Source of the DNA: Steroidobacteraceae bacterium
GTDB taxonomy: Bacteria; Pseudomonadota; Gammaproteobacteria; Steroidobacterales; Steroidobacteraceae
Length of the DNA: 64,000 nucleotides
Assembly: GCA_029266835.1 (NCBI GenBank)
Contig: JAQSWD010000003.1
Coordinates: 52,434-116,433, forward strand
Direction of reading: 5' to 3'
Shown here: piece after piece, positions 1-64,000 of the stretch
How the letters are laid out: each line of letters opens with the position of its first letter
Numbering within the stretch: position 1 is the stretch's first letter
Made by a program: the position numbers and the translations under genes
Notes under the pieces: generated by a model
Told to the model about the DNA's origin: nothing
Databases searched by the model: none
What the model saw: the letters and a program-made list of their open reading frames with translations, nothing else

Positions 1-964
1 AGGGCTCGGCGCGCGCCACCAGCCATCCGAACAGCCCGGCATCGATGGGCTTCTGCCGCGCGGGTAAGCGCTTGCCCTGGCGCTCGTGGACGCGCACGTC
101 CAGCAGGCGCCTCTCGCGATCCACCAGCAACAGGTGCAGTTCGTCGAAGCGGAACAGCGCGCGCATCTCGCCCAGGATGCGCTCCGCGAGGTCGTCCACG
201 CGGCGCGCGCCCTGCAGCGCGCGTCCGGCTTCGAACAACCTCGTCAACGGACCTCTGTCCGCCCGTACCGGGTCGCGCTGCGTGCCGATGCTGTTGAAGC
301 TGAGAACGAACAGCAGCATCAGTCCCGTGAACAGCGTGAATACGGCGACATTGCCGGTGTTGTACAACACCGCCGCGAGAATGCCCGCAGGCACGAAGAT
401 GAGATCCGACAGCGCGTAGCTGGGCGTGACGATGCTGCGCACGTCGCGGCCGTCGAAGCGGAAAAACAGGATCATCAGCCCCACGTTGACGGCCTGCGCC
501 GCCAGCGCCATGGCGGCCAGCGGCAGGATGTCGCCCACCAGCAAACCGTTGATCGGGTGGCGCCCGCCACAGAGTAGATAGATGTGTCCGGCGGCCAGCA
601 ACATCAGCGCTGTCATGGCGGCGTTGTGCAGCGCGCGCAGCGCCGCCACCTTGATCGAGCCCTGGCTGTAACGGCGGCTGACCAGCGGCCAGGTCAGCGA
701 AGCCATGCCGCAGATCGACGCGGCGACCGCCGGCTCGAACACCAGCAACATGCCGACTTGCGGCAGCCGTTCCATGGAGATCAGGCCCAGGCGTGGCGCG
801 CGCAGCCCGAATTGCCAGACGAACAGGCAGGCGCCGATGCCCATCAGCGTGACCCACCAGGGTGGGAACGCGACTCCGCCGGGCAGCGACAGCACCAGGG
901 CGCCCAGTGCCACACCAAAGAGCAGGATGGAGTAGGCCGCCAATGCTCCGTAACGCGAGCGCAT
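1..964 (-). CDS. Membrane-anchored sensor protein with GAF-like domain, C-terminus outside window
   Basis: About 321 residues are visible and the frame stays open to the window edge, so the C-terminal output domain is missing. The N-terminal 240 residues form roughly seven hydrophobic helices separated by short charged loops (for example 'LAAYSILLFGVALGALVL' and 'LFTGLMLLFVLSF'). A soluble stretch follows that looks like the start of a GAF domain (RLFEAGRALQGARRVDDLAE, then FRFDELHLLLVDRERRLLDV). This layout is usual for membrane sensor diguanylate cyclases or histidine kinases. The output type cannot be told from this part. Start chosen at the ATG at 964; the other ATG at 969 is in a different frame with no coherent protein. 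Confidence 0.75.
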   Translation of the reverse strand, partial: MRSRYGALAAYSILLFGVALGALVLSLPGGVAFPPWWVTLMGIGACLFVWQFGLRAPRLGLISMERLPQVGMLLVFEPAVAASICGMASLTWPLVSRRYSQGSIKVAALRALHNAAMTALMLLAAGHIYLLCGGRHPINGLLVGDILPLAAMALAAQAVNVGLMILFFRFDGRDVRSIVTPSYALSDLIFVPAGILAAVLYNTGNVAVFTLFTGLMLLFVLSFNSIGTQRDPVRADRGPLTRLFEAGRALQGARRVDDLAERILGEMRALFRFDELHLLLVDRERRLLDVRVHERQGKRLPARQKPIDAGLFGWLVARAEP

Positions 965-989
965 GCCATGACTCTGGCATGCCGCGGGC

Positions 990-1022
990 AAAAAGAAAGG
1001 GTGGACCGATGTCCACCCTTTC
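990..1022 (-). terminator. Rho-independent terminator of the xylanase gene
   Basis: A perfect 12-bp inverted repeat (995-1006 with 1011-1022, arm GAAAGGGTGGAC, 4-nt loop) lies 18 bp past the xylanase stop. On the minus strand it is followed by five T residues (990-994), the classical intrinsic terminator layout. Confidence 0.85.
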
Positions 1023-1040
1023 CAAGTGTGAAGAAATTGA

Positions 1041-2144
<1,104 letters not shown>

Positions 2145-2290
2145 TTAGGCAAGGTATTTTGTTCGGGAGAGCGGATTTTCCGCGTCCGTCTCCGGGTGAC
2201 CTCCTTGTGTGTGTAGCCGGCATCCTGCGGCCCCGCCCGTTATCCGCGCGGAGAATTGGGGTGTCAAGCTGCGGAAAGCCGCTGGCCGCG

Positions 2291-3193
2291 TCAGACGACG
2301 CCGGGCACGGCGGGAATGTGACGTTGGAAACTTTCCATCACCACCTGGGCCGCCGGCCCCGCCAGCGCCGGCTTCACCAGCACCAGGTACAGCGGCACTT
2401 TGCGCGTGGCGCCGGCGGTGAGCGGCAGCGCGCGTAACTCGCCCGCGTGCAGGGGCTCGGCGACCAGCTGTTCGGGTAACCACGCGAAGGCGAGCCCCGC
2501 GCGCACCAGCGCCAGCGAAGCTTCAACGCTGGTCACCGTGCAGCGTGACACGCTGCCCAGCCAGCCGGAGTCGCGTGGATGCAGTCGGCCAGAATCGCGC
2601 ACCACCGCCTGCGTGTGACGCTCGAGATCCGCGGCGTCGAGATCGCGTGCGTCCTTGAACAAGGCATGCGCCGGATTCGCCACCGCGATGAAGGTGACGT
2701 CCAGCAACCAGGTGCCGAGTACGCCGGGAGGCACCTGCGTGGTGATCACCACGTCCGCCGTGCCTTCGGTGATCGCTTCCTCCGCGCCGGACAACACCGC
2801 GTCTTCGAGTTGCAGCTGCGTGTCGGCGCAGCGCGCCTGCGCTTCCGCGACAATCTCCAGCAATCGCGAGCGCGGGAATGCGGCATCCACCACCAGCCGC
2901 AGACGTGGCTCCCAGCCACGCTTCAACACCTGCGCCAGGCGTTCGACGGTTTCGAGTTCGCGCAGCACAGAGCGCGCGCGCTTCAACAGCGTGTCGCCGT
3001 GGGCCGTGAGCACGGCACGCCGACCCTGAATCTCCAGAAGCTTCACGCCCAGCGACTCCTGCAGATTGGCGATGGCGTAACTCACCGCAGGCTGGCTGCG
3101 ATGCAGGGCCGCCGCCGCCTTCGCGTAACTGCCCAGTTCCACGACGGCCGATAACACAGCCCATTGATCTGCCGACGTCTTTGGCACCGCCAT
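2291..3193 (-). CDS. LysR-family transcriptional regulator
   Basis: 300 residues, normal length for the family. The N-terminal winged HTH (about 8-65) contains the usual SYAKAAAALHRSQPAVSYAI and LGVKLLE segments. A two-lobed effector-binding domain follows (about 90-290). It is divergent from the pirin gene across an 88-bp gap, the usual LysR arrangement in which the regulator controls its neighbour and itself. The order LysR next to a YhaK-like pirin recalls E. coli yhaJ-yhaK. The effector cannot be deduced. Regulation of the downstream xylanase is possible from co-orientation but not shown. Confidence 0.9.
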   Translation of the reverse strand: MAVPKTSADQWAVLSAVVELGSYAKAAAALHRSQPAVSYAIANLQESLGVKLLEIQGRRAVLTAHGDTLLKRARSVLRELETVERLAQVLKRGWEPRLRLVVDAAFPRSRLLEIVAEAQARCADTQLQLEDAVLSGAEEAITEGTADVVITTQVPPGVLGTWLLDVTFIAVANPAHALFKDARDLDAADLERHTQAVVRDSGRLHPRDSGWLGSVSRCTVTSVEASLALVRAGLAFAWLPEQLVAEPLHAGELRALPLTAGATRKVPLYLVLVKPALAGPAAQVVMESFQRHIPAVPGVV

Positions 3194-3194
3194 G

Positions 3195-3218
3195 AATCAG
3201 GTTTCCTGATTGTTGACA
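3195..3218. promoter_or_regulatory. Candidate LysR operator and promoter in lysR-pirin divergent gap
   Basis: A perfect 7-bp inverted repeat AATCAGG-TTT-CCTGATT (3195-3211) lies immediately before the lysR start codon. A TTGACA hexamer at 3213-3218 points toward the pirin gene, with AT-rich sequence in the -10 area (about 3235-3241). The geometry suits autoregulation plus divergent control. No binding is shown by sequence alone. Confidence 0.45.
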
Positions 3219-3281
3219 TCCGAATATTGCGCTTTTTTATCCGATTTGTTGAGCGGAAGATCGCGGTCCAGGAGGTTCGCC

Positions 3282-3986
3282 ATGCAACAGATTCGACGCA
3301 GCAATGAACGCGGATACGCCGACCACGGATGGCTGAAGTCATTCCACACGTTTTCGTTCGCGAATTACTTCGACCCGGAACACGTGGAATTCGGCGCCCT
3401 GCGCGTGATCAACGAGGATCGCGTGTCTCCCGGGCAGGGTTTCGGCGCACACGGCCATCGCGACATGGAGATCATCAGCTACGTTCTCGAGGGCGCGCTG
3501 GCGCACAAGGACTCCACGGGTAGCGAGTCGACGATCCGGCCGGGCGACGTGCAGCGCATGAGCGCAGGACGTGGCGTGGTCCACAGCGAGTACAACCCTT
3601 CTACAACCTCCGGCGTGCATTTCCTGCAGATCTGGATCCAGCCGGACCAGCGCGGTATCGAGCCCAGCTACGAAGAGAAGCGCTTCGCGCCCGAGGACAA
3701 GCGCGGCAAGTTGCGCCTGATCGCCTCGCCGGATCGCGCGGAAGGATCGGTGCTCATCCACCAGGATGCGCGCATCTACGCGGGCCTGTTCGATGGCGCG
3801 GAGACGGCGGCGTTCACCGTTCAGCCCGGCCGGCGCGTGTACCTGCACGTGGCGCGCGGCACCGTGTCCGCCAACGGCTCGGTGCTGAATGCCGGTGATG
3901 CGTTGAAATTGACGGCGGCCGGCGAGCTCAGGATCGAGCGGGGTGCGGGCGCCGAGGTGATCGTGTTCGACCTGCCGGGCGGCTAA
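3282..3986 (+). CDS. Pirin family protein (YhaK-like, putative quercetin 2,3-dioxygenase)
   Basis: 234 residues forming a bicupin. The N-terminal cupin carries the pirin metal ligands in order: His57 and His59 in GAHGHRDMEI, His101 and Glu103 in GRGVVHSEYN. Family members bind iron, and some cleave quercetin in vitro; the physiological substrate is usually unknown. The start at 3282 is set by an AGGAGG ribosome site at 3270-3275. An upstream in-frame ATG exists at 3210 but would add residues with no family counterpart. It is divergent from the LysR gene, its probable regulator. Confidence 0.92.
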   Translation: MQQIRRSNERGYADHGWLKSFHTFSFANYFDPEHVEFGALRVINEDRVSPGQGFGAHGHRDMEIISYVLEGALAHKDSTGSESTIRPGDVQRMSAGRGVVHSEYNPSTTSGVHFLQIWIQPDQRGIEPSYEEKRFAPEDKRGKLRLIASPDRAEGSVLIHQDARIYAGLFDGAETAAFTVQPGRRVYLHVARGTVSANGSVLNAGDALKLTAAGELRIERGAGAEVIVFDLPGG

Positions 3987-4000
3987 CTACCCCCAGAAAG

Positions 4001-4034
4001 GAGCGCCGCCAGCCCATGACGGCTGGCGGCGCTC
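4001..4034. terminator. Long hairpin between convergent genes, probable bidirectional terminator
   Basis: A perfect 14-bp inverted repeat (arm GAGCGCCGCCAGCC, loop CATGAC) lies between the pirin stop (3986) and the TBDT stop (4101). On the minus strand it is followed by CTTTCT. No long T-run follows on the plus strand. Confidence 0.7.
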
Positions 4035-4100
4035 GGTGATCGACAAGCGCCCGAATGCGAAAAAGTGGCGCCTCCCGAATCCATCATCGGGTCACGATCT

Positions 4101-7079
4101 TCAGAACGTGCCGCGGATACCCAGCAGCACCGCGTATCCCGGGTCGTAGAAGGCGCGGGCCGCGTTGCTGAAGGCTCCGCTGTCATTACCCCAGGTCTGG
4201 CGAATGGTTTCGCCGGTGATGTTGATCACGTTGAGCGTGATCTGGGGCGACGACGGCAGGCTTTCGAACTTGTAGCTCGCCGACAGGTCCAGCTGGTTGG
4301 TCGCGTCCGTCCAGAAGCGGGCACCAGTGATGCCTTCCTGGTTGGTTCCGGACGAGATCTGCTCGTCGTTGTGCACGAATGACAGCCGGACGGAGGCGGG
4401 TCCATTGTCGTAATACAGCGTGGCGTTGTATGTGACCGGCGCGATACCCACCGCGACGGCCGGCTGGCCCGTCCCACCCTCGGTGCTCTGCTTCACGTTG
4501 GTGTAGTTCGCCTGAAAGCCGAATCCTTCCGTGATGAAGTTGAGAGGCTGCACCCAGGTGAGTTCGTAGCCGCGGATGTTGAGCTGGCCAGGCGCATTGA
4601 TCTGACGCGTCTGGTTGACCGTTGCCAGGCCGGGTCCACCACGGGAAGTGATGGCCGTCTGCTGCGTCGGGCTCAACGTGTCGAAGGTGATGCCCAGCGG
4701 CGCGAGGCTGCTGAAGGGCACCACGGTCAGCTCACCCACCGTGAAGCCGGTGATTTGCTTCTGGAACAGCGTGAGGCCCACGTAGCCTTCGTCGCCCGTG
4801 TACCACTCGCCGCCCAGGTCGATGTTGGTGGACAGGTAAGGAGCCAGTGTCGGGTTGCCCACGGTCAGCGCCTGCGCGGACGGATCGCTGAACTGCGCGT
4901 TCGGCAGCATGTCGCGCGGGCTGGCGCGCGTAATGGTGCGCGAGCTCGCGAAACGCAGCACGACATCGTCTCTCACCGTCAGTGCCGCGCTCATCGACGG
5001 CAGGAACTGCGAGTAGGTAGTGTCGTTGCTCGCCTGCACGATGGTGATGGTGGTGCCGTTGTTGAGCGTCACCGGGCCCGCCACGAACTGGTCGGTCTCG
5101 ACGAAGCGGCCACCGAGGTTGTAGCGCAGCTCCTTGCCCAGGATTTCGCTCCTGGCATTGAACTCCACGTAATAACCCATGGTGTCTTCTTCGATGATGC
5201 CGTTGGCGGCGCCAGTGGCCGCGCCGGTTCCTACCGGGGCATTGCGCGAATACTCGTGATAGTTGGTCGCGTCGAAGAAGGCGTCGTAGTCGACCGTGAT
5301 GAACCCGGCCGGACCCGCCGTGAGGAACTGCGAAAGGTCGGCTTGCGTGACCGCCGAGCCCGCCTGGCCATTGCAGCCGGGGGCCGTACCAGGGGCGGGA
5401 ATGAACGCACCGCCGCCACCGCAAACATGCTGCTGCCATTCACGGCTGTTGTCACGGCCCGAAATGCCGCGATGCATGGAGTCATAGGCCAGGCCCACCT
5501 TGATGTTCTGATCGTCGTCACCGAACGTGAAATCGAGATGCGCGCCCTCGTTGGTGACCAGCCTCTTCTCGTTCTGGATGTTCACGCGGCCGCCGCCGGC
5601 CCAGGTCCATCCCAGGTTCGGATCGTTGACGTCGGCACTCGGGGTGATGGTGACGAAATCGCCGCTGGTGTTGTCGAAGTCGGCCGTGATGCCCTGGTTC
5701 AGCGGAGTGTTGACCAGGATCGTCGGTGCTTCGCGGAAGAACCAGCTGCGGCTCTTGTTCACCGCGAGGTCCATGCGCACCGAATCATTGATCTGCCAGC
5801 GCGCGCCGGGGTTGAACCCCCAGAAATCCACCTGTTCGTCGTAGGGACGGGCCTCGAGGAACCACTGGGCATTGGCAATTGTGGCGCTGGTGACCACGTT
5901 GTTGTCGTCGACCTGCATCGCCGTCGGAATCATCGCGCCATTGCGGCCGACGAGATTGAGATCCAGGCGATTGAAGGCGCGGTGTGCCTTGGAATACAGC
6001 GTGTCGAAATACAGGTGCAGATCGTCGGTGGGGCGGTACTCGAGAGAGACCAGGCCCGAATAACGATCGCGGTTTCCGTCGATGAAAGCCGGCCGGCCGA
6101 GGCGCGGGAACAGCGCCTGGTCGATCTGCCGCAGCGACAGGCCAGGGTTGATCTGCTGTAGATAGGCACCGTCGATCGGCGTGCCGGCGACGAGGCCCGC
6201 ACCGGCATTGACGGGCACCGCGCCCGGGATCACCCAGCCATTGCCGCCACCCACGTTGCAACCGCTGTTGGCGCCGGCTCCGGCATTCGGGCTGGTCGCG
6301 GGCGTCGTGACGGGCGGCGCGACGCCGCACTGGAAGTAGCTGAGGTTCGGATTCGTGTAACCGATGGTTTCGAAGCCGGTCGTCGTGGAGTCGGAGTCGA
6401 CTCCCGCGAAACCGACCAGCACGCCGAACTTCTCTCCCGTCCAGCTTCCCATGAGCGAACCGCGCGGGCTCGTGGCCTCGCTGGCATCGCTGTAGCCGGC
6501 CTGAAGCTGGTAATTGAAATGCGTGCCCGGGTTGTCGAACGGCCGCGCGGTGCGCATGTTGACGGTACCCGCCGCGCCGCCTTCGAGCTGGCTGGCCACC
6601 GGCGACTTGCTGACGTCGAGCCGGGTGAACAGTTCCGTCGGGAACAGATCGAGGTCGAGCTCGCGGTTCTGGCCCTGGCTGTCGACGCGGCCCGTGGAGG
6701 CCACGCCCACGGCGGCGCCGTTGATGGTGGTCTTCGTGAAATTGGTGTTCAGGCCGCGAATCGCGATATTGAGACCTTCACCGGTCACTTCGCGCGTCAG
6801 CTGGACGCCCGGGATGCGGTTGAGCGATTCGGCGATGTTCAGATCCGGGAACTTGCCGATGTCTTCGGCGAACACCGAATCGGAGAATCCCACGGACTCG
6901 CGCTTCGCATTCGTGGCGCTCTGCAGCGAGGCGCGATAGCCGGTCACGGTGACCTCTTCGACTTCCTCCTGGGAGCGCTCAGGTTCTTGCGCTTGCGCGG
7001 ACGCGGTGGCGGTCGCCAACGCGGCGCATACCCCGGCAGCCACGAGCGAAAGCTGGAAATTCTTTGGATGGTCAATCAT
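4101..7079 (-). CDS. TonB-dependent outer-membrane receptor, carbohydrate-type (TIGR01782-like)
   Basis: 992 residues. The signal peptide ends ...ATASAQAQ. The TonB-box region EEVTVTGYRASLQSATNAKR and the plug motif FAEDIGKFPDLNIAESLNRI are the hallmark of the Caulobacter-type TBDTs associated with complex carbohydrates or other large nutrients. The plug continues with IRGLNTNFTKTTINGAAV, then a 22-strand barrel ending in the required aromatic residue (GIRGTF). The start at 7079 follows an AGGGGG ribosome site. Upstream in-frame ATGs would place an implausible 90 residues before the signal peptide. It is divergent from a GntR regulator that is followed by a convergent nucleoside hydrolase, so the ligand may be a nucleoside or nucleotide-containing compound (inference). 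Confidence 0.92.
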   Translation of the reverse strand: MIDHPKNFQLSLVAAGVCAALATATASAQAQEPERSQEEVEEVTVTGYRASLQSATNAKRESVGFSDSVFAEDIGKFPDLNIAESLNRIPGVQLTREVTGEGLNIAIRGLNTNFTKTTINGAAVGVASTGRVDSQGQNRELDLDLFPTELFTRLDVSKSPVASQLEGGAAGTVNMRTARPFDNPGTHFNYQLQAGYSDASEATSPRGSLMGSWTGEKFGVLVGFAGVDSDSTTTGFETIGYTNPNLSYFQCGVAPPVTTPATSPNAGAGANSGCNVGGGNGWVIPGAVPVNAGAGLVAGTPIDGAYLQQINPGLSLRQIDQALFPRLGRPAFIDGNRDRYSGLVSLEYRPTDDLHLYFDTLYSKAHRAFNRLDLNLVGRNGAMIPTAMQVDDNNVVTSATIANAQWFLEARPYDEQVDFWGFNPGARWQINDSVRMDLAVNKSRSWFFREAPTILVNTPLNQGITADFDNTSGDFVTITPSADVNDPNLGWTWAGGGRVNIQNEKRLVTNEGAHLDFTFGDDDQNIKVGLAYDSMHRGISGRDNSREWQQHVCGGGGAFIPAPGTAPGCNGQAGSAVTQADLSQFLTAGPAGFITVDYDAFFDATNYHEYSRNAPVGTGAATGAANGIIEEDTMGYYVEFNARSEILGKELRYNLGGRFVETDQFVAGPVTLNNGTTITIVQASNDTTYSQFLPSMSAALTVRDDVVLRFASSRTITRASPRDMLPNAQFSDPSAQALTVGNPTLAPYLSTNIDLGGEWYTGDEGYVGLTLFQKQITGFTVGELTVVPFSSLAPLGITFDTLSPTQQTAITSRGGPGLATVNQTRQINAPGQLNIRGYELTWVQPLNFITEGFGFQANYTNVKQSTEGGTGQPAVAVGIAPVTYNATLYYDNGPASVRLSFVHNDEQISSGTNQEGITGARFWTDATNQLDLSASYKFESLPSSPQITLNVINITGETIRQTWGNDSGAFSNAARAFYDPGYAVLLGIRGTF

Positions 7080-7290
7080 CGGTTTGCCCCCTACGGCTGT
7101 TGAACTGAATGGGTGGCCGGTGTCCTCGAACGGACACCCGCTCTCGCAAAATTCAAAGGGGGTGGAATCTCCGGTGCGAAATGCAGTAGCCGCGGTAAAC
7201 CGCCGCCACCTCGCCGACCGGATCGATGCCCCCCACTTGGACAGCCCCAGGTCCGCAGACCCGGAGCAGTCCCGGCGAGGACCGTAACAA

Positions 7291-7325
7291 CTGGTCAGGC
7301 CAAATACAAGAATCCGCCTGACCAG
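7291..7325. promoter_or_regulatory. Candidate GntR operator in the 341-bp gap 7080-7420
   Basis: The gap between the divergent TBDT and GntR genes holds a perfect 10-bp inverted repeat, CTGGTCAGGC at 7291-7300 and GCCTGACCAG at 7316-7325, with a 15-bp spacer. The left arm reads TGGTCAGGCCA, close to the TNGTNNNACNA pattern bound by FadR-subfamily GntR proteins. A weak minus-strand promoter (TTGTAT, 17 bp, TACGGT) would overlap it. The rest of the gap (7080-7290, 7326-7420) shows nothing else recognisable. Confidence 0.5.
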
Positions 7326-7420
7326 CTGGCTTGACCTGTTCAGATGGGTAGTCACCGATACCCGAACCGTGATGCTGCGAGTGCTTGTTGCGGGCCGCCG
7401 GCCAACCGATACTCCGCGCC

Positions 7421-8170
7421 ATGTCCGAACCGCGCCGCCTGTACGAGCAGATTGCCCAGAAAGTCGCCTCGGACATCGCCTCGGGGAAGTACGGGCTCGG
7501 GCAGCGGCTCCCGTCGGAACGGGAGCTGGCCCAGGTATTCAGCGTGTCGCGGCCCACGGTCCGCGAAGCCATCATCGCGCTCGAACTCGACGGGCTGGTG
7601 GAAGTACGAGTGGGCTCAGGCGTTTACGTCACGCATGAGCGGCCACCCACGGGCAAGGTGGGCGCCAAGGACATCGGGCCCTTCGAACTACTGGAGGCCC
7701 GGCGGGTGATCGAAGGCGAGGCCTGCGCCATGGCCGCGCTGCGCATCACCGATGACGAACTCCAGAAGCTGAACGATCTGCTGGCGGTGATGCGCACCGA
7801 CAATCAGCACAACGAAATCCTCATGAGCGAGGAAGCCGATCGCCAGTTTCACGAGATCATCGCACTGGCTACCCAGAACACCGCCATCTACGCCTCGGTC
7901 CAGATGCTCTGGGATTCGCGCACCAGGTCCCCGCAGACCCACATGGTGGACGATCTCGTGCGCGCGCATGGCGTGAAGCCGCCGATCGCCGAGCACGCCG
8001 CCATCGTGCGCGCACTCAAGCGGCGCGATCCGGACGCCGCCAGGTCGGCGATGCACAAGCACATCACCCGCGTGATCGAGCGCCTGCTGGAACACACCGA
8101 GGTCAAGGAAATGCAACGCGTCCGCGAGACCGCGGCTGAAAAGCGCCGCTGGTACAGCTCGGTACGCTGA
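7421..8170 (+). CDS. GntR-family transcriptional regulator, FadR subfamily
   Basis: 249 residues. The N-terminal winged HTH (about 5-70) contains LPSERELAQVFSVSRPTVRE and the wing GSGVYV. An all-helical FCD domain follows (about 90-235) with the metal and effector residues usual in FadR/VanR types (RQFHEIIALAT, then EHAAIVRALKRRD). The start at 7421 (MSEPRRLYEQI) matches the family N-terminus better than the in-frame ATG at 7385. It is divergent from the TBDT and convergent, 14 bp away, with the nucleoside hydrolase. It probably represses the TBDT in the absence of an imported metabolite. Confidence 0.92.
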   Translation: MSEPRRLYEQIAQKVASDIASGKYGLGQRLPSERELAQVFSVSRPTVREAIIALELDGLVEVRVGSGVYVTHERPPTGKVGAKDIGPFELLEARRVIEGEACAMAALRITDDELQKLNDLLAVMRTDNQHNEILMSEEADRQFHEIIALATQNTAIYASVQMLWDSRTRSPQTHMVDDLVRAHGVKPPIAEHAAIVRALKRRDPDAARSAMHKHITRVIERLLEHTEVKEMQRVRETAAEKRRWYSSVR

Positions 8171-8184
8171 GCCGCACTCCGCGG

Positions 8185-9144
8185 TCAGCGGGTGAGCCGC
8201 GCGACGAAGTCTTCCATGAACTGCGGAATGTCGACCGTCAACGCCACCTGGGCGTTCGGATCGCCCTCAGCGGCGGTGGTCAGCCCGGCATCGCTGACCA
8301 CGATGCGCAACGCACGCAGCTCGTAGTGCCGGCGTGGATGCACCAGCTCCAGGGCGAGCACGTCAAACAAGGTAGGCAGGTCGCCCTTCCAGTGGTTGGT
8401 GTGGCGCCAGATCTGATCCAGTGAGGCCAGCGCATCGTTGAGCGGTGTGCCATGCGTGAATATCCGCACGCGCATGTCCGGCGTGAGCTTGAGGTCGGCG
8501 GTCGAATCCAGCGGCGCCACCAGCAGCGGCACACCCGAGGTGAAAACCACCTGCGCGGCGCGCGCATTCGATTTGATGTTCCATTCGGGTTCGGGCTTCG
8601 AGTCCGGCGCATGGCCGCGATACACGGCCCCACCCATGAGCGCGATGGCGCGAATCTTCGCGCCGACGCCAGGCTCCGATTGCAGCAACGCGGCGATGTT
8701 GGTGAGTTCGCCCACCGCGATGATCGTCACCTGACGTGGCCGCCGGTTGATCTCGCGGCGCATGAAATCCACGGCACCGCTGGTGTGCAGGCTGGGAGAA
8801 TTGAAATCCGCCGCCCACTCCACCTGCTTCATGTACTGCGTCGGTGTCGAGATGCCGGCGTACACGGGTGTCTTTGCCCACTTCCCACCCGCTACGCTCA
8901 GTAGTTTGGCGGCCAGCCGCGCGCGCGCATCGGCGTCACTCGAAACCGTGGTCACGCCCAGTACTTGCAGCTCGGGACGTTGCATCAACGCGGCCAGCGC
9001 GTAGGCGTCGTCGATGTCCGTTCCGATGTCGGTGTCGAAAATCACCGGAGAAACGGCCACCGGCGGCGGGCCGTCGGCGCGCGACGTGTCGTGCGCGGTG
9101 CACAGACCCGCACACAACAAGGCTGAGAGAAGGACTCGCATCAT
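8185..9144 (-). CDS. Exported nucleoside hydrolase (IU-NH family)
   Basis: 319 residues. A signal peptide (MMRVLLSALLCAG...SRA) suggests periplasmic action. The calcium/ribose-binding motif FDTDIGTDIDDAYAL sits just after it, and the family segments AVGELTNIAALL and IALMGGAVYRG follow. It should split ribonucleosides into base and ribose. The late motif, usually HDPLA in inosine-uridine hydrolases, reads FDVLA here: the calcium-binding Asp is kept but the catalytic His is replaced by Phe, as happens in some divergent or exported members. Start chosen at 9144 behind AAGGAGA; the adjacent ATG at 9141 is equally possible. Confidence 0.88.
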   Translation of the reverse strand: MMRVLLSALLCAGLCTAHDTSRADGPPPVAVSPVIFDTDIGTDIDDAYALAALMQRPELQVLGVTTVSSDADARARLAAKLLSVAGGKWAKTPVYAGISTPTQYMKQVEWAADFNSPSLHTSGAVDFMRREINRRPRQVTIIAVGELTNIAALLQSEPGVGAKIRAIALMGGAVYRGHAPDSKPEPEWNIKSNARAAQVVFTSGVPLLVAPLDSTADLKLTPDMRVRIFTHGTPLNDALASLDQIWRHTNHWKGDLPTLFDVLALELVHPRRHYELRALRIVVSDAGLTTAAEGDPNAQVALTVDIPQFMEDFVARLTR

Positions 9145-9217
9145 GTTTCTCCTTGCCGCGAGTATAGGACCAGTTGTTTCGGCGGCGGCCGCGTACCGGC
9201 CGGCGAAATACTTGAAC

Positions 9218-9236
9218 AAGGGGACCTGCCTGCGCC
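9218..9236. repeat. Fragment of dispersed GGGGAC repeat
   Basis: The stretch at 9218-9236 differs by only about two positions from the inner arm of the palindrome at 37069-37087. It sits between the divergent nucleoside hydrolase and ogt genes. No inverted partner is present, so it looks like a decayed copy. Confidence 0.4.
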
Positions 9237-9308
9237 CGCCATCGAGCTTCGAACGAGTAGAGCAAGCGCCGGGTCGAACCAGCCGGCGGCGCTGCTAATC
9301 TAGGCGCC

Positions 9309-9815
9309 ATGAATCCCTCGCGTCCGAACTACCAGGACATGCCTTCGCCCATCGGCAGGCTGCGCCTGATTGCCGACGGTGACGCCCTGATGGGCATCTG
9401 GTTCGAACAGGGCCGCGATGCGCGCAAGGGCGACGCCACCCTGGTCGAGCGCAACTCCCCCGTGCTCGATCGAACGCGAGCGCAGCTCGAGGAATATTTC
9501 CGCGGCGAGCGGCGCGAGTTCGACCTGCCACTGGCGCCGCGCGGTACGGAATTTCAGCGTCGCGTGTGGCAGCAGTTGCGCGACATCGAATATGGCACCA
9601 CCACCACCTATGGCGCGCTGGCGCAGGAGCTGGGTAATCCCGGCGCCTCGCGCGCCGTCGGGCTCGCGAATGGCTGCAACCCGATTCCCATCGTCATCCC
9701 CTGCCATCGCGTGATCGGCGCCAATGGCGCGCTCACCGGCTTCGGCGGCGGTCTGCCGATCAAGAGCGCACTGCTCGAACTCGAGCGTGCCGACCGGCAA
9801 CCTCGGCTGTTATGA
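9309..9815 (+). CDS. ogt: Methylated-DNA--[protein]-cysteine S-methyltransferase
   Basis: 168 residues, the normal size of Ogt. It transfers O6-alkyl groups from guanine (and O4-alkylthymine) to its own cysteine, a suicide repair reaction. The active site PCHRVIG carries Cys132. The helix-turn-helix region (FQRRVWQQL, then TTTYGALAQELGNPGASRAV, including the Arg finger) and the NGCNPIPIVI lead-in are intact. The N-terminal domain is short, as in Ogt rather than Ada. It is divergent from the nucleoside hydrolase. Its last 6 bp overlap the convergent PEP-CTERM gene. Confidence 0.95.
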   Translation: MNPSRPNYQDMPSPIGRLRLIADGDALMGIWFEQGRDARKGDATLVERNSPVLDRTRAQLEEYFRGERREFDLPLAPRGTEFQRRVWQQLRDIEYGTTTTYGALAQELGNPGASRAVGLANGCNPIPIVIPCHRVIGANGALTGFGGGLPIKSALLELERADRQPRLL

Positions 9816-10556
9816 AGCCCGCGACGCCGCCGTCGAGCGGCGCCGCACGAGAATCAGGCCTCCCAGGCCGATGGCCACCAGCACCCACGTGTCGGGTTCC
9901 GGCACCGCGGTTGCAACCCGGTTCAGTTCGGTCACATGGCTCGAGAGCCGCGTCTCGCCTATCCACCCACCGTTATCGTCATACAGCGTGGCCCAGAGGT
10001 TGAAGCCCATGGTGCCGAACACATCGGTGCCCGGCAGCGCGTCGAGTTCGGGCATGACATCCCACAGCGGAGCCGAGGAAGTTCCCCAGAGTTCGAAACG
10101 GTAGTACACGTTAGCCGGCGTGCCCGCGGGTTCGGCCAGCGAGCCGTACAACGACCACTGGTCGAACAGCGCACCACCGCCGCCCGGAACATCGTTGCCT
10201 ATTCCCAGGCTCGAGGAATTCCAGCCCCAGGGCGGCGGAACCTGCAGGCCCTGCGGACCGGAAAAGCTGGCGTTTCCGCCGGTAGCCCCGAAGGCCACGG
10301 TGAATGAAAGCATCTGGTCGAAGAAGTTTTTCTGCGTGCTGTCCTGGTAGTAAGGCGCGGTGTCGCTTTCGAGAACGAACTGGCCCGAGAACGGCGTCAG
10401 GTGATCGATTCCCATGTCGACATAGAAGTCGCCGGCCCACGGCACGCTGGTGCCGTTGGTGGTGCCGGAAAATTCGTAGGTGATGGGCACTGCGCGCGCG
10501 GGCGCCGATGACAACACCGCGAACGACAACGCCGCGGCGACTAGTTTGAGACGCAT
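9810..10556 (-). CDS. PEP-CTERM sorting domain-containing protein
   Basis: 248 residues. A signal peptide (MRLKLVAAALSFAVLSS...ARA) is followed by about 195 residues rich in Gly, Ser, Trp and Asp with no recognisable catalytic motif. The protein ends with the tripartite sorting signal: VPEPDTWVLV, a hydrophobic helix AIGLGGLILV and the basic tail RRR. Such proteins are cut and handed on by an exosortase, typically in exopolysaccharide-producing species. No exosortase gene lies in the window. The ribosome site is GGGGAT. The mature part is of unknown function. Confidence 0.88.
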   Translation of the reverse strand: MRLKLVAAALSFAVLSSAPARAVPITYEFSGTTNGTSVPWAGDFYVDMGIDHLTPFSGQFVLESDTAPYYQDSTQKNFFDQMLSFTVAFGATGGNASFSGPQGLQVPPPWGWNSSSLGIGNDVPGGGGALFDQWSLYGSLAEPAGTPANVYYRFELWGTSSAPLWDVMPELDALPGTDVFGTMGFNLWATLYDDNGGWIGETRLSSHVTELNRVATAVPEPDTWVLVAIGLGGLILVRRRSTAASRAS

Positions 10557-10650
10557 GCGATCCCCGTCCGTTCTTCTTGTTCTGCTGCGGGGTCGACTTT
10601 ACGCCCCCGCGCCGTTTGCGCAGGCGTCAGTTGACATATGCAGGTGCGAC

Positions 10651-11631
10651 TCAGGCGTAGAAGAATCGCACGATGTGGAAGAACACCGGCGCGGCGAAGC
10701 AGATCGAATCGGTGCGATCGAGCATGCCGCCATGGCCCTCGATCATCACACCCCAGTCCTTGGCGCCCAGGCTGCGTTTGACCGCCGACAGCGTGAGCCC
10801 GCCGAGGAAGCCCATGATGACGATGGCAGCCGAGATCGCCGCTGACTGCAGCGGAGTGAATGGCGTGATCCACCACATGGCGCCGCCGATGGCCGTGGCG
10901 GCAAGTCCGCCCCCGACGAGTCCTTCGACCGTTTTCGACGGGCTCACCACCGGTGCAACCTTCGTCTTGCCGAACAACTTGCCGAACACGTACTGCATGA
11001 CATCGCTCATCTGCACGACCAGCAGCAGATAGAACAGCAGCAGAGCGCCACGTCCCGCCTGCCCGGGAATTTCCAGCATCAGGAGGGCCGGCGCATGGCT
11101 CAGGCAGTAGACGGTGACCATGAGTCCCCACTGCTGCTTGGCGCTGCGCGACAGGAAGTCGTCGATGTCCGAACGCAGTGCCGCGATGGACGGCAGCAGC
11201 AGGAATGCCCACACCGGGATGAACACGACGAACACGCCGTAACGCTCGATGCCGATGAGCACGTACTGCAGCGGCAGCACCATGAAGAATGACAGCGACA
11301 AGGGAAGGTGATCGCCGGGCCGGCTGGGCGTCAGCGTGATGAATTCACGCAGTGCGAAGAACGAGGCCAGCGCGAACAACACGATGGTGACGGTCGGGCC
11401 GGTGAGAAAGGCCACCGCGAGGATGCCCACCATCACCCACCAGGCATTGATGCGCTCCACCAGGTTCCGGCGGCTGGCGGCCTTCTTCTCGTCGCCCGGC
11501 CGGCGGGTCAGCACCGCGCCGGTCAACGAAGCCAGGCTCAACAACCCGACCAGTCCGCCGAACAGCCATAGGAACTCGCGCGGGATGTTATGCAGGTGGT
11601 CGAGCATGCCGGCGATCAGTGGTGAATTCAT
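10651..11631 (-). CDS. Phosphatidate cytidylyltransferase (CDP-diacylglycerol synthase), YnbB-like
   Basis: 326 residues with about eight hydrophobic helices. The CdsA signature near the C-terminus is complete: SAVKRSLGAKDWG followed by GHGGMLDR, including the metal-binding Asp residues. It makes CDP-diacylglycerol from phosphatidate and CTP in the inner membrane. The start overlaps the stop of the upstream acyltransferase by 4 bp, so the two are translationally coupled. Third gene of a cassette CDP-alcohol phosphatidyltransferase / acyltransferase / CDP-DAG synthase. That partnership suggests the accessory YnbB type rather than the essential housekeeping cdsA, which normally sits with uppS and dxr. 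Confidence 0.88.
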   Translation of the reverse strand: MNSPLIAGMLDHLHNIPREFLWLFGGLVGLLSLASLTGAVLTRRPGDEKKAASRRNLVERINAWWVMVGILAVAFLTGPTVTIVLFALASFFALREFITLTPSRPGDHLPLSLSFFMVLPLQYVLIGIERYGVFVVFIPVWAFLLLPSIAALRSDIDDFLSRSAKQQWGLMVTVYCLSHAPALLMLEIPGQAGRGALLLFYLLLVVQMSDVMQYVFGKLFGKTKVAPVVSPSKTVEGLVGGGLAATAIGGAMWWITPFTPLQSAAISAAIVIMGFLGGLTLSAVKRSLGAKDWGVMIEGHGGMLDRTDSICFAAPVFFHIVRFFYA

Positions 11632-12245
11632 GTCTGGGGCCGATCCGACAGAGCGATGACCGCGGCGCGCGCGCGTTCGCAGAATGAATCCTTGTCCTCA
11701 CCCGCGATGCGAACCAGCGGTGCGCCGAAACGCACGGTGCACACCATGGGCACTGGCAGCAGTGCACCCTTCGGCATGCTGCGATTCAAGTTGTCGAGGT
11801 AGACGGGCACCAGCTCCACCGCTGCGAACTCGCCGGCGAGCCGGAACAGGCCGCTGCGAAACTTCGCCGGTGTCGCGGTCGCGCCGCGCGTGCCTTCAGG
11901 GAAGATGATCAGCGAGTCGCCGTCACGAAGCGCGGCGCGCAGCGGATCGAGCGGATCCGCCTGCGTATTCTCGCGCGTCCGGTCGATGAGCACGGCGCCG
12001 AACCCGCGCGTGGCGATGTACTTCTTCAGCCCCGATCCCCAGTAGTCGCGCGCGGCGATGGGCCGCGTGCGCGCCCGCAGAGGGCGAGGCAGCGCCGACC
12101 AGAGGGCGAGCGTGTCGATGTGGCTGGTGTGATTCGCGAAATAGATGCGTTGCGCCGACGTGGGCCCGGTGCCGATCCAGCGTGCATAGGCGCCCACCAT
12201 CAGCTTCACGAAGCCGACCAGCAGCGCGCTCGACGGCCGCATCAT
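11628..12245 (-). CDS. Lysophospholipid acyltransferase, PlsC/LPLAT family
   Basis: 205 residues. It carries the acyltransferase catalytic motif HX4D in NHTSHIDTLAL and the glycerol-phosphate-binding motif FPEGTRG. It probably adds the sn-2 acyl chain to a lysophosphatidate-like acceptor, supplying substrate to the CDP-DAG synthase encoded next. The start codon follows the stop of the upstream phosphatidyltransferase with no gap, and its stop overlaps the next start. The three genes therefore form one operon. The shorter length than typical PlsC (about 240) suggests no N-terminal membrane extension. Confidence 0.88.
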   Translation of the reverse strand: MMRPSSALLVGFVKLMVGAYARWIGTGPTSAQRIYFANHTSHIDTLALWSALPRPLRARTRPIAARDYWGSGLKKYIATRGFGAVLIDRTRENTQADPLDPLRAALRDGDSLIIFPEGTRGATATPAKFRSGLFRLAGEFAAVELVPVYLDNLNRSMPKGALLPVPMVCTVRFGAPLVRIAGEDKDSFCERARAAVIALSDRPQT

Positions 12246-12899
12246 TCAGCGCGCCCGCAATTGCGCGGCGATGGCACGAAGCCGGGTGCCACAGGTGACC
12301 ACGCCGCCGAACGCGATCACCCAGGCGGTCAGGTGCAGGATGCACAGGTGCGGAGTCCCGTTCACATCGAAGCCGGTCCTGTCGAAGAAATAGAACTCAC
12401 CGATGCCCAGCAGGCAGCCCAGGGTCATGGCGGCCATGCGGTGCGGCTTGGCCATGGGACCACGGAAGTCCTGGGCCAGGCCGAAAGTGCCGCCAAGCAC
12501 CCGGATGTAGGCAGTGACTGCGGCGGCGAGCGCGGCCAGCCAGCCCAGCCAGGGCACGCCGATGGCATAACCCAGCGCCACGAGGAACAGCGAGTCGGCG
12601 ACCCGGTCGGGCACTTCGTTGTAAAGCATCCCCACCTTCGACTTCCGGCCGCCCTCGATGGCCACCATGCCGTCGAGCAGATTGCACAGCAGCCGCAGCT
12701 GAATGCCGGCCGCGCAGGCCAGCAGGTTCCACGGCGCCGGCACCCAGATCAGCGCGGCGGCGCCCGCGGCGGCAAAAACCAGCGAAAGAATGGAAATTCC
12801 GTCGGCCGTGAAACCGGCCCGGACGGCGGTGCTGGCGAAGAAAGCGGCCCAGCGGGTAGAGCGGCTCGCCAGGGGGCGGCGCGCTTCGGTGTTGTTCAT
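12246..12899 (-). CDS. CDP-alcohol phosphatidyltransferase family protein, YnbA-like
   Basis: 217 residues with five or six hydrophobic helices. The CDP-alcohol transferase region is NLLDGMVAIEGGRKSKVG then MLYNEVPDRVAD. In the canonical DxxDGxxAR...GxxxDxxxD motif the first and third Asp are Asn here (Asn73, Asn94), while Asp76, Gly77, Gly90 and Asp98 are kept. This may be a subfamily trait rather than loss of function. It should transfer a phosphatidyl group from CDP-DAG to an unknown alcohol. First gene of the lipid cassette, divergent from the FecI-like sigma factor. Start uncertain: ATG at 12899 used; 12938 is possible. Confidence 0.82.
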   Translation of the reverse strand: MNNTEARRPLASRSTRWAAFFASTAVRAGFTADGISILSLVFAAAGAAALIWVPAPWNLLACAAGIQLRLLCNLLDGMVAIEGGRKSKVGMLYNEVPDRVADSLFLVALGYAIGVPWLGWLAALAAAVTAYIRVLGGTFGLAQDFRGPMAKPHRMAAMTLGCLLGIGEFYFFDRTGFDVNGTPHLCILHLTAWVIAFGGVVTCGTRLRAIAAQLRAR

Positions 12900-13017
12900 G
12901 TGCCGGCCATTCTGAAAGATCGGCCGGCGATCTGTCATCAATCCCGTTCGCGCCGCGCCCGGGCCTGTGTACCATCGGCCTCCGCCCTCGGGGGGCCTTG
13001 GGGGAGTGCACAACAGC

Positions 13018-13644
13018 ATGAGCAGCCGGATGGAAGATCGCTACCTGGTGGCCTCACTCGAATTCGAGGGAGTCCTTCGGGCCTGCCTGCATCGCTACGC
13101 GCGCAACGCCGCCGATGTGGACGAACTGCTGCAGGAAACCTATGCGCACCTGCTGGCGGCCGGCGCCGCCAAGGGTCGCGAGGAAGTCCGCTCGATTCGC
13201 GCCTTCGCGCTGACCGTCGCGCGCAACGTCGCGCTGTCGTGGCTGCGGCATCGCCAGGTGGTGCCCATCGAACTGGTGGCCGACCTCGAGGCGCTCGAAC
13301 TACTGGATGAGACCGGCCTGGTCGACGAGATCGTGAACACCCACCAGGAACTGGCGCTGCTCACGCGCGCCGTGGCCAGCCTGCCCAACCGTTGCCGCCA
13401 GGTGTTCACGCTGCGCAAGGTTTACGGGATGTCGCAGAAAGAGATCGCGTCCGAGCTCAAGATCTCCGAGAACACGGTCGAACAACATCTCGCCAAGGGC
13501 ATGCGCCTGTGCAGCGCGGCGCTGGCGGATTCGCCGATCGCCGAGCGGCGTTCGCCCTGGCTGGACCGCGCGCGCCGTCGCGCCGAGCGCCAGCAAGCGC
13601 TGCGCGCGCAAGAATCGATCGCCGAACGCGTCAACGGGCAATAG
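13018..13644 (+). CDS. ECF RNA polymerase sigma factor, FecI type
   Basis: 208 residues. Region 2 (about 15-80) contains DVDELLQETYAHLLA and IRAFALTVARNVALSWLR. Region 4 (about 115-165) contains LPNRCRQVFTLRKVYGMSQK and ISENTVEQHLAKGMRLC, the DNA-binding HTH. The Arg-rich C-terminal tail is longer than usual. It is followed after 15 bp by a FecR-type regulator and then a TonB receptor, the standard surface-signalling trio in which the sigma factor turns on the receptor gene. The start at 13018 follows GGGGGAG. Divergent from the phospholipid cassette. Confidence 0.92.
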   Translation: MSSRMEDRYLVASLEFEGVLRACLHRYARNAADVDELLQETYAHLLAAGAAKGREEVRSIRAFALTVARNVALSWLRHRQVVPIELVADLEALELLDETGLVDEIVNTHQELALLTRAVASLPNRCRQVFTLRKVYGMSQKEIASELKISENTVEQHLAKGMRLCSAALADSPIAERRSPWLDRARRRAERQQALRAQESIAERVNGQ

Positions 13645-13659
13645 TCAGGCGCGCCACCC

Positions 13660-14631
13660 GTGAGTCATGATGAATTGATCGAAGCGCGCGCCAGCCGCTG
13701 GCTGGCAGCCCGCGATGCCCGCGGCGCCACTGCGGAGGAAGCGCTGGAGTTCACGCGCTGGCTGGAAGCCGACATCCGCCATCGCGTCGCCTATCTACGT
13801 CTGGAGGCGAGCTGGAAGCGCGCCGATCGGCTGCGCGAAGTGCGTCCGCTGGATCGCGACGTCGATCCCGATCTGCTGGCCGCTCCGAAGGCACGCCGCC
13901 CATGGATGGCGGCGCTGGCCGCGGGCCTCGTCGTCGCCGTGCTTGGCGGGACCTGGGCCTGGCACCAGAACTCGAGCTGGCAGCACTACGAGACGCGCAT
14001 CGGCGGCTTCTCGCGCATCGTCCTAGAAGATGGCAGCGTGATCGACCTCAACACCAACAGCGACGTGCGCGTGCGCCTCGGCGGCGAGCGTCGCGAAGTA
14101 AAACTATTGCGCGGCGAAGGCCGTTTCCAGGTCGCACATGATGAGCAGCGGCCGTTCACCGTCGCGGCCGCGGGTACCGCCGTGCGCGCCGTTGGCACTG
14201 CGTTCACGGTGCGGCTGCGCGAGAGTGAACAGGTTGACGTGCTGGTTTCCGAGGGCAAGGTGGCCGTGGCGCCCGTGAAGCCGACGCAAGCGTCGCCCTC
14301 AACCTCCGAACTCGCCGCTGGCGACGCCGCGGTCGTCCTGCCCGATCGCGTATCTGTCAGCCGCGTCGAGCCGCAGGCGGTGGCGCGACGGCTCGCGTGG
14401 ACTTCTGGCCGGCTCGAATTCCGCGGTGAATCGCTGGGACAGGCCATCGAGGAATTCAATCGCTACAACCGCCGCCAGATCCGGTTGTCGGCCCGCACGC
14501 TCGAAGCGTTGCGCGTCGGCGGAAATTTCAGCGCGACGGACCCGGAAAGCTTCGCGGATGCGCTCGCCAGCGCCTTCAAGCTGCGCGTGGCGCTCGACAA
14601 CGTCAACGAGATCGTACTGACACCACTTTGA
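13660..14631 (+). CDS. FecR-family transmembrane anti-sigma regulator
   Basis: 323 residues from a GTG start. The N-terminal cytoplasmic domain (DUF4880-like, RASRWLAARDARGATAEEAL) binds the sigma factor. One membrane helix lies at about 85-105 (MAALAAGLVVAVLGGTWAW). The periplasmic FecR domain (about 115-205) includes IVLEDGSVIDLNTNSDVRV and AAGTAVRAVGTAFTVRL. The C-terminal part (LEFRGESLGQAIEEFNRYN, then VGGNFSATDPESFADAL) is the domain that touches the STN domain of the partner receptor. It transmits receptor occupancy to the sigma factor just upstream. Confidence 0.92.
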   Translation: MSHDELIEARASRWLAARDARGATAEEALEFTRWLEADIRHRVAYLRLEASWKRADRLREVRPLDRDVDPDLLAAPKARRPWMAALAAGLVVAVLGGTWAWHQNSSWQHYETRIGGFSRIVLEDGSVIDLNTNSDVRVRLGGERREVKLLRGEGRFQVAHDEQRPFTVAAAGTAVRAVGTAFTVRLRESEQVDVLVSEGKVAVAPVKPTQASPSTSELAAGDAAVVLPDRVSVSRVEPQAVARRLAWTSGRLEFRGESLGQAIEEFNRYNRRQIRLSARTLEALRVGGNFSATDPESFADALASAFKLRVALDNVNEIVLTPL

Positions 14632-14667
14632 TCGAAACGCAGCGAGGAGCGCGGGGGCTCTTGTCCG

Positions 14668-14913
14668 ATGCGGTTTTTTCATCAGCGCCAACGACTGGTT
14701 GAATGGATGCTGCTGGCGGCCCTGGTCGCCGCGGCGGCCGTCGCCCGTGCGCAGAACCCGCCCCCCGAATTCGCCATCGACGCACAGGATGCGGACATGG
14801 CGCTGACCTTGTTCAGTGACCAGTCCCGCCTGCAGATCCTCTTCGACTACAACGCCGTTCAGGGTGGGCGACGAGCCCGATCCGCAGATGGAGCGCGCGG
14901 GCGGGCTCGATGA
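14668..14913 (+). pseudogene. 5' fragment of TonB receptor: signal peptide plus truncated STN domain
   Basis: 81 codons. A signal peptide (MLLAALVAAAAVARAQ) is followed by the start of an STN (secretin/TonB short N-terminal) domain: FAIDAQDADMALTLFSDQSR then LQILFDYNAVQGG. That is the N-terminal half of the domain FecR senses. The frame then turns into Arg/Gly-rich nonsense and stops, while the receptor plug and barrel continue in another frame from about 14850. The second half of the STN domain is missing. This looks like a deletion with frameshift, or an assembly error, in what should be one gene spanning 14668-17203. Confidence 0.7.
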
Positions 14914-17203
14914 AATCCTCGTCACGGCGGAGAAACGCGAAGAGCCCCTGCAGCGCAGCGCGCTGGCCGTGACCGCGCTGGCGTCGCAGGTCGTCGAGCG
15001 TCAGCAGATCAGTGATCTCAAGAGCGTGACCACGCTCATTCCGAACCTGCAGATCGGACTGAGCTCCACGCAGGCGGCCTTCGATCTGTCGCTGCGCGGA
15101 ATCGTCTCCACCAACCGCACGGAATTCGGAGACTCGGCGGTGGCCTTCCACGTCGACGGCTTCTATTCACCGCGCCCCCAGGGCGCGACCATGATGATCC
15201 ACGACCTCGACCGCCTCGAGGCGCTGCGCGGCCCGCAAGGCACCTTGTTTGGCCGCAACGCGAATGCCGGCGTGATCAACGTGGTGACCGCCAAGCCCGA
15301 CGCTTCGCAGACTTTCGGCGCGGTCGACGTCACCGTTGGCAGCTACGATCTTCAGCGCATCAAGGGCCATCTCAATCTGCCGGTGTCCGACACCTTCGCG
15401 CTGCGCGGCGCCGCGTTCGTGGAACAACGCGAAGGCTACATCTCGTTCCTGCCCGGCTCGAGCGCCGACGCGACCACGCCGCGTTACGACGACAGCAACA
15501 AGCAGGCATTCCGGCTGTCGGCGCAGTGGGAGCCCAACGATCAATGGACGATGTTCTCGTCCGCCGAGCGTTATGCGGATCGCGGCGCGGGCACGATTCC
15601 CGTGAGCCTCCTGCCTGCCGAAGGTCATCGCCTGCGTTCGGCGCTGATCACCTCGCCCGGCAAGCTGGACATGGTGAACGACACCTTCCACCTGCGAACC
15701 GACTATCGTTTCGAAGGATGGGGCCCGAACGACCTCTTCGAGATCAGCTATCTATTCGGCTGGGCGCGCATGACGCGCCAGAATGTCAGCGACCAGGATG
15801 TCGGTCTCGCGCTGGACCCGGAACTGCGCGGCCTGCCGAACCCGCCGCTGCCCGACACCTACGACGAGGAACGCCGAACCGAAGATTCGGAATTCGTGTC
15901 CACGCAGCACGAGATCCAGCTCAAGCCGCTCGCCGCCGAACGCGCCGACTGGATAGTCGGGCTGTTCTACTACCGTGAGAACAACACCATACGATTCGAC
16001 GTCGACGTACGCGACGACCGCGGCGACATTCCAGGCGTGGTGGACGATGGCGACGTGCGCTACTCGCAGTCCTTCATCCAGCCCGATCGAACGCTCGCCG
16101 CCTGGGCGGGCTTCAGCCAGCTGACCTGGCATGCCAGCGATGCCACGCGTTACACGCTGGGCGCGCGTTACACCGAAGACATGAAACGCGACCGGCATGG
16201 CATCAACATCGTTTGTCCGGGGCCCGGCACAACCGTCGGCGAAGGCGGCCTCAATCTCGAAGGTATCGCCACCGGTGATATCCCGTATCCGGCCGACCCA
16301 GACTCGCCCACGCCGGTGCCGGGCACTTGCCGCATCACCACGCACAACGACGCCGAGAAGACCTGGGCCAAGGTCACGTACATGGCGCGCATGGAGCACG
16401 ATTTCCGCGATGGACTGCTGGGTTACGCGTTGACCAACACGGGCTTCAAATCGGGCGTGATCCAGGATGGCGGCGCGCATGCCGACCCCGAACAGGTGGT
16501 GAACTACGAGCTCGGGCTCAAGGCCACGCTGCTCGACGATTCCATGGCCATCAACACCGTGGGTTTTTACTCCGACTACTCCGACATCCTGCGATCGCGC
16601 GTCGACTTCGACGCCAATGGACTGCACCAGCTGGCTACCCGCAATGCCACGCGCGCGCACATCTATGGCCTCGAGACCGAGCTGCTGTGGAAGCCGAGCA
16701 ATTCGAATACCGTTCAGGCCGTGCTGACCTGGCTGAGTGCGGAGTATCGCGACTATCCCACGGTGGACACGCAGTACTACGTGCCGTCCGATCCTCTTTC
16801 ACCCGTGATCAATCTTCGGGGAAACCGACTCCCCTTCGCGCCCGAGTTCACGGCCGCGCTGGTGCTGGAGCATGCCTTCCACCTGGGTAACGGCGCGCGC
16901 CTGGTGCCGCGCCTGCAGACCAAGTACCAGAGCGAGATGTTCCTCACCGACTTCAACCGGCCGTCCGACACCCAGCGCGGCTACCGGCGCAGCGATGTAA
17001 GCCTGCGGTTCGAATCCGGGCGGCCCTGGATGGTCGAGGCGTACGTGCTCAACATCGAAGACGAAGCGGTGAAGAACAACGTCGACCTGCGCGCCAGCCA
17101 GCCTGGCGCCGGTGGCGTGGCCGGGTTTCCGGGCGTAGCCCGCGCCTTCTTCGATGCCCCGCGCACCTGGGGCCTGCGGGCTAACTACCGCTTCTCGGAC
17201 TGA
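14816..17203 (+). CDS. TonB-dependent receptor (plug and barrel), separated by frameshift from its signal/STN part
   Basis: The open frame is 795 codons from a GTG; coherent receptor sequence starts at about 14880 (ERAGGLDEILVTAEKREEPL). The plug has SDLKSVTTLIPNLQIG, LRGIVSTNRTEFGDSAVAFH and LDRLEALRGPQGTLFGRNAN; the barrel ends ...GLRANYRFSD. The opening resembles receptors of sphingomonad/Steroidobacter type for iron complexes, B12 or hydrophobic nutrients; the ligand is unknown. As it stands this frame has no signal peptide and could not reach the outer membrane unless joined to the 14668 frame. The FecI-FecR genes just upstream make it the expected signalling receptor. The 3' end overlaps bufC by 19 bp, convergently. 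Confidence 0.85.
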   Translation: MTSPACRSSSTTTPFRVGDEPDPQMERAGGLDEILVTAEKREEPLQRSALAVTALASQVVERQQISDLKSVTTLIPNLQIGLSSTQAAFDLSLRGIVSTNRTEFGDSAVAFHVDGFYSPRPQGATMMIHDLDRLEALRGPQGTLFGRNANAGVINVVTAKPDASQTFGAVDVTVGSYDLQRIKGHLNLPVSDTFALRGAAFVEQREGYISFLPGSSADATTPRYDDSNKQAFRLSAQWEPNDQWTMFSSAERYADRGAGTIPVSLLPAEGHRLRSALITSPGKLDMVNDTFHLRTDYRFEGWGPNDLFEISYLFGWARMTRQNVSDQDVGLALDPELRGLPNPPLPDTYDEERRTEDSEFVSTQHEIQLKPLAAERADWIVGLFYYRENNTIRFDVDVRDDRGDIPGVVDDGDVRYSQSFIQPDRTLAAWAGFSQLTWHASDATRYTLGARYTEDMKRDRHGINIVCPGPGTTVGEGGLNLEGIATGDIPYPADPDSPTPVPGTCRITTHNDAEKTWAKVTYMARMEHDFRDGLLGYALTNTGFKSGVIQDGGAHADPEQVVNYELGLKATLLDDSMAINTVGFYSDYSDILRSRVDFDANGLHQLATRNATRAHIYGLETELLWKPSNSNTVQAVLTWLSAEYRDYPTVDTQYYVPSDPLSPVINLRGNRLPFAPEFTAALVLEHAFHLGNGARLVPRLQTKYQSEMFLTDFNRPSDTQRGYRRSDVSLRFESGRPWMVEAYVLNIEDEAVKNNVDLRASQPGAGGVAGFPGVARAFFDAPRTWGLRANYRFSD

Positions 17204-17943
17204 ACGCCGCAGACCAGCGCTTCGGCGAAAGTGAAACGTAGAGCTTCCAGCAGCCCGGCCTCGTCGAATCCCGCGACGGCCATGGCTTTGCCAAGCGGCG
17301 CGCCGGCAGCGAGAGCAGACACAAAAGAAAAGAGCGCGGGCGAAAGCCGCGCCACCAGCAGGCCTTCGTCCCGGCAGAGCACCATATACTGTTCCGCGCC
17401 AGCGGATTGATCCACAGGCGAGGCATTCTCGGCCTGGTTGGCCAGCCAGACTGAAACCACGGGGTAATCCGAGGCGCCCATCTGCAAGGACGGCTGCAGG
17501 GTGAACACCAGGTGTTCGAGTTCTTCGGGCACGAACTGTCCCAGTGATTCCACGCCGACCGCGGACCGGAGTTCGGCGACCGACGCCACCTCGCGCGCCC
17601 ACTCCAGCCGTGCGAGATCCGCCAGCCAGGCGTACTCGCCACCCGCCAGGTGGACCGCCAGAAAGTCCGCGAAGTTGCGCCCCACCCAGTGCAGATCGCC
17701 GCTGCGCGAAGGGAAACGTTTCCGGTAGTGAGCCGCAAGCTGGCGGAAGAAGTCGTCCCCCACCCGGCGCTTGAGCACTGGGAAACTCAGCGCCAGCGCG
17801 TTGCGGAACTGCCAGTCCGAATTGTTGCGATACACCGCGAGATTGGCGACCGGGCGCACGGCCTCCGCACCCGCTTCGCCAGCGTCTCTTTCATCTCGCA
17901 ATGCCGAGGCGAACGCGCGTTGCAGATCACGCAGCGATGACAT
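17185..17943 (-). CDS. bufC: BufC: DUF2063-family partner protein of the bufferin synthase
   Basis: 252 residues. The DUF2063 N-terminal part is typical: MSSLRDLQRAFASALRD, LAVYRNNSDWQFRNALALSF and PVLKRRVGDDFFRQLAAHY. It also has HWVGRNFADFLAV and YAWLADLARLEWA. In bufferin and related MNIO systems this protein pairs with the BufB enzyme and helps present the precursor peptide. Its start overlaps the end of bufB by 17 bp, so the two are co-translated. It is the last gene of the bufA1-bufB-bufC operon. No DoxX-like membrane gene, sometimes found in these operons, follows. Confidence 0.88.
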   Translation of the reverse strand: MSSLRDLQRAFASALRDERDAGEAGAEAVRPVANLAVYRNNSDWQFRNALALSFPVLKRRVGDDFFRQLAAHYRKRFPSRSGDLHWVGRNFADFLAVHLAGGEYAWLADLARLEWAREVASVAELRSAVGVESLGQFVPEELEHLVFTLQPSLQMGASDYPVVSVWLANQAENASPVDQSAGAEQYMVLCRDEGLLVARLSPALFSFVSALAAGAPLGKAMAVAGFDEAGLLEALRFTFAEALVCGVQSEKR

Positions 17944-18811
17944 GGCAGTCCTCGAGGACGGCGTCGGCGCGCCTGGCCTCGTCGACCAGGGTGGCGAGCG
18001 CCGGGATGTGGGTATCCCATTCGATCAGCGTGGGGCGGGCGCCGAGGCGCGCGATCGCGAAACGATAAAGCTCCCAGACTTCGTCACAGACCGACGAGCC
18101 GTGGTCGTCGATCAGCACTTCACCGTGATCCGGCGTGGTCACCCGCGCATGGCCGGCGAGATGGATTTCGCCCACGCTTTCGCGCGGCAGCCCATTGATG
18201 AATGCGCGTGCGTCGATGCCGAGATTGCGTGAGCTGACGTACACGTTGTTCACGTCCAGCAGCAGTCCGCAACCGCTTTCCCGCGCCACCGCCGCGAGAA
18301 AATCCCATTCGTGCAAGGTGGAATGTTCGAAGGCCACGTAGGCCGAGACGTTTTCGATGAGCAATCGGCGTCCCAGGAAATCCTGGGCCTGCGCGATGTG
18401 ACTCGACAGCAGCGACACGGCTTCCGCGGTGTACGGCAACGGCAACAGATCGTTGAAGAATTCGCCGCCGGATTGACCCCAGCAGGCATGCTCGGACACC
18501 AGTGCGGGTTCGAACCGGTCGATGGCTCGCTTCACGCGCGCCAGATGTTCGCGATCGAGTCCGTCGACGGACCCCAACCCCAGGCCTACGCCATGCAGGC
18601 TCAGCGGGTAGATGGACCGCGCGCGTTCCAGCGCGCGCACCGCGGCGCCGCCGTCGTGGAAATAGTTTTCGGTATGCGCCTCGATCCAGCCGATGGGCGG
18701 CCGTTGGTCGAGAAGCGCCTGGTGGTGAACGGACCGGAGCCCGATTCCGGCGCGAGCCGGAATCGGGTCCGTGAAAGTACCAGCCTGCGAAGTGTTCCCG
18801 AGGCTGGTCAC
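17927..18811 (-). CDS. bufB: BufB: MNIO-family (DUF692) peptide-modifying iron oxidase
   Basis: 294 residues, a TIM-barrel MNIO enzyme like MbnB and TglH. The metal and substrate positions of the family are visible in order: WIEAHTENYF, PLSLHGVGLGLGS, LVSEHACWG, RLLIENVSAYV, GLLLDVNNVYVSSRN, GEIHLAGH, VLIDDHGSSVC and TLIEWDTHIP. Known bufferin synthases turn precursor cysteines into thiooxazole rings. No ATG precedes the conserved barrel outside bufA1, so the GTG at 18811, 4 bp after the bufA1 stop, is the likely start, giving translational coupling. The frame is open further upstream, but that part overlaps bufA1 and is not protein-like. Confidence 0.9.
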   Translation of the reverse strand: MTSLGNTSQAGTFTDPIPARAGIGLRSVHHQALLDQRPPIGWIEAHTENYFHDGGAAVRALERARSIYPLSLHGVGLGLGSVDGLDREHLARVKRAIDRFEPALVSEHACWGQSGGEFFNDLLPLPYTAEAVSLLSSHIAQAQDFLGRRLLIENVSAYVAFEHSTLHEWDFLAAVARESGCGLLLDVNNVYVSSRNLGIDARAFINGLPRESVGEIHLAGHARVTTPDHGEVLIDDHGSSVCDEVWELYRFAIARLGARPTLIEWDTHIPALATLVDEARRADAVLEDCHVIAA

Positions 18812-18815
18812 GCGG

Positions 18816-19073
18816 TCACATCGGCTTTTTGTCACCGAGCTTGCCGCCCATCTTCTCGCATTCGCCTTTCGGCACGTACTTCCATTCGTCGGCCGCCTTG
18901 TCGGTCTTGGCCTGGCCGGCACAGGAGTGCTTGGCCGTGCCGCAGTCGTTCTTGCCGGCTTCGGCGACGCCATAACACTTCTCCTTCGCGGCATCTTCGG
19001 CCGAGACGGTGACAGTGCCCATGGCCAGCAGGCTGCCCACGGCCGAAGCGATTGCGATGGTCTTCAGATTCAT
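18816..19073 (-). CDS. bufA1: BufA1: bufferin precursor peptide (DUF2282), copper-related RiPP
   Basis: 85 residues. A Sec-type signal peptide (about 1-25) ends ...TVTVSA. The core has four cysteines: Cys33 in [14 protein letters not shown], Cys44, Cys51 in [11 protein letters not shown], and Cys72 in [16 protein letters not shown]. These are the conserved blocks of the DUF2282 bufferins, whose central cysteines are modified by BufB/BufC to chelate copper and protect the periplasm. The ribosome site GGAG lies 5 bp before the ATG at 19073. It heads the operon bufA1-bufB-bufC. The 264-bp gap to the next TBDT (19074-19337) must contain divergent promoters; I could not identify an ECF-type promoter there. 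Confidence 0.9.
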
Positions 19074-19337
19074 GACTACTCCAGATTGGTTGGCGGAGAT
19101 TGTTGGCGTTTGGAACTCACTCACCGGCAGCAGACCCGGCCAGCAGTGGGTTTATTTCGGACCCCCGGACGACCTGGGCGCCTGGAGGCAGGTGCCATGT
19201 TCACCGCTCCTGCGGCCGCCGACAACCATTTGCCTTTCGGCGACAGACGTCCCGTGATTCCCGGTGGTTTGGTGTCCCACGATCGGTTCTCTCTTTCATT
19301 GCGCCATTGTTATGCTGGCCTCTTGCGGGAGGAATAA

Positions 19338-22300
19338 ATGGTTTGGCGACAGCCAGGTGGCGTGAGCCGCGCGGCGACGTTTCTTTGCGTGTGGACTGCG
19401 GTCAGCGGTTTTCCGGCCATTGCACATGCCCAGGACGCCGAGCCCGGTGACGACCGGCGTTTGACCGAGGTGCTGGTCACCGGGACACGCATCGTTCATC
19501 AGGGCGACTCGCTGGAGCCCGACATGGCCATCAGCGGCGCGTACATCGCGGACCGAGGTCTTACCAACGTCGCGGACGCGCTCAACGAGTCACCGGGTTT
19601 CGGTACCGGGGTGACGCCGGAAGGCAATCAATCCACTTACGGTGCCGGCGTGAGCTTCGTCAACCGGTTCGGCCTCGGGACCAATCGAACGCTGACACTG
19701 GTGAACGGACGCCGCGTCGTCACGTCGAACCCCGCCAACATCTTCGGTCCCGCCGCATCCGGCACGCAGGTGGATCTCAATTTCATCCCGTCCATCCTGG
19801 TTGAGCAGATCGACAATCTCGCGGTGGGTGGCGCACCCGTGTATGGCGCGGACGCCATCGCGGGCGTCGTGAACGTGAAATTGAAAACCGACTTCCAGGG
19901 TTTGCAGGCTTTCGGGACGTACGGCCAGCTGGAAGACGGGGGCATGACGAGCAACAGTGTCGGCCTCGTGGGCGGGCTCAACTTCGCCGAAGGACGGGGC
20001 AACGTTACGACATCCATCCAGCACAGCAACCTGGACGGTATCCTGACTACCCGGATCCCGCGTTTCGCCGAGGCACTTTCCTTCACGCCCAATCCGTCGG
20101 CCGGCATCACCGCGACGCAACCAGCGCGGCTTCCCGGCAATGACGGCCGCGTGCATTCGGCCGTGCCGTTCAACACGTCTCCCAATGACGGCATTCCCAA
20201 TGCCATCCTGATCCGCAACCAGCGCATGGCTGCGGTGACCTTCGGCGGGCTCGCGTTTCCCACGGGCGCCGACAATCTTGCCGCGCCGGACAATCGCCTG
20301 CGCTGCTTCGGTGCCAGCGCCACGGACCCGGGAACCTGCCTGCAGTTCTCACCCGCGGGCGAACTCGTTCCCTACGACACCGGAAGCAACTTCGGCCTCA
20401 CCTCCGCCTCCGGTGGCGATGGCATCAGGCCCGCGGACATGGCTTCGGCGATGACCGATCTCACCCGCACCAGCGTCACGGTGAGCACGCATTTCGAATT
20501 GAATGACAGAGTGCGCCTGTTTGGCGATCTCTACGGCTACGACGCGGAAGCGCGCGAACTCGTGGACCAGCCGGGATACAACTACACCGCGTTTGGCGGC
20601 GGCAGCAGCGGCCCCATCACCTTGCCGGCTGATCACCCCGCGCTCACGCAACAGGCCCGAAATACGTTCGCCAGTCTGGGCGTGGACACTTTCCGCATCT
20701 CGCGCGCGCATCGCGATCTGCTGGTGAATCACGCGCATGGCAAGACCTCCCTTTACCAGGCCGTGGCGGGAGCGGAGGGCGACTTCGACGCTGGCGGCCG
20801 CCACTTCGACTGGGAGGTGTACGCGAACTTCGGCAAGCGCGAGTCCACCTACTTCAGCAACCAGCTGAACCGGCAGCGATTCGTGAATGCGCTCAACGTG
20901 GTCGACGTCGGTGGGCAGTTGCGGTGCTCGCCGGATCCCGGATACGCAAACCTGCCCGAGTCGGGCGGCCGCGTGCAGGTAGGCGCCAATCTACCCGTCG
21001 CGGACCCCGACTGTGTCCCGCTTGACATGTTCGGCGAGGGACGCCCGTCGCAAGCCGCACGCGACTACATCGCCAGCATCCAACGCATCGAGGATTCGGC
21101 AGAGCAACGCGTGTTTCACGCCAACATCGGCAGCCACCTGTTCGACGTGTGGGGCGGACCGATTGCCTACAACGCGGGCTGGGAGTCTCGCCGCGAGGCC
21201 AGCGACTTCGCGCCCGATGCTTACCTGCGCGCGGCCCTGGGCCGCTCGTCACCACTGCAGGCAGTGAAGGGTGCTTACAGCACGCAGGAGTTCTTCGGTG
21301 AAGTGGTCGTGCCCCTGGTGGGTGAGCGCAACGCCAAACCACTGCTGCGCGAGTTCACTCTCTTCGGCAAAGGCCGGCGCGTGGACAACGAGGTCAACGG
21401 CGAATTCACCGCCTGGACCGGCGGCCTGCAGTGGAAGCCCGTCGATGATCTGCAGATCCGGGGCAATCTCACGCGCTCGATGCGGGCACCGTCCCTGCTC
21501 GAACTGTATACGCCAGTGTCGCCCTTGTTCACGACGGTCCCGGACCCCTGCAGCTCCGCGAATCTGGCCAACGGTACGCGACCCGCGGTTCGTGCCGCCA
21601 ACTGTGAGCGCTTTTTTGCGGAGTACGGCCTGCCCGACGATGGCAGCTGGCAGTCGATCGCCAACAATGTGTCAGTGCCGGGAAGTACGCAGGGCAACCA
21701 GGACTTGCGCAATGAATCCGCCAACGCCTGGACGCTGGGGTTCATTCTCCGGCCGCGCTGGCTGGAGGGTCTCGATATCGCGGTGGACTGGGTCGACATC
21801 CGCGTCGATGACGCCATCACCAACCTCACGACAGAGGACCTCGCCGAGGCTTGCTTCGACAACGCCGACTACCCTAACCACTACTGCGGATTCTTCCAGC
21901 GTAATGCGCCCGGCTCCACCAATCCGGGCCAGATCACTTTCGTGCAGACCGGTTACGTGAATGGCGCGTACCAGTCCATGGCGGGTGTCACCGTTGATGC
22001 CGCCTATCGTCGGCCGATCGGCAGGTTCGGTAACCTGGATATCGGGCTGCGGTACTTCCGGCTACGTGAGGAGAGGGCTTCGGCCACGGGCCTGGTCACG
22101 GCGAATACAGAGTCGCAGATCGGAAGTCCCACAAATTCCGTGCAGTTGAACCTGGCCTGGGAGAAAGGCCCATTGAGCATGGCCTGGCAAACCAACTACG
22201 TGAGCGCGCAACTCTACGATCGCGGCTTCACCGCGGACTCGCGCGACGTCCTCGAAGTAAACGCGGACTACACCCACAATCTATCTGCCCGATACCGCTG

Positions 22301-22451
22301 GAAGGATTCCACCACCTTCCGGCTCGCCATCACCAATCTACTCGATGGCAAACCGCCGTTCCCGATCGGCGCCGAAGCCTTCAACGGCAACTACGATTTC
22401 CTCGGTCGTCGCTACTCGTTGTCGATTGCCCACGAGTTCGGCGGGCGCTAG
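19338..22451 (+). CDS. TonB-dependent receptor
   Basis: 1037 residues. The signal peptide ends ...AIAHAQ. Next come the motif LTEVLVTGTRI, then plug segments NVADALNESPGFG, NRTLTLVNGRRVV, ILVEQIDNLAVGGAPVYGAD and AIAGVVNVKLKTDFQGL. A long barrel carries receptor features such as RGNLTRSMRAPSLLELYTP and ends YSLSIAHEFGGR; the terminal residue is Arg, not the usual aromatic. The ribosome site GGGAGGAA fixes the start. The large receptors with 'VLVNGRRVV' plugs in Steroidobacter- and Caulobacter-like bacteria import varied nutrients; no ligand is deducible. It lies in tandem with a similar receptor 242 bp downstream. Confidence 0.92.
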   Translation: MVWRQPGGVSRAATFLCVWTAVSGFPAIAHAQDAEPGDDRRLTEVLVTGTRIVHQGDSLEPDMAISGAYIADRGLTNVADALNESPGFGTGVTPEGNQSTYGAGVSFVNRFGLGTNRTLTLVNGRRVVTSNPANIFGPAASGTQVDLNFIPSILVEQIDNLAVGGAPVYGADAIAGVVNVKLKTDFQGLQAFGTYGQLEDGGMTSNSVGLVGGLNFAEGRGNVTTSIQHSNLDGILTTRIPRFAEALSFTPNPSAGITATQPARLPGNDGRVHSAVPFNTSPNDGIPNAILIRNQRMAAVTFGGLAFPTGADNLAAPDNRLRCFGASATDPGTCLQFSPAGELVPYDTGSNFGLTSASGGDGIRPADMASAMTDLTRTSVTVSTHFELNDRVRLFGDLYGYDAEARELVDQPGYNYTAFGGGSSGPITLPADHPALTQQARNTFASLGVDTFRISRAHRDLLVNHAHGKTSLYQAVAGAEGDFDAGGRHFDWEVYANFGKRESTYFSNQLNRQRFVNALNVVDVGGQLRCSPDPGYANLPESGGRVQVGANLPVADPDCVPLDMFGEGRPSQAARDYIASIQRIEDSAEQRVFHANIGSHLFDVWGGPIAYNAGWESRREASDFAPDAYLRAALGRSSPLQAVKGAYSTQEFFGEVVVPLVGERNAKPLLREFTLFGKGRRVDNEVNGEFTAWTGGLQWKPVDDLQIRGNLTRSMRAPSLLELYTPVSPLFTTVPDPCSSANLANGTRPAVRAANCERFFAEYGLPDDGSWQSIANNVSVPGSTQGNQDLRNESANAWTLGFILRPRWLEGLDIAVDWVDIRVDDAITNLTTEDLAEACFDNADYPNHYCGFFQRNAPGSTNPGQITFVQTGYVNGAYQSMAGVTVDAAYRRPIGRFGNLDIGLRYFRLREERASATGLVTANTESQIGSPTNSVQLNLAWEKGPLSMAWQTNYVSAQLYDRGFTADSRDVLEVNADYTHNLSARYRWKDSTTFRLAITNLLDGKPPFPIGAEAFNGNYDFLGRRYSLSIAHEFGGR

Positions 22452-22693
22452 CGCGCCATTCTGGTTCGCGAGCCTGACAAAGGCCCTACGTCAGGGCATC
22501 CCCGTATTTCCGCCCGCTCATCGGCACCCGCTTTCAACTAACTGTTTCATTTTCCATTCTCCGATGGTTATGCTCCAGCCATGGGTGTGCCCGTGCTTGG
22601 CTCGGACGCATCAAGGGAATCAATAAAAATCAGCTGCCGTCCGCGGCGAAGCGAACGCCCGGTACCCGGCAGAACTCTCTTGCAGGAGGGCTC

Positions 22694-25600
22694 ATGTCTC
22701 TTTATCGCAACCGCGGCGACCGCCGCGCATTGGCTTTGCTTTGCTCGATTTCCGCCTACGCCATCAGCATGGCCGCGCAGGCGCAGCAGAAACCCGATGA
22801 GAAACCGATGGACGAAGTGGTCGTCACCGGCACTCGCATCATCACTCCCAACCTCGAGTCACCGGTACCGGTCACGACGATCAGCGGCGAAGAGCTCTTC
22901 CAGACAGGCAACACCTCCGTCGGCGACCTGCTCAACGATCTGCCGGCACTTCGCAGTACCTTCAGTCAGTCCAACTCCAGCCGATTCCTCGGCACCACGG
23001 GTCTGAACCTGCTCGACCTTCGCGGCCTCGGCACGCAGCGCACGCTGGTGCTGGTGAACGGCCGGCGGCACGTGGGCGCCGACATCCTCAGCAACGCGGT
23101 TTCACCCGACACCAACACGTTCCCGACCGACCTGATCGAGCGCATCGACGTGGTGACCGGCGGCAACTCCGCGGTCTACGGCTCGGACGCCATCGCGGGC
23201 GTGGTCAACTTCGTGCTCAAGCAGGATTTCGAAGGGCTGCAGTTCCGCGGCCAGGGTGGCCAGAGCGACGAGGGAGACGCGGGCAACTACTACGCCAGCA
23301 TCCTGGCGGGCACCAACTTCATGGATGACCGCGGCAACATCGCCCTGAACGCCGAGTACGCCAAGCAGGACGAGTGGTTTGCGACCGATCGCAGGAACCT
23401 GATCAACAACGGGAACTTCGTGGTCGTCGACACGGACCCGGCCGGCACGCCCAACGGCAGCGACGGCATTCCGGATCGCATCTACTACGACGATATCCGT
23501 TTCGCGTCGATCGCCAATGGCGGTTCTTTCCTCATCGCCAACAATGCGATGGCGCCGGCGGTGACGCCTTGCGGCGTCGACGGGCAGGGTGCGCGATGGA
23601 ACTGCTCGTACGTGTTCAATCCCGATGGCACGCTGGTGCCGCAGACCGGTGAACGCATCGGCCTGGCGCCCACCGGAAACTTCCAGGGTGGCAACGGCAT
23701 GAACAATCGCGAGGGCACGCTGCTCGCGATCTATCCGAAGCTCGATCGTTACAGCCTGAACCTGTTCGGCCACCTGGAGCTTTCCGAAGCCTTCGTACCG
23801 TTCATCGAAGCCAAGTACGTGCGCACGGAATCCGTCCGTTTCGGCAGCCCGGCCTTCTTCCAGGGCGGCACCACGGGTGATCCGCGCGAAACGATTCGCT
23901 TCGACAATCCTTTCATGGGTGATCAGGCGCGTGCGCAGCTGCAGGCCGCCAGGGCCGCCGCCGGTTTCGCGGATCCCTACATAGCCACCTCGCGAATTGC
24001 CTTGCGCCGCAACCTCATCGAGTTCGGTCCGCGCCGCGAGGACGCCACGCGCGAAACCACGCGCATCGTGCTCGGCGTGAACGGCAAGATGAGTGAGAAC
24101 TGGAGGTACGAGCTCGCGCTCAATCAGGGCAATTTCAAGGAAGACACGGTCGTCAGGGGCAACATGAACATGCAGCGGTTCGGCCTGGCCATGGATGCCG
24201 CGACGAATGGCAGTGGTCAGATCGTGTGCCGCTCGCAGATCGATCCGGCTGCGGCATTCGGCTACGACGACACCAATCCGATGTCGGTGAGCACCCTGGC
24301 TGCCGACATTGCCGCCTGCGTGCCGCTGAATCCCTTCGGCGAAGGCTCGATCAACGCGCAGATGCGCGACTACGTGACGCAGGACACCACCTCGGTGGCC
24401 GAGATCAAGCAGTTCGTCGCCAGCGCCACCGTCATGGGTGATACCAGCGGTTGGTTCTCGCTGCCGGCTGGAGCCATCGGCGTCGCATTCGGCATCGAGC
24501 ACCGCACCGAGGAGAACTTCTTCGAGGCGGACGAGCTGGTGTCCAGTGGCATCACGTTCTACAACGCGCTGCCGCTGTTCGATCCTCCGAAGTTCAAGGT
24601 CGATGAAGTGTTCACCGAAATGCGCGTGCCGCTGCTCAAGGAGCTGCCATTCGCCGATGAACTCACATTGAACCTGGCGGGCCGCTATGCGGAATACGAC
24701 GGTGACACGGGCGGTGTCTTCGCCTACAACGCCGGCATCGACTGGTCGCCGACCAGCAGCTTGCGGTTCCGCGGTGGCGTGGCGCGCGCGGTGCGTGCGC
24801 CCAGCCTCGTGGACCTGTACTCCGAGCAGAGCCAGAACTTCGCGACCATCAACGACCCCTGCTCCTACCGCAACGTGGGCGCGGGTTCCGCGACTCGCGC
24901 GGCGAATTGCGCAGCGGCCGGCATCCCCGGTGGTCCGCCGCCTTCGCAGGGTGGCACTGGCTACGACCACGTCTACAGCTCGACTCCCGAAATCCTGAGC
25001 GGCGGCAACCCCGAGCTCAAGGAAGAAGTTTCGGACTCGGTGACCATTGGCGTGGTGTATCAGCCGGAGTTCGCGCCTGGACTGTCGCTGTCGGCTGACT
25101 ACTTCGACATCAAGATCGACGACGTGATCACCGCGCCCACCGCGCAACAGATCATGAACGCCTGTTATGACGCCGTGGACCTGAACAATCAGTTCTGCGG
25201 GTTGTTCCAGCGTTGGGGTGCGGCGGGTGGACCGGACTACGACCCGGATGTGGCGAATCACCCCGAGTCGCCGTACGCATTGATGGACGGCACCCTGCAG
25301 CAGACGTTGCTGAACTACGCGAGCTCCACGTCGCGTGGCATCGACTTCGAAGTGGGTTACAACCACAGCACGTCGGACGGCTCGAAGATCAAGACACGCC
25401 TGATCTACACGTTGATGTTGCAGCGTGACGAGTTCCTCGATCCCGCGAACCCGAATGATGCCGACCAGGCCTTGCTCGAACTCGGAGATCCGAAGGATGC
25501 GTTCAACCTGAACCTGGACTTCGAAAAGGGCCCGTTCTCGATCGGTTACCAGCTGCGGTACATCGGCAAGCAGGTGTTGCTCAATTACGAGGATACCTAC

Positions 25601-25840
25601 GGGCTGCAGGGTGAGCCGCCGCAGAACGCCGACTACGCGGACGTCCGCTTCTATCCCAGTGTGATCTACCAGGATCTGCGTGCCGGTTACGACATCAATG
25701 ACTCCTGGCATGCCTATCTGGGCGTCGACAACTTCACCGACAAGATTCCGCCGCTGGGTCTCACCGGCACCGGTGAAGGCAGCGGCATCTACGACGTGCG
25801 CGCGCGTTACTTCTATGCGGGCGTCAAAGTGAAGTTCTGA
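22694..25840 (+). CDS. TonB-dependent receptor
   Basis: 1048 residues. The signal peptide ends ...SMAAQAQ. TonB-box-like MDEVVVTGTRI leads into the plug: VGDLLNDLPALRSTFSQSNS, LLDLRGLGTQRTLVLVNGRR, DLIERIDVVTGGNSAVYGSD and AIAGVVNFVLKQDFEGL. The barrel ends in Phe (YFYAGVKVKF), the usual assembly signal. An AGGAGG ribosome site precedes the ATG. It resembles the receptor just upstream in domain layout and plug motifs and is probably a paralogue. The 242-bp gap before it contains a possible -10 element (TATGCT, 22569-22574) and no gene. A strong terminator follows, so the two receptors may be separately regulated. Confidence 0.93.
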   Translation: MSLYRNRGDRRALALLCSISAYAISMAAQAQQKPDEKPMDEVVVTGTRIITPNLESPVPVTTISGEELFQTGNTSVGDLLNDLPALRSTFSQSNSSRFLGTTGLNLLDLRGLGTQRTLVLVNGRRHVGADILSNAVSPDTNTFPTDLIERIDVVTGGNSAVYGSDAIAGVVNFVLKQDFEGLQFRGQGGQSDEGDAGNYYASILAGTNFMDDRGNIALNAEYAKQDEWFATDRRNLINNGNFVVVDTDPAGTPNGSDGIPDRIYYDDIRFASIANGGSFLIANNAMAPAVTPCGVDGQGARWNCSYVFNPDGTLVPQTGERIGLAPTGNFQGGNGMNNREGTLLAIYPKLDRYSLNLFGHLELSEAFVPFIEAKYVRTESVRFGSPAFFQGGTTGDPRETIRFDNPFMGDQARAQLQAARAAAGFADPYIATSRIALRRNLIEFGPRREDATRETTRIVLGVNGKMSENWRYELALNQGNFKEDTVVRGNMNMQRFGLAMDAATNGSGQIVCRSQIDPAAAFGYDDTNPMSVSTLAADIAACVPLNPFGEGSINAQMRDYVTQDTTSVAEIKQFVASATVMGDTSGWFSLPAGAIGVAFGIEHRTEENFFEADELVSSGITFYNALPLFDPPKFKVDEVFTEMRVPLLKELPFADELTLNLAGRYAEYDGDTGGVFAYNAGIDWSPTSSLRFRGGVARAVRAPSLVDLYSEQSQNFATINDPCSYRNVGAGSATRAANCAAAGIPGGPPPSQGGTGYDHVYSSTPEILSGGNPELKEEVSDSVTIGVVYQPEFAPGLSLSADYFDIKIDDVITAPTAQQIMNACYDAVDLNNQFCGLFQRWGAAGGPDYDPDVANHPESPYALMDGTLQQTLLNYASSTSRGIDFEVGYNHSTSDGSKIKTRLIYTLMLQRDEFLDPANPNDADQALLELGDPKDAFNLNLDFEKGPFSIGYQLRYIGKQVLLNYEDTYGLQGEPPQNADYADVRFYPSVIYQDLRAGYDINDSWHAYLGVDNFTDKIPPLGLTGTGEGSGIYDVRARYFYAGVKVKF

Positions 25841-25871
25841 TCACTGACCGCTGAGTCGCGGTTGTCTCCTT

Positions 25872-25900
25872 GGGGCCGGGTCATCCCGGCCCCTTTTCTT
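25872..25900 (+). terminator. Rho-independent terminator after the second TBDT
   Basis: Perfect 9-bp stem GGGGCCGGG / CCCGGCCCC with loop TCAT, followed by TTTTCTTT. It lies 31 bp after the receptor stop codon. Confidence 0.9.
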
Positions 25901-25945
25901 TGCGCCAACGACTGCGGCCCCGGCGGGTATGATCCGACCCGCCAG

Positions 25946-26944
25946 ATGAACCCTGTGTTGGTGACAAACGCGCGATTGGCTTCCGCATCGCCTCGATTCA
26001 GCTACCGGCGGCTCGCTCCCGCGCAGGACTTGCCCGCTGACGTATTGCTCGCCATCGGCTTCGGTGATGGCGTCACCACGGGCGAGCGCCGCGTGCGCGT
26101 GGCTCTGGAGCCGCTATCGGGCGCCGGACTCACCGAACTTTGGATGGCGAACGGTCCCGTGACCTGCGGCGAATTCGCCGGCGTGCGCTTCAGCAGCGAC
26201 GAGCATTTCCTCGCGGGTGTCCTCGAAGTGCACGAGAGCGAGCACGGCGGCCTCGCGCAGGCCGCGGCCGCTGCCTACCGGACCCTGGCGCGCTTCCAGT
26301 CCGAATCGCGGTTTCCGCACCTGCTGCGCACGTGGAACTATTTCGATGCCATCAACGAAGGTGCCGGGGACGCCGAGCGATATCGCAATTTCTGCACCGG
26401 GCGCGTCGCGGGCCTCGCGCAGTGGCGCCAGTTGCAACACCCGGCGGCCACCGTCATCGGCGGCCGCGAAGACAGGCGCGTTCTGCAGCTCTACTGGCTG
26501 GCGGGCCGGGAGCCTGGCCTCGCGCTGGAGAATCCGCGCCAGGTATCGGCCTATCTATATCCCCGCCAGTACGGTGAAACGGCGCCCACCTTTTCACGCG
26601 CGATGCTGGTGACCCCCGGCCTGCTGATGATCTCCGGCACCGCAAGCATCGTGGGCCACGCGTCCCGGCACCTCGACGACACGCGGGAACAGGCCCGCGA
26701 AATCCTTGCCAATCTGGACAGCCTGCTGGCGCGCGCGCACTCGCAGGCGCCGGCGCTGCCTGTCACGCTGGGACGCGACACGCTGATCAAGGCTTACCTG
26801 CGCAATCGCGCGGACCTGCCCGTGGTCGAGGCGGCACTGCGCGAACGCTTGCCGCCGGATACACCATTGCTGCTGCTGCAGGGAGACGTGTGCCGCGCCG
26901 AACTACTGGTGGAACTCGACTGTGTGGCCTATTCGGGCGGATAG
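25946..26944 (+). CDS. Chorismate-transforming enzyme, FkbO/Hyg5/XanB2 family (chorismatase)
   Basis: 332 residues. The diagnostic stretch TWNYFDAINEGAGDAERYRN then FCTGRVAG is present at about 135-165, together with VIGGREDRRVLQLYWLAG and LMISGTASIVGHASRH. The RidA-like fold of the family hydrolyses or eliminates chorismate. XanB2-type members give 3- and 4-hydroxybenzoate, which can feed aryl pigments and ubiquinone. No ubiC is present in the window, so a quinone role is plausible inference. The start at 25946 is chosen because the frame before it overlaps the upstream terminator; no clear ribosome site is seen. The 3' end overlaps a convergent acyltransferase by 16 bp. Confidence 0.87.
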   Translation: MNPVLVTNARLASASPRFSYRRLAPAQDLPADVLLAIGFGDGVTTGERRVRVALEPLSGAGLTELWMANGPVTCGEFAGVRFSSDEHFLAGVLEVHESEHGGLAQAAAAAYRTLARFQSESRFPHLLRTWNYFDAINEGAGDAERYRNFCTGRVAGLAQWRQLQHPAATVIGGREDRRVLQLYWLAGREPGLALENPRQVSAYLYPRQYGETAPTFSRAMLVTPGLLMISGTASIVGHASRHLDDTREQAREILANLDSLLARAHSQAPALPVTLGRDTLIKAYLRNRADLPVVEAALRERLPPDTPLLLLQGDVCRAELLVELDCVAYSGG

Positions 26945-27642
26945 ACGTGCGCTTCGATCCAGCGCTGGCACTCGTCGTTGACCTCGCGCACATCGCGGCC
27001 CGCGGCCTCGATGGGTGGCCCGATGACCACGCGGATGGTGCCGCGCTTCTTCAACAGCCCGCGCCGCGGCCAGAAATAGCCCGAATTGTGCGCCACGGGC
27101 ACGATCTTGCATCCCTGTTGCGCGGCCAGCAGCGCACCGCTGGAACCGTAACGCCGCGTCTCGCCGGCCGCCACGCGTGTGCCTTCCGGGAACACCAGGA
27201 TCCATGCGCCTAACTTCTCCATGCGGTCCTTGCCCTGCCGCAGCACCTGGTTCACGGCGGACCCGCCGGCCCTGCGGTCGATGGCGATGCATTTCGCCAG
27301 AATGCATCCCCAGCCGATGAACGGGATGAACAGGATTTCCCGCTTCATCACCCAGACCAGCGGCTTGAACAGGAACATGATGGTGTAGGTTTCCCACGTG
27401 GACGAGTGCTTCATCAGGATCACGTGTTGCCCTTCGGCGGGCAGGTTCTCGCGGCCTTCCACGGTGTAGGTGAGCCCGCAGATCCAGCGCAGCAGGAACA
27501 CCATGACGTGACCCATGACCCCCGCCATCCAGAAGCGGCCGCGCCATGGCAGGAACGGGCAGATGATGCAGTACATGACCCCGATGAACACGGTCCACAC
27601 CATGTACGCCATGGTAAAGACGACCGATAGCAGGAACTGCAC
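26929..27642 (-). CDS. Inner-membrane lysophospholipid acyltransferase (PlsC-like, HX4E variant)
   Basis: 237 residues from a GTG at 27642, 10 bp after the glyS stop and behind GAGGG. The N-terminus has one or two membrane helices (FLLSVVFTMAYMVWTVFIGV). The acyltransferase motif reads KHSSTWETY, that is HX4E instead of HX4D; the phosphate-binding motif FPEGTR is intact. It is probably a 1-acyl-glycerol-3-phosphate acyltransferase or relative. Co-orientation and tight spacing behind glyQ-glyS suggest it is read through from that operon, an order seen in several proteobacteria where a plsC-type gene follows glyS. Confidence 0.87.
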   Translation of the reverse strand: MQFLLSVVFTMAYMVWTVFIGVMYCIICPFLPWRGRFWMAGVMGHVMVFLLRWICGLTYTVEGRENLPAEGQHVILMKHSSTWETYTIMFLFKPLVWVMKREILFIPFIGWGCILAKCIAIDRRAGGSAVNQVLRQGKDRMEKLGAWILVFPEGTRVAAGETRRYGSSGALLAAQQGCKIVPVAHNSGYFWPRRGLLKKRGTIRVVIGPPIEAAGRDVREVNDECQRWIEAHVYPPE

Positions 27643-27652
27643 CAGTCCGCCC

Positions 27653-29764
27653 TCAACCCGGCAGACAGGACAGGTCGGCGATGCGCGTGAACTGGCCACG
27701 CAACCCGGCGAGCAACGCCAGCCGGTTGTTGCGCAGCGCCGGGTCCTCGGCATTGACCATCACGCCGTCGAAGAAGGCATCGACGGTCGGCCGGAGCTTT
27801 GCGAGGCGCGTGAGCGCGCCGGCGTAGTTGCCCTTGCCCAGCGCGCGCTCCACATCCGGCAACGCCTCGGCCAGTGCCTCATGCAGCGCCTTCTCGGCCG
27901 GCTCGCGCAGCAGCTCTACCTGCGCCGCGACCGGCGTGGCCCGTGTACCGTCGGGCGTCACCGAGGTGCTCTTCTTCAGGATATTGGCAATGCGCTTGTT
28001 GGCCGCGGTAAGGCTCTCCGCCTCGGGCAATGCGAGAAACGACGCCAGCGCGTCGAGCCGCGCACGGAAATCGAGCGGCGACACCGGTTCGCTGGCGCGG
28101 ACCGCGTCGAACATCTCGGTGGTGATGCCGGGGCCGGACGAGTCGGCCCCGGAGGCGTCGATGAAATACGCGCGCAGGCGCTCGACCATGAAATCCCAGA
28201 CTTCCGCGGACGCGTTGGCGCCCTGCACCGGTTGCAACGCGCACGCCCGCGTCACGAGCGCGCGCAGATCGATGTCCAGCTTCTTCTCGACCAGGATGCG
28301 CAACGCGCCGATGGCCGCGCGTCGCAGGCCGAACGGATCCTTCGTGCCGCTGGGCTTCTGTCCGATGGCGAAGATGCCGGCCAGCGTGTCGAGCTTGTCG
28401 GCCAGCGCCACGGCGACACCCGCGCCGGTGCCGGGCAGCGAGCCACCCGCGCCGCGCGGTAGATAGTGTTCATCGATGGCCGCGCAGACTTCGGCGGGTT
28501 CTCCATCGGCGGTGGCGTAGTAGCGGCCCATGATTCCCTGCAGTTCCGGGAACTCGCCCACCATGTTCGACAGCAGGTCGCACTTCGCGAGCTCCGCCGC
28601 GCGTACGGCGGTGGCCTGGTCGGCGTCAATGAGCAACGCGATTTCGCCGGCCAGCGTGGCCACGCGCCGCGTCTTGTCGCCCACGGAGCCGAGCTTGGCC
28701 TGAAAGGTCACCGCGTCCAGTGCGGGACGGCGATCGGCGAGCTTCTGCTTGCGATCCTGCGACCAGAAAAAAGCAGCATCCGAAAGCCGTGGCCGCACCA
28801 CGCGCTCGTTTCCTGCGCGCACCTTCGAAGGGTCACGGCTCTCGATGTTGCTCATCGTGATGAAATGCGGCAGCAACTTGCCGGCGGAATTCTGCACGGC
28901 GAAATATCTCTGATGCTGCTGCAGCGTGGAGATCAGCACTTCGCGCGGCAGATCGAGGAAGCGGCCTTCGAACGAGCCAGTGACCGGGCTCGGCCATTCG
29001 ACCAGCGCGGTGACTTCATCGAGCAGCTTTTCGTCGAGCAGTGCCTCGCCGGTGAGCGAGCCGGCCGCCGCCGCCACCTGCTCGCGGATCTTCTCGCGGC
29101 GCACGGCGAAGTCTGCGAGAACAAAACCATTGTCGCGCAGCGTGGCCTCGTAGTCGCGCGGCTGAACCAATGACAGATCCGCGGGCGCCATGAAACGGTG
29201 GCCGCGAGTGGCACGGCCGGCGTCGGTGTCGAGGATCCGCGCGGGAATGACGTCGCCGCCGAACAGCAGCACCAGCCAGTGCACGGGCCGCACGAACTCC
29301 GCGGTCGATGACCCCCAACGCATGCGCTTGGGGATGGGCAGCGCATCGAGCGATTTCTGCACGATGCCGGGCAGCAGGCTCACGGTAGACAGGCCGGGCT
29401 TCTCGCCTTCGAAATACAGGAACTCGCCCTTGCCCTCGACGACGCGCTTGAGTGCGTCCACGGCCACGCCACATTTCTCGGCGAACTTGATGGCCGCGGT
29501 GGTGGGCTGGCCGGCCTTGTCGAAGGCGGCGTTCACCGGTGGCCCCTTGAGTTTCAGCGACTGCGCAACCTGCATCGCGCCCACACCGATCACCAGCACC
29601 GCGAGCCGGCGCGGCGTGGCGAAGGACTTCAGCGCTCCATGCGGAATGCCGGCGTCGGCGAGACCCGAGCGGATGCCTTCCGCGAAAGCCTTTTGCAATT
29701 CCGGCAACGCCAGCGGCGGCAGCTCCTCGGTACCCAGCTCGACCAGGAAATCGGCGGCGCTCAT
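27653..29764 (-). CDS. glyS: Glycyl-tRNA synthetase beta subunit
   Basis: 703 residues, normal length for the alpha2-beta2 bacterial enzyme. The N-terminus ([20 protein letters not shown]) and later blocks [20 protein letters not shown] and [20 protein letters not shown] are characteristic. The C-terminal DALR-like anticodon part is at about 590-700. With GlyQ it charges tRNA-Gly. Its start overlaps the glyQ stop by 4 bp. The following acyltransferase probably belongs to the same transcript. Confidence 0.97.
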
Positions 29765-30741
29765 GCGGCCCCCTTTTTCTGGTCGGGCGGAGTCGATGGT
29801 TTCGCCGACGAGGGCAGCATCGGAAAGCCCAGGGCTTCGCGGCTGTCGTAGTAGGCCTGCGCCACCGCGCGCGCCAGTGCGCGCACGCGCAGGATGTAAC
29901 GCTGGCGCTCGGTCACCGAGATCGCCTTGCGCGCATCCAGCAGATTGAATGTGTGCGAAGCCTTCATGACCTGCTCGTACGCCGGCAGCGCGAGTTTGAC
30001 CTCGAGCAGCTTGTTGCAGGCGGCTTCGTGTTCGTCGAAGTGGCGGAACAGCACCGCGGTGTCCGCGTGCTCGAAGTTGTAAGCCGACTGTTCGACTTCA
30101 TTCTGATGAAAGACGTCGCGATACGTGACCAGGCCCCGCGGGCCATCGGTCCACACGATGTCGAAGATGCTCTCGACGCCTTGCAGGTACATGGCCAGGC
30201 GCTCGAGGCCGTAGGTGATCTCGCCGGTCACGGGTTTGCAGTCGAGCCCGCCCACCTGCTGGAAGTAGGTGAACTGCGTGACCTCCATGCCATTGAGCCA
30301 CACTTCCCAGCCCAGGCCCCAGGCGCCGAGCGTCGGGGATTCCCAGTTGTCCTCGACGAAGCGCACGTCGTGCACCAGCGTGTCGAAACCCAGCGCGCGC
30401 AAAGAGCCCAGATACAGATCGAGTATGGGCAGCGGCGAAGGTTTGATGACCACCTGGAACTGGTAGTAGTGCTGCAGGCGGAACGGATTGTCACCGTAAC
30501 GGCCATCAGTGGGGCGTCGCGAAGGCTGCACATAGGCCGCCGACCATGGCTCGGGCCCGATGGAACGCAGGAAGGTGGCGGTGTGGAACGTACCCGCGCC
30601 CATTTCCATGTCGTAGGGCTGCAGGATCACGCAGCCCTGGTCCGCCCAGTATTTCTGGAGCGCGAAGATGAGGTCCTGGAAGGTGCGCGGCGGCACTCCC
30701 AGCGGGATGTCGCCGGACCGGTTTTGTGCGTTGGGGGTCAT
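29761..30741 (-). CDS. glyQ: Glycyl-tRNA synthetase alpha subunit
   Basis: 326 residues. Class II catalytic motifs are visible: [20 protein letters not shown] and [20 protein letters not shown] near the N-terminus, then [37 protein letters not shown] and [20 protein letters not shown]. It binds glycine and ATP and forms glycyl-adenylate. The C-terminus carries a short Pro/Lys-rich tail. First gene of glyQ-glyS; a 42-bp gap separates it from the RES toxin stop upstream, in the same orientation. Confidence 0.97.
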
Positions 30742-30783
30742 GCTGTGGGCCGTGGTTTTCGGCGCGAAGTATAGCGGGCGGGT

Positions 30784-31497
30784 CTAAAGATTCAGCGCCC
30801 GGATCTCGTAGACGTCGGAAATCGAGTTGCCATCCCACGCGTATCTCAAATGCACGTTCTGACGCACGTTCTGCACCAGTCGCGGCCGGAATACCGCGAG
30901 GCACTGGCCGCCGGCGCGACGCACGCTGTCGAAAGCGATGCCATTGGACCCGGAGTTCCGCAGGGCACTGCCGAGCTTCTGCGAGGCCGCGTAACTCGCG
31001 GGATCGTAGATGTGCGGTAGTTCGATCTGCCGGCCACGCAGGTCGTGCATTTCGCAGGCCACGTCGGCGAGATAACAACGCATTTCGAGCTCGATGGGTG
31101 GCTGGTGGGTGGCGCGCAGGAAATTCTCGCGGTGGAAGCGGGTCTCGGCGATGGCGGTATCCATCGATTCCGCCGCGTAATAGGCGCCGAAATGCCCGTC
31201 GGTGAAGCGCGTACCCTGCGGCGACAGGTGGGTGAAGGGCGCCATCACGATGGATGCGTTGGGTCCGCTGACCCGATCGGCCACGGGCACCAGCCGAAGA
31301 TCACCGATTTCATTGCGGATACGCGGGTTCGTCAGGGATTCGAGCGCGTACAGCGCATCCCAGTCGGCGGCATCGGCGACGCGCTCGAACAGGTGGATGG
31401 TGGGCATGCGGCTGGCGACGATGCGATGACAGGGCGCGAATCGCACCGCGCGCGTGGCCATCGCGGCTGTGGCCGCCGCGGCGTTGGAAGTCGTCAC
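30784..31497 (-). CDS. RES-domain toxin of a Xre-RES toxin-antitoxin system
   Basis: 237 residues from a GTG at 31497 behind CAGGGAC; an ATG at 31461 is an alternative. The RES domain residues are recognisable: Arg97 in PQGTRFTDGHFGAYYAAES, Tyr107, Glu118 in TAIAETRF and Ser191 in NGIAFDSVRR. Characterised RES toxins are ADP-ribosyltransferase-like and either consume NAD+ or modify a host enzyme; which applies here is unknown. The gene starts 40 bp after the antitoxin stop in the same orientation, the standard Xre-then-RES order. Confidence 0.88.
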   Translation of the reverse strand: MTTSNAAAATAAMATRAVRFAPCHRIVASRMPTIHLFERVADAADWDALYALESLTNPRIRNEIGDLRLVPVADRVSGPNASIVMAPFTHLSPQGTRFTDGHFGAYYAAESMDTAIAETRFHRENFLRATHQPPIELEMRCYLADVACEMHDLRGRQIELPHIYDPASYAASQKLGSALRNSGSNGIAFDSVRRAGGQCLAVFRPRLVQNVRQNVHLRYAWDGNSISDVYEIRALNL

Positions 31498-31537
31498 CGT
31501 CCCTGGTTCCTTGGCAAGAAGTGGCCGCGAGGGGCCG

Positions 31538-31945
31538 TTAGCCACGCTCGGCGTCGAGGTATTCGCGCACCACGTAGAGATCGGCCACCTGGCCGGACAA
31601 CATGCGATCCAGCGCCGAGCGGCCGCCGAAGAGCGCCGCGTTGTTGGGCCTCCGAATCCATTCGTCAGCGGCCTTGGGATCCGGCAGCAGGATCTGCAGC
31701 GACTTGTAGATACCCAGCAGGTACGACAGCCGTTCCAGCGTGTCGCGCGGCAGACGCGGCGACGCCTCGCGCTTCCACTTGAAGAAGGTGGAACGCGAGG
31801 CGATGCCGAGCAACTGCAACTGCTCGGCAATGGTGAGGCCCCAGGCCTCAGCGATGTTGATGAAGGCGCGAAGGCCCGGCCCACCCAGGGATTCCACCCT
31901 TCCGCGCCCTGATTCGAGCCTGTGAGAATTGGCGGTGAGACTCAT
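31538..31945 (-). CDS. Xre/MbcA/ParS-type antitoxin (DUF2384) of the Xre-RES pair
   Basis: 135 residues. An N-terminal HTH-like region (AFINIAEAWGLTIAEQLQLL, then SRSTFFKWKRE) is followed by the C-terminal toxin-binding domain (LERLSYLLGIYKSLQILLPD, WIRRPNNAALFGGRSALDRM). It should bind the RES active site and repress the operon. The ribosome site GAGGA lies 7 bp before the ATG. Upstream DNA is unusually AT-rich for this window, consistent with its promoter. Confidence 0.88.
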   Translation of the reverse strand: MSLTANSHRLESGRGRVESLGGPGLRAFINIAEAWGLTIAEQLQLLGIASRSTFFKWKREASPRLPRDTLERLSYLLGIYKSLQILLPDPKAADEWIRRPNNAALFGGRSALDRMLSGQVADLYVVREYLDAERG

Positions 31946-31957
31946 GAGCGTCCTCGC

Positions 31958-31975
31958 TAGTCCATAAATAAACTA
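31958..31975. promoter_or_regulatory. AT-rich palindromic segment before the antitoxin gene
   Basis: TAGT and ACTA arms are separated by 10 A/T-rich bases just upstream of the antitoxin ribosome site, in a strikingly AT-rich stretch. It may be the autoregulatory operator. This is inference from position only. Confidence 0.3.
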
Positions 31976-32080
31976 AATTCCTGACAAGTTCATATAGACA
32001 CATCTTCCCGCCTCAAGCAAGTGCGATGTGCAAAGGTGGAGCGGTTTTCCGACTCGACATGGAGCAAAATTCGGCGCGCT

Positions 32081-32097
32081 CGCACCAATAATGTGCA
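32081..32097. promoter_or_regulatory. NtrC-binding enhancer site upstream of glnA
   Basis: The 17-mer CGCACCAATAATGTGCA matches the known NtrC dyad (GCAC-N9-GTGC) closely, including the arms and spacing. It is centred about 67 bp upstream of the sigma-54 element, within the range used by NtrC enhancers. Confidence 0.7.
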
Positions 32098-32149
32098 GGC
32101 GCGGAGCCAAGTTGTAGCTAAGCCATTGTATTGAAAAGACTTCCATGGC

Positions 32150-32165
32150 TGGCACAGCGAATGCA
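32150..32165 (+). promoter_or_regulatory. Sigma-54 promoter of glnA
   Basis: TGGCACAGCGAATGCA fits the -24/-12 consensus TGGCACG-N4-TTGCA with the GG and GC dinucleotides at correct spacing. Transcription would begin about 12 bp downstream, some 33 bp before the glnA ATG. The NtrC site upstream and ntrB-ntrC downstream support the call. Confidence 0.8.
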
Positions 32166-32208
32166 TTGAGACCGAGGCTCAAACCCTTCCCTTAGAGGAT
32201 CTCTAAAA

Positions 32209-33618
32209 ATGAAACCGGCAGATGTACTCAAGTTGATCAAGGACAAGGAGGTCAAGTACGCCGACCTTCGCTTCACCGATACGCGCGGCAAAGAACAACA
32301 CGTGACGATCCCCGCGGACCTCGTTGATGAAGACCTGTTTCGTGACGGCAAGATGTTCGACGGTTCGTCCATCTCCGGTTGGAAGGGCATCAACGAGTCG
32401 GACATGATCCTGGCGCTCGACCCGACGACGGCGGTCATCGACCCGTTCTTCGAGCAGACCACGGTCAACATCCGCTGCGACATCATCGAGCCGGCGACCA
32501 TGCAAGGCTATGAGCGCGATCCGCGTTCGCTCGGCAAGCGTGCCGAGGCCTACATCAAGTCCACGGGCATCGCCGACGGCGCGCTGTTCGGCCCCGAGAA
32601 CGAATTCTTCATCTTCGACAGTGTGCGCTGGAACAGCGGCATGAACGAGTCGAGCTACCACATCGACTCCGGCCAGGGTGCGTGGAACAGCAACACCGTC
32701 TATCCCGATGGCAACAAGGGTCACCGTCCCGGCATCAAGGGCGGTTACTTCCCGGTGCCGCCGGTCGACGCCTACCAGGACATCCGTTCGGCCATGTGCG
32801 ACGCGCTGGTCGAGATGGGCATGAAGGTCGAAGTGCATCACCACGAAGTCGCCACCGGCGGCCAGTGCGAAATCGGCGTGGGCGCGGGTGGTCTCGTGCG
32901 CAAGGCCGACGAAGTGCAGATCCTCAAGTACTGCGTGCAGAACGTGGCCCACAGCTACGGCAAGACGGCGACGTTCATGCCGAAGCCGCTCGTCGGCGAC
33001 AACGGCTCGGGCATGCACGTGCACCAGTCGCTGCAAAAGGCGGGCGTCGCGCTGTTCGCGGGTGACAAATACGGCGGTCTCTCCGACACGGCGCTGTATT
33101 ACATCGGCGGCATCATCAAGCACGCCAAGGCGATCAACGCGTTCACGAACCCGGGCACCAACAGCTACAAGCGCCTGGTTCCCGGCTTCGAAGCTCCCGT
33201 GATGCTCGCGTACTCCGCGCGCAACCGTTCAGCTTCGATCCGCATTCCGTGGGTGTCGAACCCCAAGGCGCGCCGCATCGAAGTGCGCTTCCCGGACTCC
33301 ACCGCGAATCCGTACTTCGCGTTCGCGGCCATGCTGATGGCCGGCCTCGACGGTATCCAGAACAAGATCCACCCGGGCGAACCGGCCGACAAGGATCTGT
33401 ACGACCTGGAGCCGGAAGAAGAGAAGAAGATTCCTCAGGTCTGCCACTCGCTGGACATGGCGCTCGAAGCCCTGGACAAGGATCGCGAGTTCCTCACGCG
33501 TGGCGGTGTGTTCACCAATGACGTGATCGATGCCTACATCGGCCTGAAGATGCAGGAAGTCACGCGCTACCGCATGTCGACTCACCCGGTCGAGCTCGAC
33601 ATGTACTACAGCTGCTGA
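32209..33618 (+). CDS. glnA: Glutamine synthetase, type I (GSI-beta)
   Basis: 469 residues, standard for GSI. It makes glutamine from glutamate, ammonia and ATP in the cytoplasm. Family blocks: [65 protein letters not shown] and [11 protein letters not shown]. The adenylylation site is Tyr398 in [10 protein letters not shown], so activity is likely also controlled by GlnE. Transcription probably starts at the sigma-54/NtrC promoter just upstream. The ntrB-ntrC pair downstream completes the glnA-ntrBC nitrogen-control block. Confidence 0.98.
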
Positions 33619-33708
33619 GGCGGCGTGCGGTTGCGGGAAGCCTCGATGGACGGCAACGCGGGTTCGGACCCGACGACGACGTCCGCCAGCTTCCCCGCGC
33701 CATCGATT

Positions 33709-33735
33709 GCGGCGGCGCCTGCCGGGCGCCGCCGC
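33709..33735 (+). terminator. GC-rich hairpin after glnA, possible terminator or attenuator
   Basis: Perfect 11-bp stem GCGGCGGCGCC / GGCGCCGCCGC with a 5-nt loop, followed by ACTTTGTC rather than a T-run. It could weaken read-through from glnA into the downstream genes. The remaining gap to 33832 holds a possible promoter (TTGGTC, 18 bp, TATGCT) for the next gene. Confidence 0.5.
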
Positions 33736-33832
33736 ACTTTGTCGTTGAATTCATTGTGGAATTCCGGGCAGTTCCATAACTTGTGGAACACGTTTTGGTC
33801 CGGTTCATCCGTCGGGTTTATGCTCAGGGCCC

Positions 33833-34366
33833 ATGAAGCGCCTGACGCTGGTACTCGTTTCGATAGCCGCCGCCTCCGCGGCGCTGGCCACCACCTACGT
33901 GCGTGTCGAGAAGGACGGGTCGAAGACCTATTCCGATCGGCCGCTACCGGGAGGTCAGCCAGTGGAGCTGGAATCGGTGCAGACCTATTCGGCGCCGCAG
34001 TCTTCCGTCAGTTCCAGCGCCAACTCGAATATTCCGTCCGAACAACGGTCACTCCAGGGCATCGACGACTTCGTCTACGAGAGTTGCACGATCACTCCGG
34101 AGAACGACGCGACGTTCACCAACCCCGAGAACGTGTCGATCGGTGTTTCACTGAGCCCGGGGCTGCGTCCCGGCGACTCGGTGAACCTGGTGGTCGACGG
34201 CAAAGCGGCGAACCCGCAATCGACTCATGCCGTCCTGCAACCCGCCGACCGTGGAACGCACACGGCCGCGGTGACTCTCAAGGATTCCCACGGGCGCGTG
34301 TTGTGCAGCGCCAGTGTGTCGTTTCACGTGATCCGTCCGTCGCTGAATCAACCGCGCCGACGCTAG
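33833..34366 (+). CDS. Exported DUF4124-containing protein
   Basis: 177 residues. A signal peptide (about 1-19, MKRLTLVLVSIAAASAALA) is followed directly by a DUF4124-type motif, YVRVEKDGSKTYSDRPLPGG, about 30 residues long. After a Ser-rich linker, a beta-sandwich-like region (about 85-165, GVSLSPGLRPGDSVNLVVDG, HTAAVTLKDSHGRVL) resembles an Ig-type fold. Function is unknown. Genes of this type recur between glnA and ntrB in related gammaproteobacteria, so a link with the nitrogen block is positional only. Confidence 0.8.
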   Translation: MKRLTLVLVSIAAASAALATTYVRVEKDGSKTYSDRPLPGGQPVELESVQTYSAPQSSVSSSANSNIPSEQRSLQGIDDFVYESCTITPENDATFTNPENVSIGVSLSPGLRPGDSVNLVVDGKAANPQSTHAVLQPADRGTHTAAVTLKDSHGRVLCSASVSFHVIRPSLNQPRRR

Positions 34367-34402
34367 CTCGTCTAACTATCTTTCCGGTCCTGGGCCGGCC
34401 AT

Positions 34403-35515
34403 GTGAAGTCGCTGGGGGCTCACATGGCGGTTGAACGGTTTCTTCCTTCTGCGATCGCGCATTTCGAGCCCGCCGACCTGATCGGCGCGCTGGCCACCGG
34501 CATCGTGGTCCTCGATGCCGACCTGTGCGTGGTGTACGCGAACGTGGCCGCGCAGGACCTTCTCGCCGTGAGCGTCAACCAGGCGCGCGGCAAACCTTTT
34601 CTCTCACTGGTGCTGGAAGCGGATTCGCTCAATCCGCTGATGCGCCGCGCGCTCGACACCGGCGAGACCCTGTCCGAGCGCGAGATGGCCGTGATGACGG
34701 GCCCGCTGGGCCGCGAGCATCGCGTCATCGACGTCACCATGACGCCCATGGACAGCGAGTTCGAGCGCAAGTACCTGCTGCTCGAGATTTCCGACGCCAC
34801 GCAGCGCCAGCGCATCTCGCGCGAAAGCGAACTCATGGCGCGCCTCGACTCCAGCCGCCAGATGGTTCGGCAGCTGGCGCACGAGATCAAGAACCCGCTG
34901 GGTGGCCTGCGTGGCGCCGCGCAGCTGCTGGAGCGCGAGCTGCAGGAGCCACTGCGCGAGTACACCGGCGTCATCATCAGCGAGGCCGACCGGCTCACCG
35001 CGCTGGTCGATTCCATGATCGGCCCCACGCGTGTTCCGCAGAAGGCGCTGATCAACGTGCACGAGCTTTGCGAGCACGTGTATCGGCTGCTGCGCAGCGA
35101 GGCGCGATCCGGCGTGCTGGTCGAGCGCGACTACGATCCGTCGCTGCCAAACGCTGAAGTCGACGCCAACCAGATCATCCAGGCGCTGCTCAACATCGCG
35201 CGCAACGCGTTGCTGGCCGTGGGTGATCGCGGCCGCATCCTGATCCGCACGCGCGTGGCCGCCAACGTGAACATCGGCACCACGCGACACAGGCTGGCCG
35301 CCAGCCTGCAAGTCGAGGACAACGGCCCCGGCGTGCCGCCCGAGCTGGCCGACACCATCTTTTTCCCGCTGGTCACCGGCCGCGCAAACGGCACCGGACT
35401 GGGTCTCGCGGTCTCACAGGACCTCGTCACCCGCCACGGCGGGCTCATCGAATTTGAAAGCAAGCCAGGCCGCACGGTGTTCACCATCCTGCTGCCCCTA
35501 CCGGAGAGCGCATGA
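34403..35515 (+). CDS. ntrB: Nitrogen regulation sensor histidine kinase NtrB
   Basis: 370 residues from a GTG at 34403; the ATG at 34424 would give a protein seven residues shorter. An N-terminal PAS domain (about 20-130, GIVVLDADLCVVYANVAAQD) is followed by the dimerisation/phospho-acceptor helix with His160 in RQLAHEIKNPLGGLRGAAQL. The ATPase domain has the N-box (QALLNIARNALLAV), G1 (VEDNGPGVPPEL) and G2 (GTGLGLAV). It is soluble, with no membrane helix, as expected for NtrB, which takes its signal from PII protein. The stop overlaps the ntrC start by 4 bp. Confidence 0.96.
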   Translation: MKSLGAHMAVERFLPSAIAHFEPADLIGALATGIVVLDADLCVVYANVAAQDLLAVSVNQARGKPFLSLVLEADSLNPLMRRALDTGETLSEREMAVMTGPLGREHRVIDVTMTPMDSEFERKYLLLEISDATQRQRISRESELMARLDSSRQMVRQLAHEIKNPLGGLRGAAQLLERELQEPLREYTGVIISEADRLTALVDSMIGPTRVPQKALINVHELCEHVYRLLRSEARSGVLVERDYDPSLPNAEVDANQIIQALLNIARNALLAVGDRGRILIRTRVAANVNIGTTRHRLAASLQVEDNGPGVPPELADTIFFPLVTGRANGTGLGLAVSQDLVTRHGGLIEFESKPGRTVFTILLPLPESA

Positions 35516-36963
35516 GCGTCGACCCCACCTATATGCACACCACCTCAACCACAGCTCCTCAGCCCGCACTGCGGGTGTGGCTGGTGGAGGACGATGCCTC
35601 CATCCGCTGGGTGCTCGAGCGGGCATTGCGCGCCAGCGGCATGGTGCCGCGCGCTTTCGACTCGGCCGAGCCGGCCATGGCCGCGCTGCGCGGCGACGCC
35701 CCGGACGTACTGCTCACCGACATCCGCATGCCAGGGAGCTCGGGTATCGACCTGCTGCGCGAAGTGCGCGTGGCGCATCCCACACTGCCGGTCATCGTGA
35801 TGACGGCGCATTCGGACCTGCCCAGCGCCGTAAGCGCTTACGAAGGCGGCGCCTTCGAATACCTCCCCAAACCGTTCGACATCGACCAGGCCGTGGAGCT
35901 CGTGCGCCGCGCCGGGCAGACTGCCCGCAAGGGTGATGAGGCGCCGGCGCAAACGCCGGAAATCCCGGAGTTGTTAGGCAAGGCGCCGGCCATGCAGCAG
36001 GTGTTCCGCGCCATAGGCCGGCTGTCGCGCTCCAGCGTCGCGGTGCTGATCACTGGTGAGTCCGGTACCGGCAAGGAGCTGGTCGCGCGTGCGCTGCACG
36101 AACACAGTCCGCGGCAGAGCAAACCCTTCGTTGCGCTGAACACGTCGGCGATTCCCGCGGAGTTGCTCGAGTCCGAGCTGTTCGGCCACGAGAAAGGCTC
36201 GTTCACCGGCGCCGACACGCAGCGCCGAGGCCGCTTCGAGCAGGCCAATGGCGGCACGTTGTTCCTTGACGAGATCGGCGACATGTCCACGCCGTTGCAG
36301 ACGCGCCTGTTGCGCGTGCTCGCCGAGGGTGAGTTCTACCGCGTCGGCGGTCAGACGCCCATCAAGGTGGACGTACGCGTGATCGCCGCCACGCACCAGA
36401 ATCTCGAAGAGCGCGTGGAGCGCGGCATCTTCCGCGAGGACCTCTATCACCGCCTCAACGTGATCCGCATCGAGCTGCCGCCGCTGCGTTCGCGCACCGA
36501 GGATGTCCCCGACCTTCTGGGCCACTACCTGCGCCAGGCCGCGGCCGAGCTGGGCACGGAAACCAAGATCCTCGCGCCGGTCACCATGGAACGACTGCAG
36601 TCGTACCGCTGGCCCGGCAACGTCCGCGAGCTGGTAAACCTGTGCCGCCGCCTCACCGCGCTGGCGCCGGGCAGCGAAATCCAGCTGCAGGATCTGCCCT
36701 CGGAAATGCACATCGTCACGCCGGCGGCGCAGACCGACTGGGCCGCCGCGCTCACGCTCTGGGCCAAGGCGCAGCCTCATGACGGCACGACGGCCTGGCT
36801 GGACCAGGCGCTGCCCGAATTCGAACGCGTGCTGATCCGCGTGGCGTTGAATCGCACGCATGGCCACCGGCAGGAGGCCGCCCGGGTTCTCGGGTGGGGG
36901 CGCAACACGCTCACTCGCAAGCTCAAGGAGCTGGGCATGTCTGACGACGAGACGTTGCCCTAG
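35512..36963 (+). CDS. ntrC: Nitrogen regulation response regulator NtrC, sigma-54 activator
   Basis: 483 residues. The receiver domain (about 20-140) has phospho-acceptor Asp70 in VLLTDIRMPG. The AAA+ domain (about 155-390) has Walker A GESGTGKE and Walker B TLFLDEIGDM. The sigma-54 contact loop reads GSFTGA instead of the usual GAFTGA. A Fis-type HTH closes the protein (HRQEAARVLGWGRNTLTRKL). Phosphorylated NtrC should bind the enhancer at 32081-32097 and open the glnA promoter. A large palindrome about 70 bp downstream may end the transcript. Confidence 0.96.
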   Translation: MSVDPTYMHTTSTTAPQPALRVWLVEDDASIRWVLERALRASGMVPRAFDSAEPAMAALRGDAPDVLLTDIRMPGSSGIDLLREVRVAHPTLPVIVMTAHSDLPSAVSAYEGGAFEYLPKPFDIDQAVELVRRAGQTARKGDEAPAQTPEIPELLGKAPAMQQVFRAIGRLSRSSVAVLITGESGTGKELVARALHEHSPRQSKPFVALNTSAIPAELLESELFGHEKGSFTGADTQRRGRFEQANGGTLFLDEIGDMSTPLQTRLLRVLAEGEFYRVGGQTPIKVDVRVIAATHQNLEERVERGIFREDLYHRLNVIRIELPPLRSRTEDVPDLLGHYLRQAAAELGTETKILAPVTMERLQSYRWPGNVRELVNLCRRLTALAPGSEIQLQDLPSEMHIVTPAAQTDWAAALTLWAKAQPHDGTTAWLDQALPEFERVLIRVALNRTHGHRQEAARVLGWGRNTLTRKLKELGMSDDETLP

Positions 36964-37034
36964 CTCGGAGTTCAGGTCAGCGCACGGAGCGTTGGCGCGG
37001 GAGTGGGAAGGCGTCCGGCGCTCAGTTTCGGGCG

Positions 37035-37144
37035 GAAAGAAATGGGGACATTCCTCATTTGCTAGAAAAAGGGGACGCGCCTGCGCCAGGCACGTCCCCT
37101 TTTTCCCGCTTCGCGGGCAAATGAGGAATGTCCCCATTTCTTTC
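37035..37144. repeat. 110-bp nested palindromic repeat (REP/MITE-like), also a potential terminator
   Basis: The outer arms are a perfect 28-bp inverted repeat (37035-37062 with 37117-37144, containing ATGGGGACATTCCTCATTTG). Inside lies a second inverted repeat, AAAAAGGGGACG (37066-37077) with CGTCCCCTTTTT (37093-37104), closing over GCCTG-CGC-CAGGC. A small hairpin CCCGC-TTC-GCGGG follows. The inner hairpin with its T-run resembles an intrinsic terminator for ntrC. Related copies occur at 49117-49162, 43980-43998 and 62627-62656. Such palindromes are typical of REP elements mobilised by Y1 (RAYT) transposases, none of which lies in this window. Confidence 0.85.
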
Positions 37145-37659
37145 TTCCCGAGAGAAAAGCTGCGCAGGCAGAGCTGTCATCTCTGCGCTCGCAACTGCTG
37201 GCGAACGCGGGCTTTCAAGGGACCACCAAAGAGTACCTGCCGAGGACAGATGTCTTCTTCCCAACCCACGAGTGGCCAAAAGGACACTTGGCGTGTTGTT
37301 GTAGCAGGACATCGATCGCCTCTTCGTTCGCTGACGCCCAACCTAACAACCCCTAGTTACTTTCCACGATGCCGATTAGGCATCAACCCGCTTGTCCACC
37401 GGTTTCCGCGGGACAACAATCCGGTCCTGGGGACAGGGAATGTCTGCCGGGTGAAAGCGAGAGTGTTAGCGCTATCCAGCGCGCGAAATTCCCGCTTTTT
37501 GTCGGAGTATTCGCCCAACGGGTTACATAACCGAAGGAGCGCGTGAAAGCCGTCGCGAATCGGAAACAGCTTTGTTTCCAGTGTCCCGGGCTTGTTCCAT
37601 TCTTTGTCCCATCAGGGTTCCGGACATTTTTCCCGTGACGTCCGGCGAAGAGAGGAAAC
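37145..37659. other. 515-bp stretch without a convincing gene
   Basis: No frame here shows protein-like composition or a recognisable motif. Two short hairpins lie near the 3' side, GGAAAC-AGCTTT-GTTTCC (37562-37579) and CCGGAC...GTCCGG (37620-37645). They would fall in the leader of the small membrane-protein gene that follows. Promoters for that gene must be in this stretch. Confidence 0.4.
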
Positions 37660-37821
37660 ATGCAAGAAGTTGTCGTTACAGCCACCAAGTACCCCGAAAT
37701 CGTGGTCCACGGTCAGCGCTACGACTACACGTCGGACATCGTTCTCGCCGTGGTCGGTGTGATCGCTGCCGCGTTCATCGTCTGGCGCTACACGATCGCG
37801 CGTCGGGGCAGTAAGGAATAG
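37660..37821 (+). CDS. Small single-pass membrane protein, 53 residues, unknown function
   Basis: The ATG at 37660 follows GAGAGGAAAC, a good ribosome site. The product has a polar N-terminus (MQEVVVTATKYPEIVVHGQR, YDYTSD), one membrane helix (about 25-43, IVLAVVGVIAAAFIVW) and a positive tail (RYTIARRGSKE), predicting N-out/C-in topology. The opening EVVVTATKY strongly resembles the TonB-box/plug start of TonB-dependent receptors, though no receptor follows. Third-position GC is high, as in neighbouring genes, which supports a real gene. It faces pyrD convergently, 35 bp away. Function unknown. Confidence 0.65.
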   Translation: MQEVVVTATKYPEIVVHGQRYDYTSDIVLAVVGVIAAAFIVWRYTIARRGSKE

Positions 37822-37856
37822 TTCGAACGCTCGTTGCGCGCGGACTGATCGTCCCG

Positions 37857-38807
37857 TCAGTCCGTGCGCAATGAGCCAACGAGCTCGGCGATGCCGCCGA
37901 GCTTGTGGATGTCGAGATAGTCCGCCACGCCCGCGTTGATCTTGCGGCACAGAAGCGGATCGTAGAAAAGCGCAGTCCCCAGGCCCACGGTGGTGGCGCC
38001 CGCGATCATGAACTCCAACGCATCTTCCGCCGTGGCGATTCCGCCCTGGCCGATGATGGGCACGTTGTGTTTCCTCGCCACTTCGTACACCTGGTGAACC
38101 TTCAGCAGCGCGATCGGCTTGATCGCGGGGCCTGACAAGCCACCCTGGATGTTGCCAATGACCGGCCGCCGCGACTTCACGTCGATGGCCATGCCCATGA
38201 TGGTGTTGATCACGGCGAGGCCGTCCGAACCGGCCTCGATGCAGCGCCGCGCGTTTTCCCGGATATCGGTCTGGTTGGGCGACAGCTTGGTGATGATGGG
38301 TTTGCTGGTCGCCTTCCGGCAGGCCTCGACCACCTTGGCCGACATGTCCGGATAATTGCCGAAGGCCACGCCGCCTTCCTTCACGTTCGGACAGGAGATG
38401 TTGATCTCGATGGCGTCGATGGGCGAATCGTCGAAGCGGCGCGTGACTTCGGCATATTCCTCGATGGTCGACCCGGAGACGTTGGCGAAGAAGCGCGTCT
38501 CGCTGAAATCGAGCGTGGGCAGGATCCTGCGCACCACGTGCTCCGCGCCGGGGTTCTGCAGCCCGATGGCATTCAGCATGCCCGACGGCGTCTCGTAGAC
38601 ACGATGGGGCTTGTTCCCCAGGCGCGGCTGGCCGGTGGTGCCCTTGAGCACGATGGCGCCTACGTCCCGGTTGGAAAACCCTTCGACTCGCGTGTATTCC
38701 TCGCCGAAGCCCACGCACCCCGACAGCAGGACGATGGGGGAGTTCAAGTCCAGCCCACAGAATCTGACGCGGAGGGGATTCGGGATCGAAGCGGCGGCGG
38801 CGTTCAT
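37857..38807 (-). CDS. pyrD: Dihydroorotate dehydrogenase, class 1 (1B-like)
   Basis: 316 residues. FMN barrel with catalytic Cys139 in EINISCPNVKEGG, the class 1 base; class 2 enzymes use Ser. Other blocks: SPIVLLSGCVGFGEEY, AIVLKGTTGQPRLGNKPHRV, KPIITKLSPNQTD and IIGQGGIATAEDALEFMIAG. It oxidises dihydroorotate to orotate in pyrimidine synthesis. The sequence style fits class 1B, which needs the PyrK electron-transfer partner, but no pyrK is adjacent. Possibly an alternative PyrD or a related flavoprotein. A CGGACTGA/TCAGTCCG hairpin overlaps its stop codon (37841-37864). Confidence 0.88.
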   Translation of the reverse strand: MNAAAASIPNPLRVRFCGLDLNSPIVLLSGCVGFGEEYTRVEGFSNRDVGAIVLKGTTGQPRLGNKPHRVYETPSGMLNAIGLQNPGAEHVVRRILPTLDFSETRFFANVSGSTIEEYAEVTRRFDDSPIDAIEINISCPNVKEGGVAFGNYPDMSAKVVEACRKATSKPIITKLSPNQTDIRENARRCIEAGSDGLAVINTIMGMAIDVKSRRPVIGNIQGGLSGPAIKPIALLKVHQVYEVARKHNVPIIGQGGIATAEDALEFMIAGATTVGLGTALFYDPLLCRKINAGVADYLDIHKLGGIAELVGSLRTD

Positions 38808-38868
38808 CGGACGCGCATTGTACGATGCGCGCCCGGCTCCGACTCGCCCACTACCTCAGAAACTTCGC

Positions 38869-40173
38869 GTGAAAAAACCCGTACTTCCCTGCCTGTTCCT
38901 GTTCGCCGCCAGCCTCGCCATGGCCGCGGACCAACCCATTTTCGCGAACAACGATCCGACGCCGATCGCCGTCGACCCGGGCTACGAGACGCTGCCGTGG
39001 GCCGACGAGGGCGACCTGCAGGCCCTGGCTTCTCAGGGCTCCATTGAGGTGTGGACGCGGCAGGCGGACGCGGGCCGCGCCAAGGCGGCGGCCATCGCCG
39101 CGCAGTATTGGCTGCAGCAGGTGCCGGCCAACCCGGACAACTGCGCAAAGGCCATCGAATGGTTCACCAAGGCCGAAAAACTGGGCAGCAATGAAGCACC
39201 CGCCTGGCTGGGCCACCTGTACCGACGTTTCGATTGTCCGCAGCGCAATGTAAAAGTGGCGCTCGAATGGCTGCGCAAAGCCGTGCCACTGATGTCATAC
39301 GGCGCGGCCCGCGATCTGTCGGAGATTCTTGCCGACGCGAGCGCGCCCGAACATGACGCCATGCTGGCGTATGCGTACGGACGCGTCGCGGCGGAATCCG
39401 GCGAGTTCACGGCCGACGATCCCGAGTCGCCCGGCCGCCTGGCGGGACTCGAGCAGGGGCTCGACGCGCGCCAGAAGAAGGCCGCCACCGACCTCTCGGA
39501 CAAACTACTAGCCGACATCGGCAAGCGCCGCGCCGCGCTGAAGGCGGCGCCGCGCGAGGAAAAACTCAAGCCCACCGCGTCGGGTGCCGGCTGGTCGGTG
39601 GGCGTCGTGGCTTTCGACGATCTGCGCGAGTGCGCGGCGAACACGGCCAACAACTGCAAGGGTGTGCGCCGCGCGGCGTATTTCAATGCGTCCAACCAGG
39701 GTGCCGAATACCTGCGTTGCAAGTTCGCGCTGGATCATCGCGACTTCGGGCTGGACAGCAAGGCGACCAACGAACGCGAGACCCTTCTGCCGCCGCGCGC
39801 GACGCGCCGGCTGTTCGCCGGCCGCGTGGGCGAGACCGACGGATCGCAGGACCTGCGCGTGACCTGCACGCCGCTCACGGGCCTGGCGGCCAACGTCACC
39901 AATAACAAGTGCAAGGTGACCACCACGGGTGTGCCTTCGGTGGCCGACTTCTATCCACCGGGCTCCAAGCGTCGCAACGAGGAAGGCCGCGTGGTGCTGA
40001 ACATCTGGATGGACCAGAAGGAAGGCAACCCCGCGCTGGTGGAACTCAAGGAGACCAGCGGCTTCAACGAGCTGGATCGTGCTGGCGTGAAGATGGGCAG
40101 TTACATGGCTTTCCGCGGCGACTGCGACCAGGGCTACACCGCCGTGGCGATTTCCTTCCGGCTCGCGGACTGA
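38869..40173 (+). CDS. Exported Sel1/TPR-like protein with C-terminal TonB-type domain
   Basis: 434 residues from a GTG at 38869; the frame is open further upstream but overlaps pyrD. The signal peptide (KKPVLPCLFLFAASLAMA) is followed by Sel1-like helical repeats (about 70-170, CAKAIEWFTKAEKLGSNEAP, LEWLRKAVPLMSYGAARDLS). A central Cys-containing region follows. The C-terminal about 80 residues resemble a TonB C-terminal domain (EEGRVVLNIWMDQKEG, FNELDRAGVKMGSY). No membrane anchor or Pro-rich spacer is present, so it is not a classical energy transducer. A periplasmic scaffold is the best guess. Confidence 0.7.
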   Translation: MKKPVLPCLFLFAASLAMAADQPIFANNDPTPIAVDPGYETLPWADEGDLQALASQGSIEVWTRQADAGRAKAAAIAAQYWLQQVPANPDNCAKAIEWFTKAEKLGSNEAPAWLGHLYRRFDCPQRNVKVALEWLRKAVPLMSYGAARDLSEILADASAPEHDAMLAYAYGRVAAESGEFTADDPESPGRLAGLEQGLDARQKKAATDLSDKLLADIGKRRAALKAAPREEKLKPTASGAGWSVGVVAFDDLRECAANTANNCKGVRRAAYFNASNQGAEYLRCKFALDHRDFGLDSKATNERETLLPPRATRRLFAGRVGETDGSQDLRVTCTPLTGLAANVTNNKCKVTTTGVPSVADFYPPGSKRRNEEGRVVLNIWMDQKEGNPALVELKETSGFNELDRAGVKMGSYMAFRGDCDQGYTAVAISFRLAD

Positions 40174-40185
40174 TCAACGGCGCCG

Positions 40186-40482
40186 ATGTTCCATGTCGTC
40201 CTGTTCGAGCCGGAGATTCCGCCGAATACCGGCAACCTGATCCGCCTCTCGGCCAATACCGGCTGTGAATTGCACCTGGTCAAACCTCTGGGCTTCCGCA
40301 TGGACCGCAAGTCGGTGCGGCGCGCGGGGCTCGACTACGACGAGATGGCGACCGTACGCGTGCACGAGAACTACGCCGCGGCGCGCGCCGCCCTGCCGGG
40401 CCGCTGGTTCGCCCTGGCGAACGCAGCGGCCATCGTCGTCTACGAGGCCTGGCGCCAGCAGGGGTTCAGCGGGAGTAGTTAG
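40186..40482 (+). CDS. trmL: TrmL-like tRNA 2'-O-methyltransferase lacking the central part of the SPOUT domain
   Basis: 98 residues, versus about 150-160 for TrmL. The N-terminal half is excellent (MFHVVLFEPEIPPNTGNLIR, LVKPLGFRMDRKSVRRAGLD), and the last 20 residues match the normal C-terminus (AAAIVVYEAWRQQGFSG). Between them, RWFAL runs directly into ANAAAIVVYEAW, so about 55 residues are absent. Those would carry the GPETRGLP motif and the Ser-rich MNLSN segment of the knot that binds S-adenosylmethionine. The frame is kept across the junction. The product is probably inactive unless the sequence is misassembled. In E. coli trmL also lies next to gpsA-secB. Confidence 0.8.
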   Translation: MFHVVLFEPEIPPNTGNLIRLSANTGCELHLVKPLGFRMDRKSVRRAGLDYDEMATVRVHENYAAARAALPGRWFALANAAAIVVYEAWRQQGFSGSS

Positions 40483-40501
40483 TGCGCGCGGCGCGCGCTG
40501 C

Positions 40502-41506
40502 TCACTGCACTTCGGCGCGGATGGGGCGGGTCATCAGGTCCTTGACCACGTCGCGCGCCGGCTCGTTGCCGTAGAGGATGCGGTAGATGCCGCGGACCAG
40601 CGGCATGTCGACATTCTCGCGCTGCGCGACTTCGTGCACCGCGCGCGCGGCGGTGTATCCCTCGACCACCTGGCCGATCTCACGAAGCGCCGTCTCGACG
40701 CTCTTGCCTTCGGCCAGCGCCAGGCCGAAACGGCGATTGCGCGACTGATTGTCGGTGCTGGTGAGCACCAGGTCGCCGAGGCCGGCGAGCCCCATGAAGG
40801 TTTCGGGCTGCGCGCCCAGCGCGACGCCCAGCCGCACCACCTCGCTGAGACCCCGTGTGATCAGCGCGATGCGCGTGTTCGCGCCAAAACCCAGTCCATC
40901 GGAAAGTCCGGCGCCCACCGCCAGTACGTTCTTCACCGCGCCGCCCACTTCCACGCCGACGATGTCGGTGGAGGTGTAGGCGCGGAAGTTGGGCGCGTGC
41001 AGGCTGCGGGCGAGTTGCGCCGCGAATTCGGCGTCCGGCGAGGCGATGGTCATGGCCGTGGGCAGACCCATGCCCACTTCACGCGCGAACGTGGGGCCGG
41101 ATAGCACCGCCACGGGGTACTTGTCACCCAGCACTTCGTAGGCCACCTGGTGCGGTAGTTTGCCCGTGTCGAGCTCGAAGCCTTTCGTGGCCCAGGCGAG
41201 ACGGGCGTCCCGCGCCAGCAGTGGCTTCAGCTGCGTGAGCAACACGCGCAGGGCGTGGCTGGGGACAGCAACAATAATGGCCACCGCGCCCTTGACGGCG
41301 GCCGCCAGATCATCGTGCACCGCTATTCCATCGGGGAACGCGGCATCGGGAAGGTAGCGGCGATTCTGCCGCTGGGCGCGCATCGCGGACACGTCCGCGC
41401 CGCTGCGGCTCCACAGCCGCGTGGGATGACCGGCGCGCGCGAACTGGATCGCGAGCGCCGTGCCCCAGGAGCCGGCGCCAAGGACGGCGACTGCCTCCCC
41501 GTTCAC
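40502..41506 (-). CDS. gpsA: Glycerol-3-phosphate dehydrogenase [NAD(P)+]
   Basis: 334 residues from a GTG at 41506. The N-terminal Rossmann motif VAVLGAGSWGTALAIQFARA is complete, and AIIVAVPSHALRVLL follows. The catalytic Lys lies in GVEVGGAVKNVLAVGAGLSD, and the C-terminal domain has SRNRRFGLALAEGKSVE. It reduces dihydroxyacetone phosphate to sn-glycerol 3-phosphate for phospholipid synthesis. Last gene of a minus-strand run yibN-grxC-secB-gpsA with very short gaps (7 bp to secB), the same order as in E. coli. Confidence 0.97.
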   Translation of the reverse strand: MNGEAVAVLGAGSWGTALAIQFARAGHPTRLWSRSGADVSAMRAQRQNRRYLPDAAFPDGIAVHDDLAAAVKGAVAIIVAVPSHALRVLLTQLKPLLARDARLAWATKGFELDTGKLPHQVAYEVLGDKYPVAVLSGPTFAREVGMGLPTAMTIASPDAEFAAQLARSLHAPNFRAYTSTDIVGVEVGGAVKNVLAVGAGLSDGLGFGANTRIALITRGLSEVVRLGVALGAQPETFMGLAGLGDLVLTSTDNQSRNRRFGLALAEGKSVETALREIGQVVEGYTAARAVHEVAQRENVDMPLVRGIYRILYGNEPARDVVKDLMTRPIRAEVQ

Positions 41507-41513
41507 TGCAGTA

Positions 41514-41990
41514 TCAGTTCGCCGCGCCCTGGGCAGCCTGGGCTTGCTGCGCGAGACCGCGGGCGAACAGCTCGTTGAAGTCGACCGGCGGCAGCACGAA
41601 ATTCGGGAATCCGCCCTGGGTCACGAGACCCGACACCGCCACACGCGCGTATGGGAACAGCATGTTCGGGCAGACGGTGCCGATGGCGCGGCGGGTGTCT
41701 TCGGCATTCAGCCCGCGCATCACGAACAAGCCGGCCTGCTTCACTTCCACGAGGAAGGCGGTCGCGTCGCCCTGCTTGGCGCCGACGGTGACCGTGAGCA
41801 CCACTTCGTTGACGTCGGGAGCGACCACGGTGGCCGTGGTATTGATGTCCAGCGAGATTTGCGGGTTCCAATTGCCGTCGAGTCGCGGGCCTTTCGGCGC
41901 TTCGTACGAGCAATCCTTGAGATACACGGATTGCACCGCGAGCATCGGGCCAGTCTGTTCATTCGCCACTGGGGTGGTCTGGTTTTCCAT
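41514..41990 (-). CDS. secB: Protein-export chaperone SecB
   Basis: 158 residues. Typical SecB blocks: LAVQSVYLKDCSYEAPKGP, PQISLDINTTATVV, VNEVVLTVTVGAKQGDATAF, LVEVKQAGLFVMRG, VCPNMLFPYARVAVSGLVTQ and GGFPNFVLPPVDFNELF. The tetramer holds preproteins unfolded and passes them to SecA. The start at 41990 is favoured because AGGA lies 9 bp upstream; an ATG two codons earlier (41996) is also possible. Third gene of the yibN-grxC-secB-gpsA run. Confidence 0.97.
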   Translation of the reverse strand: MENQTTPVANEQTGPMLAVQSVYLKDCSYEAPKGPRLDGNWNPQISLDINTTATVVAPDVNEVVLTVTVGAKQGDATAFLVEVKQAGLFVMRGLNAEDTRRAIGTVCPNMLFPYARVAVSGLVTQGGFPNFVLPPVDFNELFARGLAQQAQAAQGAAN

Positions 41991-42021
41991 GATCATTTTC
42001 CTGTCTTGAAGATTGAAAGGG

Positions 42022-42285
42022 TCAGCGGCCGCCGAGCAGCGCGTCGAGCTTGCCCGCCTTTTCGAGTGCGAGCAGGTCGTCACTGCCGCCCACATGCTGG
42101 TCGCCGATGAAAATCTGCGGCACGGTGCGCCGGCCGCTGCGGGCGTGCATCTCCGCGCGTTTCTCGGGCGCGGATTCCACATCGATCTCGGTGGCCGTCA
42201 CGCCCTTGCTCGCGAGCAGCGAGCGGGCCCGATGGCAATACGGGCACCAGCTCGTGGCGTACATGGTCACCGCGGGAGCCGCCAT
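42022..42285 (-). CDS. grxC: Glutaredoxin 3
   Basis: 87 residues, full length. The redox motif CPYC lies in YATSWCPYCHRARSLL. The glutathione-binding cis-Pro segment TVPQIFIGDQHVGGSDDL is intact. It reduces disulfides and mixed glutathione disulfides in the cytoplasm. It is 2 bp from the rhodanese gene upstream and 31 bp from secB downstream, within one operon. Confidence 0.97.
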   Translation of the reverse strand: MAAPAVTMYATSWCPYCHRARSLLASKGVTATEIDVESAPEKRAEMHARSGRRTVPQIFIGDQHVGGSDDLLALEKAGKLDALLGGR

Positions 42286-42287
42286 CG

Positions 42288-42710
42288 TCAGCCCTTGGAG
42301 ACCGGCAGATTCTCGGCGCGCCAGCCGGCGAAACCGCCGCGCAGTGAAAACGCCTTGGTGAAACCCTGATGGTTGAGCTGCCGAACCGCGGCGGCCGAAA
42401 GCGAGCCCGACTCGTCGATGACCACCACGGGCTTTTCCTTGTACCGCTTGAAGTTGTCGGCGGCGGTCAGGATCTGTTCCGAGGGCAACTGCTTCGCGCC
42501 GTTCACATGGGCCAGCGCGAACTCCTCGGGCTTGCGGATGTCGAGCACCAGGGCGCCCTGATTCATCAGCCGGATCAGCTCCTGCGAGGAAATGGCCGCG
42601 AAGGACGTGGCACGCAGGCGCGACTCGTTGACGATGACGATGATCAAAGCCAGCACCGCGGCGCCCACCAGGAGGGGGTGAACGGTGATGTATTCGATGA
42701 GTCGTTCCAT
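42288..42710 (-). CDS. yibN: Membrane-anchored rhodanese-like protein YibN, without catalytic cysteine
   Basis: 140 residues. One N-terminal membrane helix (about 10-28, VHPLLVGAAVLALIIVIV) precedes a single rhodanese domain (about 42-135). The domain has LVLDIRKPEEFALAHVNGAK and the final GGFAGWRAENLPV. The active-site loop, usually CxxGxxS, reads DESGSLS, so the sulfur-carrying Cys is replaced by Asp99. Sulfurtransferase activity is therefore unlikely; a binding role is possible. First gene of the grxC-secB-gpsA operon, divergent from envC, as in E. coli. Confidence 0.9.
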   Translation of the reverse strand: MERLIEYITVHPLLVGAAVLALIIVIVNESRLRATSFAAISSQELIRLMNQGALVLDIRKPEEFALAHVNGAKQLPSEQILTAADNFKRYKEKPVVVIDESGSLSAAAVRQLNHQGFTKAFSLRGGFAGWRAENLPVSKG

Positions 42711-42791
42711 GGTTCAGCGTCGTGCCTGGCGAAAAAGGGAGCGCATTATAGCGGCCGCGCGCGCAAATCCGGGCTATTCGGCACCTAGAAT

Positions 42792-43979
42792 ATGACCATG
42801 CGTCCCTGTCTCAAGGCTGTCAGCCTCATTCACTTCCTGGCCCTCATCCTGCTGTTGCCAGTGGCGACCGGGACCGCTGGCGCCCAGGAATCGAACCCTG
42901 CCAAGGCCGAGGCCGAACTCAAGGCCGTGCGCTCCCAGATCGACAAGGTCCGCGCCGAGATGGAGAAGGATTCGAGTCGCCGCGACAAGCTCTCCCGCGA
43001 GATCGAGGAGAGTGAAAAGTCGGTGAGCAGCGCGCGGGTGGAGCTCGAGAAATTGCGCCGCGAACGCGCCGCGCACACCACCCGCCGCGCCGAGCTGGCC
43101 GGCCTGCGGCGCAAGGAAGAGGCGGCGCTGGCGCGGGATCGCCAGGCGCTGGCCGGGCAGATCCGCGCCGCGCACATGATCGGGCAGGAAGAGCCTCTCA
43201 AACTACTGCTCAACCAGAAGGATCCCGCACAGGCCGGCCGGGTGCTCACGTATTACCAGTACTTCGGCCGCGCGCGCGCCAGCCAGATCGCGGCGATCAA
43301 CGGCCACATCGCGGAACTCAACACGCTGGATGAGCAGCTGGCCACCGAAGAGGAAAGGCTCACGGCGCTGGAGGCGGAGCAGAAGGGTGAGGTTGCCAAG
43401 CTGCAGTCCGCGCGCGATCGCCGGGGCAAGGCGCTGGCCACGCTGGAAGCCGAGTCGAAGAATCGCGCCAAGGAACTGGAACGCCTCAAGGACCAGCAGG
43501 GCGGCCTCGAGAAACTGGTACGCGAGCTGCGCCGGGCGCTGGAGCGCGTGGATAAATTTCCCACCGACAGCAAGGACGCCTTCGCCAGGTTGCGCGGCAA
43601 GCTGGCATGGCCGGTCAGCGGCAAGCTCCTCGCGTCCTTCGGCCAGGTGCGCGCCGGCGGCATGAAATGGGATGGCGTGCTGGTCTCGGGCAACCAGGGA
43701 ACCGCGGTCCGGGCGGTCTATCATGGCCGCGTGGTGTACGCGGACTGGCTGTCGGGCCTGGGCCTGCTGACCATCATCGACCACGGCGACGGGTATCTGA
43801 GCCTCTATGGTCACAACGAGCGCCTCTACAAGGATGTGGGCGAGAAGGTCACCGCCGGAGACACCATCGCCACGGTGGGTGACTCCGGGGGCCGTCAGAC
43901 CCCCGCGTTGTACTTCGAAATCCGCAAGGCGGGCCGCCCGGTGGACCCGCGGCCCTGGTTCCGTACCGCTGCCCCGTGA
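42792..43979 (+). CDS. envC: Murein hydrolase activator EnvC
   Basis: 395 residues. The signal peptide ends ...GTAGAQ. A long coiled coil (about 33-270, rich in Glu/Lys/Arg, for example SRRDKLSREIEESEKSVSSA) leads to a C-terminal LytM domain (about 290-390, LAWPVSGKLLASFGQVRAGG, DHGDGYLSLYGHNERLYKD). Zinc-ligand positions of active LytM peptidases are not conserved, as in EnvC, which activates the amidases AmiA/AmiB at the septum. It is divergent from yibN. A short palindromic repeat begins at its stop codon. The expected ctpA-type protease lies one gene further on. Confidence 0.93.
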   Translation: MTMRPCLKAVSLIHFLALILLLPVATGTAGAQESNPAKAEAELKAVRSQIDKVRAEMEKDSSRRDKLSREIEESEKSVSSARVELEKLRRERAAHTTRRAELAGLRRKEEAALARDRQALAGQIRAAHMIGQEEPLKLLLNQKDPAQAGRVLTYYQYFGRARASQIAAINGHIAELNTLDEQLATEEERLTALEAEQKGEVAKLQSARDRRGKALATLEAESKNRAKELERLKDQQGGLEKLVRELRRALERVDKFPTDSKDAFARLRGKLAWPVSGKLLASFGQVRAGGMKWDGVLVSGNQGTAVRAVYHGRVVYADWLSGLGLLTIIDHGDGYLSLYGHNERLYKDVGEKVTAGDTIATVGDSGGRQTPALYFEIRKAGRPVDPRPWFRTAAP

Positions 43980-43998
43980 AATGGGGAGTGACCCCATT
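43980..43998. repeat. Short palindrome at the envC stop codon, dispersed-repeat family
   Basis: AATGGGG-AGTGA-CCCCATT forms a 7-bp perfect hairpin directly after the envC TGA. It is the reverse complement of the hairpin at 49117-49137, loop included. It may act as a weak terminator. Confidence 0.6.
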
Positions 43999-44071
43999 CT
44001 CTTAGTGGAATGGCGGAAACGCCAACTGCATCAACGCCCTGCGGCCGCCGATCGGCCATGTTCCGCCGTTG

Positions 44072-46306
44072 ATGTCCTTCGAAGCCTCCATGGAGCCTTA
44101 CGCCCAGCTGGTGCGCTCGCTGTTGCCGCGCGCGGCCTCCGTGAACCTGTTCGACAACACCGGCAAGCTGCTGTGGAGCAGCGCCACCAGCGCCAATCCC
44201 GAGCTGTTCGCCATCGTGTTGCAGGCCATTGCCCAACTGGAAACCGATCGCGACGGTGCCGGCCAGCACTGCGTTCTGCCCGACGAAGGTCCGGCCTATC
44301 TATTCTGGCTGCGTGATGCCGCCGGCGGCGTCGCTGCCATCGCGGCCGTGATCTGCAATCGTCCGCCCTCGGAAAACGACGTGTTGCCGTTCTCGTTCGT
44401 GCACGAGCAACTCAGGCCGGCCATCGAGCTGCTGCGACGCGACCTGCTCGCGCGCGCCAGCATCGACATGCTCAACGAGTCGCTGCACGCGCGCGACAAG
44501 GATCTCGAGCTGCTGCTGTCCGTGACCGGCAGCCATCCGCAGATCGGCGGATCGGACGACCTGCAGACCCTGCTCGCCAACGCGGCCAACCATCTCAAGT
44601 GCGTACTCGCCGGCATCGTCGTGCCCGACAAGGGGCTCACGCTCACTTTCCCCGACAGCCACGACAGCAGCATCCTTGCGCGCACGCAACGCCAGCTGCT
44701 GGCCATCACGCAGACGCGGCGGGATCCGCTGGTCATCAACAGGATCGCCACGCAGGCCGGGCAGGTGGCCATTCCGTATCGCATCCTCGCCTGCCCGCTG
44801 CGCCAGGGTTCGGGGCGCACTTCGGGCGTGCTCGCGCTATTCCGCAAACTCGAAGCGCCGGAGTTCGTCGGTCGCGACGTGCACCTCGCCGACCTCGTCG
44901 CGCACAAGATCGCCGCGAGCATCGAGACCAGTTACGACGCGCTCTCGGGCCTGCTGACGCGCGCCGCGCTCGAGCAGCGCGTCAAGCTCATGTTCGCCGA
45001 GGCCGGCGCGCGCGTGCAGCGCTGGAGCCTGCTGTACGTGGACATCGACGAGTTGCACGTCATCAATGAAAACTTCGGCATGCACGTGGGCGACCAGGCC
45101 ATCGCGCAGATCGGCGACCTGCTGCGCAAACACCTGCCCGCAAGCTCGTTCGCCTCGCGCATCTCCGGCGACCGTTTCGCCGTGGTCATGCCCTCGGAAA
45201 TGGACGAAGCCGCGATGTTCGGCGAAGGCCTGCGCGAAGGCGTCACGCGTCTATCTACCGCGCACGTCGATGCGCGGTATCGCCTGTCGATCAGCCTGGG
45301 CGTCACGCCGTTCAGCGGCAAGGACGGCGAGCTGGGCCGCTCGCTGGCCGAAGCCGAATCCGCGTGCAAGGCGGCCAAGGATCGTGGCCGCAACCGCCTG
45401 GAGACCTTCCAGGAAAACGACGTCAGCATCATCCGCCGCTTCACCGACATCAACGTCGCCACCGACGTTCGCGGCGCGCTGGCCGAAAACCGGTTGCGCC
45501 TCGAAGCGCAGCTGATCGCGCCCTTCAACGCGCGCCAGCCGGACGGCGGATCCGCCAAGGGCGACGTGGACGCGCGCCCCCACTACGAGTTGCTGTTGCG
45601 CATGCTGGACCCCGAGGGCAACACCATCGGGCCCGATCGCTTTCTGTCCGCGGCACTGCGTTACCAGATGATGCCCACCATCGACCGATGGGTGATCGCC
45701 AGTGTCATCGAGATGCTGCGCCCGCGTCGCGAGCTGCTGGCCAAGGCGCCGGTGTGCTTCACCATCAACTTCTCCGGCCAGTCGCTGCACGACGAGGAAT
45801 TCGCCGACTACGTGATCCGCAGCATCGAGACCAGCCGTATCAATCCGGCGGTGTTCTGCTTCGAACTCACCGAGAGTGCGGCCGTCGCCAGCATCAACGA
45901 CGCCGAGAAACTCATGCACCGCCTGCGCAAGCTGGGGTGCGGCGTGGCGCTGGATGATTTCGGCACCGGGCTGTCGTCGCTGTCGTACCTGCGTTCAATG
46001 CCCGTGTCGATGCTCAAGATCGATGGCAGCTTCGTGCGGGACATCCTGCGCGACGAACGGGCCGAGTCCATGGTTCGGGCCATTGCGCAGCTGGCGCGGG
46101 CCATGAACATCACCACCGTGGCCGAATACGTCGAGACCGAGGAAATCCGCACGCGGGTCCGCTCCCTGGGTGTCGATTACGGGCAGGGATTCGCCATCGC
46201 GCGGCCCGTGCCCGTCGCCGAGGTGCTCGATGTGCTGCCGGTGCTGGCCGCCGCCATGCCCGGCGAATTCCTGATCGATGAAGCCTCGCGGCACACGGGC
46301 AGCTAA
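44072..46306 (+). CDS. Cyclic-di-GMP phosphodiesterase with degenerate GGDEF and intact EAL domain
   Basis: 744 residues, soluble. N-terminal sensory region (GAF-like, about 130-290), GGDEF-type domain (about 295-460) and EAL domain (about 480-735). The cyclase motif is SGDRF (RISGDRFAVVMP), so GTP cyclisation is unlikely. The EAL domain keeps the phosphodiesterase residues: YELLLRM, FTINFSGQSL, FELTESA, ALDDFGTGLSSLSYLRSM, KIDGSFV and AEYVETEE. It should hydrolyse c-di-GMP, with the GGDEF part perhaps binding GTP as a regulator. The ATG at 44072 is preferred to the TTG one codon before. It lies between envC and the S41 protease, usually direct neighbours. Confidence 0.92.
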   Translation: MSFEASMEPYAQLVRSLLPRAASVNLFDNTGKLLWSSATSANPELFAIVLQAIAQLETDRDGAGQHCVLPDEGPAYLFWLRDAAGGVAAIAAVICNRPPSENDVLPFSFVHEQLRPAIELLRRDLLARASIDMLNESLHARDKDLELLLSVTGSHPQIGGSDDLQTLLANAANHLKCVLAGIVVPDKGLTLTFPDSHDSSILARTQRQLLAITQTRRDPLVINRIATQAGQVAIPYRILACPLRQGSGRTSGVLALFRKLEAPEFVGRDVHLADLVAHKIAASIETSYDALSGLLTRAALEQRVKLMFAEAGARVQRWSLLYVDIDELHVINENFGMHVGDQAIAQIGDLLRKHLPASSFASRISGDRFAVVMPSEMDEAAMFGEGLREGVTRLSTAHVDARYRLSISLGVTPFSGKDGELGRSLAEAESACKAAKDRGRNRLETFQENDVSIIRRFTDINVATDVRGALAENRLRLEAQLIAPFNARQPDGGSAKGDVDARPHYELLLRMLDPEGNTIGPDRFLSAALRYQMMPTIDRWVIASVIEMLRPRRELLAKAPVCFTINFSGQSLHDEEFADYVIRSIETSRINPAVFCFELTESAAVASINDAEKLMHRLRKLGCGVALDDFGTGLSSLSYLRSMPVSMLKIDGSFVRDILRDERAESMVRAIAQLARAMNITTVAEYVETEEIRTRVRSLGVDYGQGFAIARPVPVAEVLDVLPVLAAAMPGEFLIDEASRHTGS

Positions 46307-46334
46307 GTCATTAATTGAGTTAGCATTGCGACCC

Positions 46335-47618
46335 ATGAAGCTGCTGGTCGCAGGCATCGTGATCGGGTTACTCGTTGCGCTGGGTGGCAGCGTCCTCGCG
46401 CATCGTGATCCCGAACCCGCGCCCGCCGCGCCCGCCGCGAAGGTTGCCCCCCCTCCCAAGGCTCTTGGCGCCGCCGAATCGGCCCAGCTCGCAGAAGTAA
46501 TGGACCGCGTGCAGCGCGAGTATGTCGACGACATCCGACAGCCCGAGCTCATCGATGATGCGCTGCGCGGCCTGGTCAACGGGCTGGACCCGTATTCCTC
46601 ATACCTGGACGCCGAGGAGTACGCCGACCTGCGCGTGAGCACCGCCGGCACCTACGCAGGCATCGGCATCGAAGTCTCCACCGCGGAACGCGCCTTGCGC
46701 GTGATACGTCCGTTCCGTGATTCGCCCGCGGCCGCGGCGGGAATCCTGAGCGGCGACATGATTTCCGCCATCGATGGCACGCCCGTGGGCGCGGATCTCG
46801 ACTCGGCCATGTCGCGCATGCGCGGTGCGCGTGGTTCCAAGGTGAAACTCGCGGTGACTCGCGTCGGGCAGGCGTTGCCGCTGGAATTCACCGTCGAGCG
46901 CGCGCAGGTGGACGTGCACAGCGTGGCCATGGTCGCGCTCGACCACGGCTACGCCTACACGCGCATCACCTCGTTCAGCGATACCACAGCCGAGGATTTC
47001 GCCACCGGCATCGTGCGCCTGCGCCGTGAGCTCAACGCCAAGCCGCGCGGCGTCATCATCGATCTGCGCAACAACCCCGGCGGCGTGCTCGAGTCGGCGG
47101 TGGAAGTCGCCGATCAGCTGCTCGAAGAGGGCGTGATCGTGACCGCCGACGGCCGTACGCCCGCGGCGCGTTTCACCATGAAGGCGACGCCAGGCGAAAT
47201 GCTGCCGGGAGTGCCCGTGGTCGTGCTCGTCAATGGCTCCACCGCATCCGCCGCGGAAATCCTCGCGGGCGCGCTTCAGGATCATGATCGCGCGCAGCTT
47301 CTCGGCCGACGCACCTTCGGCAAGGGTTCGGTGCAGACCGTGATGCCGCTGTCAGGCGGACGCGCCATCAAGCTCACGACCTCGCGCTACCACACGCCTT
47401 CGGGCCGCTCCATACAGGGCAGCGGCATCGATCCCGATCACGTATTCGAGCAGATAGACGGTCTGCCACTCGACCTGGACGACACTCGGGTACGCAACAC
47501 CCTGGCCTCGCGCGATGCCGGCGTGCGCGCGGCGATCGAGCTGCTCAAGGGGCGCAAGCCGGATCCGAAAAACAAGGCCGGCGCCGGCCTCACCGCGATG
47601 GCCCCCGCATGGAAATAA
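46335..47618 (+). CDS. ctpA: S41-family C-terminal processing protease (CtpA-like)
   Basis: 427 residues. N-terminal signal anchor (about 3-22), then the S41 helical region (VMDRVQREYVDDIR, GLDPYSSYLDAEEYADLR). A PDZ domain spans about 100-190 (GIGIEVSTAERALRVIRPF, GILSGDMISAIDGTPVG), followed by the protease core. Catalytic Ser305 lies in VNGSTASAAEIL and Lys330 in FGKGSVQT, the Ser-Lys dyad. It trims periplasmic protein C-termini and, in relatives, cell-wall hydrolases. It commonly follows envC in proteobacteria. Its end overlaps the DedA gene by 10 bp. Confidence 0.94.
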   Translation: MKLLVAGIVIGLLVALGGSVLAHRDPEPAPAAPAAKVAPPPKALGAAESAQLAEVMDRVQREYVDDIRQPELIDDALRGLVNGLDPYSSYLDAEEYADLRVSTAGTYAGIGIEVSTAERALRVIRPFRDSPAAAAGILSGDMISAIDGTPVGADLDSAMSRMRGARGSKVKLAVTRVGQALPLEFTVERAQVDVHSVAMVALDHGYAYTRITSFSDTTAEDFATGIVRLRRELNAKPRGVIIDLRNNPGGVLESAVEVADQLLEEGVIVTADGRTPAARFTMKATPGEMLPGVPVVVLVNGSTASAAEILAGALQDHDRAQLLGRRTFGKGSVQTVMPLSGGRAIKLTTSRYHTPSGRSIQGSGIDPDHVFEQIDGLPLDLDDTRVRNTLASRDAGVRAAIELLKGRKPDPKNKAGAGLTAMAPAWK

Positions 47619-48268
47619 TCACGTGGTTCGTCGATCTCATCCTGCATCTCGACGACCACCTGGTTGAACTGCTGCGCGACTACGGATTCTGGGTCTACCT
47701 GATCCTGTTCCTGATCATCTTCGCCGAAACCGGGCTCGTCGTGACTCCGTTCCTGCCGGGCGATTCGCTGCTGTTCGCGGCCGGCGCGCTGGCGGCGGTG
47801 GATTCGAGCAACACGCTGTCGCCCCTGTGGCTGTCGGCGACCCTGGTGGTGGCGGCGATCCTCGGTAACACCACCAACTACCACATCGGCAAGTGGATAG
47901 GCCCGCCGGCCTTCAGCGGCAAGATTCGCTTCCTCAAGGTGGAATACCTGCTGCGCACGGAAGCGTTCTTCGTGAAGTACGGCCCCATGACAATAGTCTT
48001 GTCGCGCTTCGCGCCCATCCTGCGCACCTGCGCGCCGTTCGTCGCGGGCGTCGCTCGCATGCCGTATGGCCGCTTCCAGGCCTACAACGTGTTCGGCGGC
48101 CTGTCGTGGGTGCTGTCCTTCGTGTGGCTGGGGTTCTTCTTCGGCAACATCCCCATCATCAAGGACAATTTCGGGCTCGTGACCATCGGCATCATCGTGG
48201 TCTCGCTCCTGCCCGTGATCGTGATGGCGTTGCGCAAGCATCCCGCGGTGCCGCCCGCCAGTTCCTGA
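47609..48268 (+). CDS. DedA-family inner-membrane protein
   Basis: 219 residues with about five membrane segments. DedA signatures: FAETGLVVTPFLPGDSLLFA (with the acidic residue and PGD), NYHIGKWIG, and the Arg/Pro-rich amphipathic motif VLSRFAPILRTCAPFVAG. DedA proteins act as flippases/transporters of undecaprenyl phosphate or phospholipids and support envelope integrity and membrane potential. The start overlaps the end of the S41 protease by 10 bp and the SRPBCC gene follows 14 bp later, so co-expression is likely. Confidence 0.93.
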   Translation: MEIITWFVDLILHLDDHLVELLRDYGFWVYLILFLIIFAETGLVVTPFLPGDSLLFAAGALAAVDSSNTLSPLWLSATLVVAAILGNTTNYHIGKWIGPPAFSGKIRFLKVEYLLRTEAFFVKYGPMTIVLSRFAPILRTCAPFVAGVARMPYGRFQAYNVFGGLSWVLSFVWLGFFFGNIPIIKDNFGLVTIGIIVVSLLPVIVMALRKHPAVPPASS

Positions 48269-48282
48269 CGAATGGCCCTGAC

Positions 48283-48741
48283 ATGAGCGGCGCCTATCGC
48301 AGCTTCGCCCATCGCGTCGACATCGACGTTCCGGTGCAGCGCGTGTGGCGGGCGTTCACCGACAGCCGCCTGCTCGAGAAATGGACCGCGCGTGGCGCCA
48401 CGGTGACTCCCCGGGAAAAGGGCAGCCTGCGCGCGGTGTTCGGCGGCATCGAACACGACTCCCACATCGACGTGCTGACCGTACCGCAACGCATGCGGCT
48501 CATCCTGATGCCCACCCGGGGCATGCCGGCCGGCGAGGCCGCCATCGTCGAGGACTTCCTGTTCGAGAGACTCTCGCTCAAGGCCTCCGCCGTGCGCCTG
48601 CTGTCGAGCGGAGTGCCCTCGGCGCCCGTCTGGGTGACGTACTATCTGCAGAAGCGCCGGCACTGGGAGCTGGCGCTGACCCGGCTCAAGGTATTCCTCG
48701 AGAAGGGCCTGGACGAACAGCCACCGGAACCGAGGTACTGA
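48283..48741 (+). CDS. SRPBCC (START/Bet v1-like) domain protein
   Basis: 152 residues. The fold markers are at the start (FAHRVDIDVPVQRVWRAFTD, SRLLEKWTA) and end (HWELALTRLKVFLEKGL), giving a single hydrophobic-ligand cavity domain of the AHSA1/polyketide-cyclase type. No catalytic residue can be assigned. It sits between dedA and a small membrane protein with gaps of 14 and 5 bp, apparently in one operon. Its role is unknown. Confidence 0.8.
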   Translation: MSGAYRSFAHRVDIDVPVQRVWRAFTDSRLLEKWTARGATVTPREKGSLRAVFGGIEHDSHIDVLTVPQRMRLILMPTRGMPAGEAAIVEDFLFERLSLKASAVRLLSSGVPSAPVWVTYYLQKRRHWELALTRLKVFLEKGLDEQPPEPRY

Positions 48742-48746
48742 CGAAC

Positions 48747-49118
48747 ATGGCGGGTTTCCTGTTGCGCGGCCTGATGGCCGCACTGGGTCTCTGGGCGGCC
48801 ACCACGATCCTGGATGGCATCGCCATCGATTCGGCGACCACGCTGATCCTCGCCGGGTTGTTGTTAGGTGTGGTGAACGCCATCGTGCGGCCGTTCGCCT
48901 TGCTGCTCGCGTTGCCGGCGCTGCTGCTCACGCTCGGACTCTTCCTGCTGGTCATCAATGCCGCCATGCTCGGCCTCGTGGCGTGGTTTCTTCCCGGCTT
49001 CAAGATCGCCGGGTTCTGGTCCGCCGTTGGTGCGGCGCTCATCGTCAGCGTCGTGAGCTGGATCGGATCGTGGTTCATCGGGCCACGGGGGCGCGTCGAG
49101 GTCATCCGCCCGAAGTAA
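48747..49118 (+). CDS. Small four-helix membrane protein, PF04020 (phage holin IV-like, YvlD family)
   Basis: 123 residues, four hydrophobic helices (for example LLRGLMAALGLWAATTILDG, LILAGLLLGVVNAIVRPFAL and LPALLLTLGLFLLVINAAML). The conserved IVRPFALLLALP turn and the Gly-Phe-rich WFLPGFKIAGFWSAVGAAL are typical. Despite the family name these are chromosomal membrane proteins of unclear function, not phage lysis genes. Last gene of the ctpA-dedA-SRPBCC run. A repeat hairpin begins at its stop codon. Confidence 0.88.
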   Translation: MAGFLLRGLMAALGLWAATTILDGIAIDSATTLILAGLLLGVVNAIVRPFALLLALPALLLTLGLFLLVINAAMLGLVAWFLPGFKIAGFWSAVGAALIVSVVSWIGSWFIGPRGRVEVIRPK

Positions 49119-49162
49119 ATGGGGTCACTCCCCATTTGCTAGCAAAAGGGGTCAGGCCTGGA
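49117..49162. repeat. Dispersed palindromic repeat copy after the PF04020 gene
   Basis: AAATGGGG-TCACT-CCCCATTT (49117-49137) overlaps the TAA stop codon and continues with GCTAGCAAAAGGGGTCAGG. Over 44 positions it agrees with the left half of the 37035-37144 element at 37, so they share an origin. The hairpin could terminate the upstream operon. Confidence 0.7.
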
Positions 49163-49179
49163 TGTGTGGTTTGTTAAGA

Positions 49180-49402
49180 GCGCGGCCGACGCACGCGCAT
49201 GATCGAGTCCGCTTTTCGCCGGGCCATTCGGGTTGGTGGCGCCGCCAGCTTCCGGCCGCCGACACTCAGGATGCGGAAAACACCTAACCAGTGGTGACGT
49301 TAAGGCAACCTAGGCCCCGATTGGCGCGGGGATCGGCTCCGTGCCTTGCGAACGTCAGGTACCCGGCCCGCTCCCTCGATCATGCGCATGCATCGGCCGC
49401 GC
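49180..49402 (-). other. 223-bp element with 28-bp terminal inverted repeats: MITE or structured RNA
   Basis: Arms at 49180-49207 and 49375-49402 match at 26 of 28 positions and are flanked on both sides by AAGA (49176-49179, 49403-49406), like a 4-bp target duplication. The interior is also self-complementary: 49221-49225 pairs with 49365-49369, 49230-49233 with 49361-49364, 49295-49301 with 49351-49357, 49302-49307 with 49342-49347 and 49315-49319 with 49327-49331. Both arm mismatches become G-U pairs in a minus-strand transcript but A-C clashes in a plus-strand one, hence the strand given. No protein frame is credible. The 95 bp from 49403 to 49497 hold nothing recognisable. Confidence 0.55.
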
Positions 49403-49497
49403 AAGAACCGCGCATCGAGGAACGACTCCGGTTCAAGCAAACGAGGATTGCCTGGTGCTTGGACGAGAGCTGGACCCGAATGTGGTTACCGCCCACC

Positions 49498-50439
49498 TCA
49501 ACCAGCAGTAGTCGGATCCCTTTGCGCATCCTCATTCAGTCTCTTGACCTCCCTCGAAGGCCAGCTAACCAGCGCCACGCCCGCAAACATGATCGCCACA
49601 CCCATGAGCTGGGCGGCGCCGAGGTGTTCGTCGAGGAACCACCAGCCCAGCACCGCGGCGATGGCCGGGTTCACGTAGCTGTACGTTCCCACCATCGCCG
49701 GTGTGGTGTTTCGCGCCAGCCACGAGAACGCCGTGTACGCGAGGCAGGAACTGGCCACCGTGAGATACGCCATCGCGGCGAGGCCCGGCCTGGACCAGCT
49801 CCATCGCGCGGCTTCGCCCATGGCGAGCCCGACGCCCGTCATCATCACGCCGCCTAACAACATTTGCAGCGCGGAGAATGCCAGCAGATCCAGCTTGGAA
49901 TGCACGTTGCGGATGTACACCGTGGTGGCCGACCACACGAACACCGCCAGCAGGATCAGCAGCTGCAGGTCGAAGTGCGTCGCGGCGAACTTGCCGCCGG
50001 GCGGCCAGAGAATCAGCGCGGCGCCCGCGAAGCCGATCACCAGGCCGATCAGCGTCCGCCGGTCGAGCGCGTGAGCACGCCGACCGCGCGTCGCGAACAG
50101 GGCGATCCACAGGGCTGCTGATGCATTGAGGATGGCGGTCTGGTTGGAGGCCACGTGCTGCATGGCCCAGTTGGTGAAGCTGTTAGGTATCAGCACGCTG
50201 CCGATGGCGACGATGACGAGATGCCGCCACTCGGTCGCGTCGAGCTGAAAACGGCTGCCCATGACCAGGGCCGCGGCACCCAGCAGCAGCCCGGCGCAGA
50301 TGAATCGGATGCCGCCGAACAGGACGGGCGGCAATGCGTGCACGCCGATGCTCGCGACCAGGTAGGTGGATCCCCATACGAGGTAGACGATCGCGAAACA
50401 GCTGATGAGTTTCGCGCGGCGCGAAGTGTCGGTGAGCAT
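49498..50439 (-). CDS. EamA-family drug/metabolite transporter (YedA-like)
   Basis: 313 residues, ten predicted membrane helices in two EamA repeats. The first repeat opens FAIVYLVWGSTYLVASIGV with IRFICAGLLLGAAAL and ends IAGF-like; the second starts near LILLAVFVWSATTVYIRN and ends PAIAAVLGWWFLDEHLGAAQ. It probably exports a small metabolite or amino acid; the substrate is not deducible. The ATG at 50439 is chosen because the protein matches family N-termini there, although no good ribosome site is visible. Downstream of the OPT gene's terminators, so probably transcribed alone. Confidence 0.88.
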   Translation of the reverse strand: MLTDTSRRAKLISCFAIVYLVWGSTYLVASIGVHALPPVLFGGIRFICAGLLLGAAALVMGSRFQLDATEWRHLVIVAIGSVLIPNSFTNWAMQHVASNQTAILNASAALWIALFATRGRRAHALDRRTLIGLVIGFAGAALILWPPGGKFAATHFDLQLLILLAVFVWSATTVYIRNVHSKLDLLAFSALQMLLGGVMMTGVGLAMGEAARWSWSRPGLAAMAYLTVASSCLAYTAFSWLARNTTPAMVGTYSYVNPAIAAVLGWWFLDEHLGAAQLMGVAIMFAGVALVSWPSREVKRLNEDAQRDPTTAG

Positions 50440-50473
50440 CGGAGGTTCAGCAGGGAAGGATGTTCGGGGCGAG

Positions 50474-50506
50474 AAAAGGGGATGCACCTCGCGGCACATC
50501 CCCCTT
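50474..50506 (-). terminator. Rho-independent terminator after the OPT transporter gene
   Basis: On the minus strand AAGGGGGATG pairs with CATCCCCTT (one bulged base) and is followed by TTTTCTC. It lies about 50 bp past the OPT stop. Confidence 0.75.
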
Positions 50507-50524
50507 GCGACCATCCTACCTCAA

Positions 50525-50546
50525 GGCCCGCTTCGTTCAGCGGGCC
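50525..50546 (-). terminator. Second hairpin directly after the OPT stop codon
   Basis: Perfect 8-bp stem GGCCCGCT / AGCGGGCC with a 6-nt loop, 7 bp beyond the OPT stop. It lacks a T-run and may protect the mRNA end or assist the terminator at 50474-50506. Confidence 0.5.
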
Positions 50547-50553
50547 AGTTTCG

Positions 50554-52554
50554 TCAGGCCTGCGAGGCCGCGCCCTTCCGTCCGACGCTGTACATCCACC
50601 AGGCGACCGCACCCAGGAACGCGAGGCCCACCCACTCACCCACCGAACCGCCAACCTGCAGGTTCGCGGGCAGCGCGAACACCTCGCGGTTCTTCGAGAA
50701 GTAGATGGCGAAGCCGATGAAGATTCCCATCAGTGCCTCACCGGTGATCAAGCCGGCGGCGAACAGCATGCCTTTACGGTTGCGCTTCTCGGACTCCTCC
50801 TCCGTCAGGCCCTTGCCCATGGTGCGGGTCACCAGGTAGTTGAGCAGGCCGCCGAGGAAGATGGGCACCATGGTTTCGAGCGGCAGATAGATGCCGATCG
50901 CCGCTGCGAGCACCGGCACGCGGAACGGCGCCTTCCTCGACTTCAGGAACAGGTCGAAGAGAATGACCGCGACACCAATCACCGCGCCGATCGCGATCAT
51001 TCCCCAGGGCAGCTCGCCACCGAAGATGCCCTTTGCGATCGAAGCCATGAGGTTGGCCTGCGCGGCCTCGAGCGACTGCGGATGCTCGGGCGTGCGCGGA
51101 CCAATGCCGTAGCTTTCGGCGAGCACGTTGAGCGTCGGCGCCATCACCATCGCGCAGGAGATGGAGCCGATGGCGAGCATCACCTGCTGGCGCCACGGCG
51201 TCGCGCCGACGATGTACCCGGCCTTGAGGTCCTGGAGGTTGTCGCCGGCGATGCACGCCGCGCAACAAACCACCGCGCCGATCATCACCGCGGCGACCGG
51301 TCCGATGGAGGAGTCCTTGCCGAGGAACGCCGCCAGCACCAGCGCCGCGAACAGGATGGTCGCGATCGTGATGCCGGACACCGGGTTGTTGGACGAGCCC
51401 ACGAGGCCGGCCATGTATCCCGACACGGAGCAGAACAGGAACCCGGCGACGATCATGATCACCGACATGGTCAGCGCGACGCCGATACTGCCGCCCACCG
51501 ACAGGCCGCTGCTCTTGAGGATCCACCAGTACAGCAGCGCCAGCGGAATCGTGAAGAGCACCGTGCCGAGCATCACCCACTTCATGGGCAGGTCGCGGTC
51601 GGTGTGCGCGATGATCGCGCTGGAGCCAGCCCGTGCCGCCGCGAGTCCGCTCCTGACGCCCGAAGCGATGGAGCCACGCAGCGTGATCAAGGCCCACAGG
51701 CCGCCGACCAGCATCGCGCCGACACCGAGATAGCGGATCTGGGCGCCACGCAGGATCTGTGCCGACACCTCCGCGCATTCGCCACCCGACAGGCCCTGGC
51801 AGGCGCCAGCAACGGTCGCGGCCAGCTCGGGGTTCTGCGGCAGGAAATACGTGTGGTAGATAGGGATCGCGATGTTGAACGACAACAGGCTGCCCGAGAC
51901 GACGACTGCGCCGATGTTGAGGCCGACGATGTAGCCCACGCCAAGCAGCGCGGGCGACAGGTTCGTCCCCATGTACCCCAGGTACTTGCCGAGGAATCCG
52001 CTCGCCAGCGAGCTGTCGGGAATCAGCTTGAAGCCGCTGGCAGTGAACAGCTTGCCGATCGCGCCGCCGAGCGAGGCGATACCGAGGACCTTGAGGCCGG
52101 CCGACGGATTCTCACCCGCCTTGAGGACTTCGGCGGCCGCCTTGCCTTCGGGGAAGGTCATCTTCTGATCGACGATCAGCGAGCGGCGCAGCGGTACCGA
52201 GAACAGCACTCCGAGCAAACCACCCAGGCCGGCGATCGCCAGCACCCACGAGTACTTGAAGTCCGTCCAGTACCCCATGATGACCAGCGCGGGCACGGTG
52301 AAGATCACACCCGAAGCGATGGATGTGCCGGCCGATGCGCCGGTCTGCACGATGTTGTTCTCGAGGATTCCACCTCCGCCCAGCGCGCGCAGCACGGCCA
52401 TGGAAACCACCGCCGCGGGAATCGCTGAGGCAATGGTCATACCGGCAAAGAGGCCCAGGTAGGTGTTGGCCGCGGCGAGAATCACCGCGAGCACCACGGC
52501 CAGTATGATCGCGCGCGCGGTAAGCTGCGGCGCCGTTGCGTCGTTCGTGTTCAT
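50554..52554 (-). CDS. OPT-family oligopeptide transporter
   Basis: 666 residues with about 15 hydrophobic helices. OPT features: AANTYLGLFAGMTIASAIPA near the N-terminus, MTFPEGKAAAEVLKAG, NLSPALLGVGYIVGLNIGA, SSNNPVSGITIATILFAALV and GDNLQDLKAGYIVGATPWRQ. The family moves oligopeptides or peptide-metal complexes into the cytoplasm with protons. Third gene of a minus-strand run POT transporter / M2 peptidase / OPT, separated from the peptidase by 113 bp holding tandem hairpins. Two hairpins follow its stop. Confidence 0.93.
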   Translation of the reverse strand: MNTNDATAPQLTARAIILAVVLAVILAAANTYLGLFAGMTIASAIPAAVVSMAVLRALGGGGILENNIVQTGASAGTSIASGVIFTVPALVIMGYWTDFKYSWVLAIAGLGGLLGVLFSVPLRRSLIVDQKMTFPEGKAAAEVLKAGENPSAGLKVLGIASLGGAIGKLFTASGFKLIPDSSLASGFLGKYLGYMGTNLSPALLGVGYIVGLNIGAVVVSGSLLSFNIAIPIYHTYFLPQNPELAATVAGACQGLSGGECAEVSAQILRGAQIRYLGVGAMLVGGLWALITLRGSIASGVRSGLAAARAGSSAIIAHTDRDLPMKWVMLGTVLFTIPLALLYWWILKSSGLSVGGSIGVALTMSVIMIVAGFLFCSVSGYMAGLVGSSNNPVSGITIATILFAALVLAAFLGKDSSIGPVAAVMIGAVVCCAACIAGDNLQDLKAGYIVGATPWRQQVMLAIGSISCAMVMAPTLNVLAESYGIGPRTPEHPQSLEAAQANLMASIAKGIFGGELPWGMIAIGAVIGVAVILFDLFLKSRKAPFRVPVLAAAIGIYLPLETMVPIFLGGLLNYLVTRTMGKGLTEEESEKRNRKGMLFAAGLITGEALMGIFIGFAIYFSKNREVFALPANLQVGGSVGEWVGLAFLGAVAWWMYSVGRKGAASQA

Positions 52555-52582
52555 TTCACTTCCCCATTCTTGTCAGGTGGAC

Positions 52583-52683
52583 GAAGCGGCTTACCAGCCG
52601 CAGCTGCTTTCTCATTCTCCGCTGCGGCCTACCAGCCGCAGCTGCTTTCTCATTGTTCCGCTGCGGCCTACCAGCCGCAGCTC
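52583..52683. repeat. Three tandem hairpin repeats of 38-39 bp derived from the end of the M2 peptidase gene
   Basis: Core (plus strand) GCGGC-(T/C)TACCA-GCCGC starts at 52586, 52624 and 52663, followed by AGCTGCTTTCTCATT in the first two copies. The third copy is the true 3' end of the peptidase gene, with its TAG stop in the hairpin loop. Each copy folds as GCGGC/GCCGC or longer, giving consecutive hairpins between the peptidase and OPT genes. Confidence 0.85.
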
Positions 52684-54503
52684 TGGCCCTTGTTCTGCTC
52701 GGCCAGCCAGCCTTCCAGCGGCTTGAAATAATCGATGATCGCCGAGGCGTCCATCTCGCGGGTGCCGGTGAGTTTCTCCAGCGTGTCCGGCCACGGCTGG
52801 CTCTGGCCGAGCGCCATCATCGCGCCGTATTTCGCGCCGGCGTCCTTGTTGCCGAAGATCGAGCACTCGTGCAGCGGCCCCTGGTAACCGGCGGCATCAC
52901 ACAGCGCCTTGTGGAACTGGAACTGCAGGATGAACGACAGGAAATAGCGCGTGTACGGCGTGTTGCCGGGGATGTGGTACTTCGCGCCCGGATCGAAATC
53001 GTCTTCGGTGCGTTCGACCGGCGGAACCACGCCCTGGTACTTGCGGCGCAGGTCCCACCAGGCCTTGTTGTACTCCGACGGTTTGATGCGGCCGTCGAAC
53101 ACGCCCCAACGCCATTCGTCGATGAGTTTGCCGAAGGGCAGGAAGGCAATTTTTTCCAGCGCCATCTTCATCTGCTGGTTGATGACGGCTTCCTGCGAGG
53201 GCTTCACCGCACCCACCAGCCCGATCTGGTGTAGATAGGCCGGCGTGACCGAGAGGTTGACCGCGTCGCCGATGGCCTCGTGGAAGCCATCGTGCGCGCC
53301 GCCCTGGAACAGCGGCGGCTGGTCCTTGTACCAGATGTAGTAGTAGACGTGGCCGAGCTCGTGGTAGACCGTGAACAGGTCTTCCTCGACTGGCTTGATG
53401 CACATCTTGATGCGCACGTCGTCCTTGTCGTCGATGTCCCAGGCGCTGGCATGACAGACCACCTCACGATCGCGCGGGCGGACGAACATGGAGCGCTCCC
53501 AGAAAGTCTGCGGCAGCGCCGGGAAGCCGATCGAGGTGTAGAAACTCTCGGCGGACTTCGTCATCTGGATGGCATCCCACTTCTTTGCCTGCAGCAGGCG
53601 GTCGGCGGATTCGATGCTGGCGTTGGGATAGGGTTTGAGCAGGTCGTCGTAGACGCGGTTCCACTGCTGCGCCCACATGTTGCCCAACAGGTGCACGGGG
53701 ATGGGCTGGCCATCAGCCACCTTGTCCTTGCCGTACTTCTCGCCGAGACGCTTGCGCGCGTAGCAGTGCAGACCCTTGTACAGCGGCTCCACCTGCGAGT
53801 AGAGGCGCGCGGCTTCCTTCTCGAAGTCGGCCGCGGGCATGTCGTAGCCGGAACGCCAGAGCACGCCGAGGTTCTCGTAGCCCAGCTCCTTCGCGCCCTC
53901 GTTGGCGAGATCCGCGAAACGCTGGTACTTGGGTCGCATCGGCTTCGCGATGGAATGCCAGCCCGTCCAGGCCTCGGTGACCTGGTCGTAGTTGCGGCTT
54001 TTGGCGATCACGTCGGAGAGCGCGTCGAGATTGAAGCAGCCCTTGTCGTCCTTGTCGGCGCTGAGCAGCGTCGCGCCCTGCGGGCAATACTTCCCTTCGC
54101 CGTACATGGCATCGAGCTCGGTGCCCAGCGACGCAAGCTCCGCGCGCTTGGCGGCATCGGCCGGCGCCGGCGCGCTCACGCCGAGTTTGATGAGCTCCAG
54201 CGAACGCGCCACTGCGGGGTCGAGCTTCTCGCTGTCGTAGGCCTTGAGCTCGGTCGCCTTCCGGTTGTAGTACTCGAGGGTGCGCTCGGTGGCCTTCGCG
54301 TTGAGATACTGCGTGTCCACGGTGATGTTGGTGGCCTGCGTCCAGCCCGCGGCATTGCCTTCGCGGGCGAGGTCGATCAGGTCCTTGTTGAACTCGGCGA
54401 CGAAATCCGCCGCCGGCTTCCTGGGGGCAGTAGTTTGGTCCCCGGAACCGCCACAGGAAACCAGGGCGCACGACAGAACAATGGCCAGCAGGGAAGTTTT
54501 CAT
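52668..54503 (-). CDS. M2-family dipeptidyl carboxypeptidase lipoprotein (ACE-like)
   Basis: 611 residues. A lipoprotein signal peptide with lipobox ALVSC, Cys17. The zinc site is HELGH (His381, Glu382, His385 in TVYHELGHVYYY) with third ligand Glu409 in GFHEAIGD. Other ACE-like blocks: WERSMFVRPRDREVVCHASA, FLPFGKLIDEWRWGVFDG and WWDLRRKYQGVVPP. It should remove C-terminal dipeptides from oligopeptides in the periplasm. The start overlaps the POT transporter stop by 4 bp, so transport and peptide digestion are co-expressed. The 3' end lies within a tandem hairpin array. Confidence 0.94.
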   Translation of the reverse strand: MKTSLLAIVLSCALVSCGGSGDQTTAPRKPAADFVAEFNKDLIDLAREGNAAGWTQATNITVDTQYLNAKATERTLEYYNRKATELKAYDSEKLDPAVARSLELIKLGVSAPAPADAAKRAELASLGTELDAMYGEGKYCPQGATLLSADKDDKGCFNLDALSDVIAKSRNYDQVTEAWTGWHSIAKPMRPKYQRFADLANEGAKELGYENLGVLWRSGYDMPAADFEKEAARLYSQVEPLYKGLHCYARKRLGEKYGKDKVADGQPIPVHLLGNMWAQQWNRVYDDLLKPYPNASIESADRLLQAKKWDAIQMTKSAESFYTSIGFPALPQTFWERSMFVRPRDREVVCHASAWDIDDKDDVRIKMCIKPVEEDLFTVYHELGHVYYYIWYKDQPPLFQGGAHDGFHEAIGDAVNLSVTPAYLHQIGLVGAVKPSQEAVINQQMKMALEKIAFLPFGKLIDEWRWGVFDGRIKPSEYNKAWWDLRRKYQGVVPPVERTEDDFDPGAKYHIPGNTPYTRYFLSFILQFQFHKALCDAAGYQGPLHECSIFGNKDAGAKYGAMMALGQSQPWPDTLEKLTGTREMDASAIIDYFKPLEGWLAEQNKGQSCGW

Positions 54504-56035
54504 TTCGCGTCTCCAATCCATGAACGCAATCCGCGTGATACGAGCAGGATCACCACGCCGGAACCGACACCGATCAGCGTCATCACCAGGAAGATGTCCG
54601 GCATCTGGTCGGCCTTGGCTTCGGCGAACTGTCCGCCGACGAGGCCCGCGATGGTGTTGCCGATGGCCGTGCCCAGGAACCACGTTCCCATCATGCGGCT
54701 CACGAATTTCGCCGGCGCCAGCTTGGTGACGTTGGACAACCCCACGGGCGAGAGGCACAACTCACCGAAGGTGTGGAACAGGAATGCCAGCAGCAGCCAC
54801 ACCGGTCCGACCCTGCCGCCCGTGGACACGACGAACTTGGCGGCGAACACCATGACCAGGAAACCCACGCCCAGCAGCAGCAGGCCGATGCCCATTTTCA
54901 GCGGAGCCGAGGGGTCGAGGTTGCGCGCGCCCAGCCACACCCAGAACCAGGCGAATACCGGCGCGAAGATGATGATGAACCAGGGGTTGGCGGACTGATA
55001 CCACGAACCGGGGTGTTGTCCGTCGGCGAACCAGCTGCCGAGCGCGGAGCGGTCCGTGTACTCGAACGCGAAGGTGTTGAACGTGGTGCCCTGCTGTTCG
55101 AAGCCGCCCCAGAAGAGCACGGCGCAGAAGAAGAACACGATGATGACGCCTATCTTCTTCTTTGCCGCGGTGTCGAGGCCGCCGAAGAACAGTACGTAGC
55201 CGAAGAACGCCACCGCCAGCGCAACCTGGCAGACGAACATGCCCATCGCGAGCTGTTCCTTGCTCGGCGGGTTGTCGCCCGTCAGCAGGCCCAGTGTGAC
55301 CGCGACCGCCACGACGCCGATGCCGATGATCAGGCTCCAGGTGCGCTTGCGCGTGGCCGGTGGCACATCGCGGGGCGGCAGGCCGGCGTTGCCGAGATAA
55401 CGCTGGGAGAAAACGAAGTACAGGGTGCCGAGCAGCGTGGCCACGCCGCAGGTGGCGAAGCCCAGGCGCCAGTTGATCTTCTCGCCTAACAACCCGGCCG
55501 CGAGCAGGGGGCCGACGAAGGCGCCGAGATTGATGCCCATGTAGAAGATGGAGAAGCCCGCGTCGCGCCGCGTGCCGGGTTGACCCTCGTACAACGCGCC
55601 CACCACCGACGAGACGTTCGGTTTCAGCAGTCCGATGCCGATGACCATGACGAAGACGCCGGCATAGAACAGCGCCGGCGGTGCGGGTATGGCCAGCATG
55701 AAATTGCCGGCGGCGATGAACAACCCGCCGATGAAGATCGCCTTGCGCTGCCCTATGAGCTGATCCGCGATCCATCCGCCCGGAATGGCGAGCAGGTATG
55801 CGCCACCGGCGAACAGCGCGTACATCGCGCCCGCTTCGGTGCCAGTGAGCTGGAAGCCCGGATTGGGCGCAACCGTCGCCGCCGTGAGGAACGGCAACAA
55901 CATGGTCCGCATGCCGTAGTAGGTGAATCGCTCGAAGAACTCGACGAGGAAACAGGTGACCAGGCCGCGTGGGTGTCCGAAGAACTGCTTGCCAGGGTCC
56001 GCCGACACGACCGTGGTCGCGGTGGGATCGTTCAT
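54500..56035 (-). CDS. POT-family proton-dependent oligopeptide transporter
   Basis: 511 residues, 12 to 14 membrane helices. The proton-coupling motif ExxERFxYYG is present in VEFFERFTYYGMRTM near the N-terminus. Also GGWIADQLIGQRKAIFIG, IGIGLLKPNVSSVVGALY and FSIFYMGINLGAFVGPLLA are the PTR2 signatures. It imports di- and tripeptides. The ATG at 56035 matches family N-termini better than the upstream in-frame ATG. First gene of the run POT / M2 peptidase / OPT, with a 4-bp overlap to the peptidase. Confidence 0.93.
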   Translation of the reverse strand: MNDPTATTVVSADPGKQFFGHPRGLVTCFLVEFFERFTYYGMRTMLLPFLTAATVAPNPGFQLTGTEAGAMYALFAGGAYLLAIPGGWIADQLIGQRKAIFIGGLFIAAGNFMLAIPAPPALFYAGVFVMVIGIGLLKPNVSSVVGALYEGQPGTRRDAGFSIFYMGINLGAFVGPLLAAGLLGEKINWRLGFATCGVATLLGTLYFVFSQRYLGNAGLPPRDVPPATRKRTWSLIIGIGVVAVAVTLGLLTGDNPPSKEQLAMGMFVCQVALAVAFFGYVLFFGGLDTAAKKKIGVIIVFFFCAVLFWGGFEQQGTTFNTFAFEYTDRSALGSWFADGQHPGSWYQSANPWFIIIFAPVFAWFWVWLGARNLDPSAPLKMGIGLLLLGVGFLVMVFAAKFVVSTGGRVGPVWLLLAFLFHTFGELCLSPVGLSNVTKLAPAKFVSRMMGTWFLGTAIGNTIAGLVGGQFAEAKADQMPDIFLVMTLIGVGSGVVILLVSRGLRSWIGDAK

Positions 56036-56223
56036 CTTGGTAATGCCCCGAATTTTTATGGGCGCTGTTGCGCCGCGTTGGCGCCGAGTCTGAACCAACG
56101 GCCCCGGGGCCAGCAAGGCGCGGCGAGGCTATTTGCCCGCGCGTACTTCCGTGATTCGGGCGCGATTCGGCTGTGATCGGGGCGCGCGCTTCGGGCCGGC
56201 GCGCGGCGCAGTCGCTCGACCGC

Positions 56224-57015
56224 TCAGCTCGCTTCGGCGTCCTTGTTCTCGAGCGCTTCCTTCTCCGCGGCTTCGCGACGCATCTTCTGCATGATTCGCG
56301 CCATCACCAGGCCGCCCTCGTAGAGCAGCCACATGGGCAACGCCATGATGGTCTGCGAGATCGCATCCGGCGGCGTGAGGAACGCCGCTACCACGAAGAT
56401 GCCGATGATCACGTAGCCGCGGTTCTTGCCGAGGCTTTCGACCTTGACGATACCGGTGAGTACCAGCAGCACCACGGCCACGGGCACTTCGAATGCCACG
56501 CCGAAGGCGAAGAACATGGTGAGGATGAAATCGAGGTACGCGGCGATGTCAGGCATGTAGGCGACGCCCGCGGGCGCGGTGCCGACGAGGTAGCTGAACA
56601 TCACCGGGAACACGACGAAGTACGCGAACACGACTCCGCAATAGAACAGCAACACCGATGACACCAGCAGTGGCACGGCGAACCGCTTCTCGCGCTTGTA
56701 GAGGCCCGGCGCCACGAACGCCCAGATCTGGTAGAGCAGCACGGGCATGGCGAAGAAGATCGAGACGTAGAACGCCAGCTTGAACGGCGTCATGAACGGA
56801 GTCACCACGCCGGTGGCGATGAGCTGCGTGCCCGTGGGTAGTTTGTCGAGCAGCGGCTGCGCGACGAAGCTGTAGAGATCGTTGGCGAAGACCGCGCAGG
56901 GAATGAACACCACCAGCAGCGCGAGCAGGCCTTTCATCAGCCGGTCGCGCAGCTCGAGCAGGTGCGACATCAGCGTGCCTTCGGCGAGCGTTTCGTTCTT
57001 GTTGTCCTCGCTCAT
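56224..57015 (-). CDS. tatC: Sec-independent protein translocase subunit TatC
   Basis: 263 residues, six membrane helices. The N-terminal substrate-binding region MSHLLELRDRLMKGLLALLV is intact, as are FYVSIFFAMPVLLYQIWAFV, APGLYKREKRF, DFILTMFFAFGVAFEVPVAV and FLTPPDAISQTIMALPMWLL. It recognises the twin-Arg signal. A charged, Ala/Glu-rich tail follows. It is 2 bp after tatB in the tatA-tatB-tatC operon. Confidence 0.97.
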   Translation of the reverse strand: MSEDNKNETLAEGTLMSHLLELRDRLMKGLLALLVVFIPCAVFANDLYSFVAQPLLDKLPTGTQLIATGVVTPFMTPFKLAFYVSIFFAMPVLLYQIWAFVAPGLYKREKRFAVPLLVSSVLLFYCGVVFAYFVVFPVMFSYLVGTAPAGVAYMPDIAAYLDFILTMFFAFGVAFEVPVAVVLLVLTGIVKVESLGKNRGYVIIGIFVVAAFLTPPDAISQTIMALPMWLLYEGGLVMARIMQKMRREAAEKEALENKDAEAS

Positions 57016-57017
57016 CG

Positions 57018-57449
57018 CTACGGCGCTTTCGGCTGATCGGGGTTGTCAGTCAGGTCGAGTTCGCCCTGTTGCGCATCCGGCGGCGGCGCGGCTTCGGCAG
57101 CGGCGCGGTTGGCGGAGTGCATGTGGTGATCGGGTGGATAGAACTCTTCTTCGACGTCCTGGTACGGCGTAGGTGGCGCGTTCTCGGTCGCGGCCGGAGC
57201 CGGGGCTGGAGGTGGCGTGGCGGCGGGCTTCGGCTCGAGCGAGGTGTCGATGCCCGGGTCGATGCTCACCTTGGTTTCGAGGTTGTGAGCTTCTTCTTCG
57301 AGCTGGTCGCGGAACTGGCGCGCCATCGCGCGCGCGCGGCCCACCCAGCGGCCCACCTGCTGCGCCAGCTTGGGCAGCTTCTGTGGTCCTAACACCAGCA
57401 GCGCCAGTGCGAAGATCAGGAGGAGTTCGGTGAATCCGACTTCAAACAT
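57018..57449 (-). CDS. tatB: Sec-independent protein translocase subunit TatB
   Basis: 143 residues. The N-terminal helix MFEVGFTELLLIFALALLVL with the Glu8 position of TatB, then GPQKLPKLAQQVGRWVGRAR and an amphipathic helix. The C-terminal half is a Pro/Ala/Glu-rich, probably disordered tail. It forms the substrate receptor with TatC. It is 90 bp after tatA and 2 bp before tatC. Confidence 0.95.
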   Translation of the reverse strand: MFEVGFTELLLIFALALLVLGPQKLPKLAQQVGRWVGRARAMARQFRDQLEEEAHNLETKVSIDPGIDTSLEPKPAATPPPAPAPAATENAPPTPYQDVEEEFYPPDHHMHSANRAAAEAAPPPDAQQGELDLTDNPDQPKAP

Positions 57450-57539
57450 GGACGGCTATGCCGGCAAACAGGAAAGTTTCGCCGCGCGGCGGTCGGGATC
57501 GGAGCGGGTCAGGAGTTGCCAGCGCCCCGCGCCGGCGCA

Positions 57540-57770
57540 TCAGGCCTTGTGCTCGCTCTTCTCCGCGTTCGACTTCGCGGATTCGGAAAATTCGGCGTCG
57601 GCCTTGAGCTGCTTGACCGACTCTTCCTGGTCGCCGTCGTTCATCGACTTCTTGAATCCGCGCACGGCGGAGCCGAGATCGGAACCGATGGTCTTCAGCT
57701 TCTTGGCCCCGAAGATCAGCAAGACGACGATGAGAATGACAACGAGTTCTTTGAAACCGATCGGGCCCAT
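57540..57770 (-). CDS. tatA: Sec-independent protein translocase subunit TatA
   Basis: 76 residues. Membrane helix FKELVVILIVVLLIFGAKKL followed by amphipathic KTIGSDLGSAVRGFKKSM (the FGxxKLxxxGxxLGxAxxGFK pattern) and an acidic/Lys tail. It forms the translocation pore. The start at 57770 is set by GGAG 6 bp upstream; a TTG five codons earlier is not needed. First gene of tatABC. Upstream is dtd, a neighbour of tat genes in several gammaproteobacteria. Confidence 0.96.
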   Translation of the reverse strand: MGPIGFKELVVILIVVLLIFGAKKLKTIGSDLGSAVRGFKKSMNDGDQEESVKQLKADAEFSESAKSNAEKSEHKA

Positions 57771-57911
57771 GAGGCGCTCCCACAAAGTAGTGGCCGGAAT
57801 GATAAGTCAACAGATGCCCGAAACCTAAGAAAGTTCGGCCGGGGCGAGACTCGCATCACGCGGGGCCCGGGACTGTTAAGTCCCTGTTACCACTAAGGTC
57901 TTGTGGCGCGC

Positions 57912-58388
57912 TTACTCGGCTTGAAGGCCGGCCTGGAGGGCGATATCCGTGCCGCTTCTGAGCCAGAACGTCACCGGCCCGTCATTGACCAGCGATACGC
58001 GCATGTGGGCGCCGAATTCGCCGGTTTCCACCGTCGCGTGTCGCGCGCGCGCGGTGGTCGCCAGGCCCGCGAACAGCGCACGCGCCGATTCCGGCGCCTC
58101 GGCGGTGCTGAAGCCGGGGCGCGTGCCCTTGTGGGTATCGGCCGCCAGCGTGAATTGCGGCACCAGCAGCAGGCCGCCACCGATGTCGCGCAACGAGAGG
58201 TTCATGCGGCCCGCGGGATCCTCGAAGATCCGGTAGGTGAGCACGCGCTCCAGCAGGCGTTCGCCGTGCCCGGGCTGGTCGCCGCGTTCCACGCCGATCA
58301 GCGCCAGGATGCCGCGCCCGATGCGGCCCACGACGCGCGTGTCGACGGTCACCGCCGCCTCACTGACCCTTTGTATGAGTGCTATCAA
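57912..58388 (-). CDS. dtd: D-aminoacyl-tRNA deacylase
   Basis: 158 residues. It removes D-amino acids, and glycine mischarged on tRNA-Ala, from tRNA. Motifs: MIALIQRVSEAAVTV, ALIGVERGD, the active-site strand LLLVPQFTLAADTHKGTRPG and the Gly-cisPro loop VSLVNDGPVTFWL. The first position of the usual SQFTL motif is Pro here, a common variant. Same orientation as tatABC, 141 bp upstream of tatA; divergent from the cytochrome gene. Confidence 0.95.
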   Translation of the reverse strand: MIALIQRVSEAAVTVDTRVVGRIGRGILALIGVERGDQPGHGERLLERVLTYRIFEDPAGRMNLSLRDIGGGLLLVPQFTLAADTHKGTRPGFSTAEAPESARALFAGLATTARARHATVETGEFGAHMRVSLVNDGPVTFWLRSGTDIALQAGLQAE

Positions 58389-58474
58389 GCCAACGTATTC
58401 TGCCCGGTGGCATTTGCGCGCCCAAGTCCTTAATATCGCGGCCTGTTTTTGGGAGTCCGGGGCCTATTCCAGTC

Positions 58475-59122
58475 ATGTCATTGCGCATTTCGCTCGCCGC
58501 CACCTTGTTGTACGCCGCCTTCGCGGGTCAGACCCAGGCCCAGGATGCCGCACCGGCCTTCAACGGCGACGCCAAGCAAGGCAAGGAACTGGCCTACACC
58601 TGCAACGGCTGCCACGCGATTCCTAACTACAAGAACGTGTACCCCACGTACTCGGTGCCCAAGCTGCACGGCCAGCGCCCGCAATACCTGGTCGCGGCGC
58701 TCAAGGCGTACAAGAGCGGTGAGCGTTCGCACGGCACCATGCATTCGCAGGCCGCCTCGATGAGCGATCAGGACATGGCCGACGTGGCCGCCTACCTCGC
58801 GGGTCCCGAGGTGCTGTCCGAGTCGAAGAACGACGTGCCGGCGGAAAAGCGCCCGAAGTCCAGCGAAGTCTGCCTGGCCTGCCATGGCACCAACGGCGTG
58901 GGCATCACGCCGGATTACCCCACGATCTCCGGGCAGCACCGCGACTACCTCGTCCGCGCGCTCATCGACTACCAGAAGGGCGGCCGCAAGAACGCCATCA
59001 TGGCCGGCATGGCTGCCAACCTCACGCGCGAGGAAATCGACGCGCTGGCCGCCTACTACGCGGGACAGAAGCCCGCCCTGCAGTCGGTGCCGAAGAAGGT
59101 TTCCTTCCTGTCTTCGAACTGA
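58475..59122 (+). CDS. Periplasmic dihaem cytochrome c (cytochrome c4 family)
   Basis: 215 residues. The signal peptide ends ...GQTQAQ. Two c-type haem sites: CNGCH at about residues 47-51 and CLACH at about 142-146, each in a cytochrome c domain of about 90 residues. Likely distal ligands are Met in the segments MHSQAASMSD and MAGMAANLT. It should carry electrons in the periplasm, for example to a terminal oxidase. The start at 58475 begins a proper signal peptide; the longer frame before it does not. Convergent with the S9 peptidase gene, 54 bp away. Confidence 0.92.
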   Translation: MSLRISLAATLLYAAFAGQTQAQDAAPAFNGDAKQGKELAYTCNGCHAIPNYKNVYPTYSVPKLHGQRPQYLVAALKAYKSGERSHGTMHSQAASMSDQDMADVAAYLAGPEVLSESKNDVPAEKRPKSSEVCLACHGTNGVGITPDYPTISGQHRDYLVRALIDYQKGGRKNAIMAGMAANLTREEIDALAAYYAGQKPALQSVPKKVSFLSSN

Positions 59123-59176
59123 TCGGCGGCGCTGGCTACTGCGCCAGCTGTATGTCGAGCTGACGCTCGCGCCTCG

Positions 59177-61141
59177 TCATTTTCCTTTCGCCAGCTGCCG
59201 CTCCAGAAAGGTCACCATCGTCTTCTGCTGGAAGTCGCGGTTCTGCTTTTTGCGGAACCCGTGACCCTCGTCCTTCGCCGCGAGATACCAGACCTCGCCG
59301 CCGCGCGCGCGGATCTTCGCCACCATCTGCTTCGATTCGTTCGCGGGCACGCGCGGATCGTTGAGGCCCTGCACCACGAGCAACGGCTTCGAGATGCGGG
59401 CCGCGCTGGTGAGCGGCGATATCCTCTGTAGATAGGCGCGCATGCGCGGCAGGCGTTCGTCGCCATATTCCACACGGCGCAGGTCGCGTCGGTAAGCCGA
59501 GGTGCTCTCGAGGAAGGTGACGAAGTTCGAGATGCCCACCACGTCGATGCCGCCTCGCAGCCGGTCGCCGTAATGCACCATCGCGGCCAGCGACATGTAC
59601 CCCCCGTACGAGCCGCCGTAGACGAACACGTTCTTCGCGTCGAGGTCGCGCTGCGCGCCCACCCACACCAGCAGCGCGCCGAGGTCCCTGACCGAATCCT
59701 CGCGGTCCTCGCCGTTGTCGAGGTTCAGGTAGGTCTTGCCGTATCCCGATGACCCGCGCACGTTCGGCGCGATCACCACGAAGCCCATTTCGCGCACCAG
59801 GAACTGCGTGAACGGCGAGAAGGTGGGCACCGCCTGCGATTCCGGCCCGCCATGGATGTCGATGATCACGGGGCGCGGGCCGGTGAAATCCGTACCGGCC
59901 GACGGTCCCCTGGATGGACGATAAATGAATGCCGGTATCTGCCGCTGCTTGCCGCGCTCGCGGTCGAAGGTCGGGAATCGAATGAGCTCCGCGGCCGCGA
60001 ACTGCAAGGGATCGATGGCCCCGACCTCGCTCTTCGTGTAGCGCGTGAGCTGGTTGCGCTCGAGCTCGAGGACGAACACATCCCTGGGCGATTGCGAGCT
60101 TTCGAGCGTCATCGCGAGCTTCTTTCCCGTGCGATCGAATGCGATGCGACCCACCTGTCCGTCGGGCAGCGGCGGCACGATCTCGGAGCGGTTGGCCAGA
60201 TTGATGACGGTGAGCCGGTCGATGCCGTCGACATTGGCCACCCAGGCGAGATAACGCCCGTCATCGCTGCGCGCGAAAGCGTTGATGTCCCAGGGGATGT
60301 GCGCCGTGATGACTTCGGCGGCGCCCGTGACCAGATCCACGCGCCGCAGTTGCTCGAACTCGCTGTCGCGGTTGGTGATGAGATAGACGCTGCGGCCATC
60401 CGCTGAGAACTTCGCCTGCGACACGCTGGCGACGTCCTTGCCTTCGCTGATCGGCGTGAGCGCGGCCGACGCCACATCCATGACGTAGAGATGGCCTTCG
60501 TTCGCCGACACGCGGTTGACGATGAGCAGCTTGCCGTCGTCGGGCGACCAGTCCTGCACGGCCCAGCTCTTCTGAAAGCCGTTGAACACCAGGCGCGGGG
60601 CGGCGAACTTGTTAGCCGGCTCGGCGATGTACAGGTCGTAGCTGACGCCGTCGCGTCCGGTGCCGTGATAGGCGACGCGCCGCCCGTCGTGCGCCCAGAC
60701 GGCGCCGCCGTACAGACCCTTGCCGTCGGAGATCATGCGCACCGCGCGCGTGGCGCTGTCGTACCAGTGGATCTGCGCGTTCTCGTTGCCGCCCTGATCT
60801 TTCAGAAAGATGAAGCCGGGGGCCGTAACCGATTGCGGCGAGCGTGCCACCGTGACGGGCTCGCGGTAGAAAGTGAGCTGCTCGCGGTCGGCCAGTGGCC
60901 CCGCCACACGATGGAGTTGTTCGGCGTCGCCGAAGCGGGTTGATATCAGAACCGAACCATCGGGCAGCCAGTCGACGAAGCTCGCGCCGCGAGCATTCAT
61001 GTAGTCCTCGAGCCGGGCCGTGAGCGGCGTCTCGACTTCGGGAATGTTGTCGAGCACGAGATTGCCTCGTTCCACCACCGCCGCGTCAGCAACCCGCGCC
61101 ACGAAACAGAGACTCATCGCCAGGAGTATTTTCACTTTCAT
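59177..61141 (-). CDS. Exported S9-family prolyl oligopeptidase-like serine peptidase
   Basis: 654 residues. A signal peptide (MKVKILLAMSLCFVARVADA), a beta-propeller of about 370 residues, then the alpha/beta-hydrolase domain (about 400-654). The catalytic triad is Ser511 in VYGGSYGGYMSL, Asp595 in QGLNDPRVP and His627 in DEGHGF. The oxyanion part HGGPESQ and NVRGSSGYGK are typical of acylaminoacyl/dipeptidyl peptidases. It should digest short peptides in the periplasm. The ATG at 61141 is 6 bp from the start of the divergent MBL gene, so one promoter must lie inside a coding region or one start is further in. Confidence 0.93.
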   Translation of the reverse strand: MKVKILLAMSLCFVARVADAAVVERGNLVLDNIPEVETPLTARLEDYMNARGASFVDWLPDGSVLISTRFGDAEQLHRVAGPLADREQLTFYREPVTVARSPQSVTAPGFIFLKDQGGNENAQIHWYDSATRAVRMISDGKGLYGGAVWAHDGRRVAYHGTGRDGVSYDLYIAEPANKFAAPRLVFNGFQKSWAVQDWSPDDGKLLIVNRVSANEGHLYVMDVASAALTPISEGKDVASVSQAKFSADGRSVYLITNRDSEFEQLRRVDLVTGAAEVITAHIPWDINAFARSDDGRYLAWVANVDGIDRLTVINLANRSEIVPPLPDGQVGRIAFDRTGKKLAMTLESSQSPRDVFVLELERNQLTRYTKSEVGAIDPLQFAAAELIRFPTFDRERGKQRQIPAFIYRPSRGPSAGTDFTGPRPVIIDIHGGPESQAVPTFSPFTQFLVREMGFVVIAPNVRGSSGYGKTYLNLDNGEDREDSVRDLGALLVWVGAQRDLDAKNVFVYGGSYGGYMSLAAMVHYGDRLRGGIDVVGISNFVTFLESTSAYRRDLRRVEYGDERLPRMRAYLQRISPLTSAARISKPLLVVQGLNDPRVPANESKQMVAKIRARGGEVWYLAAKDEGHGFRKKQNRDFQQKTMVTFLERQLAKGK

Positions 61142-61147
61142 GCTGAT

Positions 61148-62113
61148 ATGTTGCCGCAAGCCATGAGTGCCGTCATGCCGCGACTGACCCGATTCGCAGA
61201 AGGTGTCACTGCCGTCGACACCGAGTACGTACGCCCGCAGATGGATGCGGCTCACGTGGTCGTCTCCGACGGACAGGCCGCCATCATCGATACCGGCCCG
61301 AACACCGCCGTGCCGCTGGTGCTCGCCGCGCTGTCGGAGCTGCAGATCGCGCCCGACGCGGTCCGCTTCCTGTTCCTCACGCACGTGCACCTGGACCATG
61401 CCGGTGGCGCCGGCGGGTTGATGCGCGCGCTGCCCAATGCCGCGTGCGTCGTGCACCCGCGTGGGGCGCCACACATGATCGACCCTGGGAAACTCATCCA
61501 GGGCACACGCGCGGTGTACGGCGACGAGTTGTTCGCGCGCTTGTACGGAGAAATCCTGCCCATCGCGCGTGAACGCATCGTGATCGCCCAGGATGGTCAG
61601 CGATTCACCCTGCCCGGCCGGGAGTTCGAGTGCGTACACACGCCGGGACACGCCCTGCATCACCAGGCCATCGTCGATCACGCTACCAACTGCATCTTCA
61701 CCGGCGACACCTTCGGCATTTCGTATCGCGAGTTCGATACGGCGCGTGGTCCGTGGATCATGCCCACCACCACGCCCACGCAATTCGATCCCGCGCAGTT
61801 GAAGGCGTCCATCATCCGCCTCATGCAGTTCCGGCCGCGTCGGTTATATCTGACGCACTACAGCGAGGTCGGCGATTGCCCGCGCCTCGCCAACGACATG
61901 TACGATGCCATCGACCAGTTCGCGGCGATCGCGCGCAAGCACGGGCCGCATGACCTGTCACGCCTGCGCTTCGAACTTCGCGCGCTGGCGCACGAGTCGT
62001 TGCGCGAACATGGTTGCACGATGAGCGCCGCCGCCATCGACGCCATCCTCAACAAGGACTTCGAACTCAACGCCGCGGGCCTGGCCGCCTGGTTGCAACG
62101 CGACGCCGCCTAA
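61148..62113 (+). CDS. Metallo-beta-lactamase fold hydrolase
   Basis: 321 residues from the first ATG; ATGs at 61163 and 61175 are also plausible and would leave room for promoters. The metal motif THVHLDHAGGAGG is complete, with further ligands in VHTPGHALHH, FTGDTFG and LTHYSEVGD. After the core (about 15-245) there is a helical C-terminal extension of about 70 residues. The family is broad (glyoxalase II, lactonases, others), so the substrate is unknown. It is followed 13 bp later by a DUF2269 membrane gene. Confidence 0.9.
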   Translation: MLPQAMSAVMPRLTRFAEGVTAVDTEYVRPQMDAAHVVVSDGQAAIIDTGPNTAVPLVLAALSELQIAPDAVRFLFLTHVHLDHAGGAGGLMRALPNAACVVHPRGAPHMIDPGKLIQGTRAVYGDELFARLYGEILPIARERIVIAQDGQRFTLPGREFECVHTPGHALHHQAIVDHATNCIFTGDTFGISYREFDTARGPWIMPTTTPTQFDPAQLKASIIRLMQFRPRRLYLTHYSEVGDCPRLANDMYDAIDQFAAIARKHGPHDLSRLRFELRALAHESLREHGCTMSAAAIDAILNKDFELNAAGLAAWLQRDAA

Positions 62114-62126
62114 CTAAGGTCGCACC

Positions 62127-62606
62127 ATGCTGTATCTCGCGCTGAAAACCGTGCACGTGCTGGCCGTGGTGCTGTTCCTCGGCAACGTCATCACTGCCAT
62201 CTTCTGGAAGGCGCATGGGGATCACATGTCCGCAAGTGGGGGCGACCTGCGCGCCCGCGTGCAGGCGCTGGACGGCATCATCAGGGCCGACCGAATCTTT
62301 ACCGTGCCCAGTGTGCTGCTCATCCTGGCGACCGGTGCCACGCTGGTGTTCGTCGGTAACCTGTCTTTCTTCACGCCGTGGATACTGTGGTCGCTGGTGC
62401 TGTTCGGCGCCGCGGGCGCGGTGTTCGGCGCCCGCGTGGGACCGTTACAAAAGAAACTATTGGCCAACGCGCAGGCTGGCCTTGCGGGCCAATGGAATGA
62501 AGCTGAATACCAGGCGCTGTCCAGCAGCTGGCAGTCCTGGGGCTGGGTAGCCACGGGCGCGCCGCTGGTGGCGGTGGCGTTGATGGTGCTCAAGCCCACG
62601 GGGTGA
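62127..62606 (+). CDS. DUF2269-family four-helix membrane protein
   Basis: 159 residues, four hydrophobic helices. The opening LALKTVHVLAVVLFLGNVIT carries the conserved His and Gly-Asn, and IFTVPSVLLILATGATLVF plus TPWILWSLVLFGAAGAVFG follow. The conserved His in helix 1 suggests possible haem or metal binding, but function is unknown. It follows the MBL gene by 13 bp in the same orientation, probably in one operon. An AAGG ribosome site lies upstream. Confidence 0.85.
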   Translation: MLYLALKTVHVLAVVLFLGNVITAIFWKAHGDHMSASGGDLRARVQALDGIIRADRIFTVPSVLLILATGATLVFVGNLSFFTPWILWSLVLFGAAGAVFGARVGPLQKKLLANAQAGLAGQWNEAEYQALSSSWQSWGWVATGAPLVAVALMVLKPTG

Positions 62607-62626
62607 CGAGGCGTCAGGAGTAGGAA

Positions 62627-62656
62627 GGGGGGCAGTCCCCTATGGGGACAGTCCCC
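62627..62656. repeat. Two GGGG(A/G)C-A-GTCCCC palindromes before the bkd operon
   Basis: GGGGACAGTCCCC (62644-62656) is a perfect 6-bp palindrome around a central A. An imperfect copy, GGGGGGCAGTCCCC, ends 4 bp before it. The TGGGGAC word links it to the dispersed repeat family. It lies just upstream of the operon start and may be a leader hairpin or operator. Confidence 0.5.
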
Positions 62657-62667
62657 GATCTCCTAAG

Positions 62668-63936
62668 ATGCGCCCCATGCCAAGACTTCACGTACCCCAA
62701 CCACCCACGCGACCGGGTGACAGGCCCGACTTCACCTACGTCGACCTGTCGCCCGCCGGCGCGATCCCCAAACCCGACGTCAACGCGCGCGCGCGTGACA
62801 TGGAGGAATGCGCCACGGGATTGATCCGTGTGCTCGACGACAAGCACGAGCCCGTCGGCCAGTGGAATCCGCGCCTCGATGCCGAGGACCTGCAGGTCGG
62901 CCTGCGGCACATGCTGCACACCCGCATCTTCGATGATCGCATGCAGCGCACGCAGCGCCAGGGAAAGATCTCCTTTTACATGCGCTCGTACGGGGAAGAG
63001 GCCGTGTCCGTGGCGCAGGCCATGGCGCTGCAGCCGGGCGACATGTTGTTTCCTTCTTATCGCCAGCAGGGCGCCTATCTCGTCCGCGGCAAGCCCATCG
63101 TCGACCTGATGTGCCAGCTGCTGTCCAACACGCGCGACATGTGCAAGGGCCGGCAGCTGCCGGTGATGTATCACTGGAACGCCGGGCGCATCTTCTCCAT
63201 CTCCGGCAACCTGACTACCCAGTTCCCGCAGGCCGTGGGCTGGGCCATGGCGGCCGCGATCCGCAACGAGGATCACATCGCCGCCACGTGGATAGGCGAG
63301 GGCGCGAGCGCCGAAGCCGATTTCCACCACGGTTTGCTGTTCGCCGCCGTCTACCAGGCGCCGGTGATCATGAACATCGTGAACAACCAGTGGGCCATCT
63401 CCACGTTCCAGGGAACGGCCGGCGGCGAGCAGCGCTCGTTCGCGGCGCGCGGCCCGGGATACGGCGTCGCGGGCATCCGCGTCGACGGCAATGATTTCCT
63501 CGCGGTTTACGCGGTGACGCAGTGGGCGGCGCAACGCGCGCGTACCGGCGGTGGCCCGACGCTCATCGAGCTCGTCACTTACCGCGCCTCGGCGCATTCC
63601 ACCAGCGACGATCCGTCTCGCTACCGGCCCAAGGAAGACTACGAACACTGGCCGCTGGGCGACCCGGTGGAACGGCTCAAACAACATCTCATCGCGCGCG
63701 GTGACTGGAGCGAGAAGCAGCACAAGGAACTGCACGCCGAACTCGACGCGCAGGTGCAGGCGGCGTGGAAGGAAGCCGTCTCCTATGGCGCGCTCAACGA
63801 GGGCCCGCGGCTCGACCGCCACCTGATGTTCGAGGACGTCTACAAGGAGTTCCCCGCCAACCTGCAGCGGCAGAGCGAGCAGCTCGCCGAAGAGATCAAG
63901 CTCAATGCCGAGCTCGGCCTGAAAGGAGCCGAGTAA
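62668..63936 (+). CDS. bkdA1: Branched-chain 2-oxoacid dehydrogenase E1 component, alpha subunit
   Basis: 422 residues from 62668; an ATG at 62677 is also possible. Thiamine-diphosphate motif: GEGASAEADFHHGLLFAAVY then IVNNQWAIST (GxGx~26NN type). The N-terminus DFTYVDLSPAGAIPKPDVNA, the phosphorylation-loop-like region YRASAHSTSDDPSRYRPKED and the length fit BCKDH E1-alpha rather than pyruvate dehydrogenase. It decarboxylates 2-oxo acids from Val, Leu and Ile in the complex with E1-beta, E2 and E3. The stop overlaps the next ATG by one base (TAATG), so the subunits are co-translated. Confidence 0.95.
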   Translation: MRPMPRLHVPQPPTRPGDRPDFTYVDLSPAGAIPKPDVNARARDMEECATGLIRVLDDKHEPVGQWNPRLDAEDLQVGLRHMLHTRIFDDRMQRTQRQGKISFYMRSYGEEAVSVAQAMALQPGDMLFPSYRQQGAYLVRGKPIVDLMCQLLSNTRDMCKGRQLPVMYHWNAGRIFSISGNLTTQFPQAVGWAMAAAIRNEDHIAATWIGEGASAEADFHHGLLFAAVYQAPVIMNIVNNQWAISTFQGTAGGEQRSFAARGPGYGVAGIRVDGNDFLAVYAVTQWAAQRARTGGGPTLIELVTYRASAHSTSDDPSRYRPKEDYEHWPLGDPVERLKQHLIARGDWSEKQHKELHAELDAQVQAAWKEAVSYGALNEGPRLDRHLMFEDVYKEFPANLQRQSEQLAEEIKLNAELGLKGAE

Positions 63937-64000
63937 TGGCGCAGATGAACATGATCCAGGCGCTGAACTCCGCCATGGACGTGATGATGGCGCGCGACCC
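63936..64000 (+). CDS. bkdA2: Branched-chain 2-oxoacid dehydrogenase E1 component, beta subunit, start only
   Basis: Only the first 21 codons are in the window: MAQMNMIQALNSAMDVMMAR, a typical E1-beta N-terminus. The AAGGAG ribosome site lies inside the end of bkdA1 and the ATG overlaps its TAA. The rest of the operon lies beyond the right edge. Confidence 0.85.
   Translation, partial: MAQMNMIQALNSAMDVMMARD

What the first reader, a model, noticed from the sequence alone, without database searches (positions are those of the whole stretch)
49180..49402. 223-bp structured element: long terminal inverted repeats, internal helices, AAGA flanks
The gap holds two 28-bp arms matching at 26 positions, flanked by a direct AAGA. 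Nested complementary segments (listed in the feature) would fold the interior into a branched structure. The AAGA flanks suggest a miniature transposable element. Both arm mismatches turn into G-U pairs only on a minus-strand transcript, which hints at selection on an RNA. It matches no RNA family I recognise (6S, tmRNA, RNase P, SRP considered). It could be a new MITE family or a new non-coding RNA.
Basis: partly seen in the sequence, partly recalled or inferred. Interest (0 to 1): 0.72.

Follow-up and report, generated by a model that had tools for sequence, protein, structure and literature searches.

The report
Dispersed long-hairpin repeat at gene ends
This 223-bp stretch is one of five copies in its genome of a dispersed repeat whose long hairpin stays paired while its letters change, which suggests that it likely works as a folded single strand, probably an RNA, and it probably belongs to a wider family of such repeats that sit at the ends of genes in two other genera.

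Summary
In detail: two 28-nt arms, 26 of 28 paired, both mismatches G-U on the minus strand. The element is not unique. Its genome holds five copies. A model of these led to 17 copies, some partial, in a second genus (G013); a motif hit led to 9 near-full copies in 1.17 Mb of a third (G007). Terminal arms differ between copies but stay complementary: 15 of 73 pairs (own) and 25 of 52 (G013) change on both sides. Wobbles favour one strand (G-U 42, A-C 9). AAGA is not a target duplication: another copy elsewhere has the same flanks. Three congeners keep the neighbouring genes without the element, most simply because it inserted here. In G013 each of 6 double loci joins an A-type and a B-type module, 5 divergently; module 3' ends face gene 3' ends in 22 of 23 scored cases. 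Best reading: a new family of non-autonomous, probably mobile repeats with a strand-specific folded body, likely RNA. Against: no promoter found, no transcript data, the other strand folds better in G007, and the window's family is tied to the other two only by a short motif, one helix and architecture.

The parts
49180..49402 (-). hairpin module (copy c1); the strand with the G-U pairs is the minus strand, 5' end at 49402
49375..49402 (-). 5' arm of the terminal helix (minus strand)
   Evidence: covariation
49180..49207 (-). 3' arm of the terminal helix (minus strand)
   Evidence: covariation
49334..49347 (-). core motif AAGGCACGGAGCCG; AAGGCACNNAGCCG in 5 of 5 own, 7 of 17 G013 and 1 of 9 G007 modules; its inner part GGCANNNAGCC in 5 of 5, 16 of 17 and 9 of 9
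49332..49337 (-). 5' side of a proposed long-range core helix GCCGAU
49258..49263 (-). 3' side of that helix GUCGGC
49212..49232 (-). 21-nt block invariant in all five own copies (plus strand CTTTTCGCCGGGCCATTCGGG)
49173..49180 (+). outer boundary motif GTTAAGAG, kept in c1, c2, c4 and nearly in c3, c5 (by eye); contains the left AAGA
49403..49489 (.). flank on the 5' side of the module, conserved with c2 and, more weakly, with c3; contains the right AAGA; ends 8 bp before the stop codon of the EamA gene
49116..49160 (.). separate REP-like palindromic repeat (24 matching rows in the genome, itself included), not part of the module

Best explanation
The window holds one copy of a dispersed, probably non-coding and probably mobile hairpin module that likely acts as a roughly 225-nt folded RNA read from the minus strand, outward towards the end of the neighbouring gene. 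Shown: five copies in separate places of one genome; absence at the same place in three congeners; arms that change in step; a wobble excess on one strand. Shown in the second genus: double loci made of two modules of different arm type, mostly divergent around a short spacer, mostly between gene 3' ends. Inferred: that the strand is used as RNA; that transcription starts in the spacer or runs through from the gene on the 5' side; that the module lands beside gene 3' ends because insertion there is targeted or least harmful; that an enzyme supplied in trans moves it. The changing but paired stem would hold the conserved core in place, and the core would be the part that a protein recognises.
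For: Copies: five in own genome (150 of 1298 first-look candidates scored), 17 in G013, some partial (3 further rows were self-arm or 22-base matches), 9 near-full in 1.17 Mb held of G007. Compensation: own 15 of 73 pairs changed on both sides, 0 of 500 shuffles as high; G013 25 of 52 pairs, 0 of 500 shuffles, slid helices 4-11 pairs (15 of 17 copies used, two incomplete ones left out). Strand: G-U 42 against A-C 9 over 20 modules (two incomplete G013 modules left out); 22 against 3 after collapsing to distinct columns per arm type; G007 8 against 3 over 9 copies, 3 against 1 distinct. Own copies: the minus (module) strand folds better in 4 of 5. Insertion: the holin-like and EamA genes adjoin in G001, G002, G003 without the element, and R1 finds no copy in these three genomes. 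Orientation: module 3' end faces a gene 3' end in 22 of 23 scored modules, of 29 then known. Kinship of G007 and G013: a G007 sequence profile matches 14 of 17 G013 modules on the right strand, E 8.5e-5 to 0.83, 4 of them below 0.01, and no other place in the 11 loci searched; the G013 model R2 gives three rows in 693 kb of G007, all modules on the right strand.
Against: No sigma-70-like promoter in c1 or in the G013 C116 composite; one terminator-like site in C116, none in c1, both at chance level. No transcript data. In G007 the opposite strand folds more stably in all 7 copies tested; in G013 the module strand wins in 7 of 17, the other in 9, one tie. Consensus structures were derived from the same alignments that were then counted, which favours them. 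G007 arms hardly vary and show no covariation. The window's family is tied to the other two only by a short motif, one helix and architecture: core-only profiles gave E 1.4 at best in one direction and 47 in the other, where one shuffle outscored every real core; the G007 profile did not find own modules. R2 finds four of five own modules on the right strand at 29-44 bits, but plain hairpins without the motif score up to 38 bits with R2. No gene for a mover was found.
Confidence: 0.55

Rival explanations
1. Single-stranded DNA element: the folded strand is DNA, recognised by an HUH-type or other single-strand transposase, as proposed for REPINs, and there is no functional RNA.
For: G-T wobbles are also tolerated in ssDNA hairpins (recalled). 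The inverted doublet with a spacer resembles REPINs, in which compensatory hairpin changes are also reported (PMC3116915, passages). No promoter found.
Against: G013 (98% complete) has no Y1_Tnp match although it holds 17 copies; G000 has two, and the REP repeat flanks one of them while no module copy lies on either contig. Other HUH families were not searched.
Confidence: 0.25
2. Ordinary MITE whose arms are transposase-binding terminal repeats; arms match because each subfamily follows its own transposase.
For: Short, dispersed, no shared frame seen, arms inverted; in G007 arms are nearly identical between copies.
Against: In own genome and G013 the inner core is more constant than the arms, the reverse of what a TIR element should show; A and B arms in one composite differ; no consistent target duplication around six composites; strand bias of wobbles.
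Confidence: 0.12
3. Neutral quasi-palindrome: template switching during replication keeps the arms complementary without any selection.
For: A known mutational process for imperfect palindromes (recalled); it would produce compensatory changes.
Against: It does not predict a one-strand wobble bias that points outward on both strands of the same locus, nor a conserved core, nor the A+B make-up of all six G013 double loci.
Confidence: 0.08

Closest known systems
REPIN / REP doublets with RAYT transposases (PMC3116915, passages seen)
   Same: dispersed extragenic inverted doublets with a spacer, hairpin-forming, compensatory changes, singlets beside doublets
   Different: module is about 205-230 nt instead of a short REP; the conserved part is the inner core, not the ends; the two modules are of different arm type; G013 has no Y1_Tnp match
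Intergenic MITEs of bacteria such as ERIC, Correia/NEMIS, RUP (review PMC2229807: abstract and outline seen; sizes recalled)
   Same: 100-250 bp, found between genes, MITE-like, some with transcribed hairpin motifs
   Different: no target duplication; arms diverge while the core is kept; divergent two-module composites; module 3' end set against gene 3' ends
Structured non-coding RNA families (Rfam)
   Same: conserved core, covarying helices, strand preference
   Different: c1 reaches no Rfam family; the G013 C116 stretch matches only a microRNA hairpin model far below its gathering score, on both strands; many dispersed copies per genome

Membership tests
MITE | short, several dispersed copies | tested here: met
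MITE | terminal inverted repeats of shared sequence across the family | tested here: inconclusive
   arms conserved in G007, diverged but complementary in own genome and G013
MITE | target-site duplication | tested here: not met
   AAGA shared by c1 and c2 at different loci; only scattered 4-5-base repeats around six composites
MITE | autonomous relative with matching ends | not tested
   only Y1_Tnp was sought; no transposase among the flanking proteins that Pfam named
REPIN | inverted doublet as the unit | tested here: inconclusive
   G013: 5 of 6 double loci divergent, one tandem, the rest single or cut by a contig end; own C142 pair divergent, c1 single; G007: single or tandem, no divergent pair among 9
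REPIN | RAYT (Y1) gene in the genome | tested here: not met
   G013: 0 matches, 98% complete; G000: 2 matches
REPIN | short REP ends with GTAG or CGTC tag (title and abstract start of PMC3733652) | tested here: not met
   no such shared end in the arm and flank listing, by eye
Known Rfam RNA | score above a family's gathering threshold | tested here: not met
   window at gathering; c1 and one G013 composite at permissive E
Functional RNA | transcript | not testable with these tools
   no expression data held

The most novel reading that the evidence does not exclude
A mobile RNA family: paired, divergently read hairpin RNAs of two arm types that colonise the gaps behind genes in several genera, in which the RNA itself, held in a fast-evolving double-stranded rod, is the form recognised for spread or for control of the adjoining gene ends.
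Probability: 0.25. Interest if true: 0.8.

Novelty: new variant of a known kind. Interest (0 to 1): 0.58.

Why it matters
Dispersed bacterial repeats are mostly studied as DNA. Here kept pairing, strand bias and a constant core point to selection on one folded strand, and the A+B composites and the set against gene 3' ends are regular enough to test. If the RNA is real, it would be a self-spreading RNA gene and a handle on how convergent gene ends are managed.

Tried and rejected
Plasmid and phage records: no match. IMG/VR: no match to two patterns. Genome contigs: three exact 20-mers in other phyla or classes; none scores above 8.5 bits with R1, taken as chance. G052 31-bp hit: looks coding by eye, judged chance. 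Protein coding: one-base gaps between own copies break any shared frame (by eye). tRNA or tmRNA: none in the modules; one tRNA-Gln beside a G013 module. Motif hits at G013 C121, G013 C47:34539 and G000 C180: no module there. Plain long hairpins score with the models too: R1 up to 47 bits at G013 C105 on one strand; R2 on both strands at C105 up to 47.6, at C30 up to 37.9 and in G002 up to 23, and on one strand at L126 32.9 and L148 26.6. C30, L148 and the G002 hairpin lack GGCANNNAGCC. So model score alone is not proof of kinship. RAYT as the mover: the REP repeat sits by a RAYT gene, the modules do not. Papers: searches listed no report that I recognise as this repeat (listings only); the family name used as a term was a guess.

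Limits: R1 and R2 searches that included G007 missed it, so absence elsewhere is not shown. The strict R1 search saw 217 genomes, only the own one matched, G013 was missed. The pattern scan covered 396 genomes of the order: 41 matches in 38 genomes other than G000 and G013; 28 of the 41 were held as loci and tested, one was real. Arm types, choice of flanking genes and the 22-of-23 count were assigned by hand with Pfam support for most genes. Unscored of 29: c3, the C47 module that faces its tandem partner, and four G007 modules; two more G007 copies were found later. The one that fails is the B module on C102, next to the start of a semialdehyde dehydrogenase gene.

Full report
Observation. 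The arms, the flanking AAGA and the one-strand wobble are as described, and a repeat of that quality is not a chance product of this composition.

Copies in the same genome. BLAST and a covariance model built from the copies found five: c1 (window), c2 on C66, c3 and c4 on C142, c5 on C62. c2, c3 and c5 lie within 150 bp of a contig end, so more copies may be missing from the assembly. The plus strand has C-A where the minus strand has G-U, in c1, c2 and c3 at the same two places.

Not a target duplication. c2 lies behind another gene and has the same AAGA on both sides; c3 has it only on the left. The left AAGA is part of GTTAAGAG at the outer end of the module; the right one lies in a flank conserved between c1 and c2 for about 87 bp. 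The palindromic repeat to the left (49116-49160) is a separate REP family with 24 matching rows; two weak copies (E 1.6e-4 and 0.024) flank a RAYT gene on C65.

Insertion. The holin-like gene (PF04020) and the EamA gene (PF00892) are neighbours in three congeners. G003 has about 100 bp between the aligned parts; G001 and G002 have another open frame there, and G002 also an unrelated hairpin of about 100 nt without the core motif; none has the module. Loss in three lineages is not excluded.

Structure. The five own copies change on both sides at 15 of 73 pairs, 14 of them in the terminal helix. Fifteen of 17 G013 copies give 25 of 52 pairs, 19 in the outer helix and 5 in the next; no shuffle of 500 reached this, and helices slid by 1-3 columns had 4-11 such pairs. 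One of five measures on the own alignment, further pair types, was reached by 38 of 500 shuffles. The inner core is nearly invariant, so its pairs are mostly untested.

Strand. Mismatches in the arms, counted without a fold: G-U 42, A-C 9, other 46. Collapsed to distinct columns per arm type: 22 against 3. Because A and B modules lie on opposite strands of one locus, replication bias is an unlikely cause; selection on the outward strand, or deamination of the non-template strand during outward transcription, could do it. Folding energy is divided: the module strand wins in 4 of 5 own copies, in 7 of 17 in G013 with one tie and in 0 of 7 in G007.

Second genus. A loose search with the own model gave three matches in G013, and BLAST with one of these gave 17 copies (40 of 54 candidates scored). 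They fall into two arm types by eye. Six contigs hold two copies: each is one A and one B, five divergent, one tandem; three composites are 524 bp, two shorter. The own C142 pair is likewise divergent and of two arm types. Nearly all flanking genes named by Pfam are ordinary metabolic, transport or tRNA genes. A copy lies behind dcd in both genomes, which may be chance.

Third genus. Of 28 motif loci in other genomes one, in G007, scored weakly with both models at the same place (13 and 15.8 bits). Its sequence gave 7 and then 9 near-full copies, in 0.69 and 1.17 Mb of a genome of about 5.2 Mb. A profile of seven G007 copies matches 14 of 17 G013 modules on the right strand, E 8.5e-5 to 0.83, and no other place in the 11 loci. 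The reverse, a G013 core profile on 0.69 Mb of G007, gave four rows at E below 1, two of them modules, while R2 gave three rows, all modules. I take these two families as related. G007 copies are single or tandem, not divergent pairs.

Link of the window's family. GGCANNNAGCC is present in 5 of 5 own, 16 of 17 G013 and 9 of 9 G007 modules, at the same distance from the inner helix in the joint alignment (24 of 31 modules aligned). A helix GCCGAU/GUCGGC here stands against GCCGCC/GGCGGC there: 143 of 144 cells pair, though one shifted control also reached 87% because the motif repeats. Reciprocal core profiles were weak, and in one direction a shuffle beat every real core. I rate common origin at about 0.75.

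Mechanism. I commit to a mobile repeat with a folded outward strand, most likely RNA (0.55), and hold single-stranded DNA as the main rival (0.25). The mover is unknown.

Noticed in passing
49116-49160: REP-like palindrome repeated in the genome (24 matching rows); two weaker copies in inverted orientation flank a RAYT gene on contig C65 (L136).
   Followed up: partly
L013:5160-5441 and L049:3-274: A module lies directly behind the dCTP deaminase gene in both G000 and G013, two genera.
   Followed up: partly
reverse complement of L132, about 513-1288, and of L133, about 414-1172: G002 and G001 carry an open frame of about 250 aa between the holin-like and EamA genes, where G000 has the repeat.
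   Followed up: no
L132:414-521: G002 has a near-perfect hairpin of about 100 nt without the core motif in the same gap.
   Followed up: partly
L045:6684-6822, L146:865-1003, L148:1-95: Three near-perfect hairpins in G013 (about 95-140 nt) with purine-rich GGGGAGGGGTTTT-like arms, perhaps another repeat family; the first has a core resembling the own motif.
   Followed up: partly
L150:16245-16755: Two G007 modules in tandem, 305 bp apart, with short CGAACGAAGCC-like repeats in the flanks.
   Followed up: no
L053:1230-1460: The single B module on G013 C131 has what looks like a remnant of an A arm upstream, separated by another palindrome.
   Followed up: no
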